A stretch of 64,000 nucleotides of DNA from Streptomyces vietnamensis. Lineage in GTDB: Bacteria > Actinomycetota > Actinomycetes > Streptomycetales > Streptomycetaceae. Numbering within the stretch: the stretch's first letter is position 1; each line of letters starts with the position of its first letter. This document shows positions 1-64,000 of this stretch, in pieces. The position numbers and the translations under genes were made by a program. Location: the NCBI RefSeq assembly GCF_000830005.1, contig NZ_CP010407.1, forward strand, positions 6,212,001 to 6,276,000, written 5' to 3'. Below the pieces are notes generated by a model that was not told the origin of the DNA, did not search any database, and was given only the letters and a program-made list of their open reading frames with translations.

Positions 1-1
1 C

Positions 2-661
2 GACCCGGCGACCGGGGCGCCGGTGCCGCCCCCGACCGCGTACCTCTCCAGCTTCGCCGGCGGCGCCAACGCCCATGTGCACGGGCTGCTCGCCGCACTC
101 CACGAGCGGGAGCGCTCGGGCAGGGGCCAGGTCGTCGACACCGCCCTCGCGGACGGCGCCGCCCTGATCGCCACCCTGATCCACCAGTGGCGCGCGGTCC
201 CCGGCAACCACACCGTCACCGACGCCCCGCACTACACCTTCTACGCGGCCGCCGACGGCCTGTACCTCGCGGTCGCCGCCATCGAACCCCGGCTCTACCA
301 GAACCTCCTGGAGCAGCTCGGCCTGACGGAGGACGAAGCCCTCCCCGACCGCGCCGACCCGGCCGGCTGGCCCGCGCTGCGCGCCCTGATCGCCGACCGC
401 TTCGCGACCCGGGACCGCGCGCACTGGGTCAAGCTCTTCGACGCCGTGGACGCCGGGGTGGCTCCCGTACTGACCGCGGAGGAAGCCGCGGAGCACCACC
501 AGTTGGCCGCGCGCGGCGCGTTCGTGGAGGTCGGCGACACCGTCCAGCCGGCCCCCGCCTCCCGCTTCGACCGCACCCCGGCCGACGCTCCGGGCCGCGC
601 CCCGCTCCCGGGCGAGCACACGGACGAGGTCCTCACCGAGTGGTCTCAGGCCTCCAGATAA
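2..661 (+). CDS. CaiB/BaiF (family III) CoA-transferase, 3' part
   Basis: This is the C-terminal ~219 residues of a family III acyl-CoA transferase, cut by the window start (the frame is open from base 2). The visible part contains the family's small-domain and C-terminal return, including GGANAHVHGLLAALHERE, then a GQVVDTALADGAA stretch typical of CaiB/Frc/alpha-methylacyl-CoA racemase proteins. The catalytic Asp lies upstream and is not visible, so transferase and racemase cannot be told apart. The gene ends convergently with the response regulator on the other strand and the two coding regions overlap by 16 bases. No terminator separates them. Family is confident, substrate unknown. Confidence 0.8.
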   Translation, partial: DPATGAPVPPPTAYLSSFAGGANAHVHGLLAALHERERSGRGQVVDTALADGAALIATLIHQWRAVPGNHTVTDAPHYTFYAAADGLYLAVAAIEPRLYQNLLEQLGLTEDEALPDRADPAGWPALRALIADRFATRDRAHWVKLFDAVDAGVAPVLTAEEAAEHHQLAARGAFVEVGDTVQPAPASRFDRTPADAPGRAPLPGEHTDEVLTEWSQASR

Positions 662-1290
662 CGCAGCACGGCCAGGATCCGGCGGCTGTAGCCGTCGGCC
701 CGGTGGAGCTCCAGCTTGTCGAAGACGGCATTGAGGTACTTCTCGACCGCGCTCAGCGAGAGGTGCAGCTGCCGGGCGATGGCCGCGTTCGTGTAGCCCT
801 GGGCCAGCACCTCCAGGACCTCCCGCTCGCGCGGGGTGAGCCGGGCCAGCGGGTCGGCGTGGGTGCTGCGGACGACGAGCTGGTGCACGACCTGCGGGTC
901 GATCGCCGCCCCGCCCGCGTGGATCCGTTCCAGCGCGTCGAGGAACTCCTCGACCTGCGCCACCCGGTCCTTGAGGAGGTAGCCGACGCGTTCCGCGCCG
1001 GCGGCGAGCAGCCGGGCCGCGTAGCTGCGTTCGACGTACTGGGAGAGCACGAGCACCCCCGTCTCCGGCAGCCGCTCGCGGATCTCCACGGCGGCCCGCA
1101 GCCCCTCGTCGGTGTGGGTCGGAGGCATCCGGATGTCGGCGACCACGACGTCCGGGCGGCGCGCCTCCACCTCGGCGACGAGGGTCTCCGCATCGCCGAA
1201 CGCGGCGAGCACCTCGTGCCCCTCCTCGACGAGCAGCCGCACCAGGCCCTCCCGCAGCAGGGTCGAGTCCTCGGCCAGGATCACGCGCAC
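646..1290 (-). CDS. LuxR/NarL-family response regulator
   Basis: A 214-residue two-component response regulator. The receiver has acidic residues at 7-8 and a phosphoacceptor Asp52 in VVADIRMPP. A switch-region Lys in YLLKDRV follows, and the protein ends in a LuxR-type helix-turn-helix (LTPREREVLEVLAQG). It acts as a cytoplasmic transcription regulator. The GTG start at 1290 is chosen because the receiver begins directly after it (VRVILAED). It overlaps the end of the upstream kinase by 10 bases, so translation of the pair is probably coupled. The overlap with the convergent CoA-transferase gene is real rather than an annotation artefact, because both C-termini are conserved in type. Targets unknown. 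Confidence 0.9.
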   Translation of the reverse strand: MRVILAEDSTLLREGLVRLLVEEGHEVLAAFGDAETLVAEVEARRPDVVVADIRMPPTHTDEGLRAAVEIRERLPETGVLVLSQYVERSYAARLLAAGAERVGYLLKDRVAQVEEFLDALERIHAGGAAIDPQVVHQLVVRSTHADPLARLTPREREVLEVLAQGYTNAAIARQLHLSLSAVEKYLNAVFDKLELHRADGYSRRILAVLRYLEA

Positions 1291-2414
1291 GGCAGCTCCG
1301 CGACAAGAGTGGTGGGTCCCCCGAGGGGGCTGTCGACGCGCAGGGTCCCGTCGAGCGCGGCGACCCGGCTGCGCAGCCCGGTGAGCCCGCTGCCGGCCGG
1401 GTCCGCGCCGCCCCGGCCGTCGTCCTCGACCCGCACGGAGAGCAGCGGGCCGTCGCGCGTCACGTGCACGGAGACGGCGGAGGCGGCGGAGTGCTTGGCG
1501 GCGTTGGTGACGGCCTCCGACACCACGAAGTACGCGGCGGTCTCCACCGGCCGGGGCAGCGGCGCGTCCCCCGCCTCGAACCGCACGCGCAGCGGGATCC
1601 CGCAGCGCTGCGCCACCCCGCCGAGCGCCTCTTCGAGCCCCAGGCTGTCGAGGGCCGCGGGATACACCCGCCAGGCCACGTCCCGCAGCTCGGCCAGGAC
1701 GTCCTGCGCCTCCCGGTGCGCCTGCCACAGCAGCGCGTCCGCCTGCTGCGGGTCGCGCTCGCGGCCCCGGCGCGCCCGGCCGAGCAGCATGGCCAGGGCC
1801 ACGAGCCGCTGCTGGACGCCGTCGTGCAGGTCGCGCTCGATGCGCCGGCGCTCGGTGTCCACGGCCTGGACCACGGCGGCCCGGCTGAGGGCGAGTTCGT
1901 CGATGCGCCGCCGCAGCAGCTCCTGCTCGGAAGGCCCGAAGCACGCGCGCGCGAGGCGGGCGTCGAGCGCGGTCAGCGCGTACAGGCCCTGGACGTCGAG
2001 GAAGAGCAGGACACCGCCGAGGAGCAGCTGACCGAGGAGCTCGGTCCAGCCGAGCGAGCCCCGGACCACGCCCCGGACGAGCAGGACGGCCAGGACCTCG
2101 CCGAAGACGAGCAGCCCGAGGACGAGCCCGGTCACCAGACCGGCCCCCACGCGGGCGGCGAGGTAGCGGAGCAGCCGCCGGTCGGGGACCTCGTACGCGC
2201 CGGGGAACCGGTCGCCGAAGAACAGCGAGCGGCGGCTCCGCTCCAGGGCGGCGAGCCGCCGGGCCCCGGCCATCAGGAGGGGCCGCGCGCGGGGCCACAG
2301 CAGAAGGGGTCCGAGGACGAGACCGGGGACCAGGAAGAGAAGGGGGCTGAAGCAGCCGAGCAGCACACCGACGAACCGCCGGCCCGCCGAAGCCTCCCCC
2401 TCGCCCCCTCGCAT
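1281..2414 (-). CDS. Two-component sensor histidine kinase (HisKA_3 type)
   Basis: A 377-residue membrane sensor kinase, partner of the response regulator that follows it. The N-terminal ~145 residues carry about four hydrophobic segments (around 15-40, 84-116 and 122-142). The HisKA_3 dimerisation helix has the phospho-acceptor His197 in ERDLHDGVQQ. The ATPase domain follows, with N box EAVTNAAKHS, a DDGRGG G1 box and a final GLTGLRSRV. The ATG at 2414 starts MRGGEGE just before the first membrane segment. There is no sizeable extracellular domain, so the signal is likely sensed within or at the membrane. Stimulus unknown. Confidence 0.88.
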   Translation of the reverse strand: MRGGEGEASAGRRFVGVLLGCFSPLLFLVPGLVLGPLLLWPRARPLLMAGARRLAALERSRRSLFFGDRFPGAYEVPDRRLLRYLAARVGAGLVTGLVLGLLVFGEVLAVLLVRGVVRGSLGWTELLGQLLLGGVLLFLDVQGLYALTALDARLARACFGPSEQELLRRRIDELALSRAAVVQAVDTERRRIERDLHDGVQQRLVALAMLLGRARRGRERDPQQADALLWQAHREAQDVLAELRDVAWRVYPAALDSLGLEEALGGVAQRCGIPLRVRFEAGDAPLPRPVETAAYFVVSEAVTNAAKHSAASAVSVHVTRDGPLLSVRVEDDGRGGADPAGSGLTGLRSRVAALDGTLRVDSPLGGPTTLVAELPCA

Positions 2415-2458
2415 GGTCCCGGAGCCTACTTCGTCCGGTACGGGCGCCCGCCGGCCGC

Positions 2459-3157
2459 TCACGAGGTACGGCGGTGCTGGGCGCGGCCGCGCCCCCGGAG
2501 CCGTACGGCGAGGAACGCGGCCAGGGCCACGAGGACCAGCACCAGGACGGCCTTGGACAGCACGCCCACGTACCCCTCGACGAGGTCCCAGCGGTCCCCG
2601 AGCCAGTAACCGGCCATCACGAGGACGCTGTTCCAGACGAGACTGCCGAGCGTCGTGAGGGTGAGGAAGAGGTGCATCGGCATCCGCTCGACCCCGGCGG
2701 GGACGGAGATGAGACTGCGGAAGATCGGCACCATCCGGCCCAGGAACACCGCCTTCGTGCCGTGCCGGGCGAACCACCGCTCGGTGCGCTCCAGATCGGA
2801 GACCTTCACCAAGGGCAGCCGAGCCCAGAGCGCGTGCATCCGCCGCTGCCCGAACAGCGCCCCGATCCAGTAGAGGGCCACCGCCCCGACCACCGAACCC
2901 AGCGTCGTCCAGAACAGCGCCGAGGCGAGGCTGAGCACCCCCTGCCCGGCGGCGAAGCCGGTCAGGGGCAGGATCACCTCGCTGGGCAGCGGCGGGAAGA
3001 GGTTCTCGAGCGCGATGGCGAGCCCGGCACCGGGCCCGCCCATCGTCTCGACGAGCCCGGCGGCCCACCCGGCGAACCCGTCGGCGGGTTCCCCGGCCAG
3101 GGCGAGGGGCAGGGCCGTGGGCAGGGCGGGACGGGAGGCGAGCGCGATGATCGGCAC
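2459..3157 (-). CDS. DedA-family membrane protein
   Basis: A 232-residue polytopic membrane protein of the DedA/VTT (SNARE-associated) family. These are putative lipid scramblases or half-transporters that help maintain membrane potential and lipid-carrier recycling. Diagnostic features are ENLFPPLPSEVILPL near residue 50, the RHGTKAVFLGRMVPIFRSL segment near 135-153 (conserved Gly-Arg-hydrophobic-Pro) and a Pro/Gly pair in VPAGVERMP. Four to five hydrophobic segments are visible and a basic tail ends the protein. Start is GTG 3157, preceded by GGAGAC. It is separated by 44 bases from the downstream kinase gene and may be co-transcribed with it; it diverges from miaB. Confidence 0.87.
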   Translation of the reverse strand: MPIIALASRPALPTALPLALAGEPADGFAGWAAGLVETMGGPGAGLAIALENLFPPLPSEVILPLTGFAAGQGVLSLASALFWTTLGSVVGAVALYWIGALFGQRRMHALWARLPLVKVSDLERTERWFARHGTKAVFLGRMVPIFRSLISVPAGVERMPMHLFLTLTTLGSLVWNSVLVMAGYWLGDRWDLVEGYVGVLSKAVLVLVLVALAAFLAVRLRGRGRAQHRRTS

Positions 3158-3327
3158 GGTGGGTCTCCAGGGTGGCGAGCGAGTTCCGGGGCCCTCCGCC
3201 CCGGCACCCCTTCACGCTAGAAATCGCACCTCACCGCCGGTACGAGGCTTCCCACCCGCCCTCCCTGCGGAAAACCACAGGGTTGCGGTGGGCTCCGGCG
3301 TGGGACGGGGCGTCTCCCCGGACCGCC

Positions 3328-3333
3328 TACCCT
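3328..3333 (+). promoter_or_regulatory. Candidate -10 element for leaderless miaB transcript
   Basis: TACCCT lies 7 bases before the miaB ATG and there is no purine-rich ribosome-binding site. With a usual -10 to start distance, transcription would begin at or next to the A of the ATG. The same geometry recurs at several other genes in the window (see findings). Confidence 0.5.
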
Positions 3334-3340
3334 TGGACGC

Positions 3341-4864
3341 ATGACGAGCAGCAGCGACCGGAGCACCGCAGTGAGCGTTGACGGCACCAAGACCTACGAG
3401 ATCCGCACCTATGGGTGCCAGATGAACGTCCACGACTCCGAGCGGCTCTCCGGTCTGCTGGAAGAGGCGGGTTACGTCCGGGCCCCCAAGGGCGCGGACG
3501 GCGACGCCGACGTCGTCGTCTTCAACACCTGCGCCGTCCGCGAGAACGCCGACAACAAGCTGTACGGCAACCTCGGCCGGCTCGCCCCGATGAAGACCGC
3601 GCGCCCCGGCATGCAGATCGCCGTCGGCGGCTGTCTCGCCCAGAAGGACCGCGACACCATCGTCAAGAAGGCCCCCTGGGTCGACGTGGTCTTCGGCACG
3701 CACAACATCGGCAAGCTGCCGGTCCTCCTGGAGCGCGCCCGCGTCCAGGAGGAGGCGCAGATCGAGATCGCCGAGTCCCTGGAGGCCTTCCCCTCCACGC
3801 TGCCGACCCGCCGCGAGTCCGCGTACGCCGCCTGGGTCTCGATCTCCGTCGGCTGCAACAACACCTGCACCTTCTGCATCGTCCCGGCCCTGCGCGGCAA
3901 GGAGGAGGACCGCCGGCCCGGCGACATCCTCGCCGAGATCGAGGCCCTGGTCGCCGAGGGCGTCTCCGAGATCACCCTGCTCGGCCAGAACGTCAACGCG
4001 TACGGCTCCGACCTGGGCGACCGCGAGGCCTTCAGCAAGCTGCTGCGCGCCTGCGGGCAGATCGAGGGCCTGGAGCGCGTCCGTTTCACCTCCCCGCACC
4101 CCCGCGACTTCACGGACGACGTCATCGCGGCCATGGCCGAGACGCCGAACGTCATGCCGCAGCTGCACATGCCGCTCCAGTCCGGCTCGGACACGATCCT
4201 CAAGGCGATGCGCCGCTCCTACCGGCAGGAGCGTTTCCTCGGCATCATCGAGAAGGTCCGCGCGGCCATTCCGCACGCGGCCATCTCCACCGACATCATC
4301 GTGGGCTTCCCCGGCGAGACCGAGGAGGACTTCGAGCAGACGATGCACACCGTCCGCGAGGCCCGCTTCGCGAACGCCTTCACCTTCCAGTACTCCAAGC
4401 GCCCCGGCACCCCGGCCGCGACCATGGAGGGCCAGATCCCGAAGGAGGTCGTGCAGGCGCGCTACGAGCGCCTGGTCGCCCTCCAGGAGGAGATCTCCTG
4501 GGAGGAGAACAAGAAGCAGGTCGGCCGGACCCTGGAGGTCATGGTCGCGGAGGGCGAGGGCCGCAAGGACGGCGAGACCCACCGCCTCTCGGGCCGCGCC
4601 CCCGACAACCGGCTCGTCCACTTCACCAAGCCGGCCGAGGACGTCCGCCCCGGCGACGTGGTGACGGTCGAGATCACGTACGCCGCCCCGCACCACCTGC
4701 TTGCCGAGGGCGAGGTCTCCTCGGTCCGCCGTACGCGCGCGGGCGACGCCTGGGAGAAGCGCACGGCGGCCCCGAAGCCGGCGGGCGTCCTCCTCGGCCT
4801 CCCGAAGATCGGCGTCCCGGCCCCGCTCCCGGCGGCGGAAACCCCGGCCTGCGGCAACCACTGA
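3341..4864 (+). CDS. miaB: tRNA-2-methylthio-N6-dimethylallyladenosine synthase MiaB
   Basis: A 507-residue radical-SAM methylthiotransferase that adds a 2-methylthio group to i6A37 of tRNAs reading UNN codons, acting after MiaA. The N-terminal UPF0004 domain carries the three auxiliary-cluster cysteines (C26 in YGCQMN, C64 in [10 protein letters not shown]98 in GGCLAQ). The radical-SAM cluster is C172/C176/C179 in [12 protein letters not shown], and the TIM barrel includes [11 protein letters not shown]-terminal TRAM domain ends near residue 470, followed by an Ala/Pro tail. The ATG at 3341 lacks a Shine-Dalgarno but has a -10-like hexamer 7 bases upstream; an internal GTG at 3371 is a less likely alternative. 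miaA, its pathway partner, lies 1.5 kb downstream. Confidence 0.96.
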
Positions 4865-4878
4865 CCCACCGCGGGCCC

Positions 4879-5033
4879 GCACGAGGCGCGGGTGCGGGCG
4901 TGGGGCGGGTTCAGACGAGGCGCGGGCCCGGCCCCGGGCCCACACGAGGCGCGGGCGTGGGGCGGGCCCACACAAGGCGCGGGCCCGGCCCCGGGCCCAC
5001 ACAAGGCGCGGGCGCGGAAGCCGCGCCCGCGAG
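4879..5033. repeat. Degenerate tandem repeat (~29 bp units) after miaB
   Basis: About five imperfect units of roughly 29 bases, each starting CACGAGGCGCGGG or CACAAGGCGCGGG and alternating between two endings (one CCGGCCCC-rich, one TGGGGCGGG-rich). The block begins 15 bases after the miaB stop. It finishes in a 9-bp hairpin (CGGGCGCGG-AAG-CCGCGCCCG, 5009-5029) that could act as a T-less terminator. Confidence 0.75.
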
Positions 5034-5063
5034 GCAGCGCGCCCGAGCAGTAGGCTGCGGATC

Positions 5064-5774
5064 ATGCTTGTCGCCGCAGCCGTCTGCCCCTGCCCGCCCC
5101 TCCTCGTCCCCGAGGTCGCGACCGGCGCCGCCCCCGAGCTGGACCCCGCGCGGGCGGCCTGCACGGACGCCGTCGGGCTGCTCGCCGCCGCCCGCCCCGA
5201 CCGGTTGTACGTCGTCGGGCCCGCCGACGAGGGCGCGCACGGCGCCTACCCGGCCGGCGCGGCGGGCTCCTTCGCCGGATTCGGCGTCGACCTCTCCGTA
5301 CGGCTCGGCGAAGGCTGGGCAGAGGGCGGCCGCCCCCTGCCCGCCTCCCTCACCGTCGGCGCCTGGCTCCTGGCACGCGCCGGCTGGGCCGACGCGCCGA
5401 TCGAGGGCCTGGGCATCGACAACGCGGCCACGCCCGACGACTGCGCCGGCACCGGTCGTGAGCTCGCCGCCTCCGCCGAGCGGGTCGCCCTCCTGGTGAT
5501 GGGCGACGGCAGCGCCTGCCGGACCGTGAAGGCCCCCGGCTACCTGGACGAGCGGGCCGCCGGCTTCGACGCGGAGGCCGCCCGGGCGCTCGGCACGGCC
5601 GACGTGGCCGCGCTGCTCGCCCTGGACGCCGGGCTCGCGGACGAGCTGAAGGCGGCAGGCCGCGCCCCCTGGCAGGTCCTCGCGGGCGCCGCCGAGGGCG
5701 CGGGGCTCGACGGCCGGCTGCTCTTCGAGGACGCCCCGTACGGCGTGGGGTACTTCGTGGCGGCCTGGTCCTGA
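5064..5774 (+). CDS. Class III extradiol dioxygenase subunit B-like (LigB-like) protein
   Basis: A 236-residue protein of the LigB-like superfamily, found between miaB and miaA in Streptomyces. Visible features: an N-terminal beta-strand AAAVCPCPPLLVPEV, then RLYVVGPADEG and a central VALLVMGDGSACRTVKAPGYLD. The usual LigB iron ligands (two N-terminal His) are not evident, so ring-cleavage activity should not be assumed. The start is the ATG at 5064. There is no Shine-Dalgarno, and TAGGCT sits 7 bases upstream, suggesting a leaderless mRNA. The role is unknown; conserved linkage to tRNA modification genes is the only contextual hint. Confidence 0.75.
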   Translation: MLVAAAVCPCPPLLVPEVATGAAPELDPARAACTDAVGLLAAARPDRLYVVGPADEGAHGAYPAGAAGSFAGFGVDLSVRLGEGWAEGGRPLPASLTVGAWLLARAGWADAPIEGLGIDNAATPDDCAGTGRELAASAERVALLVMGDGSACRTVKAPGYLDERAAGFDAEAARALGTADVAALLALDAGLADELKAAGRAPWQVLAGAAEGAGLDGRLLFEDAPYGVGYFVAAWS

Positions 5775-5790
5775 CGTCGGGCACGGAAAC

Positions 5791-5831
5791 GGCGGACGGC
5801 CGCGGAGCACGCTGCTCCGCGGCCGTCCGCC
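5791..5831. terminator. Bidirectional hairpin terminator
   Basis: A perfect 19-bp stem (GGCGGACGGCCGCGGAGCA pairing with its complement) around a CGC loop. It lies between two convergent genes, the LigB-like gene and the small antitoxin-like gene. There is no T-run, as is usual for Streptomyces terminators. Confidence 0.85.
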
Positions 5832-5862
5832 GTGCGGAGGGACTGTCGGGTGACGCCGGTCG

Positions 5863-6117
5863 TCAGGCGGCCGGCGGCGTCGTGCCACCGCTCCCGGGCG
5901 TGCCGTCGTCCTTGTGACCGATCCGGTCGATGGCTTCCTTCGCCTTGCCCGTACCGGACTGGATCTTGTCGCTGTACTTGCCCTTGGTCTTCTCGTCGAC
6001 GAACCTGCCGGCCTTGTCCAGGCCGTGGTCGATCTTCTCGCCGTGCTGCTGCGCGAGGTCGGCGACCTTGTCCTTGGCCGGGGCGAGCTTGGCCTTCAGC
6101 GAATCCAGGAGACTCAT
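5863..6117 (-). CDS. Small antitoxin-like protein (MT0933/Rv0909 family)
   Basis: An 84-residue, Lys/Asp-rich helical protein resembling the MT0933-type antitoxin family (Rv0909 of Mycobacterium). The pattern is LKAKLAPAKDKVADLAQQHG then a GLDKAGRFVDEKTKGKYSDK segment, ending in a flexible Gly/Thr/Pro tail. Start ATG 6117 has GGGAAGG upstream. Unlike Rv0909/Rv0910, there is no adjacent toxin gene in either direction. The antitoxin name is therefore a family label only; it could equally be a general stress or CsbD-like small protein. Confidence 0.72.
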   Translation of the reverse strand: MSLLDSLKAKLAPAKDKVADLAQQHGEKIDHGLDKAGRFVDEKTKGKYSDKIQSGTGKAKEAIDRIGHKDDGTPGSGGTTPPAA

Positions 6118-6397
6118 GGAGCACCTTCCCTCCGCGGGCCTCGGGGGCCCGTGTTCCGTGTCCTACCGGTCCGTGTCCTGCCGACGGGCGCCCTCGCCCG
6201 CCTCGACCGCGTCCCGCCTCATGCGGTGAAACATTGCAAAAACGCCCATATCCACTCCACAGCGTACTCGGACGGAACGGCCTCCGTGGTGATCGACGGT
6301 GATCGACGGCCGGCACCCCGCCCCGGGCGACGGGGCCGCACGGGGCCCGTCGCGCAGTTCGTTCGGGGCAGGGCGGGAGGTTTGCGAGACTGGGACG

Positions 6398-7336
6398 GTG
6401 AGAAGTGCAGCTCCCGCCCCGCGGGTCATCGCCGTCGTCGGCCCCACAGCGGCCGGAAAGTCCGATCTGGGTGTATTCCTGGCCCAGCAGCTCGGCGGCG
6501 AGGTCGTCAACGCCGACTCCATGCAGCTGTACCGGGGGATGGACATCGGGACCGCCAAGCTGACGCCGGAGGAGCGCGGCGGCATCCCGCACCACCTCCT
6601 CGACATCTGGGACGTGACCGAGGCGGCCAGCGTCGCCGAGTACCAGCGGCTCGCCCGCGCCGAGATCGACCGGCTGCTCGCCGCCGGCCGCACCCCGGTC
6701 CTCGTCGGCGGTTCGGGACTGTACGTACGGGGGGCCGTCGACGCCCTGGAGTTCCCCGGCACCGACCCCGCCGTCCGGGCCCGCCTGGAGGCCGAACTCG
6801 AGGAGCGCGGCTCCGGCGTCCTGCACGCCCGGCTCGCCGTGGCCGACCCCGAGGCGGCCCGCGCGATCCTGCCCAGCAACGGACGCCGCATCGTCCGCGC
6901 CCTCGAGGTGATCGAGATCACCGGCAAGCCCTTCACCGCCAACCTCCCGGGTCCCGACTCCGTCTACGACACCGTCCAGATCGGCGTCGACGTGGCCCGC
7001 CCCGAGCTCGACGAGCGGATCGCCACGCGCGTGGACCGGATGTGGGAGGCCGGCCTCGTCGACGAGGTGCGCGCCCTGGAGGCGCGGGGATTGCGTGAGG
7101 GGCGCACGGCGGCCCGCGCGCTCGGCTACCAGCAGGTGCTCGCGGCGCTCGCGGGGGAGTGCACCGAGGACGAGGCGCGCGCCGAGACCGTGCGCGCCAC
7201 GAAGCGCTTCGCGCGCCGCCAGGACTCGTGGTTCCGCCGCGACCCGCGCGTGCACTGGCTCAGTGGAGCCGCCGATCACCGCGGGGAACTCCCGCGGGAG
7301 GCGCTGTCGTTGGTCGAACGAGCGGTTACAGCCTGA
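6398..7336 (+). CDS. miaA: tRNA dimethylallyltransferase MiaA
   Basis: A 312-residue DMAPP:tRNA transferase that isopentenylates A37, producing the substrate for MiaB. The P-loop GPTAAGKS is at residues 15-22, with DSMQLYRGMDIGTAK (prenyl-acceptor and substrate contacts), the catalytic-region GGSGLYVRG, and the C-terminal KRFARRQDSWFRRD signature. The GTG at 6398 places the P-loop at the normal distance from the N-terminus; the frame is open 33 codons further upstream but that part is not conserved in character. The GTG is preceded by a weak GGGA, and no canonical -10 is obvious. The 280 bases upstream hold a direct 11-bp duplication (6291-6312) and an AT-richer patch near 6230-6260. Confidence 0.95.
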   Translation: MRSAAPAPRVIAVVGPTAAGKSDLGVFLAQQLGGEVVNADSMQLYRGMDIGTAKLTPEERGGIPHHLLDIWDVTEAASVAEYQRLARAEIDRLLAAGRTPVLVGGSGLYVRGAVDALEFPGTDPAVRARLEAELEERGSGVLHARLAVADPEAARAILPSNGRRIVRALEVIEITGKPFTANLPGPDSVYDTVQIGVDVARPELDERIATRVDRMWEAGLVDEVRALEARGLREGRTAARALGYQQVLAALAGECTEDEARAETVRATKRFARRQDSWFRRDPRVHWLSGAADHRGELPREALSLVERAVTA

Positions 7337-7444
7337 TCACGTGATGGCATCGGGACGCACTGCCCGTCATTTCGGCGGTCATGAGCGTGCCATCATCGAG
7401 CATCGATCGACCAAGTGGAGTCCGAGTGGGGAGGGCGCGTGGCG

Positions 7445-7957
7445 ATGGAGGCCGGCCCTCGCGACAGAGAACAGCACGAGGCGGCCCTGGGTGACCCGAC
7501 GGCGGATCCGTCGGGCGACACACCGGGCCATCCGACGGACGACGCCCCCGTCGGGACCCCGGGACTGACCCCGGACGGTCCCGACGACGCGGTGGGCACC
7601 GCCGTCGAGGTCGACGCCGACGAGGTCGAGGTCGAGCTGCGCCCGCAGCGCCGGCTGAGGATCTGGCAGCTCGCCCCGATCGTGGGCCTGGCGGCCGTCG
7701 GCTCGCTGATGTTCGCGTTCCCGCTCGCCTTCGGTTCGGGGGACGGCGGCGCCGTCGTCGCCATGCTCGGTCTGCTGATCAGCTCCTGCGCGGCGGGCTG
7801 GGGCATGATGGCCGCCCGCAAGGTCGGCTACACCTGGCCGGGACTCCCGCAGCGCGGCTCGGGCGAGCGCCCGGACTGGCGCTTCCTCGCGCTGTACGTG
7901 TCGACGATCGCGGCCCTGGTCGCCCTGGCGGTCTGGCGCGTCGCCCGCCTGCGCTGA
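7445..7957 (+). CDS. Conserved actinobacterial membrane protein, acidic N-terminus
   Basis: A 170-residue protein. The first ~75 residues are hydrophilic and very acidic (EVDADEVEVELRP), followed by RRLRIWQLAPIVGLAAVGSLM and further hydrophobic segments at about 100-120 and 148-165, so three membrane spans are likely. No family with a known function is recognised. The start could be ATG 7445 or GTG 7439; both sit behind GGGGAGGG at 7428-7435, and the ATG has the more usual spacing. It lies between miaA and dapF and is followed by a repeat-filled spacer. Confidence 0.7.
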   Translation: MEAGPRDREQHEAALGDPTADPSGDTPGHPTDDAPVGTPGLTPDGPDDAVGTAVEVDADEVEVELRPQRRLRIWQLAPIVGLAAVGSLMFAFPLAFGSGDGGAVVAMLGLLISSCAAGWGMMAARKVGYTWPGLPQRGSGERPDWRFLALYVSTIAALVALAVWRVARLR

Positions 7958-7974
7958 GCCACCACCCGGGCCCG

Positions 7975-8026
7975 CCCGTCCGGTGCGCCTCGCGGACCCG
8001 CCCGTCCGGTGCGCCTCGCGGACCCG
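7975..8026. repeat. 26-bp perfect tandem duplication
   Basis: Two identical adjacent 26-base units (7975-8000 and 8001-8026), each containing GTCCGGTGCGCCTCGCGG, starting 17 bases after the stop of the membrane-protein gene. Confidence 0.9.
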
Positions 8027-8074
8027 CGCCCGCACGGAGCACGGCCTGGTCCCGCACGGAGGTGGCCGGCGCCC

Positions 8075-8194
8075 GTACCGGACAGGGCCCTCGCCGGACG
8101 GAGCCGGTCGTCCCGTACGAAGCCCGGCCCGGCCGCGTACCGGGCAGGGCCCTCGTCGGGCGGAGCCGGTCGTCCCGTACGAAGCCCGGCCCGG
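8075..8194. repeat. 58-bp direct repeat, period 62
   Basis: Two 58-base copies (8075-8132 and 8137-8194) sharing CGGAGCCGGTCGTCCCGTAC and the flanking bases, differing at only a few positions. The copies lie 62 bases apart, not a multiple of three, which fits non-coding DNA. Confidence 0.88.
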
Positions 8195-8306
8195 GCCCGT
8201 GCGGAGCGGGGCCCGTGTCGGAGGGACCCGGGCGGGCCCGTGCCGGTGGGACCGGCCCGTGGACAGGTCGGGCAGGCTGCCGGGCCCGGCCCGTACAGTT
8301 GATCGC

Positions 8307-9194
8307 GTGACCAGCACGCAGACCTCGCCGACCTCGCCGCTCCCCTTCCTCAAGGGCCACGGCACCGAGAACGACTTCGTGATCGTCCCCGACGCGGAGA
8401 ACGCCGTCGACCTGCCGCCCGCCGTCGTGGCGCGGCTCTGCGACCGGCGGGCCGGCATCGGGGGCGACGGGCTGCTGCACGTCGTGCGCAGCGCCGCCCA
8501 CCCCGACGCCCGCCACCTGGCCGACGAGGCCGAGTGGTTCATGGACTACCGCAACGCCGACGGCTCGGTCGCCGAGATGTGCGGGAACGGCGTCCGGGTC
8601 TTCGCCCGCTACCTGGAGCACGCGGGGCACGTCACCGCCGGCGAGGTCGCCGTCGCCACCCGCGGCGGCGTCAAGTACGTCCACCTCGACAAGGACGGCT
8701 CCGTCACCGTCGCCATGGGCCGCGCCGTGCTCCCGGAGGACGGCGTCACCGTCACCGTCGACGGCCGCAGCTGGCCCGCCCGCAACGTGAACATGGGCAA
8801 CCCGCACGCGGTCGCCTTCGTCGAGGACCTCGACCACGCCGGGAACCTGTACGACGAGCCGCCGTACGAGCCCGCCGCCGTCTACCCGGACGGGGTGAAC
8901 ATCGAGTTCGTCGCCGACCGCGGCCCCCGCCACGTCGCGATGCGCGTCCACGAGCGCGGCGCCGCCGAGACCCGCTCCTGCGGCACCGGCGCCTGCGCCG
9001 TCGCCGTCGCCACCGCCCGCCGGGACGGCGTCGACCCCGCCGAGACCGGCACCCCCGTCACGTACACCGTCGACGTCCTCGGCGGCACCCTGGTCATCAC
9101 CGAGCACCCCGACGGCCGGATCGACATGACCGGCCCCGCGGTCATCGTCGCCGAGGGCACCGTCGACCCGGCCTGGCTGACGGCCGACGCATGA
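8307..9194 (+). CDS. dapF: Diaminopimelate epimerase
   Basis: A 295-residue enzyme converting LL- to meso-diaminopimelate for lysine synthesis (and, in organisms that use it, peptidoglycan). Both catalytic cysteines are present: C92 in AEMCGNGVR and C225 in RSCGTGAC, with the substrate-binding KGHGTENDF at the N-terminus and NMGNPHAVAF in the middle. The GTG at 8307 is set by the -10-like TACAGT 7 bases upstream and absence of a Shine-Dalgarno, implying leaderless translation. Its 3' end, including the stop codon, is part of a perfect 33-bp tandem duplication. Confidence 0.95.
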   Translation: MTSTQTSPTSPLPFLKGHGTENDFVIVPDAENAVDLPPAVVARLCDRRAGIGGDGLLHVVRSAAHPDARHLADEAEWFMDYRNADGSVAEMCGNGVRVFARYLEHAGHVTAGEVAVATRGGVKYVHLDKDGSVTVAMGRAVLPEDGVTVTVDGRSWPARNVNMGNPHAVAFVEDLDHAGNLYDEPPYEPAAVYPDGVNIEFVADRGPRHVAMRVHERGAAETRSCGTGACAVAVATARRDGVDPAETGTPVTYTVDVLGGTLVITEHPDGRIDMTGPAVIVAEGTVDPAWLTADA

Positions 9195-9241
9195 TCGCGC
9201 GCGACGGAGCTGACGGCCGACGCATGATCGCGCGCGACGGA
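9176..9241. repeat. 33-bp perfect tandem duplication spanning the dapF stop codon
   Basis: Units 9176-9208 and 9209-9241 are identical. The first contains the last codons and TGA of dapF; the second repeats the same coding tail and stop in the spacer. Because the unit is 33 bases, the duplicated tail is in the same frame but lies after the stop, so the protein is unaffected. Confidence 0.95.
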
Positions 9242-9402
9242 ATCGAAACTGTCAACGACTGATCTGTCCCTCGAATGGGTGATCCGATTCACGCTGAGCG
9301 AGAGCGTGACTGCGCCACGTGGTGGGGTCGGTAGCATCAAGCACCGGCCCCCCGGGCACGCCTGGCCCGCCCACCGCCGGTCGACGTTGCCGGAGGTGCC
9401 CC

Positions 9403-11544
9403 ATGAGCGCAGAGGCCACCAATCCCGAGGCCGCCCCCACCGACGTGGCCGTCCGCAGACGCGGACGCGCCCGGATCGACCTGCGCCGCCTCGGCCGCGC
9501 CGCCCTGCTGAACGCCACCGCGGGACCGGCGCCCCGTGACCGGCTGCCCGACGCCATCAGCCACGTGGCGGAGGCGCACCGCGCCCACCACCCCGAGGCC
9601 GACCTGACGGTGCTCGGCCGGGCGTACGTCCTCGCCGAGTCCTCGCACCGCGGCCAGTTCCGCAAGAGCGGCGAGCCGTACATCACCCACCCGCTCGCCG
9701 TCACCCTCATCCTCGCCGAACTCGGCGCGGAGACCACCACCCTGACCGCCTCCCTCCTCCACGACACCGTCGAGGACACCGAGGTGACGCTCGATCAGGT
9801 GCGCCGCGAGTTCGGCGACGAGGTCGCCTACCTCGTCGACGGCGTCACCAAGGTCGAGAAGATCGACTACGGCGCCGCCGCCGAGCCCGAGACCTTCCGC
9901 AAGATGCTCGTCGCCACCGGCAGCGACGTCCGCGTCATGTCGATCAAGCTCGCCGACCGCCTCCACAACATGCGCACCCTCGGCGTGATGCGCCCCGAGA
10001 AACAGGCCAGGATCGCCAAGGTCACCCGGGACGTCCTCATCCCGCTCGCCGAGCGGCTCGGCGTCCAGGCCCTCAAGACCGAGCTGGAGGACCTGGTCTT
10101 CGCGATCCTCCACCCCGAGGAGTACGAGACCACCCGCGCGCTCATCGAGGACAACCCCGGCGCCGCCGACGAGCTCGGCGCCGTTGCCGAGCAGGTCACC
10201 GCCGTCCTGCGCGAGGCCGGCATCGGCGCCGAGGTCCTCGTCCGCCCCCGGCACTTCGTCTCCGTCCACCGGGTCCGCCTCAAGCGCGGCGAGCTGCGCG
10301 GCTGCGACTTCGGACGACTCCTTGTTCTTGTTGCCGAGGACGCCGACTGCTACGCGGTCCTCGGCGAGCTCCACACCTGTTTCACCCCGGTGATCTCCGA
10401 GTTCAAGGACTTCATCGCGGCCCCCAAGTTCAACCTGTACCAGTCCCTGCACACCGCGATCGCCGCCCCCGACGGCGCCGTCGCCGAGGTCCTCATCCGC
10501 ACCCACCGGATGCACAAGGTCGCCGAGGCCGGAGTCGTCGCCCTCGGCAACCCCCACGTGGGCCAGGAGCCGGACGGCCCCCTCCAGGGGAGCGACGACG
10601 GCGAGCGCGTCGACCCCACCCGCCCCGGCTGGCTCTCCCGGCTCCTCGACTGGCAGCAGTCCGCCCCCGACCCCGACACCTTCTGGACCTCGCTCCGCGC
10701 CGACCTCGCCGAGGACGACGAGATCACCGTCTTCCGCGCCGACGGCAGCACCCCCGGCACGATCAGCCTGCCCGCCGGCGCCAGCTGCGTCGACGCCGCG
10801 TACGCACAGCACGGCGAGGCCGCCCACGCCTGCCTCGGCGCCCGGGTCAACGGCCGCCTCGCCCCGCTGAGCACCGTCCTCGGCGACGGCGACACCGTCC
10901 AGCTGCTCCTCGCCCAGGACGCCGTCTCCGGGCCGTCCCCGGAATGGCTGGACCACGCCCGTACCCCCGCCGCGCGGATCGCGATCACCGGCTGGCTCCA
11001 GGCGCACCCCGAGAGCGCCGCGCCGCCCGCCGCCCCCACCGACCCCCGGCCGCAGCCCAGCGCCCCCGCCGACCGCCGTCCCGGCGCCGAGCTCCACGCC
11101 GACCTGGACGGCGAGCCGCCCGCCGTCGTCCGCCCGGCCGGCTGCTGCACCCCCGTACCGCCCGACGAGATCACCGGCTTCCGGGTGCGCGGCGGATCGG
11201 TCACCGTCCACCGCACCCGCTGCTCGGCCGTCGACGCCATGCGCGGTCTCGGCCGCGAACCCGTCACCGTCCGCTGGGGCGACACCGCCCAGGGGCAGGT
11301 CACCCTCCTCGCCGAGTCCTTCGGGCGGCCCGGACTGCTCGCCGACCTCACCGAGGCCATCGCCGCCTGCGGGGCCGCCGTCGTCTCCGCGAACGTCGAG
11401 CCGCCCAGCGAGCAGCGGGTCCGCCACACGTACACCCTCCACCTCCCCGACGTGGCCGGCCTCGCCGCCCTCATGAAGGCCATGCGGGACGTGCCCGGGG
11501 TGTACGACGTCAGCCGTGCCCGCCACGCGCGCGGCCTGGGCTGA
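9403..11544 (+). CDS. rshA: RelA/SpoT-family (p)ppGpp hydrolase/synthetase homologue
   Basis: A 713-residue RSH protein, the second type found in Streptomyces (RshA, SCO5794-like by recalled position). The HD hydrolase domain looks intact: HRGQFRKSGEPYITHP, the ASLLHDTVEDT metal/catalytic motif and IKLADRLHNMRTL. The synthetase domain is diverged: FKDFIAAPKFNLYQSLHT and EVLIRTHRMH are present, but the region that normally reads KxxS...DLLAVR is replaced by LRGCDFGRLLVLVAED. A TGS domain (~450-510) and C-terminal ACT domain follow, with a Pro/Ala linker between. Start ATG 9403 has GGAGGT upstream. The main activity is therefore more likely hydrolysis. The 3' end is tandemly duplicated into the spacer. 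Confidence 0.88.
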   Translation: MSAEATNPEAAPTDVAVRRRGRARIDLRRLGRAALLNATAGPAPRDRLPDAISHVAEAHRAHHPEADLTVLGRAYVLAESSHRGQFRKSGEPYITHPLAVTLILAELGAETTTLTASLLHDTVEDTEVTLDQVRREFGDEVAYLVDGVTKVEKIDYGAAAEPETFRKMLVATGSDVRVMSIKLADRLHNMRTLGVMRPEKQARIAKVTRDVLIPLAERLGVQALKTELEDLVFAILHPEEYETTRALIEDNPGAADELGAVAEQVTAVLREAGIGAEVLVRPRHFVSVHRVRLKRGELRGCDFGRLLVLVAEDADCYAVLGELHTCFTPVISEFKDFIAAPKFNLYQSLHTAIAAPDGAVAEVLIRTHRMHKVAEAGVVALGNPHVGQEPDGPLQGSDDGERVDPTRPGWLSRLLDWQQSAPDPDTFWTSLRADLAEDDEITVFRADGSTPGTISLPAGASCVDAAYAQHGEAAHACLGARVNGRLAPLSTVLGDGDTVQLLLAQDAVSGPSPEWLDHARTPAARIAITGWLQAHPESAAPPAAPTDPRPQPSAPADRRPGAELHADLDGEPPAVVRPAGCCTPVPPDEITGFRVRGGSVTVHRTRCSAVDAMRGLGREPVTVRWGDTAQGQVTLLAESFGRPGLLADLTEAIAACGAAVVSANVEPPSEQRVRHTYTLHLPDVAGLAALMKAMRDVPGVYDVSRARHARGLG

Positions 11545-11620
11545 CGACGCGGCTCCGGGCGGCCCGGGCTGACGACGCCGCTTCGGGTGGTCCGGGCGGC
11601 GGCGTTCCTTCGGGTGCTCG
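11535..11620. repeat. 28-bp tandem repeat spanning the rshA stop codon
   Basis: Units 11535-11562 and 11563-11590 match at most positions and share GGGCTGACGACGC; the first includes the rshA TGA. A third, more diverged unit runs to ~11620. The rest of the spacer to the next gene (11621-11772) holds related CTCGGGTGACCCC-type units. Confidence 0.8.
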
Positions 11621-11772
11621 CCACTCGCGGCCCGTCTGACGACCACCCTCGGGTGACCCCCGTCGGATGCCCCCTCGGTGACCCCCTTCGGGTGGCCGGG
11701 CCGCGCGCCGCCCCGGCGTGCGGCGACACCCCTGATAGCCGTAGGGCCATTCCTCCGGAAAGGCCCTGGCCC

Positions 11773-13281
11773 ATGCCGCTCGTCCGAACCCCCCTGCCCC
11801 GCGCGCGGTGGCTCCGCTCCGCCGTCCTGGTCGCCGCCTCCGCCGGGCTCGTCGCCGCCGCGCTGCCCGCCCCGGCGCCGCTCGGCATCGGGGACCCGCT
11901 CTTCCCGCACCTCGGCAACCCCGGCTACGACGTCCTCGCGTACACGCTCGACGTCGCCTATCCGGGGGACAACACCAAGCCGCTCGCCGCCGTCACCCGC
12001 ATCGACGCGCGCGCCACCGACGACCTGGAGCGGCTCAACCTCGACTTCACCCACGGCACGGTCTCCGCCGTCACCGTCGACGGCCTGCCCGCCGAGTACG
12101 TCACCAGCGGCGAGGACCTCGTCGTCACCCCCGTCGTCCCCATCGACGCGGGGGAGGAGGTCGAGATCGCCGTCACCCACACCAGCGACCCCACCGGCCC
12201 CGCCGACACCGGCGGCTGGGTCCGCACCGGCGACGGCCTCGCCATGGCCAACCAGGCCGACGCCGCCCACCGGGTCTTCCCCTCCAACGACCACCCGGCG
12301 GACAAGGCGTACTTCACCTTCCGGATCACCGCCCCCAGCGAGCTCACCGTCGTCGCCAACGGGCTCCCCGAGGGCCGCGTCGACCACGGCGCCACCACCA
12401 CCTGGACGTACCGCACCCAGCACCCCATGGCCACGGAGCTCGCCCAGATCTCCATCGGCCGCTCCACCGTCGTCCACCGCGCGGGCCCCCACGGGCTGCC
12501 CGTACGGGACGTGGTGGCCACCGCCGACCGGGAGCGCATGGAGCCCTGGCTGCGCCGCACCCCCGGCCACCTGGAGTGGATGGAGAAGCAGGTCGGCCCG
12601 TACCCCTTCGAGACGTACGGCGTGCTGATCGCCGACGCGGACACCGGCTTCGAGCTGGAGACCCAGACCCTCTCGCTCTTCGAACGCGGCATCTTCACCG
12701 AGCCCGCCTACCCGGAGTGGTACGTCGACTCCGTCATGGTCCACGAGCTGGCCCACCAGTGGTTCGGCGACAGCGTCTCGCCCCGCACCTGGTCCGACCT
12801 GTGGCTCAACGAGGGACACGCCAGCTGGTACGAGGCGCTGTACGCCGAGGAGACCGCCGGCAAGTCCCTGGAGGCGCGCATGAAGGCCGCCTACGCCGCC
12901 TCCGACGGGTGGAGGGCCGCCGGCGGACCGCCGGCCGCCCCCGAGCCGCCCTCGCCCGACCACAAGATCAGCCTCTTCCGGCCCGTCGTCTACGACGGCA
13001 GCGCCCTCGTCCTCTACGCGCTCCGCCAGGAGATCGGCACTGAGGCCTTCCGGACCCTGGAGCGCCGCTGGGTCGCCGAGCACCGGGACGGGACCGCCAC
13101 CACCGCCGACTTCACGGCCCTCGCCGGCGAGGTCGCGGGCCGGGACCTCACCGCCTTCTTCCGGGGCTGGCTGTACGAGGCGAAGACCCCGGCGATGCCC
13201 GGGCACCCGGACTGGCGCAGCCGCCCCGTCGAGGCCACGAGGACCGCACCGGCCGCGCGGACCGCACCGAAAGCCGGGTGA
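11773..13281 (+). CDS. Secreted M1-family metallopeptidase
   Basis: A 502-residue zinc aminopeptidase-like protein. A basic N-terminus and hydrophobic stretch (residues ~12-32, ending in Ala-rich sequence) form a likely Sec or twin-arginine-independent signal. The catalytic centre is HELAHQWFGD at 324-333, with the third zinc ligand E347 in LNEGHASW. The exopeptidase signature GxMEN of classic aminopeptidases is replaced by GFELETQ, so substrate preference may differ. It is shorter than full M1 enzymes, lacking most of the C-terminal domain, as in the short actinobacterial group. Start ATG 11773 follows GGAAAGG. Its 3' end, including the stop, is present in three tandem copies. Confidence 0.88.
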   Translation: MPLVRTPLPRARWLRSAVLVAASAGLVAAALPAPAPLGIGDPLFPHLGNPGYDVLAYTLDVAYPGDNTKPLAAVTRIDARATDDLERLNLDFTHGTVSAVTVDGLPAEYVTSGEDLVVTPVVPIDAGEEVEIAVTHTSDPTGPADTGGWVRTGDGLAMANQADAAHRVFPSNDHPADKAYFTFRITAPSELTVVANGLPEGRVDHGATTTWTYRTQHPMATELAQISIGRSTVVHRAGPHGLPVRDVVATADRERMEPWLRRTPGHLEWMEKQVGPYPFETYGVLIADADTGFELETQTLSLFERGIFTEPAYPEWYVDSVMVHELAHQWFGDSVSPRTWSDLWLNEGHASWYEALYAEETAGKSLEARMKAAYAASDGWRAAGGPPAAPEPPSPDHKISLFRPVVYDGSALVLYALRQEIGTEAFRTLERRWVAEHRDGTATTADFTALAGEVAGRDLTAFFRGWLYEAKTPAMPGHPDWRSRPVEATRTAPAARTAPKAG

Positions 13282-13345
13282 CGGGCCCGGCGGCGATCGC
13301 ACCGGAACCCGGGTGACGGGCACACCGAAACCCGGGTGACGGGCC
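13267..13345. repeat. Three ~21-bp repeats spanning the M1 peptidase stop codon
   Basis: Units at 13267-13287, 13302-13322 and 13325-13345 share CCGGGTGACGGGC. The TGA in the first is the peptidase stop codon. Spacing is irregular, so these are dispersed rather than strictly tandem copies. Confidence 0.85.
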
Positions 13346-13463
13346 TGCCGCGGCCGTGACACCATCTTCAGGTCGGCGACGCGGCCGCGGACGGGAATCT
13401 TCCGGCGCCCGCAGGCGTTGTGACCGGCACAGACACACATCACCTCATCGACGTAAGGATCCA

Positions 13464-14957
13464 ATGACCTCCTCTTCTTCCCCTTCCCAGGACAAGCAGA
13501 GCTTCGCGGAGACGAGCCGTACCGAGAGCCTTCGGGCCGATGCCCTGATGGAAGAGGACGTCGCCTGGAGCCACGAGATCGACGGAGAGCGGGACGGCGA
13601 CCAGTTCGACCGCTCCGAGCGTGCGGCCCTGCGCCGTGTCGCGGGCCTCTCCACCGAACTCGAGGACGTCACCGAGGTCGAGTACCGCCAGCTGCGCCTT
13701 GAGCGCGTCGTGCTGGTCGGTGTCTGGACCTCCGGGACGGTGCAGGACGCGGAGAACTCCCTCGCGGAGCTCGCGGCCCTCGCCGAGACGGCGGGCGCCC
13801 TCGTGCTCGACGGCGTGATCCAGCGCCGCGACAAGCCGGACCCGGCCACCTTCATCGGCTCGGGCAAGGCGCGCGAGCTGCGCGACATCGTGCTCGAGAC
13901 CGGTGCCGACACCGTCGTCTGCGACGGCGAGCTCAGCCCCGGCCAGCTCATCGCCCTCGAAGACGTCGTCAAGGTGAAGGTGGTCGACCGGACCGCCCTC
14001 ATCCTCGACATCTTCGCCCAGCACGCCAAGTCCCGAGAGGGCAAGGCGCAGGTCGCGCTCGCGCAGATGCAGTACATGCTGCCGCGACTGCGCGGCTGGG
14101 GTCAGTCGCTCTCCCGTCAGATGGGTGGCGGCGGCGGTGGCGGCATGGCCACCCGTGGTCCCGGTGAGACCAAGATCGAGACCGACCGGCGCCGCATCCG
14201 CGAGAAGATGGCGAAGATGCGCCGGGAGATCGCGGAGATGAAGACCGGCCGCGACATCAAGCGGCAGGAGCGCCGCCGGAACAAGGTGCCGTCGGTCGCC
14301 ATCGCCGGATACACCAACGCCGGCAAGTCCTCCCTGCTCAACCGGCTCACGGGCGCGGGCGTCCTCGTGGAGAACGCGCTGTTCGCCACCCTCGACCCGA
14401 CGGTCCGCCGGGCCGAGACGCCCACCGGCCGGATCTACACCCTGGCCGACACCGTCGGCTTCGTCCGGCACCTGCCGCACCACCTGGTCGAGGCGTTCCG
14501 CTCCACCATGGAGGAGGTCGCCGAGTCCGACCTCATCCTGCACGTGGTGGACGGCTCGCACCCGGCCCCGGAGGAGCAGCTGGCCGCCGTGCGCGAGGTC
14601 TTCCGCGACGTCGGCGCGGTGAACGTGCCGGAGATCGTCATCATCAACAAGGCGGACGCGGCCGACCCGCTGGTCCTCCAGCGCCTGTTGCGGATGGAGA
14701 AGCACTCCATCGTGGTCTCGGCCCGCTCGGGCCAGGGCATCGACGAGCTGCTCGCGCTCATCGACTCCGAGCTGCCGCGCCCGGAGGTCGAGCTGGAGGT
14801 CCTCGTGCCGTACACGCAGGGCGGTCTGGTCTCGCGGGTGCATGCCGAGGGCGAGGTGGAGTCCGAGGAGCACACCCCGGAGGGCACCCTGCTCAAGGCC
14901 CGGGTGCACGAGGAGCTGGCGGCGCTGCTCGCGCCGTACGTTCCGGCCGCGCACTGA
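13464..14957 (+). CDS. hflX: GTPase HflX
   Basis: A 497-residue ribosome-associated GTPase that splits stalled 70S ribosomes after stress. The N-terminal HflX domain includes DPATFIGSGKARELRD, and a glycine-rich loop (MGGGGGGG) precedes RGPGETKIETDRRRI, the nucleotide-binding-domain signature. The G domain has G1 GYTNAGKSS, G3 DTVGF, G4 NKAD. The ATG at 13464 follows AAGGAT at 13455-13460. It is monocistronic, ended by a strong hairpin. The N-terminal ~70 residues are acidic and variable, as in other actinobacterial HflX. Confidence 0.96.
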   Translation: MTSSSSPSQDKQSFAETSRTESLRADALMEEDVAWSHEIDGERDGDQFDRSERAALRRVAGLSTELEDVTEVEYRQLRLERVVLVGVWTSGTVQDAENSLAELAALAETAGALVLDGVIQRRDKPDPATFIGSGKARELRDIVLETGADTVVCDGELSPGQLIALEDVVKVKVVDRTALILDIFAQHAKSREGKAQVALAQMQYMLPRLRGWGQSLSRQMGGGGGGGMATRGPGETKIETDRRRIREKMAKMRREIAEMKTGRDIKRQERRRNKVPSVAIAGYTNAGKSSLLNRLTGAGVLVENALFATLDPTVRRAETPTGRIYTLADTVGFVRHLPHHLVEAFRSTMEEVAESDLILHVVDGSHPAPEEQLAAVREVFRDVGAVNVPEIVIINKADAADPLVLQRLLRMEKHSIVVSARSGQGIDELLALIDSELPRPEVELEVLVPYTQGGLVSRVHAEGEVESEEHTPEGTLLKARVHEELAALLAPYVPAAH

Positions 14958-14965
14958 CGAACGGC

Positions 14966-15007
14966 GAAGGCGCCGACTCCTCCCTTCCGGGAGGAGCCGG
15001 CGCCTTC
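14966..15007. terminator. Bidirectional hairpin terminator
   Basis: GAAGGCGCCG pairs with CGGCGCCTTC around an inner CTCCTCCC/GGGAGGAG stem and a TTCC loop. It separates the convergent hflX and lipoprotein-protease genes and can serve both. Confidence 0.9.
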
Positions 15008-15027
15008 TGCTGTGTCCGCTTCAGGGG

Positions 15028-16194
15028 TCAGCGGGCGAACTTCTTGCTGACCATCTCGTGGACGGCCTTGGCGCCGCGACCGAGCTGCGGTCCGGCGAGC
15101 CAGCCGTTGCTGCCGGCCGGGCCGATCGAGGTGTTCGACACGAGCGCCGTCTTGCCGTTCGGGAGCACGCGGAACCAGCCGCCGCCCGAGGAGCCGCCGG
15201 TCATCGTGCAGCCGATCCGGTACATCGTCGGCGTGGCCGGAGCCGTGGTGAGCCGGGTCGGCCGGTCGAGGCACTTGTGCATGATCATGCCGTTGTACGG
15301 CGGCGCCGCCGGGTAGCCCCAGGCGCCCATCGTCCCGGACTGCGCGGCCGTCGGCGCGGAGAAGTCGACCGGCAGGGCGACGCCGACGGTCTCCTCCAGG
15401 GACTTCCCGCCCTGCTCCGGCTGCACGTGCAGCACGGCGTAGTCGTACGGCCAGGCCTGGTTGGTGCCGCCCGCGTTGATCCACTCGCCCGAGGTCGAGG
15501 CCCAGTCGGCCCAGAACTGGCCGTACGGGTACACCTCCTGCGGCTGCGCGTTCTGCAGCGCGGCGGGGGACTTGCCCAGGTCGTTGAAGGCCGGGACGAA
15601 GGTGATGTTGCGGTACCAGCCGCCCTTCTTGCCCGCGTGGACGCAGTGGCCGGCCGTCCAGACCAGGTTCGACTTCCCCGGGTGGCGCGGGTCCTTCACG
15701 ATGGTGCCGGAGCAGACCATGGAGCCCTCGGGCGAGTCGAAGAAGATCTTGCCGACCGGGGCCGCGTTGCGGTGGTACGGCGTCTTCTCGCGCTGCGCCT
15801 TGACCGGACGGGGCGTCGGGTCGGTGCCGCCGGTGCCGGCCTGCGCGGTGATCGTCTGGTCCGGGCTCTTCGCCGACTGCATGCGCGCCGGGTCCCAGAG
15901 TCCCTCGATGACCGGGTTGACGAAGTCCTCGGCCTCACGGAGCCAGGTGTCCTGGTCCCAGTTCTTCCACTCGCCGTTCTTCCACTTGTCCAGGTCGACG
16001 CCGTGCTTCTTGAGCTTGTCGGCGAGGTCCTTGGTGAGGCCGGACCCGGCGTCGCCGCCGTCGGCGGCGGGTGCGGAGCTGCTCGCCGCGGCGGACGGAT
16101 TGCCGTCGGCCGGGGTCTCGGTGGGGCCGCAGGCGGTCAGCGCGAGCGCGGTGACCAGGCCGAGAGCGGCGGGTATGAGTCGTACGGAACGCAT
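15028..16194 (-). CDS. Lipoprotein trypsin-like/V8-like serine protease, copy 1
   Basis: A 388-residue exported protease. The signal peptide ends in the lipobox LTAC (residues ~18-21), so it should be lipid-anchored outside the membrane. After a Ser/Ala-rich linker comes DLDKWKNGEWKNW and then a chymotrypsin-fold domain. The triad candidates are His in WTAGHCVH, Asp in YDYAVLHV and Ser in TGGSSGGGW, as in V8-like peptidases; CxC pairs suggest disulfides. ATG 16194 is the start nearest the signal peptide. The neighbouring gene upstream is a close paralogue with the same architecture. Substrate unknown. Confidence 0.85.
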   Translation of the reverse strand: MRSVRLIPAALGLVTALALTACGPTETPADGNPSAAASSSAPAADGGDAGSGLTKDLADKLKKHGVDLDKWKNGEWKNWDQDTWLREAEDFVNPVIEGLWDPARMQSAKSPDQTITAQAGTGGTDPTPRPVKAQREKTPYHRNAAPVGKIFFDSPEGSMVCSGTIVKDPRHPGKSNLVWTAGHCVHAGKKGGWYRNITFVPAFNDLGKSPAALQNAQPQEVYPYGQFWADWASTSGEWINAGGTNQAWPYDYAVLHVQPEQGGKSLEETVGVALPVDFSAPTAAQSGTMGAWGYPAAPPYNGMIMHKCLDRPTRLTTAPATPTMYRIGCTMTGGSSGGGWFRVLPNGKTALVSNTSIGPAGSNGWLAGPQLGRGAKAVHEMVSKKFAR

Positions 16195-16312
16195 GAAGGT
16201 ATTCCCCGTTGGTATTGCCATGGACGTGTCATGAGCGGTGCACAGTATGCCGGTCGGGCGGAACGCGCCGGGAGGCGGGACCCGGCGGTCCCGCCTCCCC
16301 GCGGTGCCGTGC

Positions 16313-17488
16313 CTACTGACCGGCGTACTTCTTGCTGACCTCTTCGAAGATGGCCTTGGCCTCCGGGCCGAGGCGCGGACCCGCGAGCCAACCCGCCGTC
16401 GACGGGCCGATCGAGGTGTTCGACACCAGCGCCGGCTTGCCGTCATGCCCCTGGGCGACCCAGCCGCCGCCGGACGAACCACCGGTCATCGTGCAGCCGA
16501 TCCGGTACATCGTCGGCTGCTCGGCCTTCAGGGACAGCCGGCCCGGCTTGTCCGTGCACTGGAACGCCTTCTGGCCGTCGAACGGCGGCGCCGCCGGGTA
16601 GCCGGTCGCCGTCAGGCTCGCGATCTTCGGCACCGCGGGGGCGTTGAACTCAACCGGCAGCGCCGAACCGACCGTCTCCTCGAGGGACTTGCCCGAGGAG
16701 CCCTTCTCCGGGGTCACCTTGATGACCGCGAAGTCGTACGGAGCACCGGCACCACCGGTGGACGCGCCCTCGGCGATCCACTGGTCGGAGGTCTTGACCC
16801 AGTCCGCCCACCACACGCCGTACGGGGCGATCTGCTCCCGCGTCGCCTTCTCCAGCGCGGAGGTCTCCATCGCCGAGTCGTTGTACGAGGGCACGAAGGC
16901 GATGTTGCGGTACCAGCCGCCCTCCTTGCCCTTGTGCACGCAGTGCCCGGCCGTCCAGACCAGGTTGGACTTGCCCGGGTGCGCCGGGTCCTTCACGACC
17001 GTGGCCGAGCAGACCATCGAGCCCTCGGGGCCGTCGAAGAAGACCTTGCCGGACTCGGGGGCGTTGTCGTGGTACTTCGCCGCCACGGCCTTCGCCTTCA
17101 CCGGGTCGGGCGTCGGGTCGGTGACACCCTTGTCGCCCGAGATGTCCTCCTCCTCGACCGGCTTGTCGGGGCGCTCGGCCTCGCGCATCCGGTCCGGGTC
17201 CCAGAGGTCCTCGATGATCGGGTTGACGAAGTCCTTGGCCTCACGCAGCCACTTGTCGCGGTCCCAGTTCTTCCACTCGCCGTTCCGCCACTTGTCGAGG
17301 TCGATCCCGTGTTCCTTCAGACGGTCCTTCAGGTCCTCCGGAATCTTGATCTTGTTCGGGTCCAGGCTCGCGGGCGCGGCGGGCTTGTCCGCCCCCACGT
17401 TCTCCTCGCTCGGGCCGCAGGCCGTGACGGTGAGCGTCAGCGCCGCGACGGCGGAAGCCGCCATCAGCAGCGGACGAATCGATCGCAT
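16313..17488 (-). CDS. Lipoprotein trypsin-like/V8-like serine protease, copy 2
   Basis: A 391-residue paralogue of the next gene on the same strand. It has the same layout: signal peptide with TVTAC lipobox, DLDKWRNGEWKNWDRDKW segment, then the protease domain with WTAGHCVH, YDFAVIKV and TGGSSGGGW carrying the triad. Copy 2 has a more acidic linker (ERPDKPVEEEDIS). The 118-base gap to copy 1 and shared strand suggest a tandem duplication with retained function, possibly co-transcribed. Start ATG 17488 follows a GGGGGATC purine patch. The pair diverges from the siderophore-like operon. Confidence 0.85.
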   Translation of the reverse strand: MRSIRPLLMAASAVAALTLTVTACGPSEENVGADKPAAPASLDPNKIKIPEDLKDRLKEHGIDLDKWRNGEWKNWDRDKWLREAKDFVNPIIEDLWDPDRMREAERPDKPVEEEDISGDKGVTDPTPDPVKAKAVAAKYHDNAPESGKVFFDGPEGSMVCSATVVKDPAHPGKSNLVWTAGHCVHKGKEGGWYRNIAFVPSYNDSAMETSALEKATREQIAPYGVWWADWVKTSDQWIAEGASTGGAGAPYDFAVIKVTPEKGSSGKSLEETVGSALPVEFNAPAVPKIASLTATGYPAAPPFDGQKAFQCTDKPGRLSLKAEQPTMYRIGCTMTGGSSGGGWVAQGHDGKPALVSNTSIGPSTAGWLAGPRLGPEAKAIFEEVSKKYAGQ

Positions 17489-17814
17489 TCGTGATCCCCC
17501 TGGGACTACGTCAACTGGTGCATGGTGCATGGGCGAACAGCGGCCGGGCCCTCGCGGACACGACCGACGGCCCCCACTATGCCGGTGCCGGAGGGGACGG
17601 TACGCGCCCCGTCCACGGTTCCGGGCACCGTTCGGTCGTTGCCGTGCCGTGATCCGGGACACGCCAAGTTCCTGTCTCCCGGCCCGTGATCCCCGGCAGT
17701 TCCCGTCGTTGGTACGTACGGGGGACACGACGGTGGCGTGCGGGACGGCCCTTGCGGCGGCCCCACGGCGCCCCGATGTGCAACGCAACTGTTACCGCGG
17801 GAGGACACCGAGCC
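17489..17814. promoter_or_regulatory. Divergent regulatory region before the NIS-type operon
   Basis: A 326-base gap between the protease pair and the aminotransferase gene; it should hold promoters for both directions. I searched by eye for a DmdR1/IdeR iron box (TTAGGTTAGGCTAACCTAA type) and a Zur box and found neither. A GTGCATGGTGCATGG direct repeat (17518-17532) and GGTCGTTG/CGTTGGTAC fragments are present but not interpretable. Which regulator acts here is unknown. Confidence 0.35.
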
Positions 17815-19260
17815 GTGGCCGTGACCGAATCAGCTCCGGCCGTTCCACCGGCCGCGCGCACGCAGACCCGGCCGACGGACCGAGGGGGCGAGCACGAGGG
17901 CATTTTGCGCCGGCAGTCCCAGCGCGAGTCCGCCGCACGCACCTACGCCCGCTCCCTGCCGATCGTCCCCGTACGGGCCCGGGGGCTGACCATCGAGGGC
18001 GCCGACGGCCGCCGCTACCTGGACTGTCTGTCCGGTGCCGGGACACTCGCCCTCGGCCACAACCACCCCGTGGTCCTGGAAGCCATCAGGAAGGTCCTCG
18101 ACTCGGGGGCTCCCCTCCACGTCCTCGACCTCGCCACCCCCGTCAAGGACGCCTTCACCTCCGAACTGTTCGCCACCCTTCCCGGCGAACTCGCCGACGA
18201 CGCCCGCATCCAGTTCTGCGGTCCGGCGGGCACGGACGCCGTCGAGGCGGCCCTCAAGCTCGTCCGGACGGCCACCGGCCGGAGCGGGCTCCTCGCCTTC
18301 ACCGGCGCCTACCACGGCATGACGGCCGGAGCCCTCGAAGCCTCCGGAGGAGCCGCCGACGTCCGCGTGACCCGGCTGCCCTACCCGCAGCAGTACCGCT
18401 GCCCCTTCGGCGTCGGCGGCGAACGCGGCGCCGAACTGGCCGCCCGCTGGACCGAGAACCTCCTCGACGACCCCAAGAGCGGCGTCACCACCCCCGCCGG
18501 AATGATCGTCGAGGCCGTCCAGGGCGAGGGCGGGGTCATCCCCGCGCCCGACGACTGGATGCGCCGGATGCGCCGGATCACCGCCGACCGCTCCGTCCCG
18601 CTGATCGTCGACGAGGTCCAGACCGGCGTCGGCCGCACCGGCGCCTTCTGGGCCGTCGAGCACAGCGGCGTCGTGCCCGACGTCATGGTCCTCTCCAAGG
18701 CCATCGGCGGCTCCCTCCCGCTCGCGGTCATCGTCTACCGGTCGGAGCTCGACGCCTGGGAACCCGGCGCCCACGCCGGCACCTTCCGCGGCAACCAGCT
18801 AGCCATGGCCGCCGGCACGGCCACCCTCGCCTACGTCCGCGAGAACAAGCTCGCCGAACGGGCCGGCACCCTCGGCGCCCGTATCCTCGGCCGGCTCCAG
18901 GGCCTCGCCGCCGCCCACCCCTGCGTCGGCGACGTCCGCGGCCGAGGCCTGATGATCGGCGTCGAACTCGTCGATCCCGACGCGGCCGGACCGGACGACC
19001 CCGTCCCGCCGCCCGCCCCCGCCCTGGCCCTCGCCGTCCAGCAGGAGTGCCTCGCCCGCGGACTCATCGTCGAACTCGGCGGCCGCCACTCGGCGGTGGT
19101 CCGGCTCCTGCCTCCGCTCACCCTCACCGACGAGCAGGCCAACGCCGTCCTGGACCGCTTCGCCGACGCCCTGGCCGCGGCCGAACGGGCCCACACCCCC
19201 CACCCGCCCGCCTCCCGCCGGGCCACGGCCCCCCGGAACGCCTCCGGACCGTCCCACTGA
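17815..19260 (+). CDS. Diaminobutyrate--2-oxoglutarate transaminase family protein
   Basis: A 481-residue class III PLP aminotransferase, first gene of the NIS-type operon. It has the fold-type I landmarks FCGPAGTDAVEAALK, FTGAYHGMT, IVEAVQGEGG, LIVDEVQTGVGRTG and the PLP lysine in VLSKAIGGSLPL. Relatives make L-2,4-diaminobutyrate from aspartate semialdehyde and glutamate for ectoine or siderophores; no ectoine genes are nearby, so a siderophore-type role is inferred. GTG 17815 is set by GGAGG at 17799-17803. An Ala/Pro/Arg-rich tail follows residue ~460. The next gene starts 37 bases after the stop. Confidence 0.85.
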   Translation: MAVTESAPAVPPAARTQTRPTDRGGEHEGILRRQSQRESAARTYARSLPIVPVRARGLTIEGADGRRYLDCLSGAGTLALGHNHPVVLEAIRKVLDSGAPLHVLDLATPVKDAFTSELFATLPGELADDARIQFCGPAGTDAVEAALKLVRTATGRSGLLAFTGAYHGMTAGALEASGGAADVRVTRLPYPQQYRCPFGVGGERGAELAARWTENLLDDPKSGVTTPAGMIVEAVQGEGGVIPAPDDWMRRMRRITADRSVPLIVDEVQTGVGRTGAFWAVEHSGVVPDVMVLSKAIGGSLPLAVIVYRSELDAWEPGAHAGTFRGNQLAMAAGTATLAYVRENKLAERAGTLGARILGRLQGLAAAHPCVGDVRGRGLMIGVELVDPDAAGPDDPVPPPAPALALAVQQECLARGLIVELGGRHSAVVRLLPPLTLTDEQANAVLDRFADALAAAERAHTPHPPASRRATAPRNASGPSH

Positions 19261-19297
19261 CCCGGACCGCCCCGGCCCCACCCCCAAGGAAGCCCCC

Positions 19298-21574
19298 GTG
19301 AACGCCACCCCCACCTCCCCGACCCCCACCACCGAACCACCCCACCCCACCAACCCCTTCCCCTCCGAGGCCCTCCACCCCGAGCCCTCCCACACCGAGG
19401 CCCTCCGCCCTGCATCCCCCTACGCCGAGGCCCTCCCTCCTGCGTCCCTCCACGCCGAGGCCCTCCCTCCTGCGTCCCTCCACGCCGAGGCCCTCCGCCC
19501 CACGGCCCCTCACCCCGCGGCTCTCCAGCCGGAGGCCCTCCGCCCGGAGGCCCTCCACCTCGAAGTCCTGGGCTCCGAGGTCCTCCGCCTTGCGGCCCTC
19601 CAGGCCGAGGCCCTTCACCCCGAGCGCCGGCGCGCCCAGCAGCTCGGCCCGGACCCGCTCCGCCCCCAGGAGTTCGGCCCGGAGATGCTCCGCCCCCAGG
19701 AGTTCGGCTCGGAGACGCTCCGCCCCCAGGAGTTCGGCTCGGAGACGCTCCAAGCCCAGCCGCTCGGCCCGGACCCGTTCGGCTCCGAGGAGCCCACCGT
19801 CCCGCGCCAGCACGCCGGACCGTACGAACCCCGGACCCCCCGCCCGGCCGACACCCCCGACCCGCTGGACGACCCCGACCCGCGGCGTGCCGCCGACGCC
19901 GCCGCAGTCGAGAACCTCCTCCGCTGCTGGGTCCGGGAGAAGAACCTCCCGGCCCCCGGATCCACCACCCTGCGCATCCCCCTCGACGCCAGCGGCACCG
20001 CCCTCCTCGTCCCCGTCCGCTACTGGTCGCCCACCGGCTGGCACCGCTTCGGCGCCCCCGCCCTCGAAGGGCTCCCGGCCTCGGCGCCGGCCGCCGACGC
20101 CGTCACGGTGGCCGCCCTGCTCAGCCGAGAGACCGGCCGCTCCGAGGGCACCGACCTCGTCGGCCGCGTCGCCGACTCAGCCCGCCGCACCGCCGACTTC
20201 CTCACCGAGCGCCGCCGCCGGCCGCAACCGCACCCGGACGCCGACCTCTTCCTCGCCGCCGAACAGTCCCTGCTGCTCGGCCACCCGCTCCACCCCACCC
20301 CCAAGAGCCGCGAAGGGCTCTCCGAGGCCGAGAGCCGGCTCTACTCACCCGAACTCCACGGCTCCTTCCCCCTCCACTGGATCGCCGTCGACCACACCCT
20401 CCTGGCCGGCGACTCCGCCTGGACCGAACAGGGCCGGCCCGTCACCGCCGAACAGCTCGTCTCCGGTCTCGCCGAAGGACTCGCGTCGCCCGCCGGCACC
20501 GCGCCCCTGCCACTGCACCCCTGGCAGGCCCGCGAACTCCTGCACCGCCCCGACGTCCGCGCCCTCCTGGACGCCGGCCTTCTCCACGACCTCGGCCTGC
20601 ACGGCAGCCCCTGGCACCCCACCTCCTCCGTCCGCACCGTGCACCGACCCGGCGCCCGGGCCATGCTCAAGCTCTCCCTCGGCCTGCGCATCACCAACTC
20701 CCGCCGCGAGAACCTCCGCAAGGAACTCCACCGAGGCGTCGAGGTCCACCGGCTGCTCCGCACCGGCCTCGTCGACGAGTGGCAGGCAGCCCACCCGAGC
20801 TTCGACATCGTCCGCGACCCCGCCTGGCTCGCCGTCGACGCCCCGGACGGCACCCCCGTCCCGGGCCTCGACGTCATGATCCGCCACAACCCCTTCGGGC
20901 CCGGCGACGACGCCGTCTGCATCGCCTCCCTCACGGCACCCCGCCCCTGGCCCGGAGCCACCACCATGCGCTCCCGGCTCGCCGACGTCATCGGCCGGCT
21001 CGCCGCCCGCACGGGCCGCCCCACGACCGCCGTCGCCGCCGAGTGGTTCCTCCGCTACCTCGACCAGGTCGTCCGCCCCGTCCTCTGGCTCGACGGCCAC
21101 GCCGGCATCGCCCTGGAGGCCCACCAGCAGAACACCCTGGTCCTCCTGGACCCGGACGGCTGGCCGATCGGCGGCCGCTACCGCGACAACCAGGGCTACT
21201 ACTTCCGCGAGTCCCACCGGGGCGAGCTGGAGAGCCGCCTCCCCGGCATCGGCGCCGACAGCGACACCTTCGTCTCCGACCAGGTCACCGACGAGCGCTT
21301 CGCCTACTACCTCGGCATCAACAACGTCCTCGGTCTGATCGGCGCCTTCGGCGCCCAGCGCCTCGCCGACGAACGCGTCCTGCTCGCCGCCTTCCGCAGC
21401 TTCCTCACCTCCGCCACCAGCCTGGGATCACCCCTTCCGCACCGGCTCCTGGAAGCCGCGACCCTGCGCAGCAAGGCCAATCTCCTCACCCGCCTGCACG
21501 GCCTGGACGAGCTCGTCGGGCCCGTCGACACCCAGTCCGTCTACGTCACCGTCACCAACCCCCTCCGCACCTGA
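19298..21574 (+). CDS. IucA/IucC-family NIS synthetase with repeat N-terminal extension
   Basis: A 758-residue NRPS-independent siderophore (NIS) synthetase: it would adenylate a carboxylate such as citrate and form an amide with an amine. The catalytic part starts near residue 195. Family marks are PLPLHPWQAREL, TSSVRTV, MLKLSLGLRITNSRREN, HQQNTLVLLD and RYRDNQGYYF. Normal size is ~570-620; the extra N-terminal ~195 residues are a Pro/Glu/Leu-rich extension. It is built from 10-residue repeats of two kinds (HAEALPPASL-like at ~24-110, LRPQEFGSET-like at ~121-160). GTG 19298 has AAGGAAG upstream; an internal start after the repeats cannot be excluded. Codon structure through the repeats is normal. 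Confidence 0.88.
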   Translation: MNATPTSPTPTTEPPHPTNPFPSEALHPEPSHTEALRPASPYAEALPPASLHAEALPPASLHAEALRPTAPHPAALQPEALRPEALHLEVLGSEVLRLAALQAEALHPERRRAQQLGPDPLRPQEFGPEMLRPQEFGSETLRPQEFGSETLQAQPLGPDPFGSEEPTVPRQHAGPYEPRTPRPADTPDPLDDPDPRRAADAAAVENLLRCWVREKNLPAPGSTTLRIPLDASGTALLVPVRYWSPTGWHRFGAPALEGLPASAPAADAVTVAALLSRETGRSEGTDLVGRVADSARRTADFLTERRRRPQPHPDADLFLAAEQSLLLGHPLHPTPKSREGLSEAESRLYSPELHGSFPLHWIAVDHTLLAGDSAWTEQGRPVTAEQLVSGLAEGLASPAGTAPLPLHPWQARELLHRPDVRALLDAGLLHDLGLHGSPWHPTSSVRTVHRPGARAMLKLSLGLRITNSRRENLRKELHRGVEVHRLLRTGLVDEWQAAHPSFDIVRDPAWLAVDAPDGTPVPGLDVMIRHNPFGPGDDAVCIASLTAPRPWPGATTMRSRLADVIGRLAARTGRPTTAVAAEWFLRYLDQVVRPVLWLDGHAGIALEAHQQNTLVLLDPDGWPIGGRYRDNQGYYFRESHRGELESRLPGIGADSDTFVSDQVTDERFAYYLGINNVLGLIGAFGAQRLADERVLLAAFRSFLTSATSLGSPLPHRLLEAATLRSKANLLTRLHGLDELVGPVDTQSVYVTVTNPLRT
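19424..19483. repeat. Intragenic 30-bp tandem duplication (HAEALPPASL-type)
   Basis: Two perfect adjacent 30-base units (19424-19453, 19454-19483), each beginning GCCGAGGCCCTCCCTCCTGC, embedded in a longer run of diverged copies (~19369-19620). The unit encodes ten residues, so expansion keeps frame. Confidence 0.92.
19657..19746. repeat. Intragenic 30-bp tandem repeat (LRPQEFGSET-type), three copies
   Basis: Three near-identical 30-base units starting GCTCCGCCCCCAGGAGTTCG; copies two and three are identical and copy one differs at a few bases. A fourth, decayed copy follows. Confidence 0.93.
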
Positions 21575-21632
21575 ACCCCTTGGCGGCGCCCCGCGCCCAC
21601 CCCGCCCGCACCGCCGAGAGGAGAGCGACACC

Positions 21633-22289
21633 GTGTCACCCACCCGCCCACCGGCCGACCCGCCCGGGGACGACACCCTGGACCTGAGGGTCGACGACCT
21701 CGTCGCCCTCCTCGACGGCGATCTGCTGGACTCCGTCGCCGCCTGGGGGCCGGCCGACACCCCCGCGGGCTCCTTCCGGCTCGTACCCGTGCGACTCGAA
21801 CGGGACCTGCCGCTGCTCACCCGATGGATGAACGACCCCGCCGTCGCCGCCTTCTGGGAGCTCGCCGGACCCGACACCGTCACCGCCGAGCACGTCCGCG
21901 CCCAACTGGAGGGCGACGGCCGGAGCGTCCCCTGCCTCGGCGTCCTCGACGGCACGCCCATGAGCTACTTCGAGATCTACCGCGCCGACCTCGATCCGCT
22001 CGCCCGGCACTACCCGGCGCTTCCCCACGACACGGGTATCCACCTGCTGATCGGCGGCGTCACCGACCGGGGCCGCGGCGTCGGCACCACGCTCCTGCGC
22101 GCCGTCGCCGATCTGGTCCTCGACCACCGTCCCCGCTGCACCCGCGTCCTCGCCGAACCCGACATCCGTAACACCCCCTCCGTCTCCGCTTTCCTCAGCG
22201 GCGGCTTCCGCTTCGCGGCGGAAGTCGACCTCCCCGACAAAAGAGCCGCGCTCATGATCCGTGACCGGGCCCTTCGTCACGTTCTGTGA
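21633..22289 (+). CDS. GNAT acetyltransferase of the siderophore (IucB/AlcB-like) type
   Basis: A 218-residue acyl-CoA N-acyltransferase lying between two NIS synthetases. The second half has RHYPALPHDTGIHLLIG, GRGVGTTLL (acetyl-CoA pyrophosphate loop) and AEPDIRNTPS, like enzymes that acylate hydroxylamines in aerobactin and alcaligin pathways. The start is GTG 21633 with GAGAGGAGAG at 21615-21624. If it acts like IucB it would need an N-hydroxy amine, yet no N-hydroxylase is seen in this operon. It may use a free amine or a product made elsewhere. The stop lies 60 bases before the chosen start of the second synthetase. Confidence 0.8.
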   Translation: MSPTRPPADPPGDDTLDLRVDDLVALLDGDLLDSVAAWGPADTPAGSFRLVPVRLERDLPLLTRWMNDPAVAAFWELAGPDTVTAEHVRAQLEGDGRSVPCLGVLDGTPMSYFEIYRADLDPLARHYPALPHDTGIHLLIGGVTDRGRGVGTTLLRAVADLVLDHRPRCTRVLAEPDIRNTPSVSAFLSGGFRFAAEVDLPDKRAALMIRDRALRHVL

Positions 22290-22348
22290 ACACCCCTGCC
22301 TTGCCAACGCCGCTCCACCCACAGCGGTTCCCACCCCGAGGAGTCCTC

Positions 22349-24184
22349 GTGTCGACATCCCCTGCACCTCACGACTCCGCACGACCCGCCCCAGCTCCCA
22401 CCACCGGAGCCGACCCGGCGCCCGAACTGCTCGCGCCCCCCGAGCTGAACGCCACCGCCTGGACCCGGGCGTCCTCCCGCCTCCTCGAAAAGGCCCTCTC
22501 CGAGTTCGCCTACGAGGAGATCGTCGAACCCGTCCCCCTGGACGACGGCGAGCCCGACCGTCATGCACTGCGGCTCGACGACGGCACCACGCTCACCTTC
22601 CGTGCCCGCCGCGGTGCCTACGGCAGCTGGCGCGTCACCGCCGGCTCCGTCACCCACGAGGGCCGCCCCCTCACCGACCCCTTCGACTTCCTGGTCCGCG
22701 CCCGCCGCCTCCTCCGGCTCGACGGCGCCACCCTCGGCCATCTGATCCGCGAGCTCTCCGCCACCCTGGCCGCCGACGCCCGCCTCGACCACACCGCCCT
22801 CCCCGCCGCCCGCCTTGCCGAGCTCTCCTACGCGGAACTCGAAGGCCACCAGACCGGCCACCCCTGGCTGGTCCTCAACAAGGGACGCGTCGGCTTCTCC
22901 GCCACCGACGCCGCCCGCTGGGCCCCCGAGGCCCGCCGCGCCACCCGGCTGCCGTGGATCGCCGTCAGCAACCGCATCGCCGCCTACCGGGGCGTGCCGG
23001 GCCTCGACACCCCCGACCGGCTCTACGCCCGGGAACTCGACCCCGAGGTGCACGCCGCCTTCCGCGCCGCACTGACCGCCCGCGGCCACGAACCCGACGG
23101 CTACCTCCTGCTGCCCGTGCACCCCTGGCAGTGGGACGAGATCCTGCTGCCGCTCTACGCCCCGGCCATCGCCGCCGGGACCGTCGTCCCGCTCCCCGCC
23201 GACGGCGACCTCCGTCTGCCGCAGCAGTCCGTCCGTACCTTCCTCAACACCAGCCGCCCCGACCGGCACACCGTGAAGCTGCCGCTGTCGGTCCTCAACA
23301 CCCTCGTCTGGCGCGGACTGCCCACCGAGCGGACCCTCGCCGCGCCCGCCGTGACCGCCTGGGTCCACGGTCTGCGCGAGGCCGACCCGTTCCTGCGGGA
23401 CGAGTGCGGGGTGATCCTCCTCGGCGAGGTCGCCTCCGTCACGGTCGAGCACCCGCTGTACGACCGGCTGCCCGAAGTGCCGTACCAGTACAAGGAACTG
23501 CTCGGCGCGATCTGGCGCGAGCCGCTGAAACTGCCCCCGGGCGAGCGGGCCCGCACCCTCGCCTCCCTCCTGCACACCGATCCGGACGGCCGGGCGTTCG
23601 TCGCCGAGCTCGTCGAGCGCTCCGGGCTCGCCCCCGCCGTCTGGCTCCAGCACCTCTTCACCGCTCTGCTCCCCCCGTTGCTGCACTTCCTCTACCGGTA
23701 CGGCACGGTCTTCTCGCCCCACGGCGAGAACGCCATCGTCGTGTACGACGGCGACGACGTCCCCGTGCGCCTGGCGATCAAGGACTTCGTCGACGATGTG
23801 AACATCTGTGCCCAGCCCCTTCCCGAACACGCCACCCTCCCGGATGACGTCCGCGCCGTCCTGTTGACGGAGGAGCCCGGATTCCTGATCCAGTTCATCC
23901 ACTCGGGGCTCTTCGTCGGTGTCTTCCGCTACCTGGCGCCGCTCTGCGAGGAACAACTCGGCGTGTCCGAAGAGGACTTCTGGAGCCTCGTCCGCGCGGA
24001 GATCCTGCGGCACCAGGCGCGCTTCCCCGAGCTGAAGGAACGGTTCGAGCTCTTCGACCTCCTGACCCCGCGCATCGAGCGGCTCTGTCTCAACCGCAAC
24101 CGTCTGCACCTGGACGGCTACCGGGACCGGCCCGAGCGTCCGCACGCGGCCGTTCACGGAACCGTCCCCAATCCGCTCGCGTGA
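22349..24184 (+). CDS. IucA/IucC-family NIS synthetase, second copy
   Basis: A 611-residue NIS synthetase ending the operon. Family marks are PWLVLNKGRVGFS, LLLPVHPWQWDEI, PQQSVRTFLN, VKLPLSVLNTL, SPHGENAIVVYD and IKDFVDDVN; a ferric-iron-reductase-like FhuF C-terminal region covers the last ~170 residues, as usual in this family. GTG 22349 is preceded by GAGGAG at 22338-22343; an upstream GTG at 22286 would overlap the GNAT stop (GTGA) but has no clear ribosome site. The HGEN motif here versus HQQN in the first copy indicates different sub-types, so the two probably make different bonds. Confidence 0.88.
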   Translation: MSTSPAPHDSARPAPAPTTGADPAPELLAPPELNATAWTRASSRLLEKALSEFAYEEIVEPVPLDDGEPDRHALRLDDGTTLTFRARRGAYGSWRVTAGSVTHEGRPLTDPFDFLVRARRLLRLDGATLGHLIRELSATLAADARLDHTALPAARLAELSYAELEGHQTGHPWLVLNKGRVGFSATDAARWAPEARRATRLPWIAVSNRIAAYRGVPGLDTPDRLYARELDPEVHAAFRAALTARGHEPDGYLLLPVHPWQWDEILLPLYAPAIAAGTVVPLPADGDLRLPQQSVRTFLNTSRPDRHTVKLPLSVLNTLVWRGLPTERTLAAPAVTAWVHGLREADPFLRDECGVILLGEVASVTVEHPLYDRLPEVPYQYKELLGAIWREPLKLPPGERARTLASLLHTDPDGRAFVAELVERSGLAPAVWLQHLFTALLPPLLHFLYRYGTVFSPHGENAIVVYDGDDVPVRLAIKDFVDDVNICAQPLPEHATLPDDVRAVLLTEEPGFLIQFIHSGLFVGVFRYLAPLCEEQLGVSEEDFWSLVRAEILRHQARFPELKERFELFDLLTPRIERLCLNRNRLHLDGYRDRPERPHAAVHGTVPNPLA

Positions 24185-24206
24185 CCCGGCTGTCAGTGCC
24201 GCCCCG

Positions 24207-24212
24207 TAGGGT
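24207..24212 (+). promoter_or_regulatory. Candidate -10 element before the DinG-like gene
   Basis: TAGGGT lies 9 bases before ATG 24222, overlapping the region where a 5' leader would be. A GGGAGGG between the two also resembles a Shine-Dalgarno, so leaderless versus very short leader cannot be settled. Confidence 0.4.
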
Positions 24213-24221
24213 GGGAGGGCT

Positions 24222-26195
24222 ATGACGAAGCCATCCCTCCCCGACCTCCTCCACGCCGCCGTCTCCGCCGTCGGCGGCACGGAGCGGCCCGGCCAGGTCA
24301 CCATGGCCGAGGCCGTGGCCGAGGCCATCGACGACAACTCCCACCTCCTCGTCCAGGCCGGCACCGGCACGGGCAAGTCGCTCGGCTACCTCGTGCCGGC
24401 CCTTGCCCAGGGCGAGCGGGTGGTGGTGGCCACGGCCACCCTGGCGCTCCAGCGCCAGCTCGTCGAGCGCGATCTTCCCCGGACGGTCGACGCGCTGCAT
24501 CCGCAGCTGCGCCGCCGGCCGCAGTTCGCCATGCTCAAGGGCCGGTCGAACTACCTCTGTCTGCACCGGCTCCACGAAGGCGTCCCGCAGGACGAGGAGG
24601 ACGGCCTCTTCGACCCCTTCGAGGCGGCCGCGCCCACCAGCAAGCTGGGCCAGGACCTGCTGCGGCTGCGGGACTGGTCGGACGAGACGGAGACCGGCGA
24701 CCGGGACGATCTGACGCCGGGCGTCTCCGACAAGGCCTGGGCCCAGGTCTCGGTCTCCTCCCGGGAGTGCCTCGGCGCGAGCAAGTGCGCGTACGGGCCG
24801 GAGTGCTTCGCCGAGGCGGCACGCGAGCGTGCCAAGCTCGCGGACGTCGTCGTCACCAACCACGCCCTCCTCGCCATCGACGCCATCGAAGGCGCGCCGG
24901 TGCTCCCGCAGCACGAGGTGCTGATCGTCGACGAGGCCCATGAGCTGGTCTCCCGGGTCACGGGTGTCGCCACCGGCGAGCTCACGCCGGGCCAGGTCAA
25001 CCGTGCCGTGCGCCGGGCCGCGAAGCTCGTGGACGAGAAGACGGCCGACCAGCTGCAGACCGCCGCGGAGGGCTTCGAGCGGGTCATGGAGCTGGCGCTG
25101 CCGGGCCGCCTGGAGGAGATCCCGGAGGACCTCGCGTACGCGTTGATGGCGCTGCGGGACGCGGCCCGCGCCGTGATCACCGCCCTGGGCAACACCCGGG
25201 ACCGGGCCGTGCAGGACGAGGACGCGGTGCGCAAGCAGGCCATGGCCTCCGTGGAGACCGTGCACGGGGTGGCGGAGCGGATCACCCACGGTTCCGAGTA
25301 CGACGTCGTCTGGTACGAGCGCCACGACCGGTTCGGGGCCTCGCTGCGGGTCGCGCCGCTGACCGTCTCGGGCCTGCTGCGGGAGAAGCTCTTCACGGAG
25401 CGGTCCGTGGTGCTCGCCTCGGCCACGCTCAAGCTCGGCGGCGACTTCAACGGGGTCGGGGCCTCCCTGGGACTGGCGCCAGAGGGCACCAAGGGGGACG
25501 ACCTGCCCGTCTGGAAGGGCATCGACGTCGGCTCCCCGTTCGACTATCCGAAGCAGGGCATTCTCTACGTCGCCAAGCACCTCTCGCGCCCCGCGCGTGA
25601 CGGGGAGCGGGGCGACATGCTCGACGAGCTCACCGAACTGATGCAGGCGGCCGGCGGGCGGACCCTCGGCCTCTTCTCCTCCATGCGTGCCGCGCAGCAG
25701 GCGGCGGAGGAGCTGCGGACCCGGATCCCGGAGCTGCCGATCCTGCTCCAGGGCGAGGACACGCTGGGTGAGCTGATCAAGAACTTCGCGGCCGACCCGA
25801 AGACCTGTCTCTTCGGCACGCTCTCGCTCTGGCAGGGCGTGGACGTCCCGGGGCCCAGCTGTCAGCTGGTCGTCATGGACAAGATCCCGTTCCCGCGCCC
25901 GGACGACCCGCTGATGAGCGCCCGGCAGAAGGCCGTCGAGGAGGCCGGGGGGAACGGCTTCATGGCCGTCGCGGCGACCCACGCGGCCCTGTTGATGGCC
26001 CAGGGCGCCGGTCGACTGGTGCGCGCCACCGGTGACCGGGGCGTCGTGGCGGTCCTCGATCCCCGGCTGGCCACTGCCCGCTACGGCAGCTATCTGAAGG
26101 CCTCGCTGCCCGATTTCTGGTACACCACGGACCGCAACCAGGTGCGGAAGTCGCTCGCGGCCATCGACGCCGCCTCGAAGACGGCCGACGTCTAG
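24222..26195 (+). CDS. dinG: DinG-like (XPD/Rad3-type) ATP-dependent helicase
   Basis: A 657-residue superfamily 2 5'-3' helicase. Walker A is GTGTGKS at 47-53, the Walker B box is DEAH in LIVDEAHELVS, and motif VI lies in QGAGRLVRATGDRG. Cysteines consistent with an iron-sulfur cluster occur at NYLCLH, ECLGASKCAYGPEC. Relatives unwind R-loops and D-loops during repair. It is immediately convergent with lexA, which fits SOS context, but no LexA box is visible before it. Start ATG 24222. Confidence 0.88.
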   Translation: MTKPSLPDLLHAAVSAVGGTERPGQVTMAEAVAEAIDDNSHLLVQAGTGTGKSLGYLVPALAQGERVVVATATLALQRQLVERDLPRTVDALHPQLRRRPQFAMLKGRSNYLCLHRLHEGVPQDEEDGLFDPFEAAAPTSKLGQDLLRLRDWSDETETGDRDDLTPGVSDKAWAQVSVSSRECLGASKCAYGPECFAEAARERAKLADVVVTNHALLAIDAIEGAPVLPQHEVLIVDEAHELVSRVTGVATGELTPGQVNRAVRRAAKLVDEKTADQLQTAAEGFERVMELALPGRLEEIPEDLAYALMALRDAARAVITALGNTRDRAVQDEDAVRKQAMASVETVHGVAERITHGSEYDVVWYERHDRFGASLRVAPLTVSGLLREKLFTERSVVLASATLKLGGDFNGVGASLGLAPEGTKGDDLPVWKGIDVGSPFDYPKQGILYVAKHLSRPARDGERGDMLDELTELMQAAGGRTLGLFSSMRAAQQAAEELRTRIPELPILLQGEDTLGELIKNFAADPKTCLFGTLSLWQGVDVPGPSCQLVVMDKIPFPRPDDPLMSARQKAVEEAGGNGFMAVAATHAALLMAQGAGRLVRATGDRGVVAVLDPRLATARYGSYLKASLPDFWYTTDRNQVRKSLAAIDAASKTADV

Positions 26196-26214
26196 GGGAC
26201 GTCAGGACACGGCA

Positions 26215-26249
26215 GGGCCCCGGGACCGGCGCAGTGGGTCCCGGGGCCC
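26215..26249. terminator. Bidirectional terminator between dinG and lexA
   Basis: GGGCCCCGGGACC (26215-26227) pairs perfectly with GGTCCCGGGGCCC (26237-26249) around a 9-base loop, between two convergent genes. Confidence 0.9.
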
Positions 26250-26270
26250 GGTCAGAGCCGGCGGGGAGTG

Positions 26271-27059
26271 TCACACCCGCCGCAGCACCGCCACGACCTT
26301 GCCGAGGATGGTGGCCTCGTCGCCGGGGATGGGCTGGTACGCCGCGTTGTGCGGGAGCAGCCAGACGTGGCCGTCCTCGCGCTTGAAGCGCTTGACGGTG
26401 GCCTCGCCGTCGAGCATCGCGGCGACGATGTCGCCGTTCTCCGCGACGGGCTGGCGGCGGACGGTGACCCAGTCGCCGTCACAGATGGCGGCCTCGATCA
26501 TCGAGTCGCCGACGACCTTCAGGACGAACAGCTCACCGTCGCCGACCAGCTGGCGGGGGAGGGGGAAGACGTCCTCGACGGACTCCTCGGCCAGGATCGG
26601 ACCACCGGCCGCGATTCGGCCGACCAGGGGGACGTACGACGCGGCCGGCTTGCCGGTGGTGTCCGTCGGCTGGGTGCTCGGCTGGTCGGAGCCGCGGACC
26701 TCGTAGGCGCGGGGCCGGTGGGGGTCGCGGCGGAGGAAGCCCTTGCGCTCGAGCGCCATGAGCTGGTGCGCCACCGAGGAGGTGCTGGAGAGGCCGACCG
26801 CCTGTCCGATCTCCCGCATCGACGGCGGGTAACCGCGCCGCTGGACCGAGTCTCGGATGACTTCGATGACCCTGCGCTGCCGGTCCGTGAGACCGGAGCT
26901 GTCGGCGCGGATGCCTGGAGGTCGCCCGGGGAGGGCGCGGGCGGGTCGCCCGGGCTCCTCGCCGTTCATGCTTGCGTCATTCATGGCGTGCACCGGCTCG
27001 AGTCGGCCCTGGGAGCGGTCCTGGGCGGTGATGGTGGCACTGTCTGCGGTGGTGGTCAC
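26271..27059 (-). CDS. lexA: SOS repressor LexA
   Basis: A 262-residue repressor/self-cleaving protease. The N-terminal winged helix reads [17 protein letters not shown] to [12 protein letters not shown]. The cleavage site is Ala151-Gly152 in RIAAGGP, catalytic Ser186 in VVGDSM and general base Lys223 in TVKRF. GTG 27059 is preferred: it has GAGAGGGG 8 bases upstream, while the internal ATG 26984 (25 codons later, MNDASM) has no ribosome site. A start there would give the shorter LexA often annotated. A LexA box lies 66-81 bases upstream, consistent with autoregulation. nrdR is divergent. Confidence 0.95.
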
Positions 27060-27124
27060 GTCGTCGGCCCCTCTCGAATGGTCTCCCTGGCTGGCACAAC
27101 GGTAGTGGCTTTCGAAAGGTTGCG

Positions 27125-27140
27125 CCAAACACACGTTCGA
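27125..27140. promoter_or_regulatory. LexA (SOS) box upstream of lexA
   Basis: CCAAAC-ACAC-GTTCGA matches the actinobacterial/Gram-positive pattern (TCGAAC-N4-GTTCGA): the right half is perfect and the left half has two mismatches. It sits 66-81 bases before the lexA GTG, the right place for autorepression. Confidence 0.75.
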
Positions 27141-27339
27141 GTGAAAATTCGCAGATTGCCTTACGCGCGTATGTGCGGGGGTGTATGAGCCCGCTTGCTC
27201 CGCCGCCCCAAATCGGTCGTTACGGTAGCCTTCGCCGTTGGGTCGCGAGCAACCGGTGCACCTCCCAGTGTGGCACCCGAAGGTGAGGATCCGCGGGAGC
27301 GCCCGCGCCGCGACACGCGGAGGAGTCGAAACCGCCCCA

Positions 27340-27386
27340 ACCCAAGATCTAGTGGTTGGATGGCATCGACCACCCAGGGGTAGTGG
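27340..27386. promoter_or_regulatory. Pair of NrdR boxes
   Basis: Two 16-base sites, ACCCAAGATCTAGTGG (27340-27355) and CACCCAGGGGTAGTGG (27371-27386), separated by 15 bases (31 bp centre to centre). The first matches the consensus acaCwAtATaTwGtgt at most conserved positions; the second keeps the outer C...TaGTGg arms but has a G-rich centre. Paired boxes on the same DNA face with this spacing are the hallmark of NrdR control of ribonucleotide reductase operons. Confidence 0.75.
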
Positions 27387-27495
27387 TCCTCGGTCCGCCG
27401 GGGATGCCCGCATCGCCTATGCTGGTGGTCGCTTCGCAGGGCCTTGACGGGCCGGGCGAGGCTCGTCAGTCGTGCCGTGAGGAGGGTCGGAACCT

Positions 27496-28005
27496 ATGCA
27501 CTGCCCCTTCTGCAGGCACCCCGACAGCCGTGTCGTCGACAGTCGCACCACCGACGACGGGACGTCGATCCGACGCCGCCGCCAGTGCCCCGACTGCTCC
27601 CGTCGTTTCACGACGGTGGAGACGTGCTCGCTCATGGTGGTGAAGCGCTCCGGCGTCACCGAGCCCTTCAGCCGTACCAAGGTCATCTCCGGCGTGCGCA
27701 AGGCGTGCCAGGGGCGACCGGTCACCGAGGACGCCCTCGCCAAGCTCGGCCAGCGGGTCGAGGAGGCGGTGCGCGCCACCGGAAGCGCCGAGCTGACCAC
27801 CCATGACGTGGGCCTGGCCATCCTCGGCCCCTTGCAGGAGCTCGACCTCGTCGCCTACCTGCGCTTCGCGTCCGTGTACAAGGCTTTCGACAGCCTCGAA
27901 GACTTCGAGGCCGCCATCGCGGAGCTCCGCGTGCGGCCTCCCGCTGAGAACCGCGGGACCGGTGCGACCCCTGAGGTCCCCGTTCCCGCCACCGCCGCCG
28001 ACTGA
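27496..28005 (+). CDS. nrdR: Ribonucleotide reductase repressor NrdR
   Basis: A 169-residue repressor. The zinc ribbon uses C3, C6, C31 and C34 (MHCPFC ... [10 protein letters not shown]), followed by an ATP-cone (roughly residues 46-136, starting [16 protein letters not shown]) that senses ATP/dATP. A Pro/Ala tail ends the protein. Start ATG 27496 has GAGGAGGG upstream. It is the first gene of the nrdRJ operon and has paired NrdR boxes in its own promoter region, so it likely represses itself and nrdJ. Confidence 0.96.
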
Positions 28006-28013
28006 TCGGCGGA

Positions 28014-28034
28014 CCGGGCCGTTCGACGGCCCGG
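28014..28034. terminator. Hairpin between nrdR and nrdJ (possible attenuator)
   Basis: CCGGGCCG-TTCGA-CGGCCCGG, an 8-bp perfect stem 9 bases after the nrdR stop. There is no T-run. It could reduce read-through into nrdJ or simply stabilise the nrdR mRNA end. Confidence 0.45.
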
Positions 28035-28179
28035 CGACCGGCCGCCGTGCGGCCCGGCAGACGTGCCCCGGGCGACCCTCTGTGGTCCCTGTGGCAGCAG
28101 TACAGAACGACGTACAGAAGACGGTGCCCTGGGACTATCTGGGTGCCAAAGTGTGTTTTGCCCGTATATGGGAGGCGGC

Positions 28180-31071
28180 ATGACAGAGACGGCGAGCGGC
28201 CCGGCACGTGGTTCCCGCACCAAGGGAGCCAAGTCGGCGAGCAAGGGCCTGCGTATCGAGCGCATCCACACCACCCCCGGCGTGCATCCGTACGACGAGG
28301 TGGCCTGGGAGCGCCGTGACGTCGTCATGACCAACTGGCGCGACGGCTCGATCAACTTCGAGCAGCGTGGCGTCGAGTTCCCCGACTTCTGGTCGGTGAA
28401 CGCGGTCAACATCGTCACCAGCAAGTACTTCCGCGGTGCGGTCGGCGCCCCGCAGCGCGAGACCGGTCTCAAGCAGCTCATCGACCGGATCGTGAAGACG
28501 TACACGAAGGCCGGCGAGGACTACGGCTACTTCGCCTCGCCCGCCGACGCCGAGATCTTCGAGCACGAGCTGGCCTACGCCCTCCTGCACCAGATCTTCA
28601 GCTTCAACTCGCCGGTCTGGTTCAACGTCGGCACGCCCCAGCCGCAGCAGGTCTCCGCCTGCTTCATCCTGTCCGTCGACGACTCCATGGAGTCCATCCT
28701 CGACTGGTACAAGGAAGAGGGCATGATCTTCAAGGGCGGCTCCGGCGCCGGCCTGAACCTCTCCCGTATCCGCTCCTCCAAGGAGCTGCTCTCCTCCGGC
28801 GGCAACGCCTCCGGCCCGGTCTCCTTCATGCGCGGCGCCGACGCCTCCGCGGGAACGATCAAGTCGGGCGGCGCCACCCGCCGCGCGGCCAAGATGGTCA
28901 TCCTCGACGTCGACCACCCCGACATCGAGGACTTCATCGAGACCAAGGTCAAGGAGGAGGAGAAGATCCGCGCCCTCCGCGACGCGGGCTTCGACATGGA
29001 CCTGGGCGGCGACGACATCACGTCCGTCCAGTACCAGAACGCCAACAACTCCGTCCGCGTGAACGACACGTTCATGAAGGCCGTCGAGTCCGGCGGGAAG
29101 TTCGGCCTCACCTCGCGCATGACCGGCGAGGTCATCGAGGAGGTCGACGCCAAGGCGCTCTTCCGCAAGATGGCCGAGGCCGCGTGGGCCTGTGCCGACC
29201 CGGGCATCCAGTACGACGACACGATCAACCACTGGCACACCTGCCCCGAGTCCGGCCGCATCAACGGCTCGAACCCGTGCAGCGAGTACATGCACCTGGA
29301 CAACACGTCCTGCAACCTCGCCTCGCTGAACCTGATGAAGTTCCTCAAGGACGACGGCAAGGGCAACCAGTCCTTCGACGTCGAGCGCTTCGCCAAGGTC
29401 GTCGAGCTCGTCATCACCGCGATGGACATCTCCATCTGCTTCGCCGACTTCCCCACCCAGAAGATCGGCGAGAACACCCGCGCCTACCGCCAGCTCGGCA
29501 TCGGCTACGCCAACCTCGGCGCCCTGCTGATGGCGACCGGCCACGCGTACGACTCCGACGGCGGCCGCGCCCTCGCCGGCGCCATCACCTCCCTGATGAC
29601 CGGCACCTCGTACAAGCGCTCCGCCGAGCTCGCCGCGGTCGTCGGCCCGTACGACGGTTACGCCCTCAACGCCGAGCCGCACCAGCGCGTCATGCGGCAG
29701 CACGCCGACGAGAACACCAAGGCCGTCCGCATGGACGACCTGGACTCGCCGATCTGGGCCGCCGCCACGGAGGCCTGGCAGGACGTGATCCGCCTCGGCG
29801 CCAAGAACGGCTTCCGCAACGCCCAGGCCTCGGTCATCGCCCCGACCGGCACCATCGGTCTCGCGATGTCCTGCGACACCACCGGCCTCGAGCCCGACCT
29901 CGCCCTGGTCAAGTTCAAGAAGCTCGTCGGCGGCGGCTCGATGCAGATCGTCAACGGCACCGTCCCGCAGGCCCTGCGCCGCCTGGGCTACCAGGAGGAG
30001 CAGATCGAGGCGATCGTCGCCCACATCGCCGAGCACGGCAACGTGATCGACGCCCCCGGCCTGAAGACCGAGCACTACGAGGTCTTCGACTGCGCCATGG
30101 GCGAGCGCTCCATCTCCGCGATGGGCCACGTCCGCATGATGGCCGCCATCCAGCCGTGGATCTCGGGCGCTCTCTCCAAGACCGTGAACCTGCCGGAGAC
30201 GGCCACGGTCGAGGACGTCGAGGAGGTCTACTTCGAGGCCTGGAAGATGGGCGTCAAGGCGCTCGCGATCTACCGCGACAACTGCAAGGTCGGCCAGCCG
30301 CTCTCCGCCAAGAAGAAGGAGGAGGAGAAGGCCGAGGTCACCGCGAAGTCCGAGGCGACGATCCGCGAGGCCGTCGAGAAGGTCGTCGAGTACCGTCCGG
30401 TCCGCAAGCGCCTGCCCAAGGGCCGCCCGGGGATCACCACCTCCTTCACCGTCGGCGGCGCCGAGGGCTACATGACCGCCAACTCCTACCCGGACGACGG
30501 TCTCGGCGAGGTCTTCCTGAAGATGTCCAAGCAGGGCTCCACCCTCGCCGGCATGATGGACGCCTTCTCCATCGCCGTCTCCGTCGGCCTGCAGTACGGC
30601 GTCCCGCTGGAGACCTACGTCTCGAAGTTCACCAACATGCGCTTCGAGCCGGCCGGCATGACGGACGACCCGGACGTGCGGATGGCGCAGTCGATCGTCG
30701 ACTACATCTTCCGCCGACTGGCGCTGGACTTCCTGCCCTTCGAGACCCGCTCCGCCCTCGGCATCCACTCGGCCGAGGAGCGTCAGCGCCACCTGGAGAC
30801 GGGTTCGTACGAGCCCGCCGAGGACGAGGTCGACGTCGAGGGCCTGGCCCAGTCCGCCCCCGTCAGCCACGAGCTGAAGGCCGTGGCCGCCCCTGTGGCG
30901 AAGGTCGAGGTCCCGGCCCCGAAGCAGGCCCACACCTCCGCGGAGCTCGTCGAGATGCAGCTCGGCATCAGCGCCGACGCCCCGCTCTGCTTCTCCTGCG
31001 GCACGAAGATGCAGCGGGCCGGCTCCTGCTACATCTGCGAGGGCTGCGGCTCGACCAGCGGCTGCAGCTGA
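28180..31071 (+). CDS. nrdJ: Class II (adenosylcobalamin-dependent) ribonucleotide reductase
   Basis: A 963-residue vitamin-B12-dependent reductase that makes deoxynucleotides independently of oxygen. Landmarks: FNSPVWFNVG, SACFILSVDDSM, GGSGAGLNLSRIRS, NPCSEYMHLDNTSCNLASLNL with the active-site cysteine region, ASVIAPTGTIGLAMSCDTTGLEP. The C-terminus carries CFSCGTKMQRAGSCYICEGC, a Cys pair set that probably relays electrons and binds zinc. Start ATG 28180 has GGGAGG. No cobalamin riboswitch is evident in the 174 bases before it. A strong terminator follows. Confidence 0.96.
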   Translation: MTETASGPARGSRTKGAKSASKGLRIERIHTTPGVHPYDEVAWERRDVVMTNWRDGSINFEQRGVEFPDFWSVNAVNIVTSKYFRGAVGAPQRETGLKQLIDRIVKTYTKAGEDYGYFASPADAEIFEHELAYALLHQIFSFNSPVWFNVGTPQPQQVSACFILSVDDSMESILDWYKEEGMIFKGGSGAGLNLSRIRSSKELLSSGGNASGPVSFMRGADASAGTIKSGGATRRAAKMVILDVDHPDIEDFIETKVKEEEKIRALRDAGFDMDLGGDDITSVQYQNANNSVRVNDTFMKAVESGGKFGLTSRMTGEVIEEVDAKALFRKMAEAAWACADPGIQYDDTINHWHTCPESGRINGSNPCSEYMHLDNTSCNLASLNLMKFLKDDGKGNQSFDVERFAKVVELVITAMDISICFADFPTQKIGENTRAYRQLGIGYANLGALLMATGHAYDSDGGRALAGAITSLMTGTSYKRSAELAAVVGPYDGYALNAEPHQRVMRQHADENTKAVRMDDLDSPIWAAATEAWQDVIRLGAKNGFRNAQASVIAPTGTIGLAMSCDTTGLEPDLALVKFKKLVGGGSMQIVNGTVPQALRRLGYQEEQIEAIVAHIAEHGNVIDAPGLKTEHYEVFDCAMGERSISAMGHVRMMAAIQPWISGALSKTVNLPETATVEDVEEVYFEAWKMGVKALAIYRDNCKVGQPLSAKKKEEEKAEVTAKSEATIREAVEKVVEYRPVRKRLPKGRPGITTSFTVGGAEGYMTANSYPDDGLGEVFLKMSKQGSTLAGMMDAFSIAVSVGLQYGVPLETYVSKFTNMRFEPAGMTDDPDVRMAQSIVDYIFRRLALDFLPFETRSALGIHSAEERQRHLETGSYEPAEDEVDVEGLAQSAPVSHELKAVAAPVAKVEVPAPKQAHTSAELVEMQLGISADAPLCFSCGTKMQRAGSCYICEGCGSTSGCS

Positions 31072-31077
31072 CGCCGG

Positions 31078-31166
31078 CCGGTGCGCTGAGCGGCGGAAGT
31101 CGCTGAGCGCACCGGATCGCCCGTCAGATCGCCTGTGAGGGGGCGCCGACCACCGGTCGGCGCCCC
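31078..31166. terminator. Double hairpin with T-run after nrdJ
   Basis: Two hairpins in series: CCGGTGCGCT/AGCGCACCGG (31078-31115) and GGGGCGCCGACC-ACC-GGTCGGCGCCCC (31140-31166) followed by TTTT. The second is a textbook intrinsic terminator and also serves the convergent TerD gene. Confidence 0.93.
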
Positions 31167-31184
31167 TTTTCGCCTGCGCCGGGT

Positions 31185-31715
31185 TCAGGCCGGCGCGGAG
31201 CCCAGGAGCGTGCCGAAGGTCTGCGGGTCGGCGTCGAAGCCGCGGCTGATCGAGCGGTACGACCAGCCGTCCGCTCCGTCGCGGGTGAACTCCACGACCG
31301 TCGCCGAACGGGCCCCGGGGACGTCCGCGAAGTCGTGGGTCAGCAGGTCGGTGTAGCCCTCGCGGACCCGTATGCCCGTGTTCGCTATGTCGCCGAAGGT
31401 CAGCCGCCCGCCGCCCTGCTGTATGGCCACGCCCACCACCACCCGCGCGTACCGCGGGTCCAGCCGGTCCAGTTCCAGCGTCATGGCCTCGTCATAGCCG
31501 AATCCCTGGCCCGTGCGACTGTCGCGGTGGAGCGTGATCGTGCCGTCCGGGGAGCGGCTGCCGAAGTGCACCAGGTGGGCCGGCGCGCCGTACGGATCCC
31601 CCGTGGGGAAGACCCCGGCGACCAGATCCAGGTCGTGGGCCGGCATGCCGGTCGGCGCGGGGTCCCACTTGAGCGTGACCTCGACGCGTCCCACCCCTTT
31701 GTTGAGTCCGCTCAT
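31185..31715 (-). CDS. TerD-family protein
   Basis: A 176-residue calcium-binding TerD/TerZ-type protein of the tellurite/stress group. It starts MSGLNKGVGRVEVTLKWDP and carries DLDLVAGVFP, GYDEAMTLELDRLDP and FTRDGADGWSYRSI, which match the beta-sandwich TerD fold. The usual TerD Ca-binding acidic clusters are only partly kept. ATG 31715 follows GAGAGGGGAAG. It is alone rather than in a ter operon, as most Streptomyces single TerD genes are. It diverges from the acetyltransferase gene 142 bases away. Confidence 0.85.
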   Translation of the reverse strand: MSGLNKGVGRVEVTLKWDPAPTGMPAHDLDLVAGVFPTGDPYGAPAHLVHFGSRSPDGTITLHRDSRTGQGFGYDEAMTLELDRLDPRYARVVVGVAIQQGGGRLTFGDIANTGIRVREGYTDLLTHDFADVPGARSATVVEFTRDGADGWSYRSISRGFDADPQTFGTLLGSAPA

Positions 31716-31857
31716 GGTGCTTCCCCTCTCCGCGCGCGCCCCCGCGCGCGCCTCGCCTCGTACCGTCGCCCCGTTCAAAAGCCCTTGGTCGTGGGCCGAT
31801 TGCTCATGGTGTCATGTGCCTACGACAGAGGACCCGGCGCTTGAGGGGGAGAGCGGT

Positions 31858-32688
31858 TTGTGGAGCGGTGACGAGCTGGATCTCGACGCATATCTGGCCA
31901 GAATCGGATACGACATCGAGCGGGACGGAGAACTCGCCCCTGATCTGCGGACCTTGACGGCCCTTCATCGGGCGCACGCCTCGGCCATTCCCTTCGAGAA
32001 TCTCGACGTCGCCCTGGGAAGGCCGATACCCCTGGACCTGAAGAGCCTTCAGGCCAAGCTCGTCGAGCGGCGCCGGGGAGGCTACTGCTACGAGCAGAAC
32101 TCCCTCTTGGCGGCGGCCCTCGAACGGATCGGTTTCCACGTGGCGGGCCGCGGCGCGCGCAACCGCTCGCGGGGTGCGGCGCTTCCGCCGGTCACCCACG
32201 CGCTCCTCGTGGTGACGGTCGAGGGCGAACAGTGGCTCGCCGACGTCGGGTTCGGCTGGCAGGGGCCGCTGGAGCCCGTGCCGCTCCGGGACGGCGTGCG
32301 GGTGGAGCAGGACGGCTGGACGTTCGGCATCGGCGTCGAGGACGACGGCATCCATGTGCTGCGCTCATTGCGGGCGACGGGCTGGATGGACGTGTACGCG
32401 TTCTCGCCGCAGACGTACCAGCCCGGTGACTTCACCGTCCTGAACCACTACAGCTCCAGCCATCCGCAGTCACGTTTCCTCGGCCAGGTCGTGGCCCAGA
32501 GGCCGGGCATGGACGTGCGGAGATCACTGCTGCGCGAGACGCTCTCGCTCGTGCGCGCGGACGGATCCGTCGAGGAACGGATCGTGACGGCCGACGAGTT
32601 GGCCGCGACGCTGGAGGCCGAGTTCGGGATCGAACTGGACGCCGAGGAGCGCGCGGGACTGGAACGCGTGCACGCGGCGGGAGTCTGA
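31858..32688 (+). CDS. Arylamine N-acetyltransferase
   Basis: A 276-residue NAT family enzyme transferring acetyl from acetyl-CoA to arylamines or hydrazines. The protease-like triad is C77 in RRGGYCYEQN, H114 in PVTHALLV and D129 in LADVGFG. TTG 31858 is preferred because GAGGGGGAG lies 6 bases before it; GTG 31816 (14 codons upstream, no ribosome site) is the alternative. It may act in xenobiotic defence or as an amide-forming tailoring enzyme; no biosynthetic genes adjoin it. Confidence 0.87.
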   Translation: MWSGDELDLDAYLARIGYDIERDGELAPDLRTLTALHRAHASAIPFENLDVALGRPIPLDLKSLQAKLVERRRGGYCYEQNSLLAAALERIGFHVAGRGARNRSRGAALPPVTHALLVVTVEGEQWLADVGFGWQGPLEPVPLRDGVRVEQDGWTFGIGVEDDGIHVLRSLRATGWMDVYAFSPQTYQPGDFTVLNHYSSSHPQSRFLGQVVAQRPGMDVRRSLLRETLSLVRADGSVEERIVTADELAATLEAEFGIELDAEERAGLERVHAAGV

Positions 32689-32718
32689 CGGGGTCTGCCG
32701 GGGCGCTCTCCGGGCCCG

Positions 32719-32724
32719 TACGAT
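32719..32724 (+). promoter_or_regulatory. Candidate -10 element, leaderless type
   Basis: TACGAT lies 6 bases before the GTG at 32731 and no Shine-Dalgarno is present. Confidence 0.45.
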
Positions 32725-32730
32725 GGCGCG

Positions 32731-33336
32731 GTGCTGGTCAAGTGGATTCGCTGCACCGTGGTGGACCGTCGAGGGTTCGAGCGGGGACAGCGGAAATGGG
32801 CGGGGCTGCTCGGTGAGCCGGGATTCCGGGGACAGGGCGGCGGGTGGAGCCGGGGTCGCCCGGACGTCGCCCATGTCTTCGCGTTCTGGGAGAGCCGGGC
32901 CTTCTACGACTCGTTCATGGCGCGGTCGCACGATCGTCTGGCGGCCGCGCAGGTGGGCACGTTCAAGGACATCCAGGTCAAGCTCTTCGACCACCGCTTC
33001 GACGTGAAGACCGGCTTCGAGCCGCGCTTCGCCGACGCCGACGTGGCGCGGGTGGCGCACTGCCGGGTCCACGAGGACCGCGCCGAGCACTTCGCGCTCA
33101 TGCAGGAGAAGGTGTGGAACCCGGCCATGGCCGGGTCGCCCGGCATGCTGCGGGGCCTGTTCGGCGAGGCGCCCGGCAGTGAGTTCCTGGTGCTCTCGAT
33201 GTGGCAGTCCGCCGCCGAGCACGGAAAGTACCGGGTCGAGCGCGTGGAGCGGCTCGGGCTGCGGGCCCGTACCGCGGCCGACGTGGCGGCCCTGAACGGG
33301 GACGTGGTGCAGCTCGAACCGACCTGGACGGTCTGA
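32731..33336 (+). CDS. YdbC-like (DUF4937) protein
   Basis: A 201-residue protein with two repeated antibiotic-biosynthesis-monooxygenase-like ferredoxin folds: KWIRCTVVDRRGFERGQ ... VAHVFAFWESRAFYDSFM and VAHCRVHEDRAEHFALMQ ... FLVLSMWQSAAEHGKY. This matches the YdbC/DUF4937 group, whose function is unknown. GTG 32731 is chosen for the -10-like hexamer at 6 bases. It lies between the NAT and histidine phosphatase genes without obvious operon links. Confidence 0.75.
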   Translation: MLVKWIRCTVVDRRGFERGQRKWAGLLGEPGFRGQGGGWSRGRPDVAHVFAFWESRAFYDSFMARSHDRLAAAQVGTFKDIQVKLFDHRFDVKTGFEPRFADADVARVAHCRVHEDRAEHFALMQEKVWNPAMAGSPGMLRGLFGEAPGSEFLVLSMWQSAAEHGKYRVERVERLGLRARTAADVAALNGDVVQLEPTWTV

Positions 33337-33422
33337 GCCCGCCGACGTCCCACCGGGCCGGGCGCCTACCCCGGATGGACTCCGGGCACCACCTCGGCTG
33401 CGCCTGCCGGAGAGGGGCGATC

Positions 33423-33428
33423 TAGGGT
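33423..33428 (+). promoter_or_regulatory. Candidate -10 element, leaderless type
   Basis: TAGGGT lies 6 bases before ATG 33435. The intervening CGGGGT is not a convincing ribosome site at that distance. Confidence 0.45.
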
Positions 33429-33434
33429 CGGGGT

Positions 33435-34094
33435 ATGGCAAGACCGCGGCGCATCGTCCTCGTACGGCACGGAGAGTCCGAGGGCAATGTCGATGACACG
33501 GTGTACGAACGGGAGCCCGACCACGCCCTGAGGCTGACCGAGACCGGGTGGCGGCAGGCGGAGGAGACGGGGGAGCGGCTGCGGGAGCTCTTCGGGGAGG
33601 AGCCGGTCAGCGTCTACGTCTCGCCGTACCGCCGCACCCACGAGACCCTCCGGGCCTTCCGGCTCCCCGCGGAGCAGGTCCGGGTGCGGGAGGAGCCGAG
33701 GCTGCGGGAGCAGGACTGGGGCAACTGGCAGGAACGGGAGGACGTACGCCTGCAGAAGGCCTACCGGGACGCGTACGGGCACTTCTTCTACCGCTTCGCG
33801 CAGGGCGAGTCCGGTGCCGACGTCTACGACCGCGTCGGTGCCTTCCTGGAGAGCCTGTACCGCAGCTTCGAGGCGCCCGACCATCCGCCCAACGTCCTGC
33901 TCGTCACCCACGGGCTGACCATGCGGCTGTTCTGCATGCGCTGGTTCCACTGGACCGTCGCGGACTTCGAGTCGCTGTCGAACCCCGGCAACGCCGAGAC
34001 CCGCATGCTCCTGCTCGGGGAGGACGGCCGATACCGCCTGGACCGGCCGTTCGAACGCTGGCGTACCCCGGAACCGTACGGCCCCACCGGATAG
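33435..34094 (+). CDS. Histidine phosphatase family protein
   Basis: A 219-residue phosphoglycerate-mutase-like phosphatase. The catalytic RHG is in IVLVRHGESEGN, the first arginine pair in VSPYRRTHETL, the general acid region in REQDWGNWQ and the second catalytic His in LVTHGLTMR. Sequence resembles the broad-specificity actinobacterial group rather than glycolytic GpmA. Its stop (34092-34094) overlaps the -10-like hexamer of the next gene. Confidence 0.88.
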   Translation: MARPRRIVLVRHGESEGNVDDTVYEREPDHALRLTETGWRQAEETGERLRELFGEEPVSVYVSPYRRTHETLRAFRLPAEQVRVREEPRLREQDWGNWQEREDVRLQKAYRDAYGHFFYRFAQGESGADVYDRVGAFLESLYRSFEAPDHPPNVLLVTHGLTMRLFCMRWFHWTVADFESLSNPGNAETRMLLLGEDGRYRLDRPFERWRTPEPYGPTG

Positions 34095-34106
34095 AGTGGC
34101 AGACCG

Positions 34107-35015
34107 ATGACCGCTGACTCCTCACCCGACCGGCGCTTCGACCGCGCCCTGGCCAGCCTGCGCGGGCTGTCCGTGGGAGACGCCCTGGGCTCCCAGTTCT
34201 TCGTACCCGCCCACTACCCCCTGCTGAAGCGGCGCGAGCTGCCCGCCGGCCCCTGGCAGTGGACCGACGACACCGAGATGGCCTGCTCCGTCCTGGCCGT
34301 CCTCGTCCAGCACGCCCGGATCGACCAGGACGCCCTGGCCCTGTCCTTCGCACAGCACCACGACTTCGACCGGGGCTACGGCCCGGCGGTCAACCGGATG
34401 CTCCGGCTCATCCGGGAGGGCGGCGACTGGCGGGAACTGGCCGCCGCGCTCTTCAACGGGCAGGGATCCTGGGGCAACGGCGCCGCGATGCGGATCGCGC
34501 CGCTGGGAGCCTGGTACGCCGACGACCCCGAGCAGGCGACCCACCAGGCCGAGATCTCGGCGTACACCACCCACCAGCACCGGGAGGCCGTGGTGGGAGC
34601 CATGGCCGTCGCCGCCGCGGCCGCGATCGCCGCCGACCCTGCCGGACCGCCCACGCCCGAGGCGCTGCTCGACGGGGTCATCGCCCTGGTGCCGCGCAGC
34701 GCGGTCGGTGCGGGCCTGCGCAGGGCCCGCGACATGCTCGACTACGGAGACGCGAGCACGGTCGCCGCGGTGCTGGGCAGCGGACGGCGGACGAGCGCCC
34801 ACGACACGGTCCCCTTCGCGCTCTGGTCGGCCGCGCGCGGGCTCGGCGACTTCGAGCGGGTGTTCTGGACGACCGCGCAGGTCGGCGGCGACGTCGACAC
34901 GACCTGCGCCATCGCCGGAGGCGTGGTCGCCTCCACGGCGGCCGGTGCGCCGCCGGCGGACTGGCTGCGGCAGACCGAGGAGCTTCCGGGGTGGGTCCCG
35001 GACGGGGCGGTCTGA
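34107..35015 (+). CDS. ADP-ribosylglycohydrolase family protein
   Basis: A 302-residue DraG/ARH-type hydrolase. It has GLSVGDALGSQF, the metal ligands WTDDTEMA near residue 52-57, GSWGNGAAMRIAPLG, and the distal VGGDVDTTCAIAGG metal site. Substrates of this family are ADP-ribosyl-arginine or related N-glycosides; which one is unknown. ATG 34107 follows TAGAGT at 34092-34097 by 9 bases. Its 3' end is incorporated in a five-copy 27-bp repeat that runs into the terminator. Confidence 0.85.
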   Translation: MTADSSPDRRFDRALASLRGLSVGDALGSQFFVPAHYPLLKRRELPAGPWQWTDDTEMACSVLAVLVQHARIDQDALALSFAQHHDFDRGYGPAVNRMLRLIREGGDWRELAAALFNGQGSWGNGAAMRIAPLGAWYADDPEQATHQAEISAYTTHQHREAVVGAMAVAAAAAIAADPAGPPTPEALLDGVIALVPRSAVGAGLRRARDMLDYGDASTVAAVLGSGRRTSAHDTVPFALWSAARGLGDFERVFWTTAQVGGDVDTTCAIAGGVVASTAAGAPPADWLRQTEELPGWVPDGAV

Positions 35016-35144
35016 AACGGCTCGATGTCCTGCACGGCCTGGGACGGCGTGATGTCCTGCACGGCCGGGGACGGGGGTGATATCCCGCACGGCTTGGAAC
35101 GGCGTGGTGTCCCGCATGGCCTGAAACGGCCCGATGTCCCCTGG
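35012..35144. repeat. 27-bp tandem repeat (five copies) spanning the glycohydrolase stop
   Basis: Units start at 35012, 35039, 35066, 35094 and 35121, each resembling CTGAAACGGCTCGATGTCC-TGCACGGC. The TGA in the first unit is the stop codon of the ADP-ribosylglycohydrolase. The last unit forms the left arm of the shared terminator. Confidence 0.9.
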
Positions 35145-35171
35145 ACCCCGACGGGGCCCAGGGGACATCGG
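35131..35171. terminator. Bidirectional hairpin terminator
   Basis: CCGATGTCCCCTGG (35131-35144) pairs perfectly with CCAGGGGACATCGG (35158-35171) between convergent genes. The left arm is the end of the 27-bp repeat array, suggesting that the repeat was seeded by or spread into terminator sequence. Confidence 0.88.
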
Positions 35172-35178
35172 CGGGTGA

Positions 35179-36732
35179 TCAGGCCACCGGCCCCGCGGCC
35201 TCGGCGCGGCCGCTCAGCGCCTCCAGGTCGCTCTTGCGGACCCGGATCACCAGGACGGCCGTGACCAGCGCGATCAGCACCATGCCGACGGCGGCCGTGA
35301 AGGCCGAGGAGATGCCCGAGGTCAGCACCTCGTGGCCCCAGGGCGCGGGCAGCTCGTGCGCCTTCAGCGCCTCGGCCTGTTCCTCGGGCGTCGAGTGCGC
35401 GAGGAAGTCCGGCAGCTGCTTCTCGCTCTCCTCGCGGCCGGCCGTGCCGAAGACGGTGACCAGGATGGAGAGGCCGAGCGAGCCGCCGACCTGCTGCGTG
35501 GCGTTGAGCAGACCCGAGGCGGCGCCCGCCTCGTGCTGGGCGACTCCGGAGACGGCCGTGAGCGTGAGCGTCACGAAGTTGAGGCCCATGCCGGATCCGA
35601 ACACGACCATCGGGCCGAGTACCCCGCCGACGTAGCTGCTGTCCGACGAGATGAACGTCAGCCAGAAGAGGCCGATGCCGGTGAGCGTCGCTCCGGTCAC
35701 CATGAACGGCTTGGGGCCGAGGACCGGCAGCAGCCGCTGGGCGAGCCCCGCGCCGACGCCGATCGCGACGGTCACCGGAAGGAAGGCGAATCCGGCCTGG
35801 ACCGGGCTGTAGTCCAGGACGTTCTGCACCCACAGCACGATGAAGAAGAACATGCCGAACATGGCGGCCGACAGGCTCAGCATGATGACGTACGTGCCCG
35901 AGCGGTTGCGGTCCGCGAACATGCGCAGCGGCGTGATCGGTTCCCCGGCCCGTGACTCCACCACGGCGAAGGCCACGAGGAGGACCACCGCCGCGACGAA
36001 GGAGCCGATGGTCAGGCCGTCCTTCCATCCCTTCTCGGACGCCCGGATGAACCCGTAGACCAGCGCCGCCATGCCCAGCGTCGACGTCGCGGCGCCCGCG
36101 ATGTCGAACCGGCCCGGGTGGCGCTCGGACTCGGCGATGTAGCGCGGGGTGAGGAAGGCGATCAGCAGGCCGATCGGCACGTTGACGAAGAAGACCCAGC
36201 GCCAGTCGAGCCACTCCGTGAGGGCTCCGCCGGCGAGCAGGCCTATCGCGCCGCCACCGGCGGAGACCGCGGCGAACACGCCGAACGCCCGGTTGCGCTC
36301 CGGCCCTTCGGGGAACGTCGTGGTGATCAGTGCGAGCGAGGTCGGCGAGGCGATCGCGCCGCCCACGCCCTGCAGGGCCCGCGCGGCGAGCAGTTGCCAG
36401 GGCTCCTGGGCGAAGCCGCCGAGTAGCGAGGCGAACGTGAAGAGCAGGATGCCGGCCATGAACACCCGGCGGCGGCCCAGGATGTCGCCGGCACGTCCGC
36501 CGAGGAGCAGGAGGCCGCCGAAGGTGAGCGTGTAGGCGCTGAGCACCCACGACAGGTCGGTCGTCGAGAAGGAGAGCGCGTCCTGGATGTGCGGCAGGGC
36601 GATGTTCACGATGGTGGCGTCGAGGACGACCATCAGCTGACAGGCGGCGATGACGGTCAGGGCGATGCCCGGTCGCCCTCCGGCGCGAGTCGGCTCGTTC
36701 TCGGTCTGTGTGTCCACCGGAGAAGTTGTCAC
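35179..36732 (-). CDS. MFS drug:H+ antiporter, DHA2 (EmrB/QacA) type
   Basis: A 517-residue exporter with about 14 membrane segments. Motif C-like (GAIGLLAGGALTEWLDWRW), motif A (GGRAGDILGRRRVF) and the N-terminal MVVLDATIVNIALP with its conserved Asp in helix 1 identify the DHA2 family. It probably expels hydrophobic or cationic drugs, or an antibiotic made by the cell. The start is GTG 36730-36732 with GGGGGA upstream. The divergent TetR gene and two identical-type operators in the 132-base gap indicate repression by that regulator. Confidence 0.9.
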   Translation of the reverse strand: MTTSPVDTQTENEPTRAGGRPGIALTVIAACQLMVVLDATIVNIALPHIQDALSFSTTDLSWVLSAYTLTFGGLLLLGGRAGDILGRRRVFMAGILLFTFASLLGGFAQEPWQLLAARALQGVGGAIASPTSLALITTTFPEGPERNRAFGVFAAVSAGGGAIGLLAGGALTEWLDWRWVFFVNVPIGLLIAFLTPRYIAESERHPGRFDIAGAATSTLGMAALVYGFIRASEKGWKDGLTIGSFVAAVVLLVAFAVVESRAGEPITPLRMFADRNRSGTYVIMLSLSAAMFGMFFFIVLWVQNVLDYSPVQAGFAFLPVTVAIGVGAGLAQRLLPVLGPKPFMVTGATLTGIGLFWLTFISSDSSYVGGVLGPMVVFGSGMGLNFVTLTLTAVSGVAQHEAGAASGLLNATQQVGGSLGLSILVTVFGTAGREESEKQLPDFLAHSTPEEQAEALKAHELPAPWGHEVLTSGISSAFTAAVGMVLIALVTAVLVIRVRKSDLEALSGRAEAAGPVA

Positions 36733-36755
36733 TATGGATCCCCCACGGAAGAATT

Positions 36756-36775
36756 AGTGAACGACCCCGTTCACT
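36756..36775. promoter_or_regulatory. TetR operator 1
   Basis: AGTGAACG-ACCC-CGTTCACT, a perfect 8-bp inverted repeat with a 4-base spacer, 24 bases before the exporter start, positioned to block its promoter. Confidence 0.88.
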
Positions 36776-36801
36776 CTTCGCCACGGTAGTGAGTCCCCCT
36801 C

Positions 36802-36821
36802 AGTGAACGCAACCGTTCACT
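36802..36821. promoter_or_regulatory. TetR operator 2
   Basis: AGTGAACG-CAAC-CGTTCACT, with arms identical to operator 1 and centre 46 bp away (about 4.4 helical turns). It lies 44-63 bases before the tetR start, positioned for autoregulation. Confidence 0.88.
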
Positions 36822-36864
36822 GAGTACTGCCGACGAATCGAATCGCGTCAACGGAGAGATCCTG

Positions 36865-37482
36865 ATGGTTACTTCGCGCTCCACGGCCGCCGCCCGGCCG
36901 GAGGGGGCGGCGCTGCGACGCCGCGGCCCCGTGCTCGAGCGGGCGATCCTGGAGGCCACACTCGACCAGCTGAGCCGTATCGGCTGGAACGGCCTCACGA
37001 TGGAGGGTGTCGCGGTCGGAGCGCAGACGGGCAAAGCCGCGGTGTACCGGCGGTGGTCGTCGAAGGAGGACCTCGTCGCGGACGCCCTCCAGGCCGGACT
37101 GCCGACGCTCGATGAGGCTCCGGACACCGGCCGTGTGCGTGAGGACCTGTACGAGCTGTGCCGCCGGGTCCGGGACGTGATGTACTCCAAGCCCGGCTTC
37201 GCTCTGCGTGCTGTGCTTCACGAATGCGATGTCGAGTCCGCCGAGCGCTTCCATGGGCTGATCGAGACGGGCGTGATCGAACCCTCGAAGCGTCTCTTCC
37301 GGGACGTGCTACGGCGTGGAATCTCGCGCGGAGAGGTGCGAGCCGACGCGATCGACGACCTCGTCCTCGACGTCGTCCCCGCCATGATGATGTACCGCTC
37401 CAAGGTGTGCGGAAGCGAATGGCCGGACGATGAGATCGCCGCCGTGATCGACCGGATCATGGTGCCCCTGCTGCGCGCCTGA
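36865..37482 (+). CDS. TetR-family repressor of the adjacent exporter
   Basis: A 205-residue regulator. The N-terminal helix-turn-helix spans about residues 25-70 (ERAILEATLDQLSRIGWNGLTMEGVAVGAQTGKAAVYRRW, recognition helix near KAAVYRRW). The C-terminal helical domain (PSKRLFRDVL, VPAMMMYRSKV) resembles TetR_C_16-like ligand domains. ATG 36865 has GGAGAG upstream. Two strong inverted repeats in the divergent gap are its likely binding sites. Ligand unknown. Confidence 0.9.
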   Translation: MVTSRSTAAARPEGAALRRRGPVLERAILEATLDQLSRIGWNGLTMEGVAVGAQTGKAAVYRRWSSKEDLVADALQAGLPTLDEAPDTGRVREDLYELCRRVRDVMYSKPGFALRAVLHECDVESAERFHGLIETGVIEPSKRLFRDVLRRGISRGEVRADAIDDLVLDVVPAMMMYRSKVCGSEWPDDEIAAVIDRIMVPLLRA

Positions 37483-37592
37483 GCGGGTCCGGGAGCTTCC
37501 GGGGCGGGACGGCGACGGGCTCCGGGGCGTCGCGGGACGGGCCTCGGGGCGTCTGCGGCGAAACCGGGTATCGCGGGTGGCATCAGGCGGCG

Positions 37593-37598
37593 TAACCT
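37593..37598 (+). promoter_or_regulatory. Candidate -10 element before rnhB
   Basis: TAACCT is 10 bases before ATG 37609 with no ribosome site between them, so the leader is absent or very short. Confidence 0.4.
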
Positions 37599-37608
37599 GT
37601 CTGGCGCC

Positions 37609-38319
37609 ATGCCGTACGAACCTCCCACCCACACTGTCGAGCGGTCGCTCCGAGCCACCACCGGCGCCAAGATCGTCGCCGGGGTCGACGAGGTCGGACG
37701 CGGGGCGTGGGCCGGCCCCGTCACGGTGTGCGCGGCCGTCACCGGCCTGCGCCGGCCCCCCGAGGGGCTCACCGACTCGAAACTGCTCACACCCAAGCGC
37801 CGGAACGCGCTGGCCGCGGAGCTGGAGGGGTGGGTCACCGCGTACGCACTCGGCGACGCCTCTCCGCAGGAGATCGACGAACTCGGCATGACCGCGGCGC
37901 TGCGGCTCGCGGCCGTCCGGGCCCTCGAAGGCCTTCCCGTACGGCCCGACGCGGTGATCCTCGACGGCAAGCACGACTACCTCGGCAGGCCCTGGCAGGT
38001 CCGTACGGTGATCAAGGGCGACCAGTCCTGCATCGCCGTCGCGGCCGCCTCCGTCATAGCCAAGGTCCGGCGGGACGCCCTCATGGCGGAACTGGAGGCC
38101 GAGGGTGACCGGTACGCGGCATACGCCTTCGGTGCCAACGCGGGCTACCCTTCGCCGGTCCACAAGGCGGCGCTCGAAGAGCTGGGGCCCACCCCGTACC
38201 ACCGACTCTCCTGGTCGTACCTGGACGCGCTGCCCCAGTGGCGCCACCTCAAAAAGGTCCGCCTCTCCGCCGAGGCGGCCGCGCTGGAAAGCGGGGGCCA
38301 ACTCGGCTTCGACTTCTGA
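37609..38319 (+). CDS. rnhB: Ribonuclease HII
   Basis: A 236-residue enzyme that cuts RNA in RNA/DNA hybrids and excises misincorporated ribonucleotides. Active-site acidic residues: Asp/Glu in [12 protein letters not shown] (residues ~26-27), Asp in [10 protein letters not shown] and the distal Asp in [12 protein letters not shown]. Length fits the family. The preceding 120 bases contain GC-rich CGGGGCGTC repeats after the tetR stop. Start ATG 37609. Confidence 0.95.
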
Positions 38320-38425
38320 ACTTCCGGTCACGGGGCCCTGCCGAAGGGTCGCCCACGCGGCCGGGGTGCACATGTGTGCCCACCCGCCGGTGCTCCGCGC
38401 AGCGGCGTTTGATAGACATCCATTC

Positions 38426-39040
38426 ATGCCTCTCATCCCCGAGGAGCCTCAGATTCACGAGAGCGCCCAGGGTCCCCGCGCCACCGCGTCGACCCCCCGT
38501 CCCGTACCCGGCCCGCGTTCCGCGGCCTCTCCGCGTCCCGGACGCCCCGTACCCGGTCCGGCCAGGCCCGCCGCGCCGGCGCCGCACCCCGGTGCCGGAC
38601 AGTCTCCGGCCGAGCGCCCGGAGAATCGTTCCGACCAGCGAACCACTCCGCAGCTCCAGCTGATCCCGGCCCCGGTCGACGGCGCGCTCGACGCCGCCGA
38701 GGAGGCCCTGGACCTGCTCCTGGAGAGCGGACGGGCGCCCGGCGAGATCCTGGTGCTCACCACCGGCGACCCGCACCCGTGGGCGGCTCACGAGCTGTCC
38801 TTCGGCGAGGCCGCCTACTGGGCCCAACAGGACACCGGTGACGACGTGTTCTTCGCCGAGGCCTCCGCCGTGGAGCGGGCCGCCGCCCGCCCCGTGGTGA
38901 TCGTCGCCGTCAACGGCGGCGACGAGGCGACGGCCGCCAAGGCCCTTCCGTCGGCGATGACCCGCGCGGGCGCGCTGCTCGTCGTCTGCGGTGACCCGCA
39001 GCGCATCACGGCGCTCCTCGGAGCAGGCGCCGGCGTCTGA
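38426..39040 (+). CDS. Hypothetical protein with Pro-rich N-terminus
   Basis: A 204-residue protein of unknown function. The first ~75 residues are Pro/Ala/Arg-rich and probably disordered (PRPGRPVPGPARPAAPAPHP). From residue ~76 a folded-looking part begins LQLIPAPVDGALDAAEEALDLLLESGRAPGEILVLTTGDPHPWA and continues with two alternating hydrophobic strands (PVVIVAVNGGDE, GALLVVCGDP), a Rossmann-like or ATPase-fragment pattern without a P-loop. The LVLTTGDPHPWA piece resembles motifs seen in UvrD-type helicase C-terminal regions, but nothing else does. No promoter element is clear. Confidence 0.6.
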   Translation: MPLIPEEPQIHESAQGPRATASTPRPVPGPRSAASPRPGRPVPGPARPAAPAPHPGAGQSPAERPENRSDQRTTPQLQLIPAPVDGALDAAEEALDLLLESGRAPGEILVLTTGDPHPWAAHELSFGEAAYWAQQDTGDDVFFAEASAVERAAARPVVIVAVNGGDEATAAKALPSAMTRAGALLVVCGDPQRITALLGAGAGV

Positions 39041-39112
39041 CCGACCGCGCTCCTCCGCCGGACCCCACCGGGGCCGGCGGGGGCGTCGGCCGGGGCCCTG
39101 CGCCGCCCCGCG

Positions 39113-39230
39113 CGATCAGCGTGCGGCGGCTCTCCTGGCCCACGCGATCAGAGCGCGGCGGCCCGTCCTGGTCCATGCGGTCGGAGCGCGGCGGCCCGTC
39201 CTGGTTCAGGCGGTCAGCGTGCGGCGGCCC
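39113..39230. repeat. Degenerate ~33-bp tandem repeat between convergent genes
   Basis: Three to four imperfect units around GAGCGCGGCGGCCCGTCCTG, starting near 39113, 39145 and 39179 with a partial fourth. It overlaps the end of the minus-strand hypothetical gene (39214-39843). Confidence 0.75.
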
Positions 39231-39843
39231 GGCGCAGGGGTTCCGTCGCGCCGCTCGCGGTCCTCGGCGTGAGCAGGCCGAGTTCGGCCGGCCCGTCACC
39301 CAGCGGCAGGGGAAGCGAGTCGGAGCTCGGACGCCGGCCACCCCGGCCCTCGCCGAGCACCTGCCAGCCACCCCCGGTCAGCGTGATGTACGCGCCGCAG
39401 CGGAGCCCGTGCAGTGTGCAGGCGTCCCGGAGCCCCCACATCCAGGCTCCGTCCTCCTCCGTCCAGCGCTCGTCGCCCTCGCGGCAGTACAGCAGGACCG
39501 CGGTCCGCACGGGCGCGCGTCTCCGGAGGTCATGCGGAATGACCCGCCGCAGATGCGCGAGGAGCGCGTTGCGGAACTCCCAGCCGTCCGCCGCGACGGG
39601 ACGGCGGACGAACGAGGCACTGGCCGCGAGCCGTTCCTCGTGGTCCAGGACGGCGATGACCGCCGTCGAGGGCGTGGGCGCGTGGCGCGAGTGCAGTCCG
39701 CTGACGACCTCACGAGGATTGCGCAGCAAGGGAATTCCCGCCGCGGCCCACTCGGAGGGTTCGAGCATCCGAGCGAGGCGGCTGGCGGACTCGGACGACG
39801 ATCTGAGCGAGGCGGCTGTGGGCGGAGCGAATCCGAGGGTCAC
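39214..39843 (-). CDS. Conserved hypothetical protein
   Basis: A 209-residue protein, not recognised. It starts VTLGFAPPTAASLRSSSESASRL and has a central globular part: TAVIAVLDHEERLAASASFVRRPV, then GWEFRNALLAHLRRVI, LLYCREGDERWTEEDGAW and LRCGAYITLTGGGWQVL. No signal peptide, membrane segment or catalytic motif is visible. GTG 39843 follows GGGAGG closely; an in-frame upstream start exists but the sequence there looks random. It lies beside recQ on the same strand, 229 bases downstream of nothing in common. Confidence 0.6.
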   Translation of the reverse strand: MTLGFAPPTAASLRSSSESASRLARMLEPSEWAAAGIPLLRNPREVVSGLHSRHAPTPSTAVIAVLDHEERLAASASFVRRPVAADGWEFRNALLAHLRRVIPHDLRRRAPVRTAVLLYCREGDERWTEEDGAWMWGLRDACTLHGLRCGAYITLTGGGWQVLGEGRGGRRPSSDSLPLPLGDGPAELGLLTPRTASGATEPLRRAAAR

Positions 39844-40071
39844 GGTCCTCCCTTCGGATACGCGCCCGCTGAGCGGGCAAGGTCGGGTGAGGGCGCACCA
39901 CGGCACAGTCCTTCCGGACCGCTGACGGGCCGTGCGGGGCGGTTTCCCAATTCTTGCGGGCCCGTGCGCGAGCGGCAACGAGCAATTGAGACCGCTGACG
40001 GGATTGAGTCGGTATGCCACTCATATCCCTGCCCAGTTGCCCATTGTTCACTCCCCGTTTCCTCTCCTGTT

Positions 40072-42255
40072 TCACCCCTGGACGGCGAGCACCAGCGGAA
40101 ACACCCCTTCCGCTCCGGCCCGCCGCAGCAGCCGCGCCGCCACCGCCAACGTCCAGCCGGTGTCGGAGAGATCGTCCACGAGGAGAACCGGTCCGCCGGC
40201 GCCGGCCAGCCGCCCTGCCAGCTCCGGAGACACCGTCAGCGTCCGCTGCAGACCGACGACCCGCTGGGCGCTGTTGGTCCGCGAGAGCCGGAGCTCCTCC
40301 GCCTCCGGCGCGTACTCCACCACCCCGAGGAAGGGCATCCTGCCGATCTCGGCGATCCGCTGTCCGAGCGACCCCACCAGACGCGGCTTGCGGTGGGAGG
40401 CGACCGTGACCACGCCGGCGGGCCGGGCCGGCGCGTCCGGCGCCCCGGAGGCCCACCCCCCGGGCCCCTTGGCCCAGTCGGCCAGCACGTGCACCACCGC
40501 CTGCACCACATCGTCCGGGACGGGCCCGTCCGGCGTGCCGTCGGCCAGCATCGGACGCAGCCGGTTGCCCCAGCCGATGTCCGAGAGCCGCCCCAGGGCC
40601 CGGCCGCCGAACGCCTGCTCCCCGAGCGGAATACGGCCCTTCAGATCGACCCCGACCGCGGCGAGTCCGGTGGGCCACATCTTCCGGGGCTCGACCTCCA
40701 CGCCGGGCCGTCCCAGCTCCCCCTTGGCGGCGTCCAGCGCCGCCTCGGACACCTTCGGGTCGAACCGGGCGCCCGCGCAGTTGTCGCAGCGACCGCACGG
40801 AGCGGCCTCCTCGTCGTCCAACTGGCGCCGCAGGAACTCCATCCGGCACCCGGTCGTCGCCGCGTAGTCGCGCATCGCCTGCTGCTCGGCCGCCCGCTGC
40901 CGCGCCACCCAGGCGTACCGCTCGGTGTCGTACACCCAGGGCTGCCCGGTGCTCTCCCAGCCGCCCTTGACCCGGTGCACCGCGCCGTCCACGTCCAGGA
41001 CCTTGAGCATGGTCTCCAGCCGGGTCCTGCGCAGCTCGACCAGCGGCTCCAGGGCGGGCAGGGACAAGGGCCGGCCCGCCTGCGCGAGCACGTCGATCGT
41101 GCGGCGCACCTGCTCCTCAGGCGGAAAGGCCACCGAGGCGAAGTAGCGCCAGATCGCCTCGTCCTCCTGCCCGGGCAGGAGCAGCACCTCCGCGTGCTCC
41201 ACCCCTCGCCCGGCCCGGCCGACCTGCTGGTAGTACGCGATGGGGGAGGACGGTGACCCGAGATGCACCACGAAGCCCAGGTCCGGCTTGTCGAAGCCCA
41301 TGCCGAGGGCCGAGGTCGCCACGAGCGCCTTGACCCGGTTGGCCTGAAGATCGTCCTCCGCCTGCTGCCGGTCGGCGTTCTCCGTCCGACCCGTGTAGGA
41401 GGACACGGTGTGTCCGCACTGGCGCAGATAGGCGGTGACCTCGTCGGCCGCGGCGACCGTCAGCGTGTAGATGATTCCGGAGCCGGGCAGCTCGCCGAGG
41501 TGGTCGGCGAGCCAGGCCAGCCGGTGCGCGGCGTCCGGCAGCCTGACCACGCCCAGACTCAGGCTCTCCCGGTCGAGGGGCCCGCGCAGGACGAGGGCGT
41601 CCGTGCCCGCGCCCGTGCCGAGCTGCTCGGCCACGTCCGCCGTCACCCGGGCGTTCGCCGTCGCCGTGGTCGCCAGCACCGGAACACCGGAGGGCAGGTC
41701 GGCCAGCATCGTCCGCAGCCGGCGGTAGTCGGGCCGGAAGTCGTGGCCCCAGTCCGAGATGCAGTGCGCCTCGTCGACCACGAGCAGCCCGGTGGCGGCG
41801 GCCAGCTGCGGCAGTACCTGGTCGCGGAAGTCGGGGTTGTTGAGCCGCTCAGGACTCACCAGGAGCACGTCCACCTCGCCGGAGGCCACTTCCTCCTGGA
41901 CCGTCTCCCACTCCTCGGTGTTCGAGGAGTTGATCGTCCGGGCACGGATGCCCGCCCGGGCCGCCGCCTCCACCTGGTTGCGCATCAGCGCGAGCAGGGG
42001 GGAGACGATCACGGTCGGGCCGCTGCCGCGCTCGCGGAGCAGCGAGGTCGCCACGAAGTACACGGCCGACTTGCCCCAGCCGGTCCGCTGCACCACCAGG
42101 GCCCGGCGCCGGTCGGCGACCAGGGCCTCGATGGCCCGCCACTGGTCCTCGCGCAGTCTGGCCCTGCCGGTCGGGTCGGAGACGAGACGGGCGAGCACGG
42201 CGTCGGCGGAGGCTCGGAGGGCGGCGCGGTCTTCCAGCGGGGCTGCTTGGGTCAT
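40072..42255 (-). CDS. RecQ-family helicase with C-terminal phosphoribosyltransferase-like domain
   Basis: A 727-residue protein. The N-terminal ~470 residues are a RecQ helicase: WGKS in [17 protein letters not shown] in [28 protein letters not shown], and QQVGRAGR. A RecQ-type zinc cluster follows ([12 protein letters not shown] ... CGRCDNC). The last ~230 residues have [22 protein letters not shown] and [18 protein letters not shown]. The last of these is the PRPP-binding signature of type I phosphoribosyltransferases. ATG 42255 is used; TTG a few codons upstream is possible. RNA or DNA repair linked to nucleotide salvage is inferred only from this fusion. Confidence 0.85.
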
Positions 42256-42397
42256 ACCCCCATGCAACCCGATGCCTCGGACATCGTGCGAATGAGCCGT
42301 CGAACCTGTGGACAACTCGATGGGTCGACGGATGCCCCGTTCCAGGAGTTATCCACAGGGGTTTCGGATTTCGGGAGATCACGAGACCGTCCTGACC

Positions 42398-43888
42398 ATG
42401 AACGCGAATCACCACGAATCCAGTGGACTCTCCCGTACCCAGCAGATCACCCTGCGCGGCCCGGCGGAACTGGCCGACGCCCTGCCGTTCGTGCTGGGCT
42501 TCCACCCCACCGACTCCGTCGTCCTGGTCGCCCTCCACGGCGAGCGCGGCCGCTTCGGCGGCCGTGTCAGGCTCGGGATCCCACGCTCGCCCCGGGAGTG
42601 GGCGTCCACCGCCGATCACCTCGCCGAGTGCCTCGTCGAGGGCGGCTCCCGATCCGGCACGCGGCCGGACGGCATCGTCGTCTTCCTGTGCCAGGACCCC
42701 GCGCCCGGCGAGACGGGCCGCAGGGTCATGGAGCGGCTGCGGCCCTTCGCGCAGCGCCTGCGGACGGCCTGTGGCGCCCTCGACATCCCCGTCTGCGAGG
42801 CCCTCTGCATCACCGACGGGCTGTACTTCTCGTACTGCTGTCCCGACCAGCGCTGCTGCCCGCCGGACGGCACCCCGCTCGCGCTCAACGGCACCTCGGT
42901 GATGGCGGCGGCCGCGGCGTACGCCGGAGTGCAGGTACGGGGCTCCCTGCGGGACATGGAGGCCCGGCTGAAGCCGCGTGGCGGACCCGGCGACGAGGAG
43001 CAGCGGGCCGCCCTCGACACGGCCGCCGCCTCGATCGTCCCCCGGATCCTCGAGGGCGCCGAAGGGAAGGGACGGGAAGAGGTGCGCGAAGCGACGTTGC
43101 GTCTCGCCCGCGGGATCCTCCGCCGGTTCGTCAGCCCGAAGAGCACACAGAGCCCGAAGAACCAGAAGAGCCCGCAGGGCCCTATGGGCGCTCTGGGTCC
43201 GAAGAGCCCCCAGGCCGGTGCGGCGGGTGCGCTGAGCACGGCGAGCCCGGTGCGGCCGATCGTTCCGGGACGACAGACCGGTGCCGTCGCCGACGACGCG
43301 GCCGACGACGCCCTGATCACGACCGACGAGGCGGCCGCTCTGGTCCTCGGTCTGCAGGACCGGGTCACCCGGGACCGCGCCGCCGAGTGGATGGAGGGCT
43401 GGGAGGGGACCGCCGCCCTGCGGCTCTGGCGCGTCCTGGCCCGGCGCTGTGTCACGCCCTACCAGGAGCATGCCGCCGCGCCCCTCACCCTCGCGGGCTG
43501 GACGGCCTGGTCCCTGGGCGACGAGCCGACCGCCCGCGTCGCCCTCGGGCTCGCCCTCGACGCCGACCCCGAGTACGTCTTCGCCCGGCTGCTGCACCAG
43601 GCCTGCAACGAAGGTCTTGACCCCGAGTCGCTCCGCTCCTGTCTGAGGAGCGAGCGGGACGCCCGGGCCGCCTCGGAACAGGAGGTTCCCTCGCCCTCCC
43701 GGCGGGTCCGGATGCGGGCGACCCGCAGGCCGGGCACTCCGCAGGCCCTCAGGAAGCCGGGGCGGCAGACCGATGGGAGCGGGCGCCGGACGACCGCCGG
43801 AGTCCGCCCCGGCGGGCCCGCCGCCACGAGGCCGGGGAGCGGGACTCCCCGGCACGGCGGACAGCGCGGTTCCAGGAGCGGCCGATGA
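42398..43888 (+). CDS. DUF4192 domain protein
   Basis: A 496-residue actinobacterial DUF4192 protein of unknown function. It has RTQQITLRGPAELADALPFVLGFHPTDSVVLVAL, VFLCQDPAPG, and ITDGLYFSYCCPDQRCCPPDGTPL with clustered cysteines (possible metal site). A Lys/Gln/Ser-Pro-rich linker sits near residues 240-275 (SPKSTQSPKNQKSPQG), and a C-terminal Arg/Gly-rich tail follows. ATG 42398 is chosen as the first start in front of the conserved block; no strong ribosome site is visible. It diverges from recQ. Confidence 0.75.
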   Translation: MNANHHESSGLSRTQQITLRGPAELADALPFVLGFHPTDSVVLVALHGERGRFGGRVRLGIPRSPREWASTADHLAECLVEGGSRSGTRPDGIVVFLCQDPAPGETGRRVMERLRPFAQRLRTACGALDIPVCEALCITDGLYFSYCCPDQRCCPPDGTPLALNGTSVMAAAAAYAGVQVRGSLRDMEARLKPRGGPGDEEQRAALDTAAASIVPRILEGAEGKGREEVREATLRLARGILRRFVSPKSTQSPKNQKSPQGPMGALGPKSPQAGAAGALSTASPVRPIVPGRQTGAVADDAADDALITTDEAAALVLGLQDRVTRDRAAEWMEGWEGTAALRLWRVLARRCVTPYQEHAAAPLTLAGWTAWSLGDEPTARVALGLALDADPEYVFARLLHQACNEGLDPESLRSCLRSERDARAASEQEVPSPSRRVRMRATRRPGTPQALRKPGRQTDGSGRRTTAGVRPGGPAATRPGSGTPRHGGQRGSRSGR

Positions 43889-44003
43889 CGACCGTGACCC
43901 GGCCACCCGCAAGCGCGTTCAGCTCTCTGGCGGAGTCGTACGAACCGTCCCGCCGACACCTTGCCGGCCGCCCGGTTCGCACAGAGAGCACCTCGTACCC
44001 GCC

Positions 44004-46091
44004 ATGGCTCCCAGCCCCGTCCCGGCCCCCGGCCGACCCGCCGGACACCCGAGCACCCAGTCGTCCGGACACACCTCCGGACACACGTCCGGCGCAGGCA
44101 TCGCGTTCCCGCGCGCGATGCGCCCCGCGGAACTTCCCTCGGTGCACGGTGCGCTCCTCTGCGTGGCCCTGCCCGCCCTCACCGTCTGCGCCGAGCACGG
44201 CCAGCTCACCGGAGAAGGACCCGAGGGGGTGTACGACGCGGGGCGACGGCTCCTGTCCCGCTGCGTCCTGCGGGTGGCGGGGCGGGAACCCGTCGCGCTC
44301 CAGGGCCGTATGGCGGCCGCCGACCGGGCGGTGTTCCTCGGCGCCCTGCGCGTCCCCGGCGATGCCGGGCCCGACCCGGCCCTCACCGTCGAACGCACGC
44401 GGAGCGCCGACGGAACCGAGCGGATCACCCTGCGCAGTGCCGCGGCCAGGCCCCTCCGGCTCCCCGTGGAAGTCGCTCTGGGCACGGATCTCGCGGATCT
44501 GGGGTCGGTGGCGTCCGGGAGAACCGGACCCGAACTCGCCGCGAGCGTCCACGGCACCGGACTGCGGTGGACCGGTGGCGACGGCCGATCCGTCGCCGTC
44601 ACGGCGGACCCGCCGCCCATGGACTCCCTGGCAGCGGCGGGAGTACTGCGCTGGGAAGCCGAGCTGGCGCCCGGAGCGGCGTTCACACTCCGGCTGCGCG
44701 TACGCGGGGAGTGGGCCGCCCGCCCCGCCGCCTCCTCGGGTGCGGGCTCCGGACGGCCCGGCGGCCACCTCCTCGCCGAGGCCCGCGCCGAGGGCGACGA
44801 CCCGCGGCCGGGGGAACTGCTCCGCGCCTCCGTGGAGGACCTGCGGGCCCTGCTCCAGCGCGACCCGGGCCGCCCCGCGGACGTGTACCTCGCGGCCGGC
44901 GTCCCCTGGCGCTGCGGACCGGTCACCGCCGAGGCACTCTGGGCGGCCCGCATGTCCCTGCCCCTCGGCACCCGGCTCGCCACCACCACCCTGCGTGCCC
45001 TCGGGCGCACCCAACTCTCCGGCAGCGGACCCGAGTCCGGCCGCCTCCAGGGACCGCTCAGGGACGCGGGCCCGCACCTTCCGCCCCGCTGCACGGGCAT
45101 CGAAGCCACCCTCGCCTTTCCGGCCGTGCTCGCCGAGGCCCGCCGCTGGGGGCTCCCGTCCGCGGACCTGGAGGAGCTGCTCCCCGTGGCGGAGCGCTGC
45201 CTCGACTGGCTCCGGCGTACGGCCGGCCGGGACGGGTTCGTGCCGGACCCGGGGCCCGCCGGGCCCTGGCGGGCCGAGACCCAGGCACACGCGCACCGCG
45301 CCGCCCTGCTCGGTGCCGACCTCCTCGACGGCTGCGGTCGGCCCGGGGGAGACGCCCTGCGCGACGCGGCGAGAACCCTGCGCGAGCGGTTCCGGCGAGA
45401 GTTCTGGCTCGACGACCCGGCGGGGGGCCGACCCGCCGTCGCCCGCGCACCGGAGGGACGGACCTGGCCCCAGCTGGGCGGCTGGGCCGCGCACCTGCTC
45501 GACACCGGGCTGCTGGGCGGCGGCCGGTATGCACCCGGCCTCCTGGACAGGACGGAGAGCGAACAGGTGGCCAGGCTGCTCGGCACCCCGGCGCTCGACT
45601 CCGGCTGGGGACTGCGCAGCCTGGGGACCAAGGAGCCGGGCCACAACCCCTTCGGCCACCGGGCCGGAGCGGTGCGGGTGCACGAGACGGCGGTCGCCGT
45701 GGCCGGTCTCGCCGCCGCCGGTCACGAGAAGGAGGCCGCCTCCCTGCTGCGGGGGCTGCTCGACGCGGCGGAGGCCTTCACCCATCGGCTCCCCGAGATG
45801 TACGCGGGAGAGCAGCGGACGACGGGCGGACGCCCGGTGCCTCACCCGGCGGCGTGCCGACCTGCGGCCGTCGCGGCCGCCGGAGCGGTCCATGCGCTGC
45901 TCGCCCTCGCCGGCATCAGACCCGATGCGCCGGGCCGGTCCGTGTCGGTGCACCCGCTGGCCTCGGCCCCGCTCGGCGCGATCCGCTTGTCGGGGCTCGT
46001 GGTCGCCGGCGAACCCTTCGCCGTGCGGGTCGGCAGGCTGGGTCTCGGTATGGTCGAGGAGGCCGCAGAGGGCCTTCAGCTGGGGGTGTGA
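44004..46091 (+). CDS. Glycogen debranching enzyme-like protein
   Basis: A 695-residue protein related to the N-terminal domain and alpha/alpha-barrel of amylo-alpha-1,6-glucosidases. Features: PSVHGALLCVALPALTVCAEHGQLTGEGPEGVYDAG near 40-75 (N-terminal domain signature), then PGRPADVYLAAGVPWRCGPV and the barrel region with GTRLATTTLRALGR, GIEATLAFP, TQAHAHRAALLGADLL. Acidic residues typical of the active site exist but I cannot place the catalytic pair. The first ~35 residues are Pro/Ser-rich. ATG 44004 is the likeliest start; an earlier frame opening overlaps the DUF4192 gene. The next gene is 109 bases downstream. Confidence 0.8.
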   Translation: MAPSPVPAPGRPAGHPSTQSSGHTSGHTSGAGIAFPRAMRPAELPSVHGALLCVALPALTVCAEHGQLTGEGPEGVYDAGRRLLSRCVLRVAGREPVALQGRMAAADRAVFLGALRVPGDAGPDPALTVERTRSADGTERITLRSAAARPLRLPVEVALGTDLADLGSVASGRTGPELAASVHGTGLRWTGGDGRSVAVTADPPPMDSLAAAGVLRWEAELAPGAAFTLRLRVRGEWAARPAASSGAGSGRPGGHLLAEARAEGDDPRPGELLRASVEDLRALLQRDPGRPADVYLAAGVPWRCGPVTAEALWAARMSLPLGTRLATTTLRALGRTQLSGSGPESGRLQGPLRDAGPHLPPRCTGIEATLAFPAVLAEARRWGLPSADLEELLPVAERCLDWLRRTAGRDGFVPDPGPAGPWRAETQAHAHRAALLGADLLDGCGRPGGDALRDAARTLRERFRREFWLDDPAGGRPAVARAPEGRTWPQLGGWAAHLLDTGLLGGGRYAPGLLDRTESEQVARLLGTPALDSGWGLRSLGTKEPGHNPFGHRAGAVRVHETAVAVAGLAAAGHEKEAASLLRGLLDAAEAFTHRLPEMYAGEQRTTGGRPVPHPAACRPAAVAAAGAVHALLALAGIRPDAPGRSVSVHPLASAPLGAIRLSGLVVAGEPFAVRVGRLGLGMVEEAAEGLQLGV

Positions 46092-46172
46092 CGAGATGCC
46101 GGGCACTGAGACGAGGGAAGCCTCGCGGCGCGGTGAGGAAGTAGTGGCCGATGCTTCCGCGAGGCGTGTTTA

Positions 46173-46194
46173 TCGTCAGGAAGACGACTATGAT
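46173..46194 (+). promoter_or_regulatory. Inverted repeat operator and -10 of the NrtR-like gene
   Basis: TCGTC-AGGAA-GACGA (46173-46187) sits directly upstream of TATGAT (46189-46194), a near-consensus -10 located 6 bases before ATG 46201. A repressor bound here would block the promoter; as the gene encodes a Nudix-type regulator, self-control is the simplest reading. Confidence 0.6.
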
Positions 46195-46200
46195 CGCGGC

Positions 46201-46971
46201 ATGCCTCCCTACGACCCTTCGGCCTTCCCTCCCTTCGCCGTGACCGTCGATCTGGTCGTGCTCACCGTGCGGCGCCACGCACTGTGCACCCTGGTCGTGC
46301 GGCGAGGAGAGGCGCCGTACCAGGGGCGTTGGGCGCTGCCCGGCGGTTTCGTCCAGGCCGACGAGGACCTCGGTGCCGCGGCGGCGCGCGAGCTGGTCGA
46401 GGAGACCGGCCTCTGCGCCCACGATCCGGCCGCCCCGCCGCCCGTACCGAGCAACGGCGCGCACCTGGAGCAGCTGGCCACGTACGGGGCTCCCGACCGC
46501 GACCCGCGGATGCGGGTGGTGAGTGTCGCGCACCTGGCGCTGGCACCGGACCTTCCCGCGCCGCGTGCGGGCGGTGACGCGAACAGCGCCCGCTGGGCCC
46601 CGGTCGAGGAGCTCCTCGGCGAGGACGAGACCGCCGCGGCCGAGGACGGAGGGCCGGGGGCACTCGCCTTCGACCACGCCCGGATCCTCGCGGACGGGGT
46701 GGAGCGCGCCCGCTCCAAGATCGAGTACTCCTCCCTGGCCACGGCCTTCTGCCCGCCGGAGTTCACGGTCGGAGAACTGCGACGCGTCTACGAGGCCGTC
46801 TGGGGCGTGTCCCTCGACCCGCGCAACTTCCACCGCAAGGTGACCGGCACGCCCGGCTTCCTGGTCCCGGCCGGAGGCACCACGACCCGTCAGGGAGGGC
46901 GTCCCGCGCAGCTCTTCCGGGCAGGTGGGGCCACTCTTCTCAACCCGCCGATGCTGCGCCCCGAGGTCTGA
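46201..46971 (+). CDS. Nudix-domain regulator, NrtR family
   Basis: A 256-residue protein combining a Nudix domain with a C-terminal winged helix, the layout of NrtR regulators of NAD metabolism. The start PFAVTVDLVVLTVRRHAL and RRGEAPYQGRWALPGGFVQ are typical. The Nudix box reads GGFVQADEDLGAAAARELVEETGLC and keeps the REhhEEhG core, so hydrolase activity may persist; the wing region (KIEYSSLATAFCPPEFTVGELRRVYE) is like DNA-binding NrtR. ATG 46201 is favoured over ATG 46096, which would sit in a promoter-like stretch. No NAD biosynthesis gene adjoins. Confidence 0.85.
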   Translation: MPPYDPSAFPPFAVTVDLVVLTVRRHALCTLVVRRGEAPYQGRWALPGGFVQADEDLGAAAARELVEETGLCAHDPAAPPPVPSNGAHLEQLATYGAPDRDPRMRVVSVAHLALAPDLPAPRAGGDANSARWAPVEELLGEDETAAAEDGGPGALAFDHARILADGVERARSKIEYSSLATAFCPPEFTVGELRRVYEAVWGVSLDPRNFHRKVTGTPGFLVPAGGTTTRQGGRPAQLFRAGGATLLNPPMLRPEV

Positions 46972-47093
46972 GAGCCGTGCGCGTCCGGCGCCCCTGGGCG
47001 CCAAACCTGCACTGAAAGTCCGAAATGTAGCGTTATCTTGCTGCGGTAGCGCCGCCCTGCCGCGGAGCGGTGTCACCTACCGCGAGAGAAGCG

Positions 47094-48896
47094 ATGCTCC
47101 AGGCAATCGGACTGACCAGCACTCCCCGCCGCGATCGCCCGCCCGCCGTGGACGATCTGACCTTCGACGCCCGGCCGGGCGCCGTGACCGCACTCCTCGG
47201 CCCCCGGGGATCCGGCAAGACCACCGCCCTCCGGCTCATGCTCGAACTCGAGCCGGGCCGTGGCATCACCTACTTCCGCGGCCGGCCGCTGCACCGCATC
47301 GCCCACCCCCCTCGCGAGGTCGGCGTGCTCCTCGGCGACGCCCCCGGACACCCCTCCCGCACCCTCCGGGGGCAGCTCCGGATGCTCTGCGCCGCCACGG
47401 GAGCCCCTGCCGCACGGGTCGATGAGCTGGTGCGGGCCGTGGGTCTGACCGGCCTGGAGCGCCGGCGGATCGGCACCCTGCCGATCGGTGCGGACCGTCG
47501 ACTCGGGCTCGCCTCGGCCCTGTTGGGCGCCCCCCACACCCTGCTGCTCGACGAGCCCGCCGCAGGTCTCTCCGTACCCGAGAGCGAGTGGCTGTACGAG
47601 CTGTTGCGCGCGCACGCCGTGGAAGGGGGAACCGTGCTGTACACCACGGAGGACCCCAAGGACGCGGCCCGCAACGCCGACCGCGTCGTCACCCTCGACG
47701 GGGGCCGGCTCGTCGCGGACCAGGAGGCCGTCGAGTTCGCCCGTACCCGCTTGCGTCCCCGGGTCGTCGTCCGGACCCCGCACGCCGCGCGCCTGGCCGC
47801 GGCCGTGACCCAGGAGGCCAGAGCAGCCCGTCGTCCCGTCGAGGTGGTCGCCGAGGACGGCAACCGTCTGTCGGTCTACGGCAGCGACTGCGCGGCCGTC
47901 GGCGACACCGCCTTCCGGCACGGCGTACCGATCCACCGGCTCGCCGACGAGAGGGGAGGCGACGGCGGCGCTGTCGCCGCCGGGCATGCGCGGCAGGCTT
48001 CGGGAGGCGAGGGGGCCGGGGGCTCCGCGAGCCGTGCCGCCACGCCGGCGGGTGCCGGGCGACCCCCCGGGGCCACGGGGCGGGAGACCGCGGGCAGGCG
48101 GCGAGGTGCCGTCCGGAGGCCTCCGCGCTCCCCCCTGCGTCCGCTGCGGTACGAGATCCACCGGCTCCTGGGCGTGCCCTCCACCCCGCTCGTCGTGGCC
48201 GGCGTCCTGCTCGTTTCCGTGACGCTCGCCCTGCTCCTCGGCCGCGGTGGCCGAGCCGAGCTGCCCGCCGTCCTCGCCGGCTGGCCCGCGATCTCCCCGC
48301 TGCCGCCCGCGGCCCTCGGCGCCGGGCTGCTCGGCGCCTTCGCCTTCGGCGAGGAGTACCGCTATCCCGCGCTCACCACGGGGCGCGGAGCCGTGCCCCG
48401 CAGACCGGGCCTGCTGCTCGCGAAACTCGCCGTGGCCGCGGTCGTGGCCCTTGCGATCGGAGTGCTCGTCGTGGCGGTCGACCTCTCGGTCCTGCGGTTC
48501 GTCCACGGCGGCGAGTTGGTCCCCGTACCGAAGAACTGGCCGACCCTCTGCGCCAATTGGCTGGGTCTGGTCGTCGGCTGCGCGTGGGCCGGGGTGCTGG
48601 GTGCCGGAGTGTTCCGGGCCGCCGCGGCCGGGGTGGCGGCGGTGCTCGCGGTGCCGGTGGCCTTCGTTCCGCTGCTGCAGAAGGTGCTGACCGGGCCGTC
48701 GGTGCGCTCGGCGGCCGGACTTCCGGCGAGGCTGCGCGAGTTCGCGGGACCGCAGTGGTCCCCGGCCCTGGACCGGTGGCTCACGGGGGTGCTGCGGGTG
48801 GTCGGTCAGCCCGCGGGGGTGGCGCTCTCGCTGACGTTGACAGGGCTGCTCTGCGCCTATGTGTTCACCGGCCTTCGCCGCAGGGCTCGTTGGTGA
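47094..48896 (+). CDS. ABC transporter ATPase fused to a membrane domain
   Basis: A 600-residue single-chain transporter. The N-terminal ATPase has Walker A in LLGPRGSGKTT and Walker B LLLDEPAAG. The signature LSGGQ is replaced by LPIGADRR, so coupling may be unusual. Residues ~300-345 are a Gly/Ala/Arg-rich linker. From ~350 to the end there are about six hydrophobic segments (LGVPSTPLVVAGVLLVSVTL, LAKLAVAAVVALAIGVLVVA, GVFRAAAAGVAAVLAVPVAF), like an ABC-2-type permease. Start ATG 47094 has GAGAGA upstream; GTG 47070 is possible. Substrate unknown. Confidence 0.8.
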   Translation: MLQAIGLTSTPRRDRPPAVDDLTFDARPGAVTALLGPRGSGKTTALRLMLELEPGRGITYFRGRPLHRIAHPPREVGVLLGDAPGHPSRTLRGQLRMLCAATGAPAARVDELVRAVGLTGLERRRIGTLPIGADRRLGLASALLGAPHTLLLDEPAAGLSVPESEWLYELLRAHAVEGGTVLYTTEDPKDAARNADRVVTLDGGRLVADQEAVEFARTRLRPRVVVRTPHAARLAAAVTQEARAARRPVEVVAEDGNRLSVYGSDCAAVGDTAFRHGVPIHRLADERGGDGGAVAAGHARQASGGEGAGGSASRAATPAGAGRPPGATGRETAGRRRGAVRRPPRSPLRPLRYEIHRLLGVPSTPLVVAGVLLVSVTLALLLGRGGRAELPAVLAGWPAISPLPPAALGAGLLGAFAFGEEYRYPALTTGRGAVPRRPGLLLAKLAVAAVVALAIGVLVVAVDLSVLRFVHGGELVPVPKNWPTLCANWLGLVVGCAWAGVLGAGVFRAAAAGVAAVLAVPVAFVPLLQKVLTGPSVRSAAGLPARLREFAGPQWSPALDRWLTGVLRVVGQPAGVALSLTLTGLLCAYVFTGLRRRARW

Positions 48897-49056
48897 TCAC
48901 TTGCGGACCGAAAGGTTCCGGTTTCTCGTCAACTCCCTTGAAATCCGCCGCGTATGCCCGATTAATCGTCAATTGTGTAGGGGGTGCCGATCACCCTTTC
49001 GTGTGCTTTTCACCAAAGACCTCAAGGGTCACGGAGGCAACGCCGACAAAGGATGC

Positions 49057-49944
49057 GTGAGTACCCTTGCGCACACCATGATGACCGCCGCCCGCCCCGT
49101 CGACTCAGGCCTCGGCGCCCCGGGCGATCTCGACCGCTACCCCTACACGGAGGCGCCCACCGCCGGTCGTGTGGGCCCGCCCGCCTGGGAGGGGGTGGAC
49201 ACCGACCTGGGCCGAGTCGGCCGCCGGACCGCCGGCAACCGGGGCCGCGGGCTGCACGGGCAGCTCGTCCAGCAGCTCGGCCAGATGATCGTCTCCGGCG
49301 ACCTCGGCGCCGACCGTCCGCTCGTCCCCGAGGAGATCGGCCAGCGGTTCGAGGTCTCGCGCACCGTCGTGCGCGAGTCGCTGCGCGTGCTGGAGGCGAA
49401 GGGGCTCGTCAGCGCCCGACCGAACGTCGGCACGCGGGTCAGGCCCGTCAGCGACTGGAACCTCCTCGACCCCGACATCATCGAGTGGCGCGCCTTCGGC
49501 CCACAGCGCGACGACCAGCGCCGCGAGCTCAACGAGCTGCGGTGGACGATCGAACCCCTCGCCGCCCGCCTCGCCGCCGGGCACGGCCGCGAGGACGTGC
49601 AGCAGCGCCTCGCCGACATGGTCGAGATCATGGGGCACGCGTTCGCCCAGGGCGACGGCATCACCTTCTCCCGGGCCGACACGGAGTTCCACTCCCTCCT
49701 CATCCAGCTGGCCGGGAACCGCATGCTGGAGCACCTCTCCGGCATCGTCGCCGCCGCGCTCCAGGTCTCCGGTGGTCCCGCCACCGGCTGCGACCGGCCG
49801 AGCGAGGCCTGCCTGGCGCACCACGCCCGGATCGTGGACGCGCTCGCCGCCGGGGACGCCCACGGCGCCGAGAACGCCATGCGGCAGCTGCTCACGGTCC
49901 ACCCCGAGGTGGAGCGCGTCGTCCCCGCCCCTCGCGAACACTGA
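49057..49944 (+). CDS. GntR/FadR-family transcriptional regulator
   Basis: A 295-residue regulator. The N-terminal ~75 residues are variable. The winged helix follows (LHGQLVQQLGQMIVSGDLG ... EEIGQRFEVSRTVVRESLRVLEAKGLVSARPNVGTRV), then a FadR C-terminal helical domain with likely metal ligands (RADTEFHSLLIQLAGNRML, ACLAHHARIVDAL), as in FCD-domain proteins that bind carboxylates or sugars acids. GTG 49057 has AAAGGA at 49048-49053. The gap upstream (48897-49056) is AT-rich for this genome and probably its promoter. A hairpin terminator lies downstream. Confidence 0.87.
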   Translation: MSTLAHTMMTAARPVDSGLGAPGDLDRYPYTEAPTAGRVGPPAWEGVDTDLGRVGRRTAGNRGRGLHGQLVQQLGQMIVSGDLGADRPLVPEEIGQRFEVSRTVVRESLRVLEAKGLVSARPNVGTRVRPVSDWNLLDPDIIEWRAFGPQRDDQRRELNELRWTIEPLAARLAAGHGREDVQQRLADMVEIMGHAFAQGDGITFSRADTEFHSLLIQLAGNRMLEHLSGIVAAALQVSGGPATGCDRPSEACLAHHARIVDALAAGDAHGAENAMRQLLTVHPEVERVVPAPREH

Positions 49945-50320
49945 TCCGCGGGCCGTGGCCAGGAGCGCGGAGGCGCACGCACCGCGTGCCGCCGGGTCCG
50001 AGCACCACCCGGGGGGCGACAGGGTCTCCCCGGGTGGCGCCCGGGTTCCGGAGGTGCGAATGTGCCGTGATCGACCGCACTGGCCGTTTCGTCGCAAATG
50101 AGGTGTGACTCGGGCCACGAAGATTGGGCGTAACACTCCTCCGAGCCGTGCGATGACCTAAGAGGTGACAGCCGAGGAAGGAATACAGCAGCCGACAGAG
50201 GCGCTGTGCAGTTCCCCGGTCCAGCCCGCGCCGTCGGCACATTCCCCGTCGACGGTCGTCGGCTCCAGCCCGATCCAGGGCGGGGCCGGAAGCCGTTTCC
50301 ATCGTTCCGAGAGGTTGTTC
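49945..50320 (+). promoter_or_regulatory. hrdB upstream region and leader
   Basis: A 376-base gap before hrdB. After the terminator hairpin at 50005-50037 it contains ATTGGGCGTAACACTCC (50123-50139), where TAACAC could be a -10, then a leader of over 150 bases that is open in the hrdB frame from GTG 50165. That upstream frame is not like the start of other HrdB proteins, and I treat it as leader. A GAGAGG ribosome site precedes GTG 50321. hrdB is known to be driven by more than one promoter in Streptomyces; which of these elements acts here cannot be decided by eye. Confidence 0.45.
50005..50037 (+). terminator. Hairpin after the GntR-type gene
   Basis: CCACCCGGGG (50005-50014) pairs with CCCCGGGTGG (50028-50037). 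It lies about 60 bases after the regulator's stop and upstream of the hrdB leader. Confidence 0.75.
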
Positions 50321-51868
50321 GTGTCGGCCAGCACATCCCGTACGCTCCCGCCGGAGATCGCCGAGTCCGAGTCTGTGATGGCGCTCATCGAGCGGGGAAA
50401 GGCTGATGGGCAGATCGCCGGCGATGACGTGCGTCGGGCCTTCGAAGCTGACCAGATTCCGCCAACCCAGTGGAAGAATGTTCTGCGCAGCCTCAATCAG
50501 ATCCTCGAGGAAGAGGGTGTGACGCTGATGGTCAGTGCAGCGGAGTCGCCGAAGCGCGCCCGCAAGAGCGTCGCAGCGAAGAGCCCGGCCAAGCGCACCG
50601 CCACCAAGACCGTCACCGCCAGGACGACCGTGACGAAGACCACCGTCTCGGCCTCCACGGCCGCCGCGGCCGAGGGCACCGACCCGGCCGACGAGGCCGG
50701 ATCGCCCGCCAAGAAGGCGGCCGCGAAGAAGACCGTCGCCAAGAAGGCGGTGGCCAAAAAGACCGTCGCCAAGAAGACGGCCGCCAAGAAGACCACGTCC
50801 AAGAAGGACGCCGACGAGCTCATCGAGGGCGAGGAGCTCCTCGAGGACGTCGCGCCCGGCAAGGGTGAGGACGAGGAGACCGAGGGCGAGAGCAAGGGCT
50901 TCGTCCTGTCCGACGAGGACGAGGACGACGCGCCGGCCCAGCAGGTCGCCGTCGCCGGTGCCACCGCCGACCCGGTCAAGGACTACCTCAAGCAGATCGG
51001 CAAGGTCCCGCTGCTCAACGCCGAGCAGGAGGTCGAGCTCGCCAAGCGCATCGAGGCCGGTCTGTTCGCCGAGGACAAGCTCGCGAACTCGGACAAGCTC
51101 GCTCCGAAGCTCAAGCGCGAGCTGGAGATCATCGCCGAGGACGGCCGCCGGGCCAAGAACCACCTCCTGGAGGCCAACCTCCGTCTGGTGGTCTCGCTGG
51201 CCAAGCGCTACACCGGCCGCGGCATGCTCTTCCTGGACCTGATCCAGGAGGGCAACCTGGGTCTGATCCGCGCCGTCGAGAAGTTCGACTACACCAAGGG
51301 CTACAAGTTCTCCACGTACGCCACCTGGTGGATCCGTCAGGCGATCACCCGCGCCATGGCCGACCAGGCCCGCACCATCCGTATCCCGGTGCACATGGTC
51401 GAGGTCATCAACAAGCTCGCGCGCGTGCAGCGCCAGATGCTCCAGGACCTGGGCCGTGAGCCCACCCCGGAGGAGCTGGCCAAGGAGCTCGACATGACCC
51501 CCGAGAAGGTCATCGAGGTCCAGAAGTACGGCCGTGAGCCGATCTCCCTCCACACCCCGCTGGGTGAGGACGGCGACAGCGAGTTCGGCGACCTCATCGA
51601 GGACTCCGAGGCGGTCGTGCCGGCCGACGCGGTCAGCTTCACGCTGCTCCAGGAGCAGCTGCACTCCGTTCTCGACACGCTCTCCGAGCGCGAGGCGGGC
51701 GTCGTCTCCATGCGCTTCGGCCTCACCGACGGCCAGCCGAAGACGCTGGACGAGATCGGCAAGGTCTACGGCGTGACGCGAGAGCGGATCCGTCAGATCG
51801 AGTCGAAGACGATGTCGAAGCTCCGTCACCCGTCGCGCTCGCAGGTCCTGCGCGACTACCTCGACTGA
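50321..51868 (+). CDS. hrdB: Principal sigma factor HrdB
   Basis: A 515-residue group 1 sigma-70 protein directing RNA polymerase to housekeeping promoters. The start [15 protein letters not shown] and region 1.1-like [20 protein letters not shown] match HrdB. Residues ~105-175 are Lys/Ala/Thr-rich with [15 protein letters not shown] repeats and then an acidic stretch. Regions 2-4 follow: [46 protein letters not shown] (2.4), and the region 4 helix-turn-helix in [21 protein letters not shown] 50321 is set by GAGAGG. A strong terminator follows. Confidence 0.97.
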
Positions 51869-51897
51869 TCCGTACGAGGTACGCAGCGACACACGGA

Positions 51898-51932
51898 AGG
51901 GCCCGGTTCCCCGAGAGGGGGAGCCGGGCCCT
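51898..51932 (+). terminator. hrdB terminator
   Basis: AGGGCCCGGTTCCCC-GAGA-GGGGAGCCGGGCCCT, a 15-bp stem with one T-G mismatch, 30 bases after the hrdB stop, followed by a short CTTT. Confidence 0.9.
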
Positions 51933-52011
51933 CCGGCTTTGCGCGGGTGCACGGCGGGGACGCGTGCTGGACGCTGGGTGAACCGACATCACCCGAGAGT
52001 CAGGAGGCTCC

Positions 52012-52830
52012 ATGCGTGGTTCCCTCATCCGAGCATTGACGGGTGCTCTGGGCCTGATCACCGCGGCGGCGGGGCAGCTCGCCACTGCCGGTCCCGTCGC
52101 CGCCGACAGCGTCGTGGTGGGTGGCCGGCCGGCCCGGATCACGGACGCGCCGTGGGTCGTGGCGCTGTCCAGCCGTGACCGGTTCGGGGGTACGCGCGCG
52201 GGGCAGTTCTGCGGGGGTGTGGTCGTCGCCCCCACCAAGGTGCTCACGGCGGCCCACTGCCTGGGGCGTGAGGTCCTCGGCGGTGAGCCGTGGGAGGTGC
52301 GCGACTTCGTGGCCATCGCGGGCCGTGCGGCGCTGAGCGGACACGAGGGCCAGGAGGTCCGGATCTCGGACGCCTGGGTCAATCCCGACTACGACCCGAC
52401 GACCAACTCGGGCGACCTGGCCGTGCTGACGCTGGTGAGTGCACTGCCGCAGTCGTACGTGATCGGCGTCGCCCGCTCGGGAGACGCGGCGTACGCGTCC
52501 GGCACGGAGGCGGACGTCTACGGCTGGGGCGACACGACCGGCAACGGGGCCTATGCCTCCGCGCTGCGGACGGCGCGCGTCCAGGTGCTGCCGGACTCGG
52601 CGTGCGAGCGGGCGTACCCGGGCGGTTTCGGCGTCCGCTACCAGCGCGGGACGATGCTGTGCGCGGGCGACCCGCGGGGCGGGAAGGACGCGTGCCAGGG
52701 AGACAGCGGGGGCCCGCTGGTGGCCAAGGGGCTTCTCGTCGGCCTGGTGTCCTGGGGCAGTGGCTGCGGGCAGGCGGAGAACCCGGGTGTCTACACGCGC
52801 GTCTCGGCGGTGCTTCCCGAGCACTTCTGA
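52012..52830 (+). CDS. Secreted trypsin-like serine protease
   Basis: A 272-residue S1A protease. The N-terminal ~30 residues form a signal peptide (RALTGALGLITAAAG, then AxA-like end). The triad is His in LTAAHCLG, Asp in SGDLAVLTL and Ser in KDACQGDSGGPLV, with Cys pairs for disulfides. An Asp six residues before the catalytic Ser (KDACQGDS) gives trypsin-type preference for Arg/Lys. The mature start near VVVGGRPARITDAPWVVAL suggests activation by propeptide removal. ATG 52012 has AGGAGG. A terminator follows immediately. Confidence 0.92.
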   Translation: MRGSLIRALTGALGLITAAAGQLATAGPVAADSVVVGGRPARITDAPWVVALSSRDRFGGTRAGQFCGGVVVAPTKVLTAAHCLGREVLGGEPWEVRDFVAIAGRAALSGHEGQEVRISDAWVNPDYDPTTNSGDLAVLTLVSALPQSYVIGVARSGDAAYASGTEADVYGWGDTTGNGAYASALRTARVQVLPDSACERAYPGGFGVRYQRGTMLCAGDPRGGKDACQGDSGGPLVAKGLLVGLVSWGSGCGQAENPGVYTRVSAVLPEHF

Positions 52831-52860
52831 GCCGGGGAGGGGGACGCAGGGTACGAGAAC

Positions 52861-52892
52861 GGGCGGTCACCCCTGAGAGGGGGTGACCGCCC
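52861..52892. terminator. Hairpin terminator after the trypsin gene
   Basis: GGGCGGTCACCCC (52861-52873) pairs with GGGGTGACCGCCC (52880-52892), between convergent genes; it can serve both. Confidence 0.88.
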
Positions 52893-52939
52893 GTCGTCCG
52901 ATCAGCGCGACCGGCCCTGGGCTCGTCGTGGATGGCGCG

Positions 52940-53173
52940 TCAGGCGTGGTCTTCGCCCTGCGTACGGGCCGGCACATCCGTGAGCCGGTCCGTCTCATCC
53001 TGTATCTCAACGGCGATCTTCTTGAGTTCCGGCTCGAACTTACGTCCGTGGTGGGCGCAGAAGAGCAAGTCACCTCCGCTGGTCAGGACGACACGCAGGT
53101 ATGCCTGGGCGCCGCAGCGGTCGCAGCGGTCAGCGGCCGTCAGGGGGCTCGCGGGGGTCAGAACAGTAGTCAC
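52940..53173 (-). CDS. Small zinc-ribbon-like protein (DUF7455)
   Basis: A 77-residue conserved actinobacterial protein. Putative metal ligands are C17xxC20 (RCDRCGAQA) and C39xxH42 (LFCAHHGRK), consistent with a zinc ribbon; the C-terminus is acidic (EIQDETDRL). GTG 53173 has AGAGG upstream. Function unknown; its position between hrdB and parE is common in Streptomyces. Confidence 0.82.
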   Translation of the reverse strand: MTTVLTPASPLTAADRCDRCGAQAYLRVVLTSGGDLLFCAHHGRKFEPELKKIAVEIQDETDRLTDVPARTQGEDHA

Positions 53174-53605
53174 GTCGCCTCTTCTCTAGCTCGACGAGCT
53201 GTCGTACCAGGGTCAACATCCAACCAGGCCGAAAACGTTCCCGCTCGTGGCTTTTCCTTGAAACTTCTTCCCAAGGTGGCTGTCTGCTGCCGGTTGGCGG
53301 CGAATGAGCCGTATTGCGTCGCTCTACGGATTTCGCGTTGCTTGTGTCGGTTAGCCCTCCCGGCGGGTTGCCGGTTGTTCATGAGGACGTGCCCGGAGCC
53401 TAAATGGTTCATGCCTGGAAGGGAACGTGATGTTCACGTCACCCCATCGAGGGATCGAACATCCATACGACGCTGGACTAGCATGAGGAATCCGGGAGGG
53501 TGGCGTGACAACGGCTCTACCAGGCATCGGTACCCTCTGAGCGGTGACCGACGCCGGGCCTTACCCCACTGGGCCAGATTTCAAATTCAGCGAGGAGCGA
53601 ACCGC
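53174..53605. promoter_or_regulatory. DUF7455-parE divergent regulatory region
   Basis: A 432-base gap, AT-richer than its surroundings near 53215-53480. It contains a perfect ACGTGA-TGT-TCACGT inverted repeat (53425-53439) and, on the parE side, TAGCAT (53478-53483), a candidate -10 lacking a good -35. No gene is seen. The inverted repeat may bind a regulator; its half-site spacing does not fit a LexA box. Confidence 0.45.
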
Positions 53606-55723
53606 GTGACCGCCGAAACGTCCGTGCCGTCCAGTGCGCTGCTGACCGCAGACCGTGACGGTTCCAACTACACCGCGCGGCACCTGCTCGTACTCGAAGG
53701 GCTCGAAGCGGTCCGCAAGCGCCCCGGTATGTACATCGGGTCCACCGACAGCCGCGGCCTGATGCACTGCATCTGGGAGATCATCGACAACTCGGTCGAC
53801 GAGGCCCTCGGCGGCTACTGCGACCACATCGAGGTCATCCTCCACGACGACGGCTCCGTCGAGGTCCGGGACAACGGCCGGGGCATCCCGGTCGACGTCG
53901 AGCCGAAGACCGGCCTCTCCGGCGTCGAGGTCGTCATGACCAAGCTGCACGCCGGCGGAAAGTTCGGCGGCGGATCGTACGCGGCCTCGGGTGGTCTGCA
54001 CGGCGTCGGCGCCTCCGTGGTCAACGCCCTGTCGGCCCGCCTCGACGTCGAGGTCGACCGGAACAGCGCGACCCACTCGATCTCCTTCCGCCGCGGTGTC
54101 CCCGGCATCTTCACCGAGCAGGGCCCCGACAGCCCCTTCGACCCGGCCAACGGCCTCGTCAAGGGCAAGCGCGTCCCCAAGACCCGCACCGGCACGCGGA
54201 TCCGCTACTGGGCGGACCGGCAGATCTTCCTCAAGGACGCCAAGCTCTCCCTGGAGACGCTCCACCAGCGCGCCCGGCAGACCGCCTTCCTCGTCCCGGG
54301 CCTCACCATCGTCGTCCGCGACGAGCGGGACCTGGCCGACATCGGCAAGAGCGAGGAGACCTTCCGCTTCGACGGGGGCATCAGCGAGTTCTGCGAGTAC
54401 CTCGCGCAGGACAAGGCCGTCTGCGACATCCAGCGCCTCACCGGACAGGGCACCTTCAAGGAGACGGTCCCCGTCCTCGACGAGCGCGGCCACATGACGC
54501 CGACCGAGGTCACCCGTGAGCTCGCCGTCGACGTCGCCCTGCGCTGGGGCACCGGCTACGACACCACGGTCAAGTCCTTCGTCAACATCATCGCCACCCC
54601 CAAGGGCGGCACCCACGTCTCCGGCTTCGAGCAGGCCATCACCAAGACGGTGAACGAGGTGCTGCGCTCGGCCAAGATGCTGCGCGTCGCCGAGGACGAC
54701 ATCGTCAAGGACGACGCCCTGGAGGGGCTCACGGCCGTCGTGACGGTCCGCCTCGCCGAGCCGCAGTTCGAGGGGCAGACCAAGGAGATCCTCGGTACCT
54801 CCGCCGCCCGCCGGATCGTGGCGAACGTGGTGGCCAAGGAGCTCAAGGCCTTCCTCACCTCCACCAAGCGGGACGCCAAGGCGCAGGCCCGCGCCGTACT
54901 CGAGAAGGCCGTCGCCGCGGCGCGGACCCGGATCGCGGCCCGTCAGCACAAGGAGGCGCAGCGCAGGAAGACCGCGCTCGAGTCCTCCTCGCTGCCGGCC
55001 AAGCTCGCGGACTGCCGCAGCGACGACGTCGAGCGCAGCGAGCTCTTCATCGTCGAGGGAGACTCCGCCCTCGGTACGGCCAAGCTCGCCCGGAACAGCG
55101 AGTTCCAGGCCCTGCTGCCGATCCGCGGCAAGATCCTCAACGTCCAGAAGTCGTCCGTCTCGGACATGCTCAAGAACGCCGAGTGCGGGGCGATCATCCA
55201 GGTCATAGGAGCGGGCTCGGGCCGCACCTTCGACATCGACGCGGCCCGCTACGGGAAGATCGTCCTCCTGGTCGACGCCGACGTCGACGGCGCCCACATC
55301 CGCTGCCTGCTGCTGACCCTGTTCCAGCGCTACATGCGGCCCATGGTCGAGCAGGGACGCGTCTTCGCCGCGGTGCCGCCGCTGCACCGGATCGAGCTCG
55401 TCCAGCCCAAGAAGGGCCAGGACAAGTACGTCTACACGTACTCGGACAACGAGCTGCGGCAGACCCTCCTGGAGTTCCAGCGCAAGGGGGTCCGCTACAA
55501 GGACGCCATCCAGCGCTACAAGGGTCTGGGTGAGATGGACGCCGACCAGCTCGCGGAGACCACGATGGACCCGCGTCACCGCACCCTGCGCCGGATCAAC
55601 ATCGGCGACCTGGACGCGGCGGAGCAGGTCTTCGACCTCCTCATGGGCAACGACGTGGCGCCCCGCAAGGAGTTCATCACCGGCTCGGCGGCGACCCTCG
55701 ACCGCTCGCGCATCGACGCCTGA
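53606..55723 (+). CDS. parE: DNA topoisomerase IV subunit B
   Basis: A 705-residue type IIA topoisomerase ATPase subunit that, with ParC, decatenates chromosomes. GHKL ATPase: VRKRPGMYIGSTD, EIIDNSVDEALGG, DNGRGIPVD, GGLHGVGASVVNALS. Toprim: ELFIVEGDSALGTAK and VLLVDADVDGAHI. The C-terminus ends with KEFITGSA, not a GyrB-specific tail. It is the ParE/GyrB2-type gene recalled next to hrdB in Streptomyces; gyrB itself lies at the origin. GTG 53606 has CGAGGAGCG upstream. parC is not in the window. Confidence 0.92.
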   Translation: MTAETSVPSSALLTADRDGSNYTARHLLVLEGLEAVRKRPGMYIGSTDSRGLMHCIWEIIDNSVDEALGGYCDHIEVILHDDGSVEVRDNGRGIPVDVEPKTGLSGVEVVMTKLHAGGKFGGGSYAASGGLHGVGASVVNALSARLDVEVDRNSATHSISFRRGVPGIFTEQGPDSPFDPANGLVKGKRVPKTRTGTRIRYWADRQIFLKDAKLSLETLHQRARQTAFLVPGLTIVVRDERDLADIGKSEETFRFDGGISEFCEYLAQDKAVCDIQRLTGQGTFKETVPVLDERGHMTPTEVTRELAVDVALRWGTGYDTTVKSFVNIIATPKGGTHVSGFEQAITKTVNEVLRSAKMLRVAEDDIVKDDALEGLTAVVTVRLAEPQFEGQTKEILGTSAARRIVANVVAKELKAFLTSTKRDAKAQARAVLEKAVAAARTRIAARQHKEAQRRKTALESSSLPAKLADCRSDDVERSELFIVEGDSALGTAKLARNSEFQALLPIRGKILNVQKSSVSDMLKNAECGAIIQVIGAGSGRTFDIDAARYGKIVLLVDADVDGAHIRCLLLTLFQRYMRPMVEQGRVFAAVPPLHRIELVQPKKGQDKYVYTYSDNELRQTLLEFQRKGVRYKDAIQRYKGLGEMDADQLAETTMDPRHRTLRRINIGDLDAAEQVFDLLMGNDVAPRKEFITGSAATLDRSRIDA

Positions 55724-55732
55724 CAGACTCCA

Positions 55733-55765
55733 CCCGTGGGTGGAGCCACACGCTCCACCCACGGG
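55733..55765 (+). terminator. parE terminator
   Basis: CCCGTGGGTGGAGC (55733-55746) pairs perfectly with GCTCCACCCACGGG (55752-55765) around CACAC, 9 bases after the parE stop. Confidence 0.92.
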
Positions 55766-55856
55766 CCGATCACACGGTCGCTGACTCTCCGTAGCATCGA
55801 AGTGTCGGAGGGGGACGGACATGGGCGAGAAGCGCGACTGAGGATTCGCGACGTCG

Positions 55857-57095
55857 ATGACGAGGACGGGTACCGGGACGGGGACGGGGACGACGGAGCG
55901 TGCAGGGGCGACGAGCGCGGTGGCGCACGTCAGCTCCTGGCGGTCCTGGCCCTCGCGGGAGGCGCTCACCCGCGTCGGTGTGCCCCGGGGGCGGATCGTC
56001 CTCGACCACACCATGATCGCGGGCCTGAGCGTCCTGGTGTTGACCGGCTGCTACACCTCGGGCGCGTTCGCCGGCTGGTACGCGCCGTTGCCTCCGCTGG
56101 GGTTCGGCCTCTGTGTGGTGGCGGCGCTGCGGTATCACCACACGACCCTCGACCATCGTCTGGCGGCCTCGCTGGGACTGCTCGCGGGGATCGCGCTCTG
56201 TGGCCTGGGGGCCTATGCGGCGGGCGCCCCGACGCCTGCGACGGTGATCTGGATCGTGGTCTCGGTCATGGCGATGGAGCGGCTGCCGCTCCCCGTGGGG
56301 CTGGCGACCGTGGCGGTCCTCGTGGCCGGGTTCGTGGAGGCCGACGAGACCGGGATCCTCGGGGCCGGTATCACCACGGTGGCCGTGCTGCTCGCCGGAT
56401 ACTCCCTCCGGCTGGACGCCGAGGCGCGGGGGGCCGGATTCCAGCTGCTCGCCCAGGAACGGCTCGCCCGCGAGGCGGAGGCCGCCTCGGCGGCGCTCGC
56501 CGAGCGGGCCAGGATCGCCAGGGAGATACATGACGTGCTCGCCCACAGCCTCTCCGCGCAGATGGTGCACCTGGAGGTCGCACGGCTCCAGATCGAAGCC
56601 GGGGCGGACCGCGCGGAGATCCTCAAGCTCGTGACCTCGGCACGTTCCATGGCCAGGGAGGGCCTCGCCGAGACCCGCCACGCACTCTCGGCCCTGCGCG
56701 GGGACATGGCGCCCGTCGAGGACTATCTGCGGGAGTTGGCGCGGGAGGACCGCGCCGAGGTCGATGTCACCGGCGAGCGCCGGGACCTGCCCGCCGAGGC
56801 CTCGCAGGCGGTGCGGCGGGTCGCACAGGAAGCTCTCACCAATGTCCGTAAGCACGCCCCGGGCGCCCGGACCAGAATCCGATTCGCCTACGGGACGGAC
56901 GAGGTCTCCCTGGAGATATGCGACTCAGGACCGCCCCAGACCGACGAGGATGCGCGGATGGGGGAGGAACTCGGGTCCTCCGGCTCCGGGTACGGGCTGC
57001 TCGGCATGAGGGAGCGGGCCGAGCTGCTCGGCGGCAGCCTGGACGCGGGGCCCGAGGGACCCGGGTTCACGGTGCGGTTGCGGGTGCCGGCATGA
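55857..57095 (+). CDS. NarL-type sensor histidine kinase
   Basis: A 412-residue membrane kinase. After a Thr/Gly-repeat N-terminus (TGTGTGTGT, encoded by GGGACG microsatellite-like DNA) there are about five membrane segments (50-70, 78-92, 103-122, 127-142, 163-180). The HisKA_3 phospho-site is His225 in ARIAREIHDVLAHSLS, and the ATPase N box is AQEALTNVRKHA with SGYGLLGMRERAELLGG. ATG 55857 is used; its TGA overlaps the ATG of the response regulator gene (ATGA), so the pair is translationally coupled. Signal unknown. Confidence 0.87.
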   Translation: MTRTGTGTGTGTTERAGATSAVAHVSSWRSWPSREALTRVGVPRGRIVLDHTMIAGLSVLVLTGCYTSGAFAGWYAPLPPLGFGLCVVAALRYHHTTLDHRLAASLGLLAGIALCGLGAYAAGAPTPATVIWIVVSVMAMERLPLPVGLATVAVLVAGFVEADETGILGAGITTVAVLLAGYSLRLDAEARGAGFQLLAQERLAREAEAASAALAERARIAREIHDVLAHSLSAQMVHLEVARLQIEAGADRAEILKLVTSARSMAREGLAETRHALSALRGDMAPVEDYLRELAREDRAEVDVTGERRDLPAEASQAVRRVAQEALTNVRKHAPGARTRIRFAYGTDEVSLEICDSGPPQTDEDARMGEELGSSGSGYGLLGMRERAELLGGSLDAGPEGPGFTVRLRVPA

Positions 57096-58045
57096 GTGCC
57101 GCGGACGGTGACCGTGTCGCACGGGTCGTCGTCGCCGATGACCAGGCCGTCGTGCGCGAGGGGATCGTGATGCTGCTCGGCCTGCTTCCCGGGATCGAGG
57201 TCGTCGGGTCGGCAAGGGACGGGGAGGAGGCGGTCGCGCTCACCGCCGAGCTCGGTCCTGACGTCGTCCTGATGGATCTGCGGATGCCCCGCTGCGACGG
57301 CGTCGAGGCCACCCGCCGGATCCGTGACCGGCACCCCGGGACGGAGGTCGTCGTGCTCACCACCTACGCCGACGACGACTCGCTGTTCCCGGCGCTGCGG
57401 GCCGGGGCGCGCGGTTACCTCACCAAGGACGCCGGCGGGGAGGAGATCGAGCGGGCGGTGCGGGACGTGATCGACGGGCGGGCCGGACTCTCTCCTTCCG
57501 TACAGCGGCGGCTCCTCGAGCGGCTGCTCGACCGGGACGCCCGGGACGCCCGGGAGGTCCAGGACATCCGAGACGCCCGAGACACCCGGGCCGTCCAGGA
57601 CAGCCGGGACAGCCGGGACGTCCGGGACAGCCAGGACAGCCGGGACGTCCAGGGCACCCGGGACAGCCGGGATGCCCCGGATGGGCGGGCCGAGCGGGCT
57701 GAGCGGTCCGGATGGGCAGGGCGGGCAGGGCGGGGCGGGTCCCAGGGCGGGTCCTGGACCGGGACGGTCACGGGCAGAGGGTCCGGGGTGCCGCCGGGGG
57801 CACCGGTCGGCTTGTCCGGTCCGGACGCCGACGGGCTGACGGAGCGGGAGACGGAGGTGCTCGTGCTGGTCGCGGACGGATTGTCCAACCCGGAGATCGC
57901 CGGACGGTTGCGGATCTCCACGGCCACGGTGAAGACCCACATCAACAACCTCTTCGCCAAGACCGGGGTGCGCGACCGGGCCCAGGCCGTGCGGTACGCA
58001 TATCAGCACGGTCTGGTCAGGGCGCCTGGGAGAAGAGTCACCTGA
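57092..58045 (+). CDS. NarL/LuxR-type response regulator with Arg-Asp repeat linker
   Basis: A 317-residue regulator, about 100 longer than usual. The receiver has Asp15/Asp16 in VVVADDQAVVREG and phosphoacceptor Asp62 in VLMDLRMP, with Lys in YLTKDAGG. Residues 148-195 are a low-complexity stretch of RDxRD/QDSRD units, then a Gly/Arg/Ser region to ~245. The LuxR helix-turn-helix follows (LTERETEVLVLVADGLSNPEIAGRL). ATG 57092 is coupled to the kinase gene. The long linker should separate receiver and DNA-binding domains and is encoded by 9-bp-type repeats. Confidence 0.86.
   Translation: MSAADGDRVARVVVADDQAVVREGIVMLLGLLPGIEVVGSARDGEEAVALTAELGPDVVLMDLRMPRCDGVEATRRIRDRHPGTEVVVLTTYADDDSLFPALRAGARGYLTKDAGGEEIERAVRDVIDGRAGLSPSVQRRLLERLLDRDARDAREVQDIRDARDTRAVQDSRDSRDVRDSQDSRDVQGTRDSRDAPDGRAERAERSGWAGRAGRGGSQGGSWTGTVTGRGSGVPPGAPVGLSGPDADGLTERETEVLVLVADGLSNPEIAGRLRISTATVKTHINNLFAKTGVRDRAQAVRYAYQHGLVRAPGRRVT
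57535..57680. repeat. Intragenic repeats encoding the RD-rich linker
   Basis: Short 9-base-based repeats around GACAGCCGG, GACGCCCGG and GACGTCCGG, giving RD dipeptides throughout residues ~148-195 of the response regulator. Frame is preserved because the unit is a multiple of three. Confidence 0.85.
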
Positions 58046-58143
58046 TGGGGTGAAGTGAGGGAGGAGAAGAGTCCGGGATCTTCCCGCTCTGTCCATCCTT
58101 GGGCACGCGGCCGAAACGGTTCGCTGACAAGGAGAGTTGGCCG

Positions 58144-58629
58144 GTGGAGCAGGTGGACAAGCAGGAGGGGCGCGACGCTTCGGCGATGGCGGTCGACGAC
58201 CCCTGGTACGACGCGACGGCCTCCGGTCGGGGCGAGGAGGCGGCGGTCGGGGCGCCCGGAGGCGGCCGCCCCGACGCGGTGCCGCGGCAGCGGGTCCACA
58301 GCGCGGCGGAGATCTATCTGGAAGTCCAGCGGAGCCCCGCCTTCCAGGAAGTGCGCCGCCGCTACCGCCGGTTCGTCTTCCCGGCCACCCTGGCGTTCCT
58401 CCTCTGGTACCTCGCCTATGTGGTGGCGGCGACCGCCGCGCCCGGGCTCATGGGCCGGCCGGTGGCCGGAGCGGTGAACGTGGCGATGGTGGCAGGGCTC
58501 GCACAGTTCCTCACCACCTTCCTGCTGACCTGGGCGTACGCGCGCCACGCGCGGCTGCGCAGGGACCGGGCGGCGCTGGAACTGCGCTGGGACACCCAGG
58601 AGATGACCCGAGGGGTGGTGCAGCCGTGA
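58144..58629 (+). CDS. DUF485 membrane protein
   Basis: A 161-residue protein with two C-terminal membrane helices (around 80-100 and 110-135) and a hydrophilic N-terminus, the DUF485 family. These small proteins usually accompany acetate or other sodium:solute symporters, as here. GTG 58144 has AAGGAGAG at 58129-58136. Its TGA overlaps the GTG of the symporter gene (GTGA), indicating co-translation. Confidence 0.85.
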   Translation: MEQVDKQEGRDASAMAVDDPWYDATASGRGEEAAVGAPGGGRPDAVPRQRVHSAAEIYLEVQRSPAFQEVRRRYRRFVFPATLAFLLWYLAYVVAATAAPGLMGRPVAGAVNVAMVAGLAQFLTTFLLTWAYARHARLRRDRAALELRWDTQEMTRGVVQP

Positions 58630-60218
58630 CCGGAGACCACCAGACCCTGGCGCTCGTGCTGTTCAGCGTGTTCGTCGCCGTGACCCTCGCGATCACCACC
58701 TGGGTGAGTCGGCACCGCCACGGTTCGGCGGAGGAGTTCTACGCCGGAGGGCGGCTGTTCTCGCCCTTGGAGAACGGCTTCGCCATCGCCGGGGACTACA
58801 TGTCCGCGGCCTCGTTCCTCGGCATCTCCGGGCTGATCGCGCTCTACGGCTACGACGGCATGCTGTACTCCGTCGGCTTCCTCGTCGCCTGGCTGGTCGT
58901 GCTCCTGCTGGTCGCCGAACTGGTCCGCAACTGCGGGCGGTTCACACTGGCCGACGTCGTCGCCGCACGGATGGCGGAGCGGCCCGTGCGGATCGCCGCC
59001 GGAACGTCCTCGGTGGCCGTCTCCGTGCTGTACCTCGTGGCCCAGATGGTGGGTGCCGGGAGCCTGGTGGCACTGCTGCTCGGCGGTTCCAGCGAGGCGG
59101 CGCGCTCGTGGACGGTGATCGGAGTGGGCGCGCTGATGGTGATCTACGTGTCGCTCGGCGGCATGCGGGCCACCACCTGGATCCAGATCGTCAAGGCGGT
59201 CCTGCTCATGGCGGGCACGATCGCGCTCACCGTCCTCGTCCTGCTCCGGTTCCACGGCGATGTGAACAGCCTGCTCTCCACCGCGGCCGAACGCAGCGGG
59301 CACGGGCTGGACTTCCTCGCGCCCGGGCTGCGTTACGGCGGGGACTGGACGGCCCGCCTCGACTTCATCAGCCTCGGCCTCGCCCTCGTTCTGGGCACCG
59401 CCGGACTGCCGCACATCCTCTCGCGCTTCTACACCGTGCCGACCGCCCGCGCCGCCCGCCGCTCGGTCGTCTGGTCCATCGGGCTCATCGGCAGCTTCTA
59501 CCTGATGACCATCGTGCTCGGCTTCGGCGCGGCCGCGCTGATCGGACCCGACCAGGTCCGCGCCTCCAACGCGTCCGGGAACACCGCCGTACCGCTGCTC
59601 GCCCTCGACCTCGGCGGAGGTGCGGGCTCCACCGGCGGCACGGTGCTCTTCGCGATCGTCGCCGCCGTCGCCTTCGCGACCATCCTCGCCGTCGTCGCGG
59701 GGATCACGCTGGCCTCCTCGGCCTCCGTCGCCCACGACCTGTACGCCTCACTGCGCCGCCGGCACGCGAAGCAGTACAGCGAGGTGACCGTCGCCCGGGT
59801 CGCCGCCGCGGGCATCGGCGCGGCCGCCATCGGCCTCGGACTGCTCGCCCGCGACCTCAACGTGGCCTTCCTCGTCGGCCTGGCCTTCGCGGTCGCGGCC
59901 TCCGCCAATCTGCCGGTGCTGCTCTACTCGCTGTTCTGGCGGAAGTTCACCACCCGGGGCGCGGTCTGGTCGGTGTACGGCGGTCTGATCCCCGCCGTGC
60001 TGCTCGTCCTGGTCTCCCCGGTCGTCTCCGGCAGCCCGGAATCGCTGTTCCCGGGCGTCGACTTCCACCTCTTCCCGCTGCAGAACCCGGGAGTGGTCTC
60101 CATCCCGCTCGGCTTCGTCGCCGGGTGGATCGGTACGGTCACCTCGCCCGAGCCGCCCGACGAGGCCCGGCACGCGGAGACCGAGGTACGGGCCTTGACG
60201 GGCGCCGGAGCCGTCTGA
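58626..60218 (+). CDS. Sodium:solute symporter, ActP/acetate-type
   Basis: A 530-residue transporter of the SSS family (ActP-like). About 13 membrane segments; it has the typical EFYAGGRLFSPLENGFAIAGDYMSAASFLGISG, GMRATTWIQIVKA and LPHILSRFYTVPTARAARRSV segments. It probably carries acetate or another small monocarboxylate with Na+, partnered by the DUF485 protein. The NarL-type kinase/regulator pair just upstream and a convergent CitA/CitB pair downstream make regulation by one of them likely. GTG 58626 overlaps the preceding stop. Confidence 0.9.
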   Translation: MTGDHQTLALVLFSVFVAVTLAITTWVSRHRHGSAEEFYAGGRLFSPLENGFAIAGDYMSAASFLGISGLIALYGYDGMLYSVGFLVAWLVVLLLVAELVRNCGRFTLADVVAARMAERPVRIAAGTSSVAVSVLYLVAQMVGAGSLVALLLGGSSEAARSWTVIGVGALMVIYVSLGGMRATTWIQIVKAVLLMAGTIALTVLVLLRFHGDVNSLLSTAAERSGHGLDFLAPGLRYGGDWTARLDFISLGLALVLGTAGLPHILSRFYTVPTARAARRSVVWSIGLIGSFYLMTIVLGFGAAALIGPDQVRASNASGNTAVPLLALDLGGGAGSTGGTVLFAIVAAVAFATILAVVAGITLASSASVAHDLYASLRRRHAKQYSEVTVARVAAAGIGAAAIGLGLLARDLNVAFLVGLAFAVAASANLPVLLYSLFWRKFTTRGAVWSVYGGLIPAVLLVLVSPVVSGSPESLFPGVDFHLFPLQNPGVVSIPLGFVAGWIGTVTSPEPPDEARHAETEVRALTGAGAV

Positions 60219-60242
60219 CCGTCGGCCTTCCCGTGAGGGGCG

Positions 60243-60932
60243 TCAGCCGGTGGAGGGTGAGCTCGCCCAGGCGTACCGGTGCTCGGGGCGGCCCGTCTCG
60301 CCGTACCGGAGGGAGAGGCGCACCCGGCCGGTGCGTTCCAGGAGCTTGAGGTAGCGCTGCGCGGTCTGGCGGCTGACGCCGGCCCGCTCCGCGATCTCCT
60401 GCGCGGACAGCGGGCCGCCGGCCGCGAGCAGTACCTGCCGGACCAGCTCGGCCGTGGTGGGGGAGTGGCCCTTGGGCAGGTCGGGGGTGACGGCGCCCGC
60501 CGACAGGACCCCGAAGATCCGGTCCACCTCGGCCTGCTCCGCCTCGCCGCCGCTCTCCAACGTGCGGCGGAGCGTCGCGTACGCCTCCAGCTTGGCGCGG
60601 AGCCCGGCGAAGTTGAACGGCTTGACCAGGTACTGGAGCGCGCCGTGCCGCATCGCCGACTGCACGGTGGCCACGTCACGGGCCGCCGTCACCATGATCA
60701 CGTCGCACTGGTGGCCGCGCGCGCGGAGCTCTCGTACCGCCGCGAGCCCGTTCTCGTCGGGCAGGTAGTGGTCCAGGAGGATCAGGTCCACCGGCTGTCC
60801 GTCCAGGGCGGCGAGCGCCTCGGCGGTCGAGTGGGCGGTGGCGACGACCCGGAAGCCGGGCACCTTGGCGACATAGGCGGCGTTGATCCGCGCGACGAGC
60901 GCGTCGTCGTCGACCACGAGTACGTCGATCAC
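60243..60932 (-). CDS. CitB/DcuR-type response regulator
   Basis: A 229-residue regulator. The receiver has VLVVDDDALVARINAAY with Asp54 in LILLDHYLPDE and Lys in YLVKPFN. The C-terminal DNA-binding domain has a winged-helix (LSAQEIAERAGVSRQTAQRYLKLLE) as in CitT/DcuR-type proteins. GTG 60932 overlaps the kinase stop by 4 bases (GTGA). It is convergent with the symporter gene at 60218; together with the kinase it probably controls carboxylate uptake, possibly that gene. Confidence 0.88.
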   Translation of the reverse strand: MIDVLVVDDDALVARINAAYVAKVPGFRVVATAHSTAEALAALDGQPVDLILLDHYLPDENGLAAVRELRARGHQCDVIMVTAARDVATVQSAMRHGALQYLVKPFNFAGLRAKLEAYATLRRTLESGGEAEQAEVDRIFGVLSAGAVTPDLPKGHSPTTAELVRQVLLAAGGPLSAQEIAERAGVSRQTAQRYLKLLERTGRVRLSLRYGETGRPEHRYAWASSPSTG

Positions 60933-62590
60933 CGCGCCTCCTCGACGAGCTGTGATGCCTCTTCCGGATCGGTCAGGGCGTCCGGGAGGACGACCGTGAA
61001 CACGGCGCCGCCCTCGGGACCGCCGGTGACCCCGGCGGTGCCGCCCCGGCGCTCGGCGAGCCGGCGCACCAGGGCGAGGCCGAGCCCGCGCTTCCCGTGG
61101 GACGGCAGCGCCTTCGTCGTCCAGCCCTCGGTGAAGATCAGCTCGCGGCGCTCCTCCGGGACGCCCGGGCCGCTGTCCGAGACCCGCAGCACCACCGTAC
61201 GGCCCTCGGTGCGGAAGGAGACCTCGATGCGGGCGCCGGGGGTGCCGGCGACGGCGTCCAGGGCGTTGTCGACCAGGTTGCCGACGACGGTGACCAGCTC
61301 GCGCGGGTCGACGAGCCGGTCCGGCAGCAGGGAGTCGGGCGCGAGCCGCAGCGAGACGCCGCGTTCGGCGGCGACGGTCGCCTTCCCGACCAGGAGCGCG
61401 GCGAGGAGCGGGTCGTGGACCTTCTCCGTGACCTGCTCGGCGGTGGCCCGGTGCACGCCGACGACCTCCGTGACGAACTCGACCGCCTCCTCGTGCATCT
61501 CCAGCTCCAGGAGCCCGAGGAGGGTGTGCAGCCGGTTGGCGTGCTCGTGGTCCTGGGCGCGGAGCGCGTCGATCAGGCCCCGGGTGGAGTCGAGCTCGCG
61601 GCCGAGGCGTTCCAGTTCGGTGCGGTCGCGGAGGGTCGCCACGGCGCCGCCGTCGTGCGTGGGCATCCGGTTGGCGATCAGCACCCGGTGTCCCTGGACG
61701 GTGAGCAGGTCCTCGCCGGTGACCCGGCCGGCCAGGACGTCGGCGGTACGGCCCCCGCCGAGGACCTCGTCGAGCGGCCGGCCCGCCGCCTCGGGGCCGA
61801 GGCCGAGGAGCCGCTGAGCCTCGTCGTTCATGAGCCGTACGGAGCCGTTCCGGTCGAGGGCCACGACGCCCTCCCGGATGCCGTGGAGCATGGCCTCGCG
61901 TTCGGCGAGCAGCGCCGAGATGTCGGAGAAGGCCAGGTCGTGGGTCTGCCGCTGGAGCCGCCGGGAGATCAGGTACGCGGCGAGCGCCCCGGCCGCGAGC
62001 GCACCGCCCGCGTAGGCGAGGAGGCCCGGGATGGCGGCGACGAGCCGGTCGCGGACGCTGTCGTACTCGATGCCGACGGAGACCGCGCCGACGATCCGCC
62101 CGTCGGCGTCCCGCAGCGGCGCCTTGCCGCGCGCCGAGCGCCCCAGGGTGCCGCTGTCGATCTCCATCACCTCGTGCCCGGCGAGGACGGCGCTCGGGTC
62201 CGTGGAGACGACCCGGCCGATCTGGGCGGGGTCGGTGTGCGACCAGCGCACCCCGTGCGTGTTCATGACCACCACGTACTCGGCGCCCGTGGAGGTCCTG
62301 ATCCGTTCGGCCTCCGCCTGCACCGGGCCCCGCGCGGACGGCCGGCTGCCGGTGAGGTCTGCGGCGAGCCGGGGCGAGGCGGTGGTCCCGGCGATGGCCA
62401 GGGCCCGCCGCATGGCCTGGTCATCGAGCTGGGCGCTCAGCGGGGCGAGGAAGAGGCCGGTGGCGAGGACGGTCACACCGGTCGCGATGGCCAGCTGCAT
62501 CAGCAGGACCTGGGAGAACACCCGCCGCGGCCACCCGAACCGGAGACGGCGCGCGCGGGGGCGCGGGGGGCTGGTCTGTGCGGGGCTCAT
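60929..62590 (-). CDS. CitA/DcuS-type sensor histidine kinase
   Basis: A 553-residue kinase. Helix 1 (~residues 27-52) is followed by an extracytoplasmic PAS-like (PDC) sensor with RIRTSTGAEYVVVMNTHGVRWSHTDP, then helix 2 (~186-208) and a cytoplasmic PAS (EGVVALDRNGSVRLMNDEAQRLLG). Phospho-His348 lies in LRAQDHEHANRLH, and the ATPase has VGNLVDNALDAVAG and SDSGPGVPEE. It is the carboxylate-sensing family. ATG 62590 has a -10-like TACCTT, reading upstream on the minus strand at 62598-62603, 7 bases away, suggesting a leaderless transcript. Confidence 0.9.
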   Translation of the reverse strand: MSPAQTSPPRPRARRLRFGWPRRVFSQVLLMQLAIATGVTVLATGLFLAPLSAQLDDQAMRRALAIAGTTASPRLAADLTGSRPSARGPVQAEAERIRTSTGAEYVVVMNTHGVRWSHTDPAQIGRVVSTDPSAVLAGHEVMEIDSGTLGRSARGKAPLRDADGRIVGAVSVGIEYDSVRDRLVAAIPGLLAYAGGALAAGALAAYLISRRLQRQTHDLAFSDISALLAEREAMLHGIREGVVALDRNGSVRLMNDEAQRLLGLGPEAAGRPLDEVLGGGRTADVLAGRVTGEDLLTVQGHRVLIANRMPTHDGGAVATLRDRTELERLGRELDSTRGLIDALRAQDHEHANRLHTLLGLLELEMHEEAVEFVTEVVGVHRATAEQVTEKVHDPLLAALLVGKATVAAERGVSLRLAPDSLLPDRLVDPRELVTVVGNLVDNALDAVAGTPGARIEVSFRTEGRTVVLRVSDSGPGVPEERRELIFTEGWTTKALPSHGKRGLGLALVRRLAERRGGTAGVTGGPEGGAVFTVVLPDALTDPEEASQLVEEAR

Positions 62591-62655
62591 GCCCGAAAAG
62601 GTAAACGGCGGCGAGCCGTGACCGGAAACGGTGACGGAACGGGCGCCTATTCTGG

Positions 62656-62724
62656 GGGTTTCCCACGCCGGGTTTCCCACGCGGGTTTCCCATGCCGGGT
62701 TTCCCACGCGGGGTTTCCCATGCC
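62656..62724. repeat. Five 13-14-bp tandem repeats in the G3E GTPase leader
   Basis: Units of GGGTTTCCCACGCC or GGGTTTCCCATGCC starting at 62656, 62670, 62683, 62697 and 62711. The array begins 3 bases after TATTCT (62648-62653), a candidate -10, so it would lie in the 5' leader. Two units contain an in-frame ATG-like triplet; the last (ATG 62720) is in frame with the GTPase. Confidence 0.9.
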
Positions 62725-62755
62725 CGTAGGACCCGAGGAACCGGAGGCACGTCCC

Positions 62756-63808
62756 TTGACCACGCAGCAGATCCCCGTCGTCGTCCTGGCCGGGTTTCTC
62801 GGAGCCGGGAAGACCACGCTCCTCAACCACCTGCTGCGCAGTGCCCGGGGCACCCGTATCGGAGTCATGGTCAACGACTTCGGCGACATCGGCATCGACG
62901 CGATGACCGTCGCCGGCCAGGTCGGCTCCACCGTCTCCCTCGGCAACGGCTGCCTGTGCTGCGCCGTCGACGCCGGCGAGCTCGACGAGTACCTGGAGGT
63001 CCTGACCCGGCCCGAGTCCCGGCTCGACGTGATCGTGATCGAGGCGAGCGGGCTCGCGGAGCCGGAGGAGCTGGTCCGCATGGTGCTCGCCAGCGAGAAC
63101 GAGCGGGTCGTGTACGGAGGGCTCGTCCAGGTCGTCGACGCGGCCGAGTTCGCGGCCACCCGGCAGCGGCACCCCGGGACCGACCGGCACCTCTCCCTCG
63201 CCGACCTGGTCGTCGTCAACAAGGCCGACCGGGTGGCCGAGGACGAGCTGCGGAGCGTACGGGAGACGGTGGCCGGGCTCGCCGGACGCGCCGCCGTCGT
63301 CGAGGCCTCCCACGGGCGCGTCGACCCGGAGCTGCTCTTCGACCGGGTCGTACCGGAGGGCGAGATCGAGGGCCAGATGTCGATCGAGGACATCCTGTAC
63401 GGCTCCGAGGACGAGGGCCACGCCCATCCGCACGCGGCCTACGAGAGCCTCTCCCTGACCGCCTCGACGCCGCTGCACCCGCGCCGGCTGATGGCCTTCC
63501 TCGACTCGCGCCCCGAGGGCCTCTACCGGATCAAGGGCTTCGTCGACCTCGGCCCCGCCGACCCGGCCAACCGCTACACCGTGCACGCGGTCGGCCGCTT
63601 CCTGCGCTTCTACCCCGAGCCCTGGCCCGCCGGCGAGGAACGCCTCACCCAGCTCGTCCTGATCGGCTCCGGCATCGACGCGGCCGCACTGCGCAAGGAA
63701 CTCGCCTCCTGCGAGCTGAACGGCCCGCAGGACGCCCCCGACGAACACAGCATGTGGGGCGTCCTGCGGTACGTACAGCGGACGGAGGAAGAGCCTGACG
63801 AGTCCTAG
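62756..63808 (+). CDS. G3E-family GTPase, CobW/YciC-like metal chaperone
   Basis: A 350-residue COG0523 GTPase. Walker A GFLGAGKTT (13-21), the metal-binding GNGCLCCA (CxCC) and the G4 motif VNKADR are all present; a short His-rich patch (EDEGHAHPHAAYE) precedes the CobW C-terminal domain. These proteins deliver zinc or cobalt to target enzymes. TTG 62756 has GGAGG 9 bases upstream; ATG 62720 (363 residues, inside the repeat array) is the alternative. Its TAG shares bases with the minus-strand gene's stop. Confidence 0.9.
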   Translation: MTTQQIPVVVLAGFLGAGKTTLLNHLLRSARGTRIGVMVNDFGDIGIDAMTVAGQVGSTVSLGNGCLCCAVDAGELDEYLEVLTRPESRLDVIVIEASGLAEPEELVRMVLASENERVVYGGLVQVVDAAEFAATRQRHPGTDRHLSLADLVVVNKADRVAEDELRSVRETVAGLAGRAAVVEASHGRVDPELLFDRVVPEGEIEGQMSIEDILYGSEDEGHAHPHAAYESLSLTASTPLHPRRLMAFLDSRPEGLYRIKGFVDLGPADPANRYTVHAVGRFLRFYPEPWPAGEERLTQLVLIGSGIDAAALRKELASCELNGPQDAPDEHSMWGVLRYVQRTEEEPDES

Positions 63809-63999
63809 CTCGCCGGGCCCGCCACCACGTCGACCGGCTTCGGGAGCGGGGTGCCCGAGCCGTCGCGGCGCGGGTCCGGGTCGGGCAGGTCCACCGGGGC
63901 GCCGGTCTTCTGGGCGGCGCGGGCCGGAGTGGCGCCCGCCCAGGCGAAGGTCAGGACGTCCTCGCCCTTCAGGAAGCGCTGGCAGCGGACGCCGCCGGT
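63805..63999 (-). CDS. C-terminal tail of an unidentified protein, cut by window end
   Basis: The last 64 residues of a minus-strand gene, ending TGGVRCQRFLKGEDVLTFAW, then a Pro/Asp-rich tail (PVDLPDPDPRRDGSG). The stop TAG (63805-63807) overlaps the GTPase stop through a palindromic CTAG. The frame stays open to the window end. I do not recognise the family; the frame choice rests on openness and coding character only. Confidence 0.5.
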   Translation of the reverse strand, partial: TGGVRCQRFLKGEDVLTFAWAGATPARAAQKTGAPVDLPDPDPRRDGSGTPLPKPVDVVAGPAS

Positions 64000-64000
64000 C

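Follow-up and report, generated by a model that had tools for sequence, protein, structure and literature searches.

A Streptomyces NIS operon as a probable part of a rhizobactin/schizokinen-type siderophore pathway divided between two unlinked loci

The four-gene operon

The window, a stretch of 64,000 nucleotides from Streptomyces vietnamensis, holds four genes that follow one another at intergenic gaps of 37-59 nt as aminotransferase, type-A NIS synthetase, GNAT and type-C NIS synthetase (Table 1). The four-gene run described in the original prediction is intact, and the identities given to its members there are borne out by family profiles and PDB comparison: the closest PDB relative of gene 2 is IucA (type A), those of gene 4 are DesD/AlcC/IucC (type C), and the motifs of both synthetase types are intact. 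The aminotransferase belongs to class III and scores 673.6 bits for the NF005393 subfamily, narrowly above the cut-off of 671, which together with its identity to RhbA supports the proposed origin from diaminobutyrate. The start of gene 4 was picked from its Shine-Dalgarno sequence (the open reading frame list places it at 22286), and the first ~170 residues of the type-A synthetase form a degenerate repeat. In our motif survey of relatives, two patterns were too narrow (GNAT glycine motif, 14/29 and 1/11; type-C QSVRT, 6/28), and L072, a locus without the type-C gene, stayed in the four-gene group.

Table 1. Genes and promoter-like element of the operon (positions within the window)
Feature	Position	Strand	Basis
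ECF-type promoter-like element CGTGAT-N16-CGTTGG	17685..17712	+	conserved upstream of operon
Diaminobutyrate--2-oxoglutarate aminotransferase, RhbA-like	17815..19260	+	55% to RhbA; PLP-lysine motif LSKAIGG
Type-A NIS synthetase, RhbC/IucA-like	19298..21574	+	40% to RhbC; IucA_IucC + FhuF
GNAT N-acyltransferase, RhbD/MbtK-like	21633..22289	+	38% to RhbD; Acetyltransf_8 (PF13523)
Type-C NIS synthetase, RhbF/DesD/AlcC-like	22349..24184	+	40% to RhbF; IucA_IucC + FhuF

A distant candidate decarboxylase-hydroxylase pair

Genome-wide family searches placed neither a Lys/Orn N-oxygenase nor a PF00282 decarboxylase inside the window, and no exporter, transporter or regulator was found among the four flanking ORFs scanned for other families. 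The earlier statement that hydroxylase and decarboxylase are lacking holds within the window but is not supported for the pathway when the whole genome is considered. The scan for unlinked hydroxylases proposed at the time returned a candidate decarboxylase (DC2) and a candidate amine N-hydroxylase (NMO2) lying back to back at G000:C1:2.1997-2.2027 Mb of the same genome, 4 Mb from the operon, with a 4-nt overlap between their ORFs; in the non-genus loci read, relatives of this pair lie within NIS siderophore clusters. The operon would thus look incomplete from its neighbourhood alone because two of the enzymes are encoded elsewhere.

NMO2 matches PF13434 at 383.7 and 379.5 bits and carries the motifs GIGPFNL and GSGQSG. 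The NCBIfam RhbB score of DC2 is 293 (cut-off 900), with DesA higher at 427, and DC2 is not nearer to RhbB (42% identity) than DesA is (43%); genomic context suggests diaminobutyrate as its substrate. In trees, NMO2 groups with the hydroxylases of f18, f8 and most linked clusters within the genus (support 99/96), and DC2 adjoins the decarboxylases of the linked clusters L155 and L157 (100/100), while those of the six-gene clusters of another actinobacterial family (f19) group with DesA and not with DC2 (98/96, long branches). The hydroxylases at 3.857 Mb and 1.016 Mb were rejected as partners of the operon, being phylogenetically distant and adjoining permease/oxidase and deiminase genes. A second NIS pair at 3.018 Mb was likewise rejected: it has 25-28% identity to RhbC/F, and the ten genes scanned there include no hydroxylase.

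Comparison with known systems

Six Streptomyces proteins match RhbA-F of the rhizobactin 1021 locus rhbABCDEF (Sinorhizobium meliloti, NZ_CP021821.1) one to one, with identities of 55, 42, 40, 38, 41 and 40% to the annotated RhbA, B, C, D, E and F. The order A-C-D-F is preserved in the operon, and the distant pair corresponds to rhbB-E. Unlike in the rhizobactin cluster, B and E occupy a separate locus, neither locus has an iron box, and the flanking genes scanned in the window include no transporter or regulator. With its genes not all in one cluster, the locus would be a split variant of a rhizobactin/schizokinen-type NIS pathway rather than a canonical cluster.

Outside the genus, the order AT-DC-IucA-GNAT-NMO-IucC, all six genes as in rhb, was found at 5/5 of the f19 loci read. 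A relative of NMO2 lies directly downstream of a relative of IucA, on the same strand and with a gap of <1.6 kb, in 41 of the 48 non-genus genomes that have an IucA relative, and, among non-genus NMO2 carriers that have no IucA match, the four with the highest scores contain DC, NMO and a type-C NIS enzyme. Linked NIS clusters found elsewhere in Streptomyces and in further families of actinobacteria (L153-L157, L159, L375-L387, L392-L395) have enzyme sets that overlap with those of the operon and the pair, but none of the six in-genus clusters has all six relatives, each being without the aminotransferase or without this GNAT.

A plasmid cluster of Picosynechococcus PCC 7002, whose product we take to be of the synechobactin type, has aminotransferase-family genes, one IucA/IucC protein, GNATs, a hydroxylase and an MFS gene in one run; unlike the split Streptomyces pathway it is a single locus with an exporter. 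The desferrioxamine cluster desABCD, which is not known to include a type-A synthetase or an aminotransferase, shares with the loci described here the families of its decarboxylase, hydroxylase and type-C enzyme. Unlike the operon, however, it has an iron box, and DC2 and NMO2 lie on tree branches separate from the des enzymes. S. coelicolor SCO5799-5801, presumably a three-gene locus of siderophore type, would fit a form of the operon that has no second synthetase.

Proposed pathway and loss of the type-C synthetase

The operon probably belongs to a NIS siderophore pathway of the rhizobactin/schizokinen type that is divided between two unlinked Streptomyces loci and is not controlled through an iron box, and the likely product is a citrate-diaminopropane dihydroxamate of the schizokinen type. 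With the chemistry of each step taken from homology, the aminotransferase would supply L-2,4-diaminobutyrate, the unlinked DC2 would convert it to 1,3-diaminopropane, and the adjoining NMO2 would yield N-hydroxydiaminopropane. This would be acylated by the GNAT to give the hydroxamate arm, of which a first would be coupled to citrate by the type-A synthetase and a second attached by the type-C synthetase. Identifying the two distant enzymes gives a widely conserved Streptomyces NIS operon a concrete product class.

The type-C gene is absent or broken in 20 of the 57 operon-bearing genomes of the genus; in G024 it is reduced to its last 79 residues. Such genomes might make a citrate monohydroxamate with a single arm, or DesD might contribute to a mixed product; we consider this reading possible without favouring it. 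DC2 and NMO2 were scored present in 18 of these 20 genomes (17 without G035, whose DC is a linked one), and the type-A motifs are kept in 9-11 of 11 loci without the type-C gene. Nothing speaks directly against this reading, which complements the proposed pathway and does not contradict it; 'schizokinen-type' would then apply only to four-gene genomes such as that of the window. DesD or a linked type-C enzyme occurs in 19/20 type-C-less genomes versus 29/37 other operon genomes (p = 0.14), and we speculate that such an enzyme may substitute for the lost one where a one-armed product does not arise.

Co-occurrence of the two loci

Among 61 genus genomes, split DC2 is present in 50/57 that have the operon versus 0/4 that do not (p = 0.0006), a count in which G035, whose DC copy belongs to a linked cluster, is not scored as having it. 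The value becomes p = 0.0035 without G032, where NMO2 lies at a contig edge, and p = 0.010 without seven assemblies of 300 or more contigs. NMO2 alone is not significantly associated with the operon, either in these genomes (54/57 versus 3/4, p = 0.24) or in a second genus sample (35/38 versus 1/2, p = 0.19). An intact split pair is absent despite the operon in G008, G010, G028, G035, G043, G044, G050, G335, G343 and G367, and NMO2 is present without the operon in G014, G032, G051 and G398 (in G398, DC at 59% and NMO at 66%).

It is unlikely that DC2-NMO2 works independently of the operon and supplies an alternative diamine to DesC/DesD or to some other acceptor. DesD-like matches do occur in 47/61 genus genomes, most type-C-less genomes possess either DesD or a type-C enzyme of a linked cluster, and the DC-NMO pairs L158, L160 and L396 have no NIS relative within the 18-19.5 kb read, so such pairs can stand alone. 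However, all four operon-less genomes are without split DC2, even though G027 and G032 have des-like matches, and NMO2-like enzymes adjoin NIS synthetases in the non-genus loci read.

Iron and zinc boxes

Iron-box scans used the DmdR1/IdeR-type consensus. At up to 6 mismatches none was found across the 64-kb window, while an identical scan does recover the boxes of the des cluster. The genome-wide pattern gave 21 rows, both strands counted (2 rows for the reversed control), none of them in the window or near DC2-NMO2, and 34/34 of the aminotransferase upstreams read in the genus score like shuffles. The claim that the operon has no iron box thus holds for the window and for the 34 upstreams. 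Iron-box-like sites (up to 5 mismatches) precede DC2 in 3/40 loci, one of which is a paralogue; L171 (4 mismatches) and L168 (5) retain such sites. By comparison, boxes with up to 3 mismatches were found in 8/8 of the in-genus loci read, namely six linked clusters and two DC-NMO pairs (those of L154 and L156 sit ~1.4-1.5 kb upstream), and, among linked clusters, in 6/6 in-genus and 8/13 non-genus loci (L392-L395 not counted). From these scans we predict that the operon is expressed independently of the DmdR1/IdeR-type iron box that precedes its linked relatives. With the Zur-type consensus, a box-like site at 5 mismatches was met upstream of the operon in 6/34 genomes versus 1/34 in one shuffle.

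The original prediction of a carboxylate- or amide-type metabolite, possibly not a chelator, is not supported by the unlinked pair and its NIS-linked relatives: although the local absence of hydroxylase and decarboxylase, the missing iron box and genomes such as G008 and G010 would suit a diaminobutyrate-polycarboxylate without hydroxamates, with DC2-NMO2 in another pathway, the co-occurrence of operon and split decarboxylase, the linkage of non-genus DC2/NMO2 relatives to NIS synthetases and the one-to-one correspondence with rhbA-F make it very improbable.

An ECF-type promoter-like element

The element upstream of the operon (Table 1) is followed by a conserved GTACGTACGGGGGA that reaches ~17725. 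Its class motif was found in 30/34 operon and 20/32 DC2 upstreams versus 0-4 of 36-40 upstream of five other genes; a stricter expression gave 12/32 DC2 upstreams, the looser one having been written after reading those sequences. Both loci carry the motif in 13 of the 26 genomes in which both were read. In the window's genome it stands upstream of the operon only, and the DC2 upstreams of G004, G006, G015 and G025 are likewise without it; 7/34 operon upstreams have it on the minus strand as well.

bldM is a classical target of sigma-BldN, whose promoter consensus is CGTAAC-N16-CGTTGA; a bldM promoter of this form was found in 75/80 named records. Several DC2 promoters have the spacer letters and the -10 of the bldM promoter, and the matrix score lies above the 99th percentile of shuffles in 16/32 DC2 and 1/34 operon upstreams. 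The operon element differs from the bldM consensus at three core bases, and the background is ~1e-4 per position. In many species, both halves of the pathway appear to carry a promoter of the ECF type similar to the bldM promoter, a point of which we are less sure than of the pathway itself. That a near genus-wide split citrate-hydroxamate siderophore has been freed from the iron repressor and placed under the developmental sigma factor BldN, or under another ECF factor that shares its specificity, is a tentative proposal that we would sooner doubt than adopt; under it, the siderophore would be made on entry into aerial growth. The shared promoter, if real, would tie hydroxamate production to the developmental programme and not to iron status.

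As a regulon probe, the 21-mer of the operon promoter was discarded, returning a single genome site even at up to 3 mismatches, and the promoter pattern used genome-wide was derived from both operon and DC2 promoters. The promoter class was also met at bldM and upstream of SCO1860-type cell-wall proteins. A further element, AAGGATCTT, lies upstream of the promoter in 28/34 operon upstreams; across 1.09 Mb of loci it occurs 32 times.

A probable split set of biosynthetic genes

The original prediction described the operon as four gene families (table) with no local hydroxylase, decarboxylase or iron box, and this observation stands: in a genome-wide family search no Lys/Orn N-oxygenase and no PF00282 decarboxylase fell in the window, and the iron-box search described below agrees. 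It had also proposed a non-hydroxamate product, which is unsupported given a decarboxylase-hydroxylase pair in the same genome, the co-occurrence of this decarboxylase with the operon, and linked relatives elsewhere. The pair, DC2 and NMO2, came from the scan for unlinked hydroxylases that the prediction had called for. The genome (G000; 9.15 Mb, with the window at C1:6212001-6276000) encodes four full-length Lys/Orn N-oxygenases; of PF00282 decarboxylases it has three of substantial length and one fragment. The two families adjoin at two places, desA/desB and DC2/NMO2. The DC2 and NMO2 ORFs overlap by 4 nt, and the true start of DC2 probably lies further inside its 531-aa ORF. All five IucA_IucC places in the genome are away from this pair, and a Pfam scan detected no IucA_IucC protein among its neighbours.

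Coordinates of the operon genes (in the window) and of the unlinked pair (on contig C1)
Feature	Position	Strand	Basis
Class-III diaminobutyrate aminotransferase	17815-19260	+	Pfam, NCBIfam
Type-A synthetase, IucA_IucC/FhuF	19298-21574	+	Pfam, NCBIfam; PDB sequence match IucA-like
GNAT	21633-22289	+	Pfam, NCBIfam
Type-C synthetase, IucA_IucC/FhuF	22349-24184	+	Pfam, NCBIfam; PDB sequence match DesD/AlcC/IucC-like
DC2	C1:2201097-2202689	minus	PF00282 family search
NMO2	C1:2199688-2201097	minus	Lys/Orn N-oxygenase family search

Together, the two loci supply six proteins that pair one to one with RhbA-F of the annotated S. meliloti rhb cluster (55, 42, 40, 38, 41 and 40% identity, respectively), with DesA equally close to RhbB (43%, versus 42% for DC2). 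In rhb gene order the operon corresponds to A-C-D-F and the distant pair to B-E. Six intact enzyme families are present within one genome, and both window synthetases carry the conserved motifs. The kind of pathway is known; what sets this one apart is its probable split over two loci and the lack of an iron box. The two loci probably work together; the substrate of DC2, the acyl group and the citrate core are predicted, and the product would be schizokinen-like.

Several features of these and other loci may be recorded here. The type-A synthetase begins with ~170 residues encoded by a degenerate in-frame 15/30-bp tandem repeat (window 19298-19814), which falls outside the stretch alignable to solved IucA. 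In G000 the M1 peptidase and DC2 are separated by genes for a multicopper oxidase and a LysR regulator (locus L015, 11829-14867), neither of which was matched in 13 other loci compared. At locus L016 (7978-13492) the run that contains an N-oxygenase also comprises amino-acid permease, FAD oxidoreductase and PNPOx-like genes. At L018 (7582-10999; G000:C1:3.018 Mb) a PhzF-like and a phytase-like gene adjoin two divergent IucA/IucC proteins that share 25-28% identity with RhbC/F, with no hydroxylase among the genes scanned there.

Co-occurrence and linkage

Of 61 Streptomyces genomes, 57 were scored as having the operon, and DC2, counted at >=60%, was found in 51 of these. One of the 51, G035, has its copy in a linked cluster only, which leaves 50 of 57 versus none of the four operon-less genomes (p=0.0006). 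The association gives p=0.0035 when G032 is left out and p=0.010 when seven assemblies of 300+ contigs are. No such association was found for NMO2 alone, either in these genomes (54/57 vs 3/4, p=0.24) or in a second genus sample of 40 genomes from a class draw, three of them common to the first (35/38 vs 1/2, p=0.19); the three exceptions in the second sample (G335, G343, G367) all encode another IucA, with a hydroxylase (NMO) alongside it. Seven of the 57 operon genomes lack a split DC2: three possess a linked cluster, with synthetase and hydroxylase/decarboxylase genes in one locus (G035, G043, G044), three are assemblies of at least 740 contigs (G008, G028, G050), and the seventh is G010. 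Outside the 61, G398 has a decarboxylase-hydroxylase (DC-NMO) pair (59/66%) and no IucA match.

Outside the genus the relatives are linked in most genomes with an IucA match. A class-wide set of 394 genomes includes 48 from other genera with an IucA relative (E<=1e-40), and in 41 of them an NMO2 relative lies immediately 3' on the same strand (gap <1.6 kb); of the remaining seven, four have distant IucA matches only (36-38%) and G284 has an NMO2 match somewhere in the genome. Thirteen such loci were read. The gene order is AT-DC-IucA-GNAT-NMO-IucC (AT, aminotransferase) in all five of family f19, DC-IucA-GNAT-NMO-IucC in the one of f8, and AT-(DC)-IucA-NMO-(IucC), without an operon-type GNAT, in the seven of f18. 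NMO2 matches at E<=1e-90 occur in 97 non-genus genomes, many of the weaker of which may be desB; of those that lack an IucA match, the four top-scoring (G307, G404, G449, G255) group DC and NMO with one or two type-C synthetases. In a tree of 35 hydroxylases NMO2 groups with those of f18, f8 and most in-genus linked clusters, with the f19 hydroxylases outside; in a tree of 28 decarboxylases DC2 lies beside those of linked clusters L155/L157, and those of f19 join DesA (98/96, long branches). DC-NMO pairs with no NIS relative detected in the 18-19.5 kb read were also seen (L158, L160, L396), L158 and L160 being in-genus loci.

The operon is flanked by a divergent trypsin-like gene upstream and a DinG-like helicase downstream, found at 38/40 and 39/40 genus loci, respectively. 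Of the 57 operon genomes, 20 lack the type-C gene or have a broken copy, which in G024 is reduced to its last 79 residues between GNAT and helicase; 18 of the 20 score DC2 and NMO2 (17 without the linked copy of G035). Type-A motifs are kept at 9-11 of 11 type-C-less and 24-29 of 29 other loci. The aminotransferase was undetected at seven of 40 loci, of which L058, L065, L068 and L086 have the promoter-class motif (below) upstream of the type-A gene; the motif was not found at L059, L060 and L072.

Iron box and promoter

A genome-wide iron-box search returned 21 rows over the two strands, against 2 for the reversed control, and recovered the des promoters, so the search works; no box was found at the operon or DC2/NMO2. 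The GNAT was found in 54 other genomes; in 34 genus operon upstreams (the window and 33 of 40 other loci read) the best match had 6-10 mismatches, like shuffles. Six in-genus linked-cluster loci and the two in-genus DC-NMO pairs, L158 and L160, all have a box with 0-3 mismatches; at six of these eight loci it lies no more than 0.3 kb from the first gene detected.

The operon upstream carries a conserved block, CCCGTGATCC-N13-TCGTTGGTACGTACGGGGGA. TCGTTGG with context occurs in 28 of 34 operon upstreams, and CGTAAC-N16-GGTTGG occupies the same position in a second lineage (L056, L057, L069, L085). Among DC2 upstreams, with each genome represented once, 22 of 32 contain TCGTTG, usually preceded by GTACC or GTTACC. 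A scan of eight genomes with a pattern built from both promoters, and thus partly circular, gave 20 sites, 2-4 per genome (reversed pattern, 5), recovering the operon promoter in five genomes and that of DC2 in six; in G019, G057 and G005 these were the only two sites. The unforeseen matches are informative. In G002 one of them is the promoter of a regulator that is probably BldM-like by its sequence (NCBIfam gives response-regulator families only), and three precede similar surface proteins in three genomes (L281, L286, L288), the one tested (L286) being SCO1860-family and LAETG-anchored. At these three loci GTGACCC-N13-TCGTTGAA lies ~160-220 nt upstream of the surface proteins.

Upstream of bldM, 75 of 80 kept records with organism names have a GTAAC-N16-CGTTG site, matching the sigma-BldN consensus CGTAAC-N16-CGTTGA; sigma-BldN, or a factor of like specificity, may be the regulator of the putative promoter. 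Nearly all of the bldM records come from Streptomyces, and their promoter is also that of a genome in the window's own genus. The class motif GTN[AC][CT]-N16/17-[CG]GTTG occurs in 30 of 34 operon upstreams (27 with C only; shuffles, mean 0.8, maximum 5) and 20 of 32 DC2 upstreams (shuffles, mean 0.2). Upstream of five other genes it occurs in 0-4 of 36-40, the maximum of 4 coming from the divergent gene that shares the operon's intergenic region, and on the minus strand of operon upstreams in 7 of 34. Both loci could be compared in 26 genomes: the motif is on both in 13, on the operon only in eight (the window's included), on DC2 only in two and on neither in one, and the remaining two lack the aminotransferase as well as the DC2 motif. 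A bldM-derived matrix exceeds the shuffle 99th percentile at 16 of 32 DC2 sites and one of 34 operon sites. On this evidence a putative promoter shared by the two loci is a lead, not a result. At locus L017 (7562-10456) an N-oxygenase is divergent from a peptidyl-arginine-deiminase-like gene, and the gap between them carries AAGGATCTT, which 28 of 34 species also have ahead of the operon promoter.
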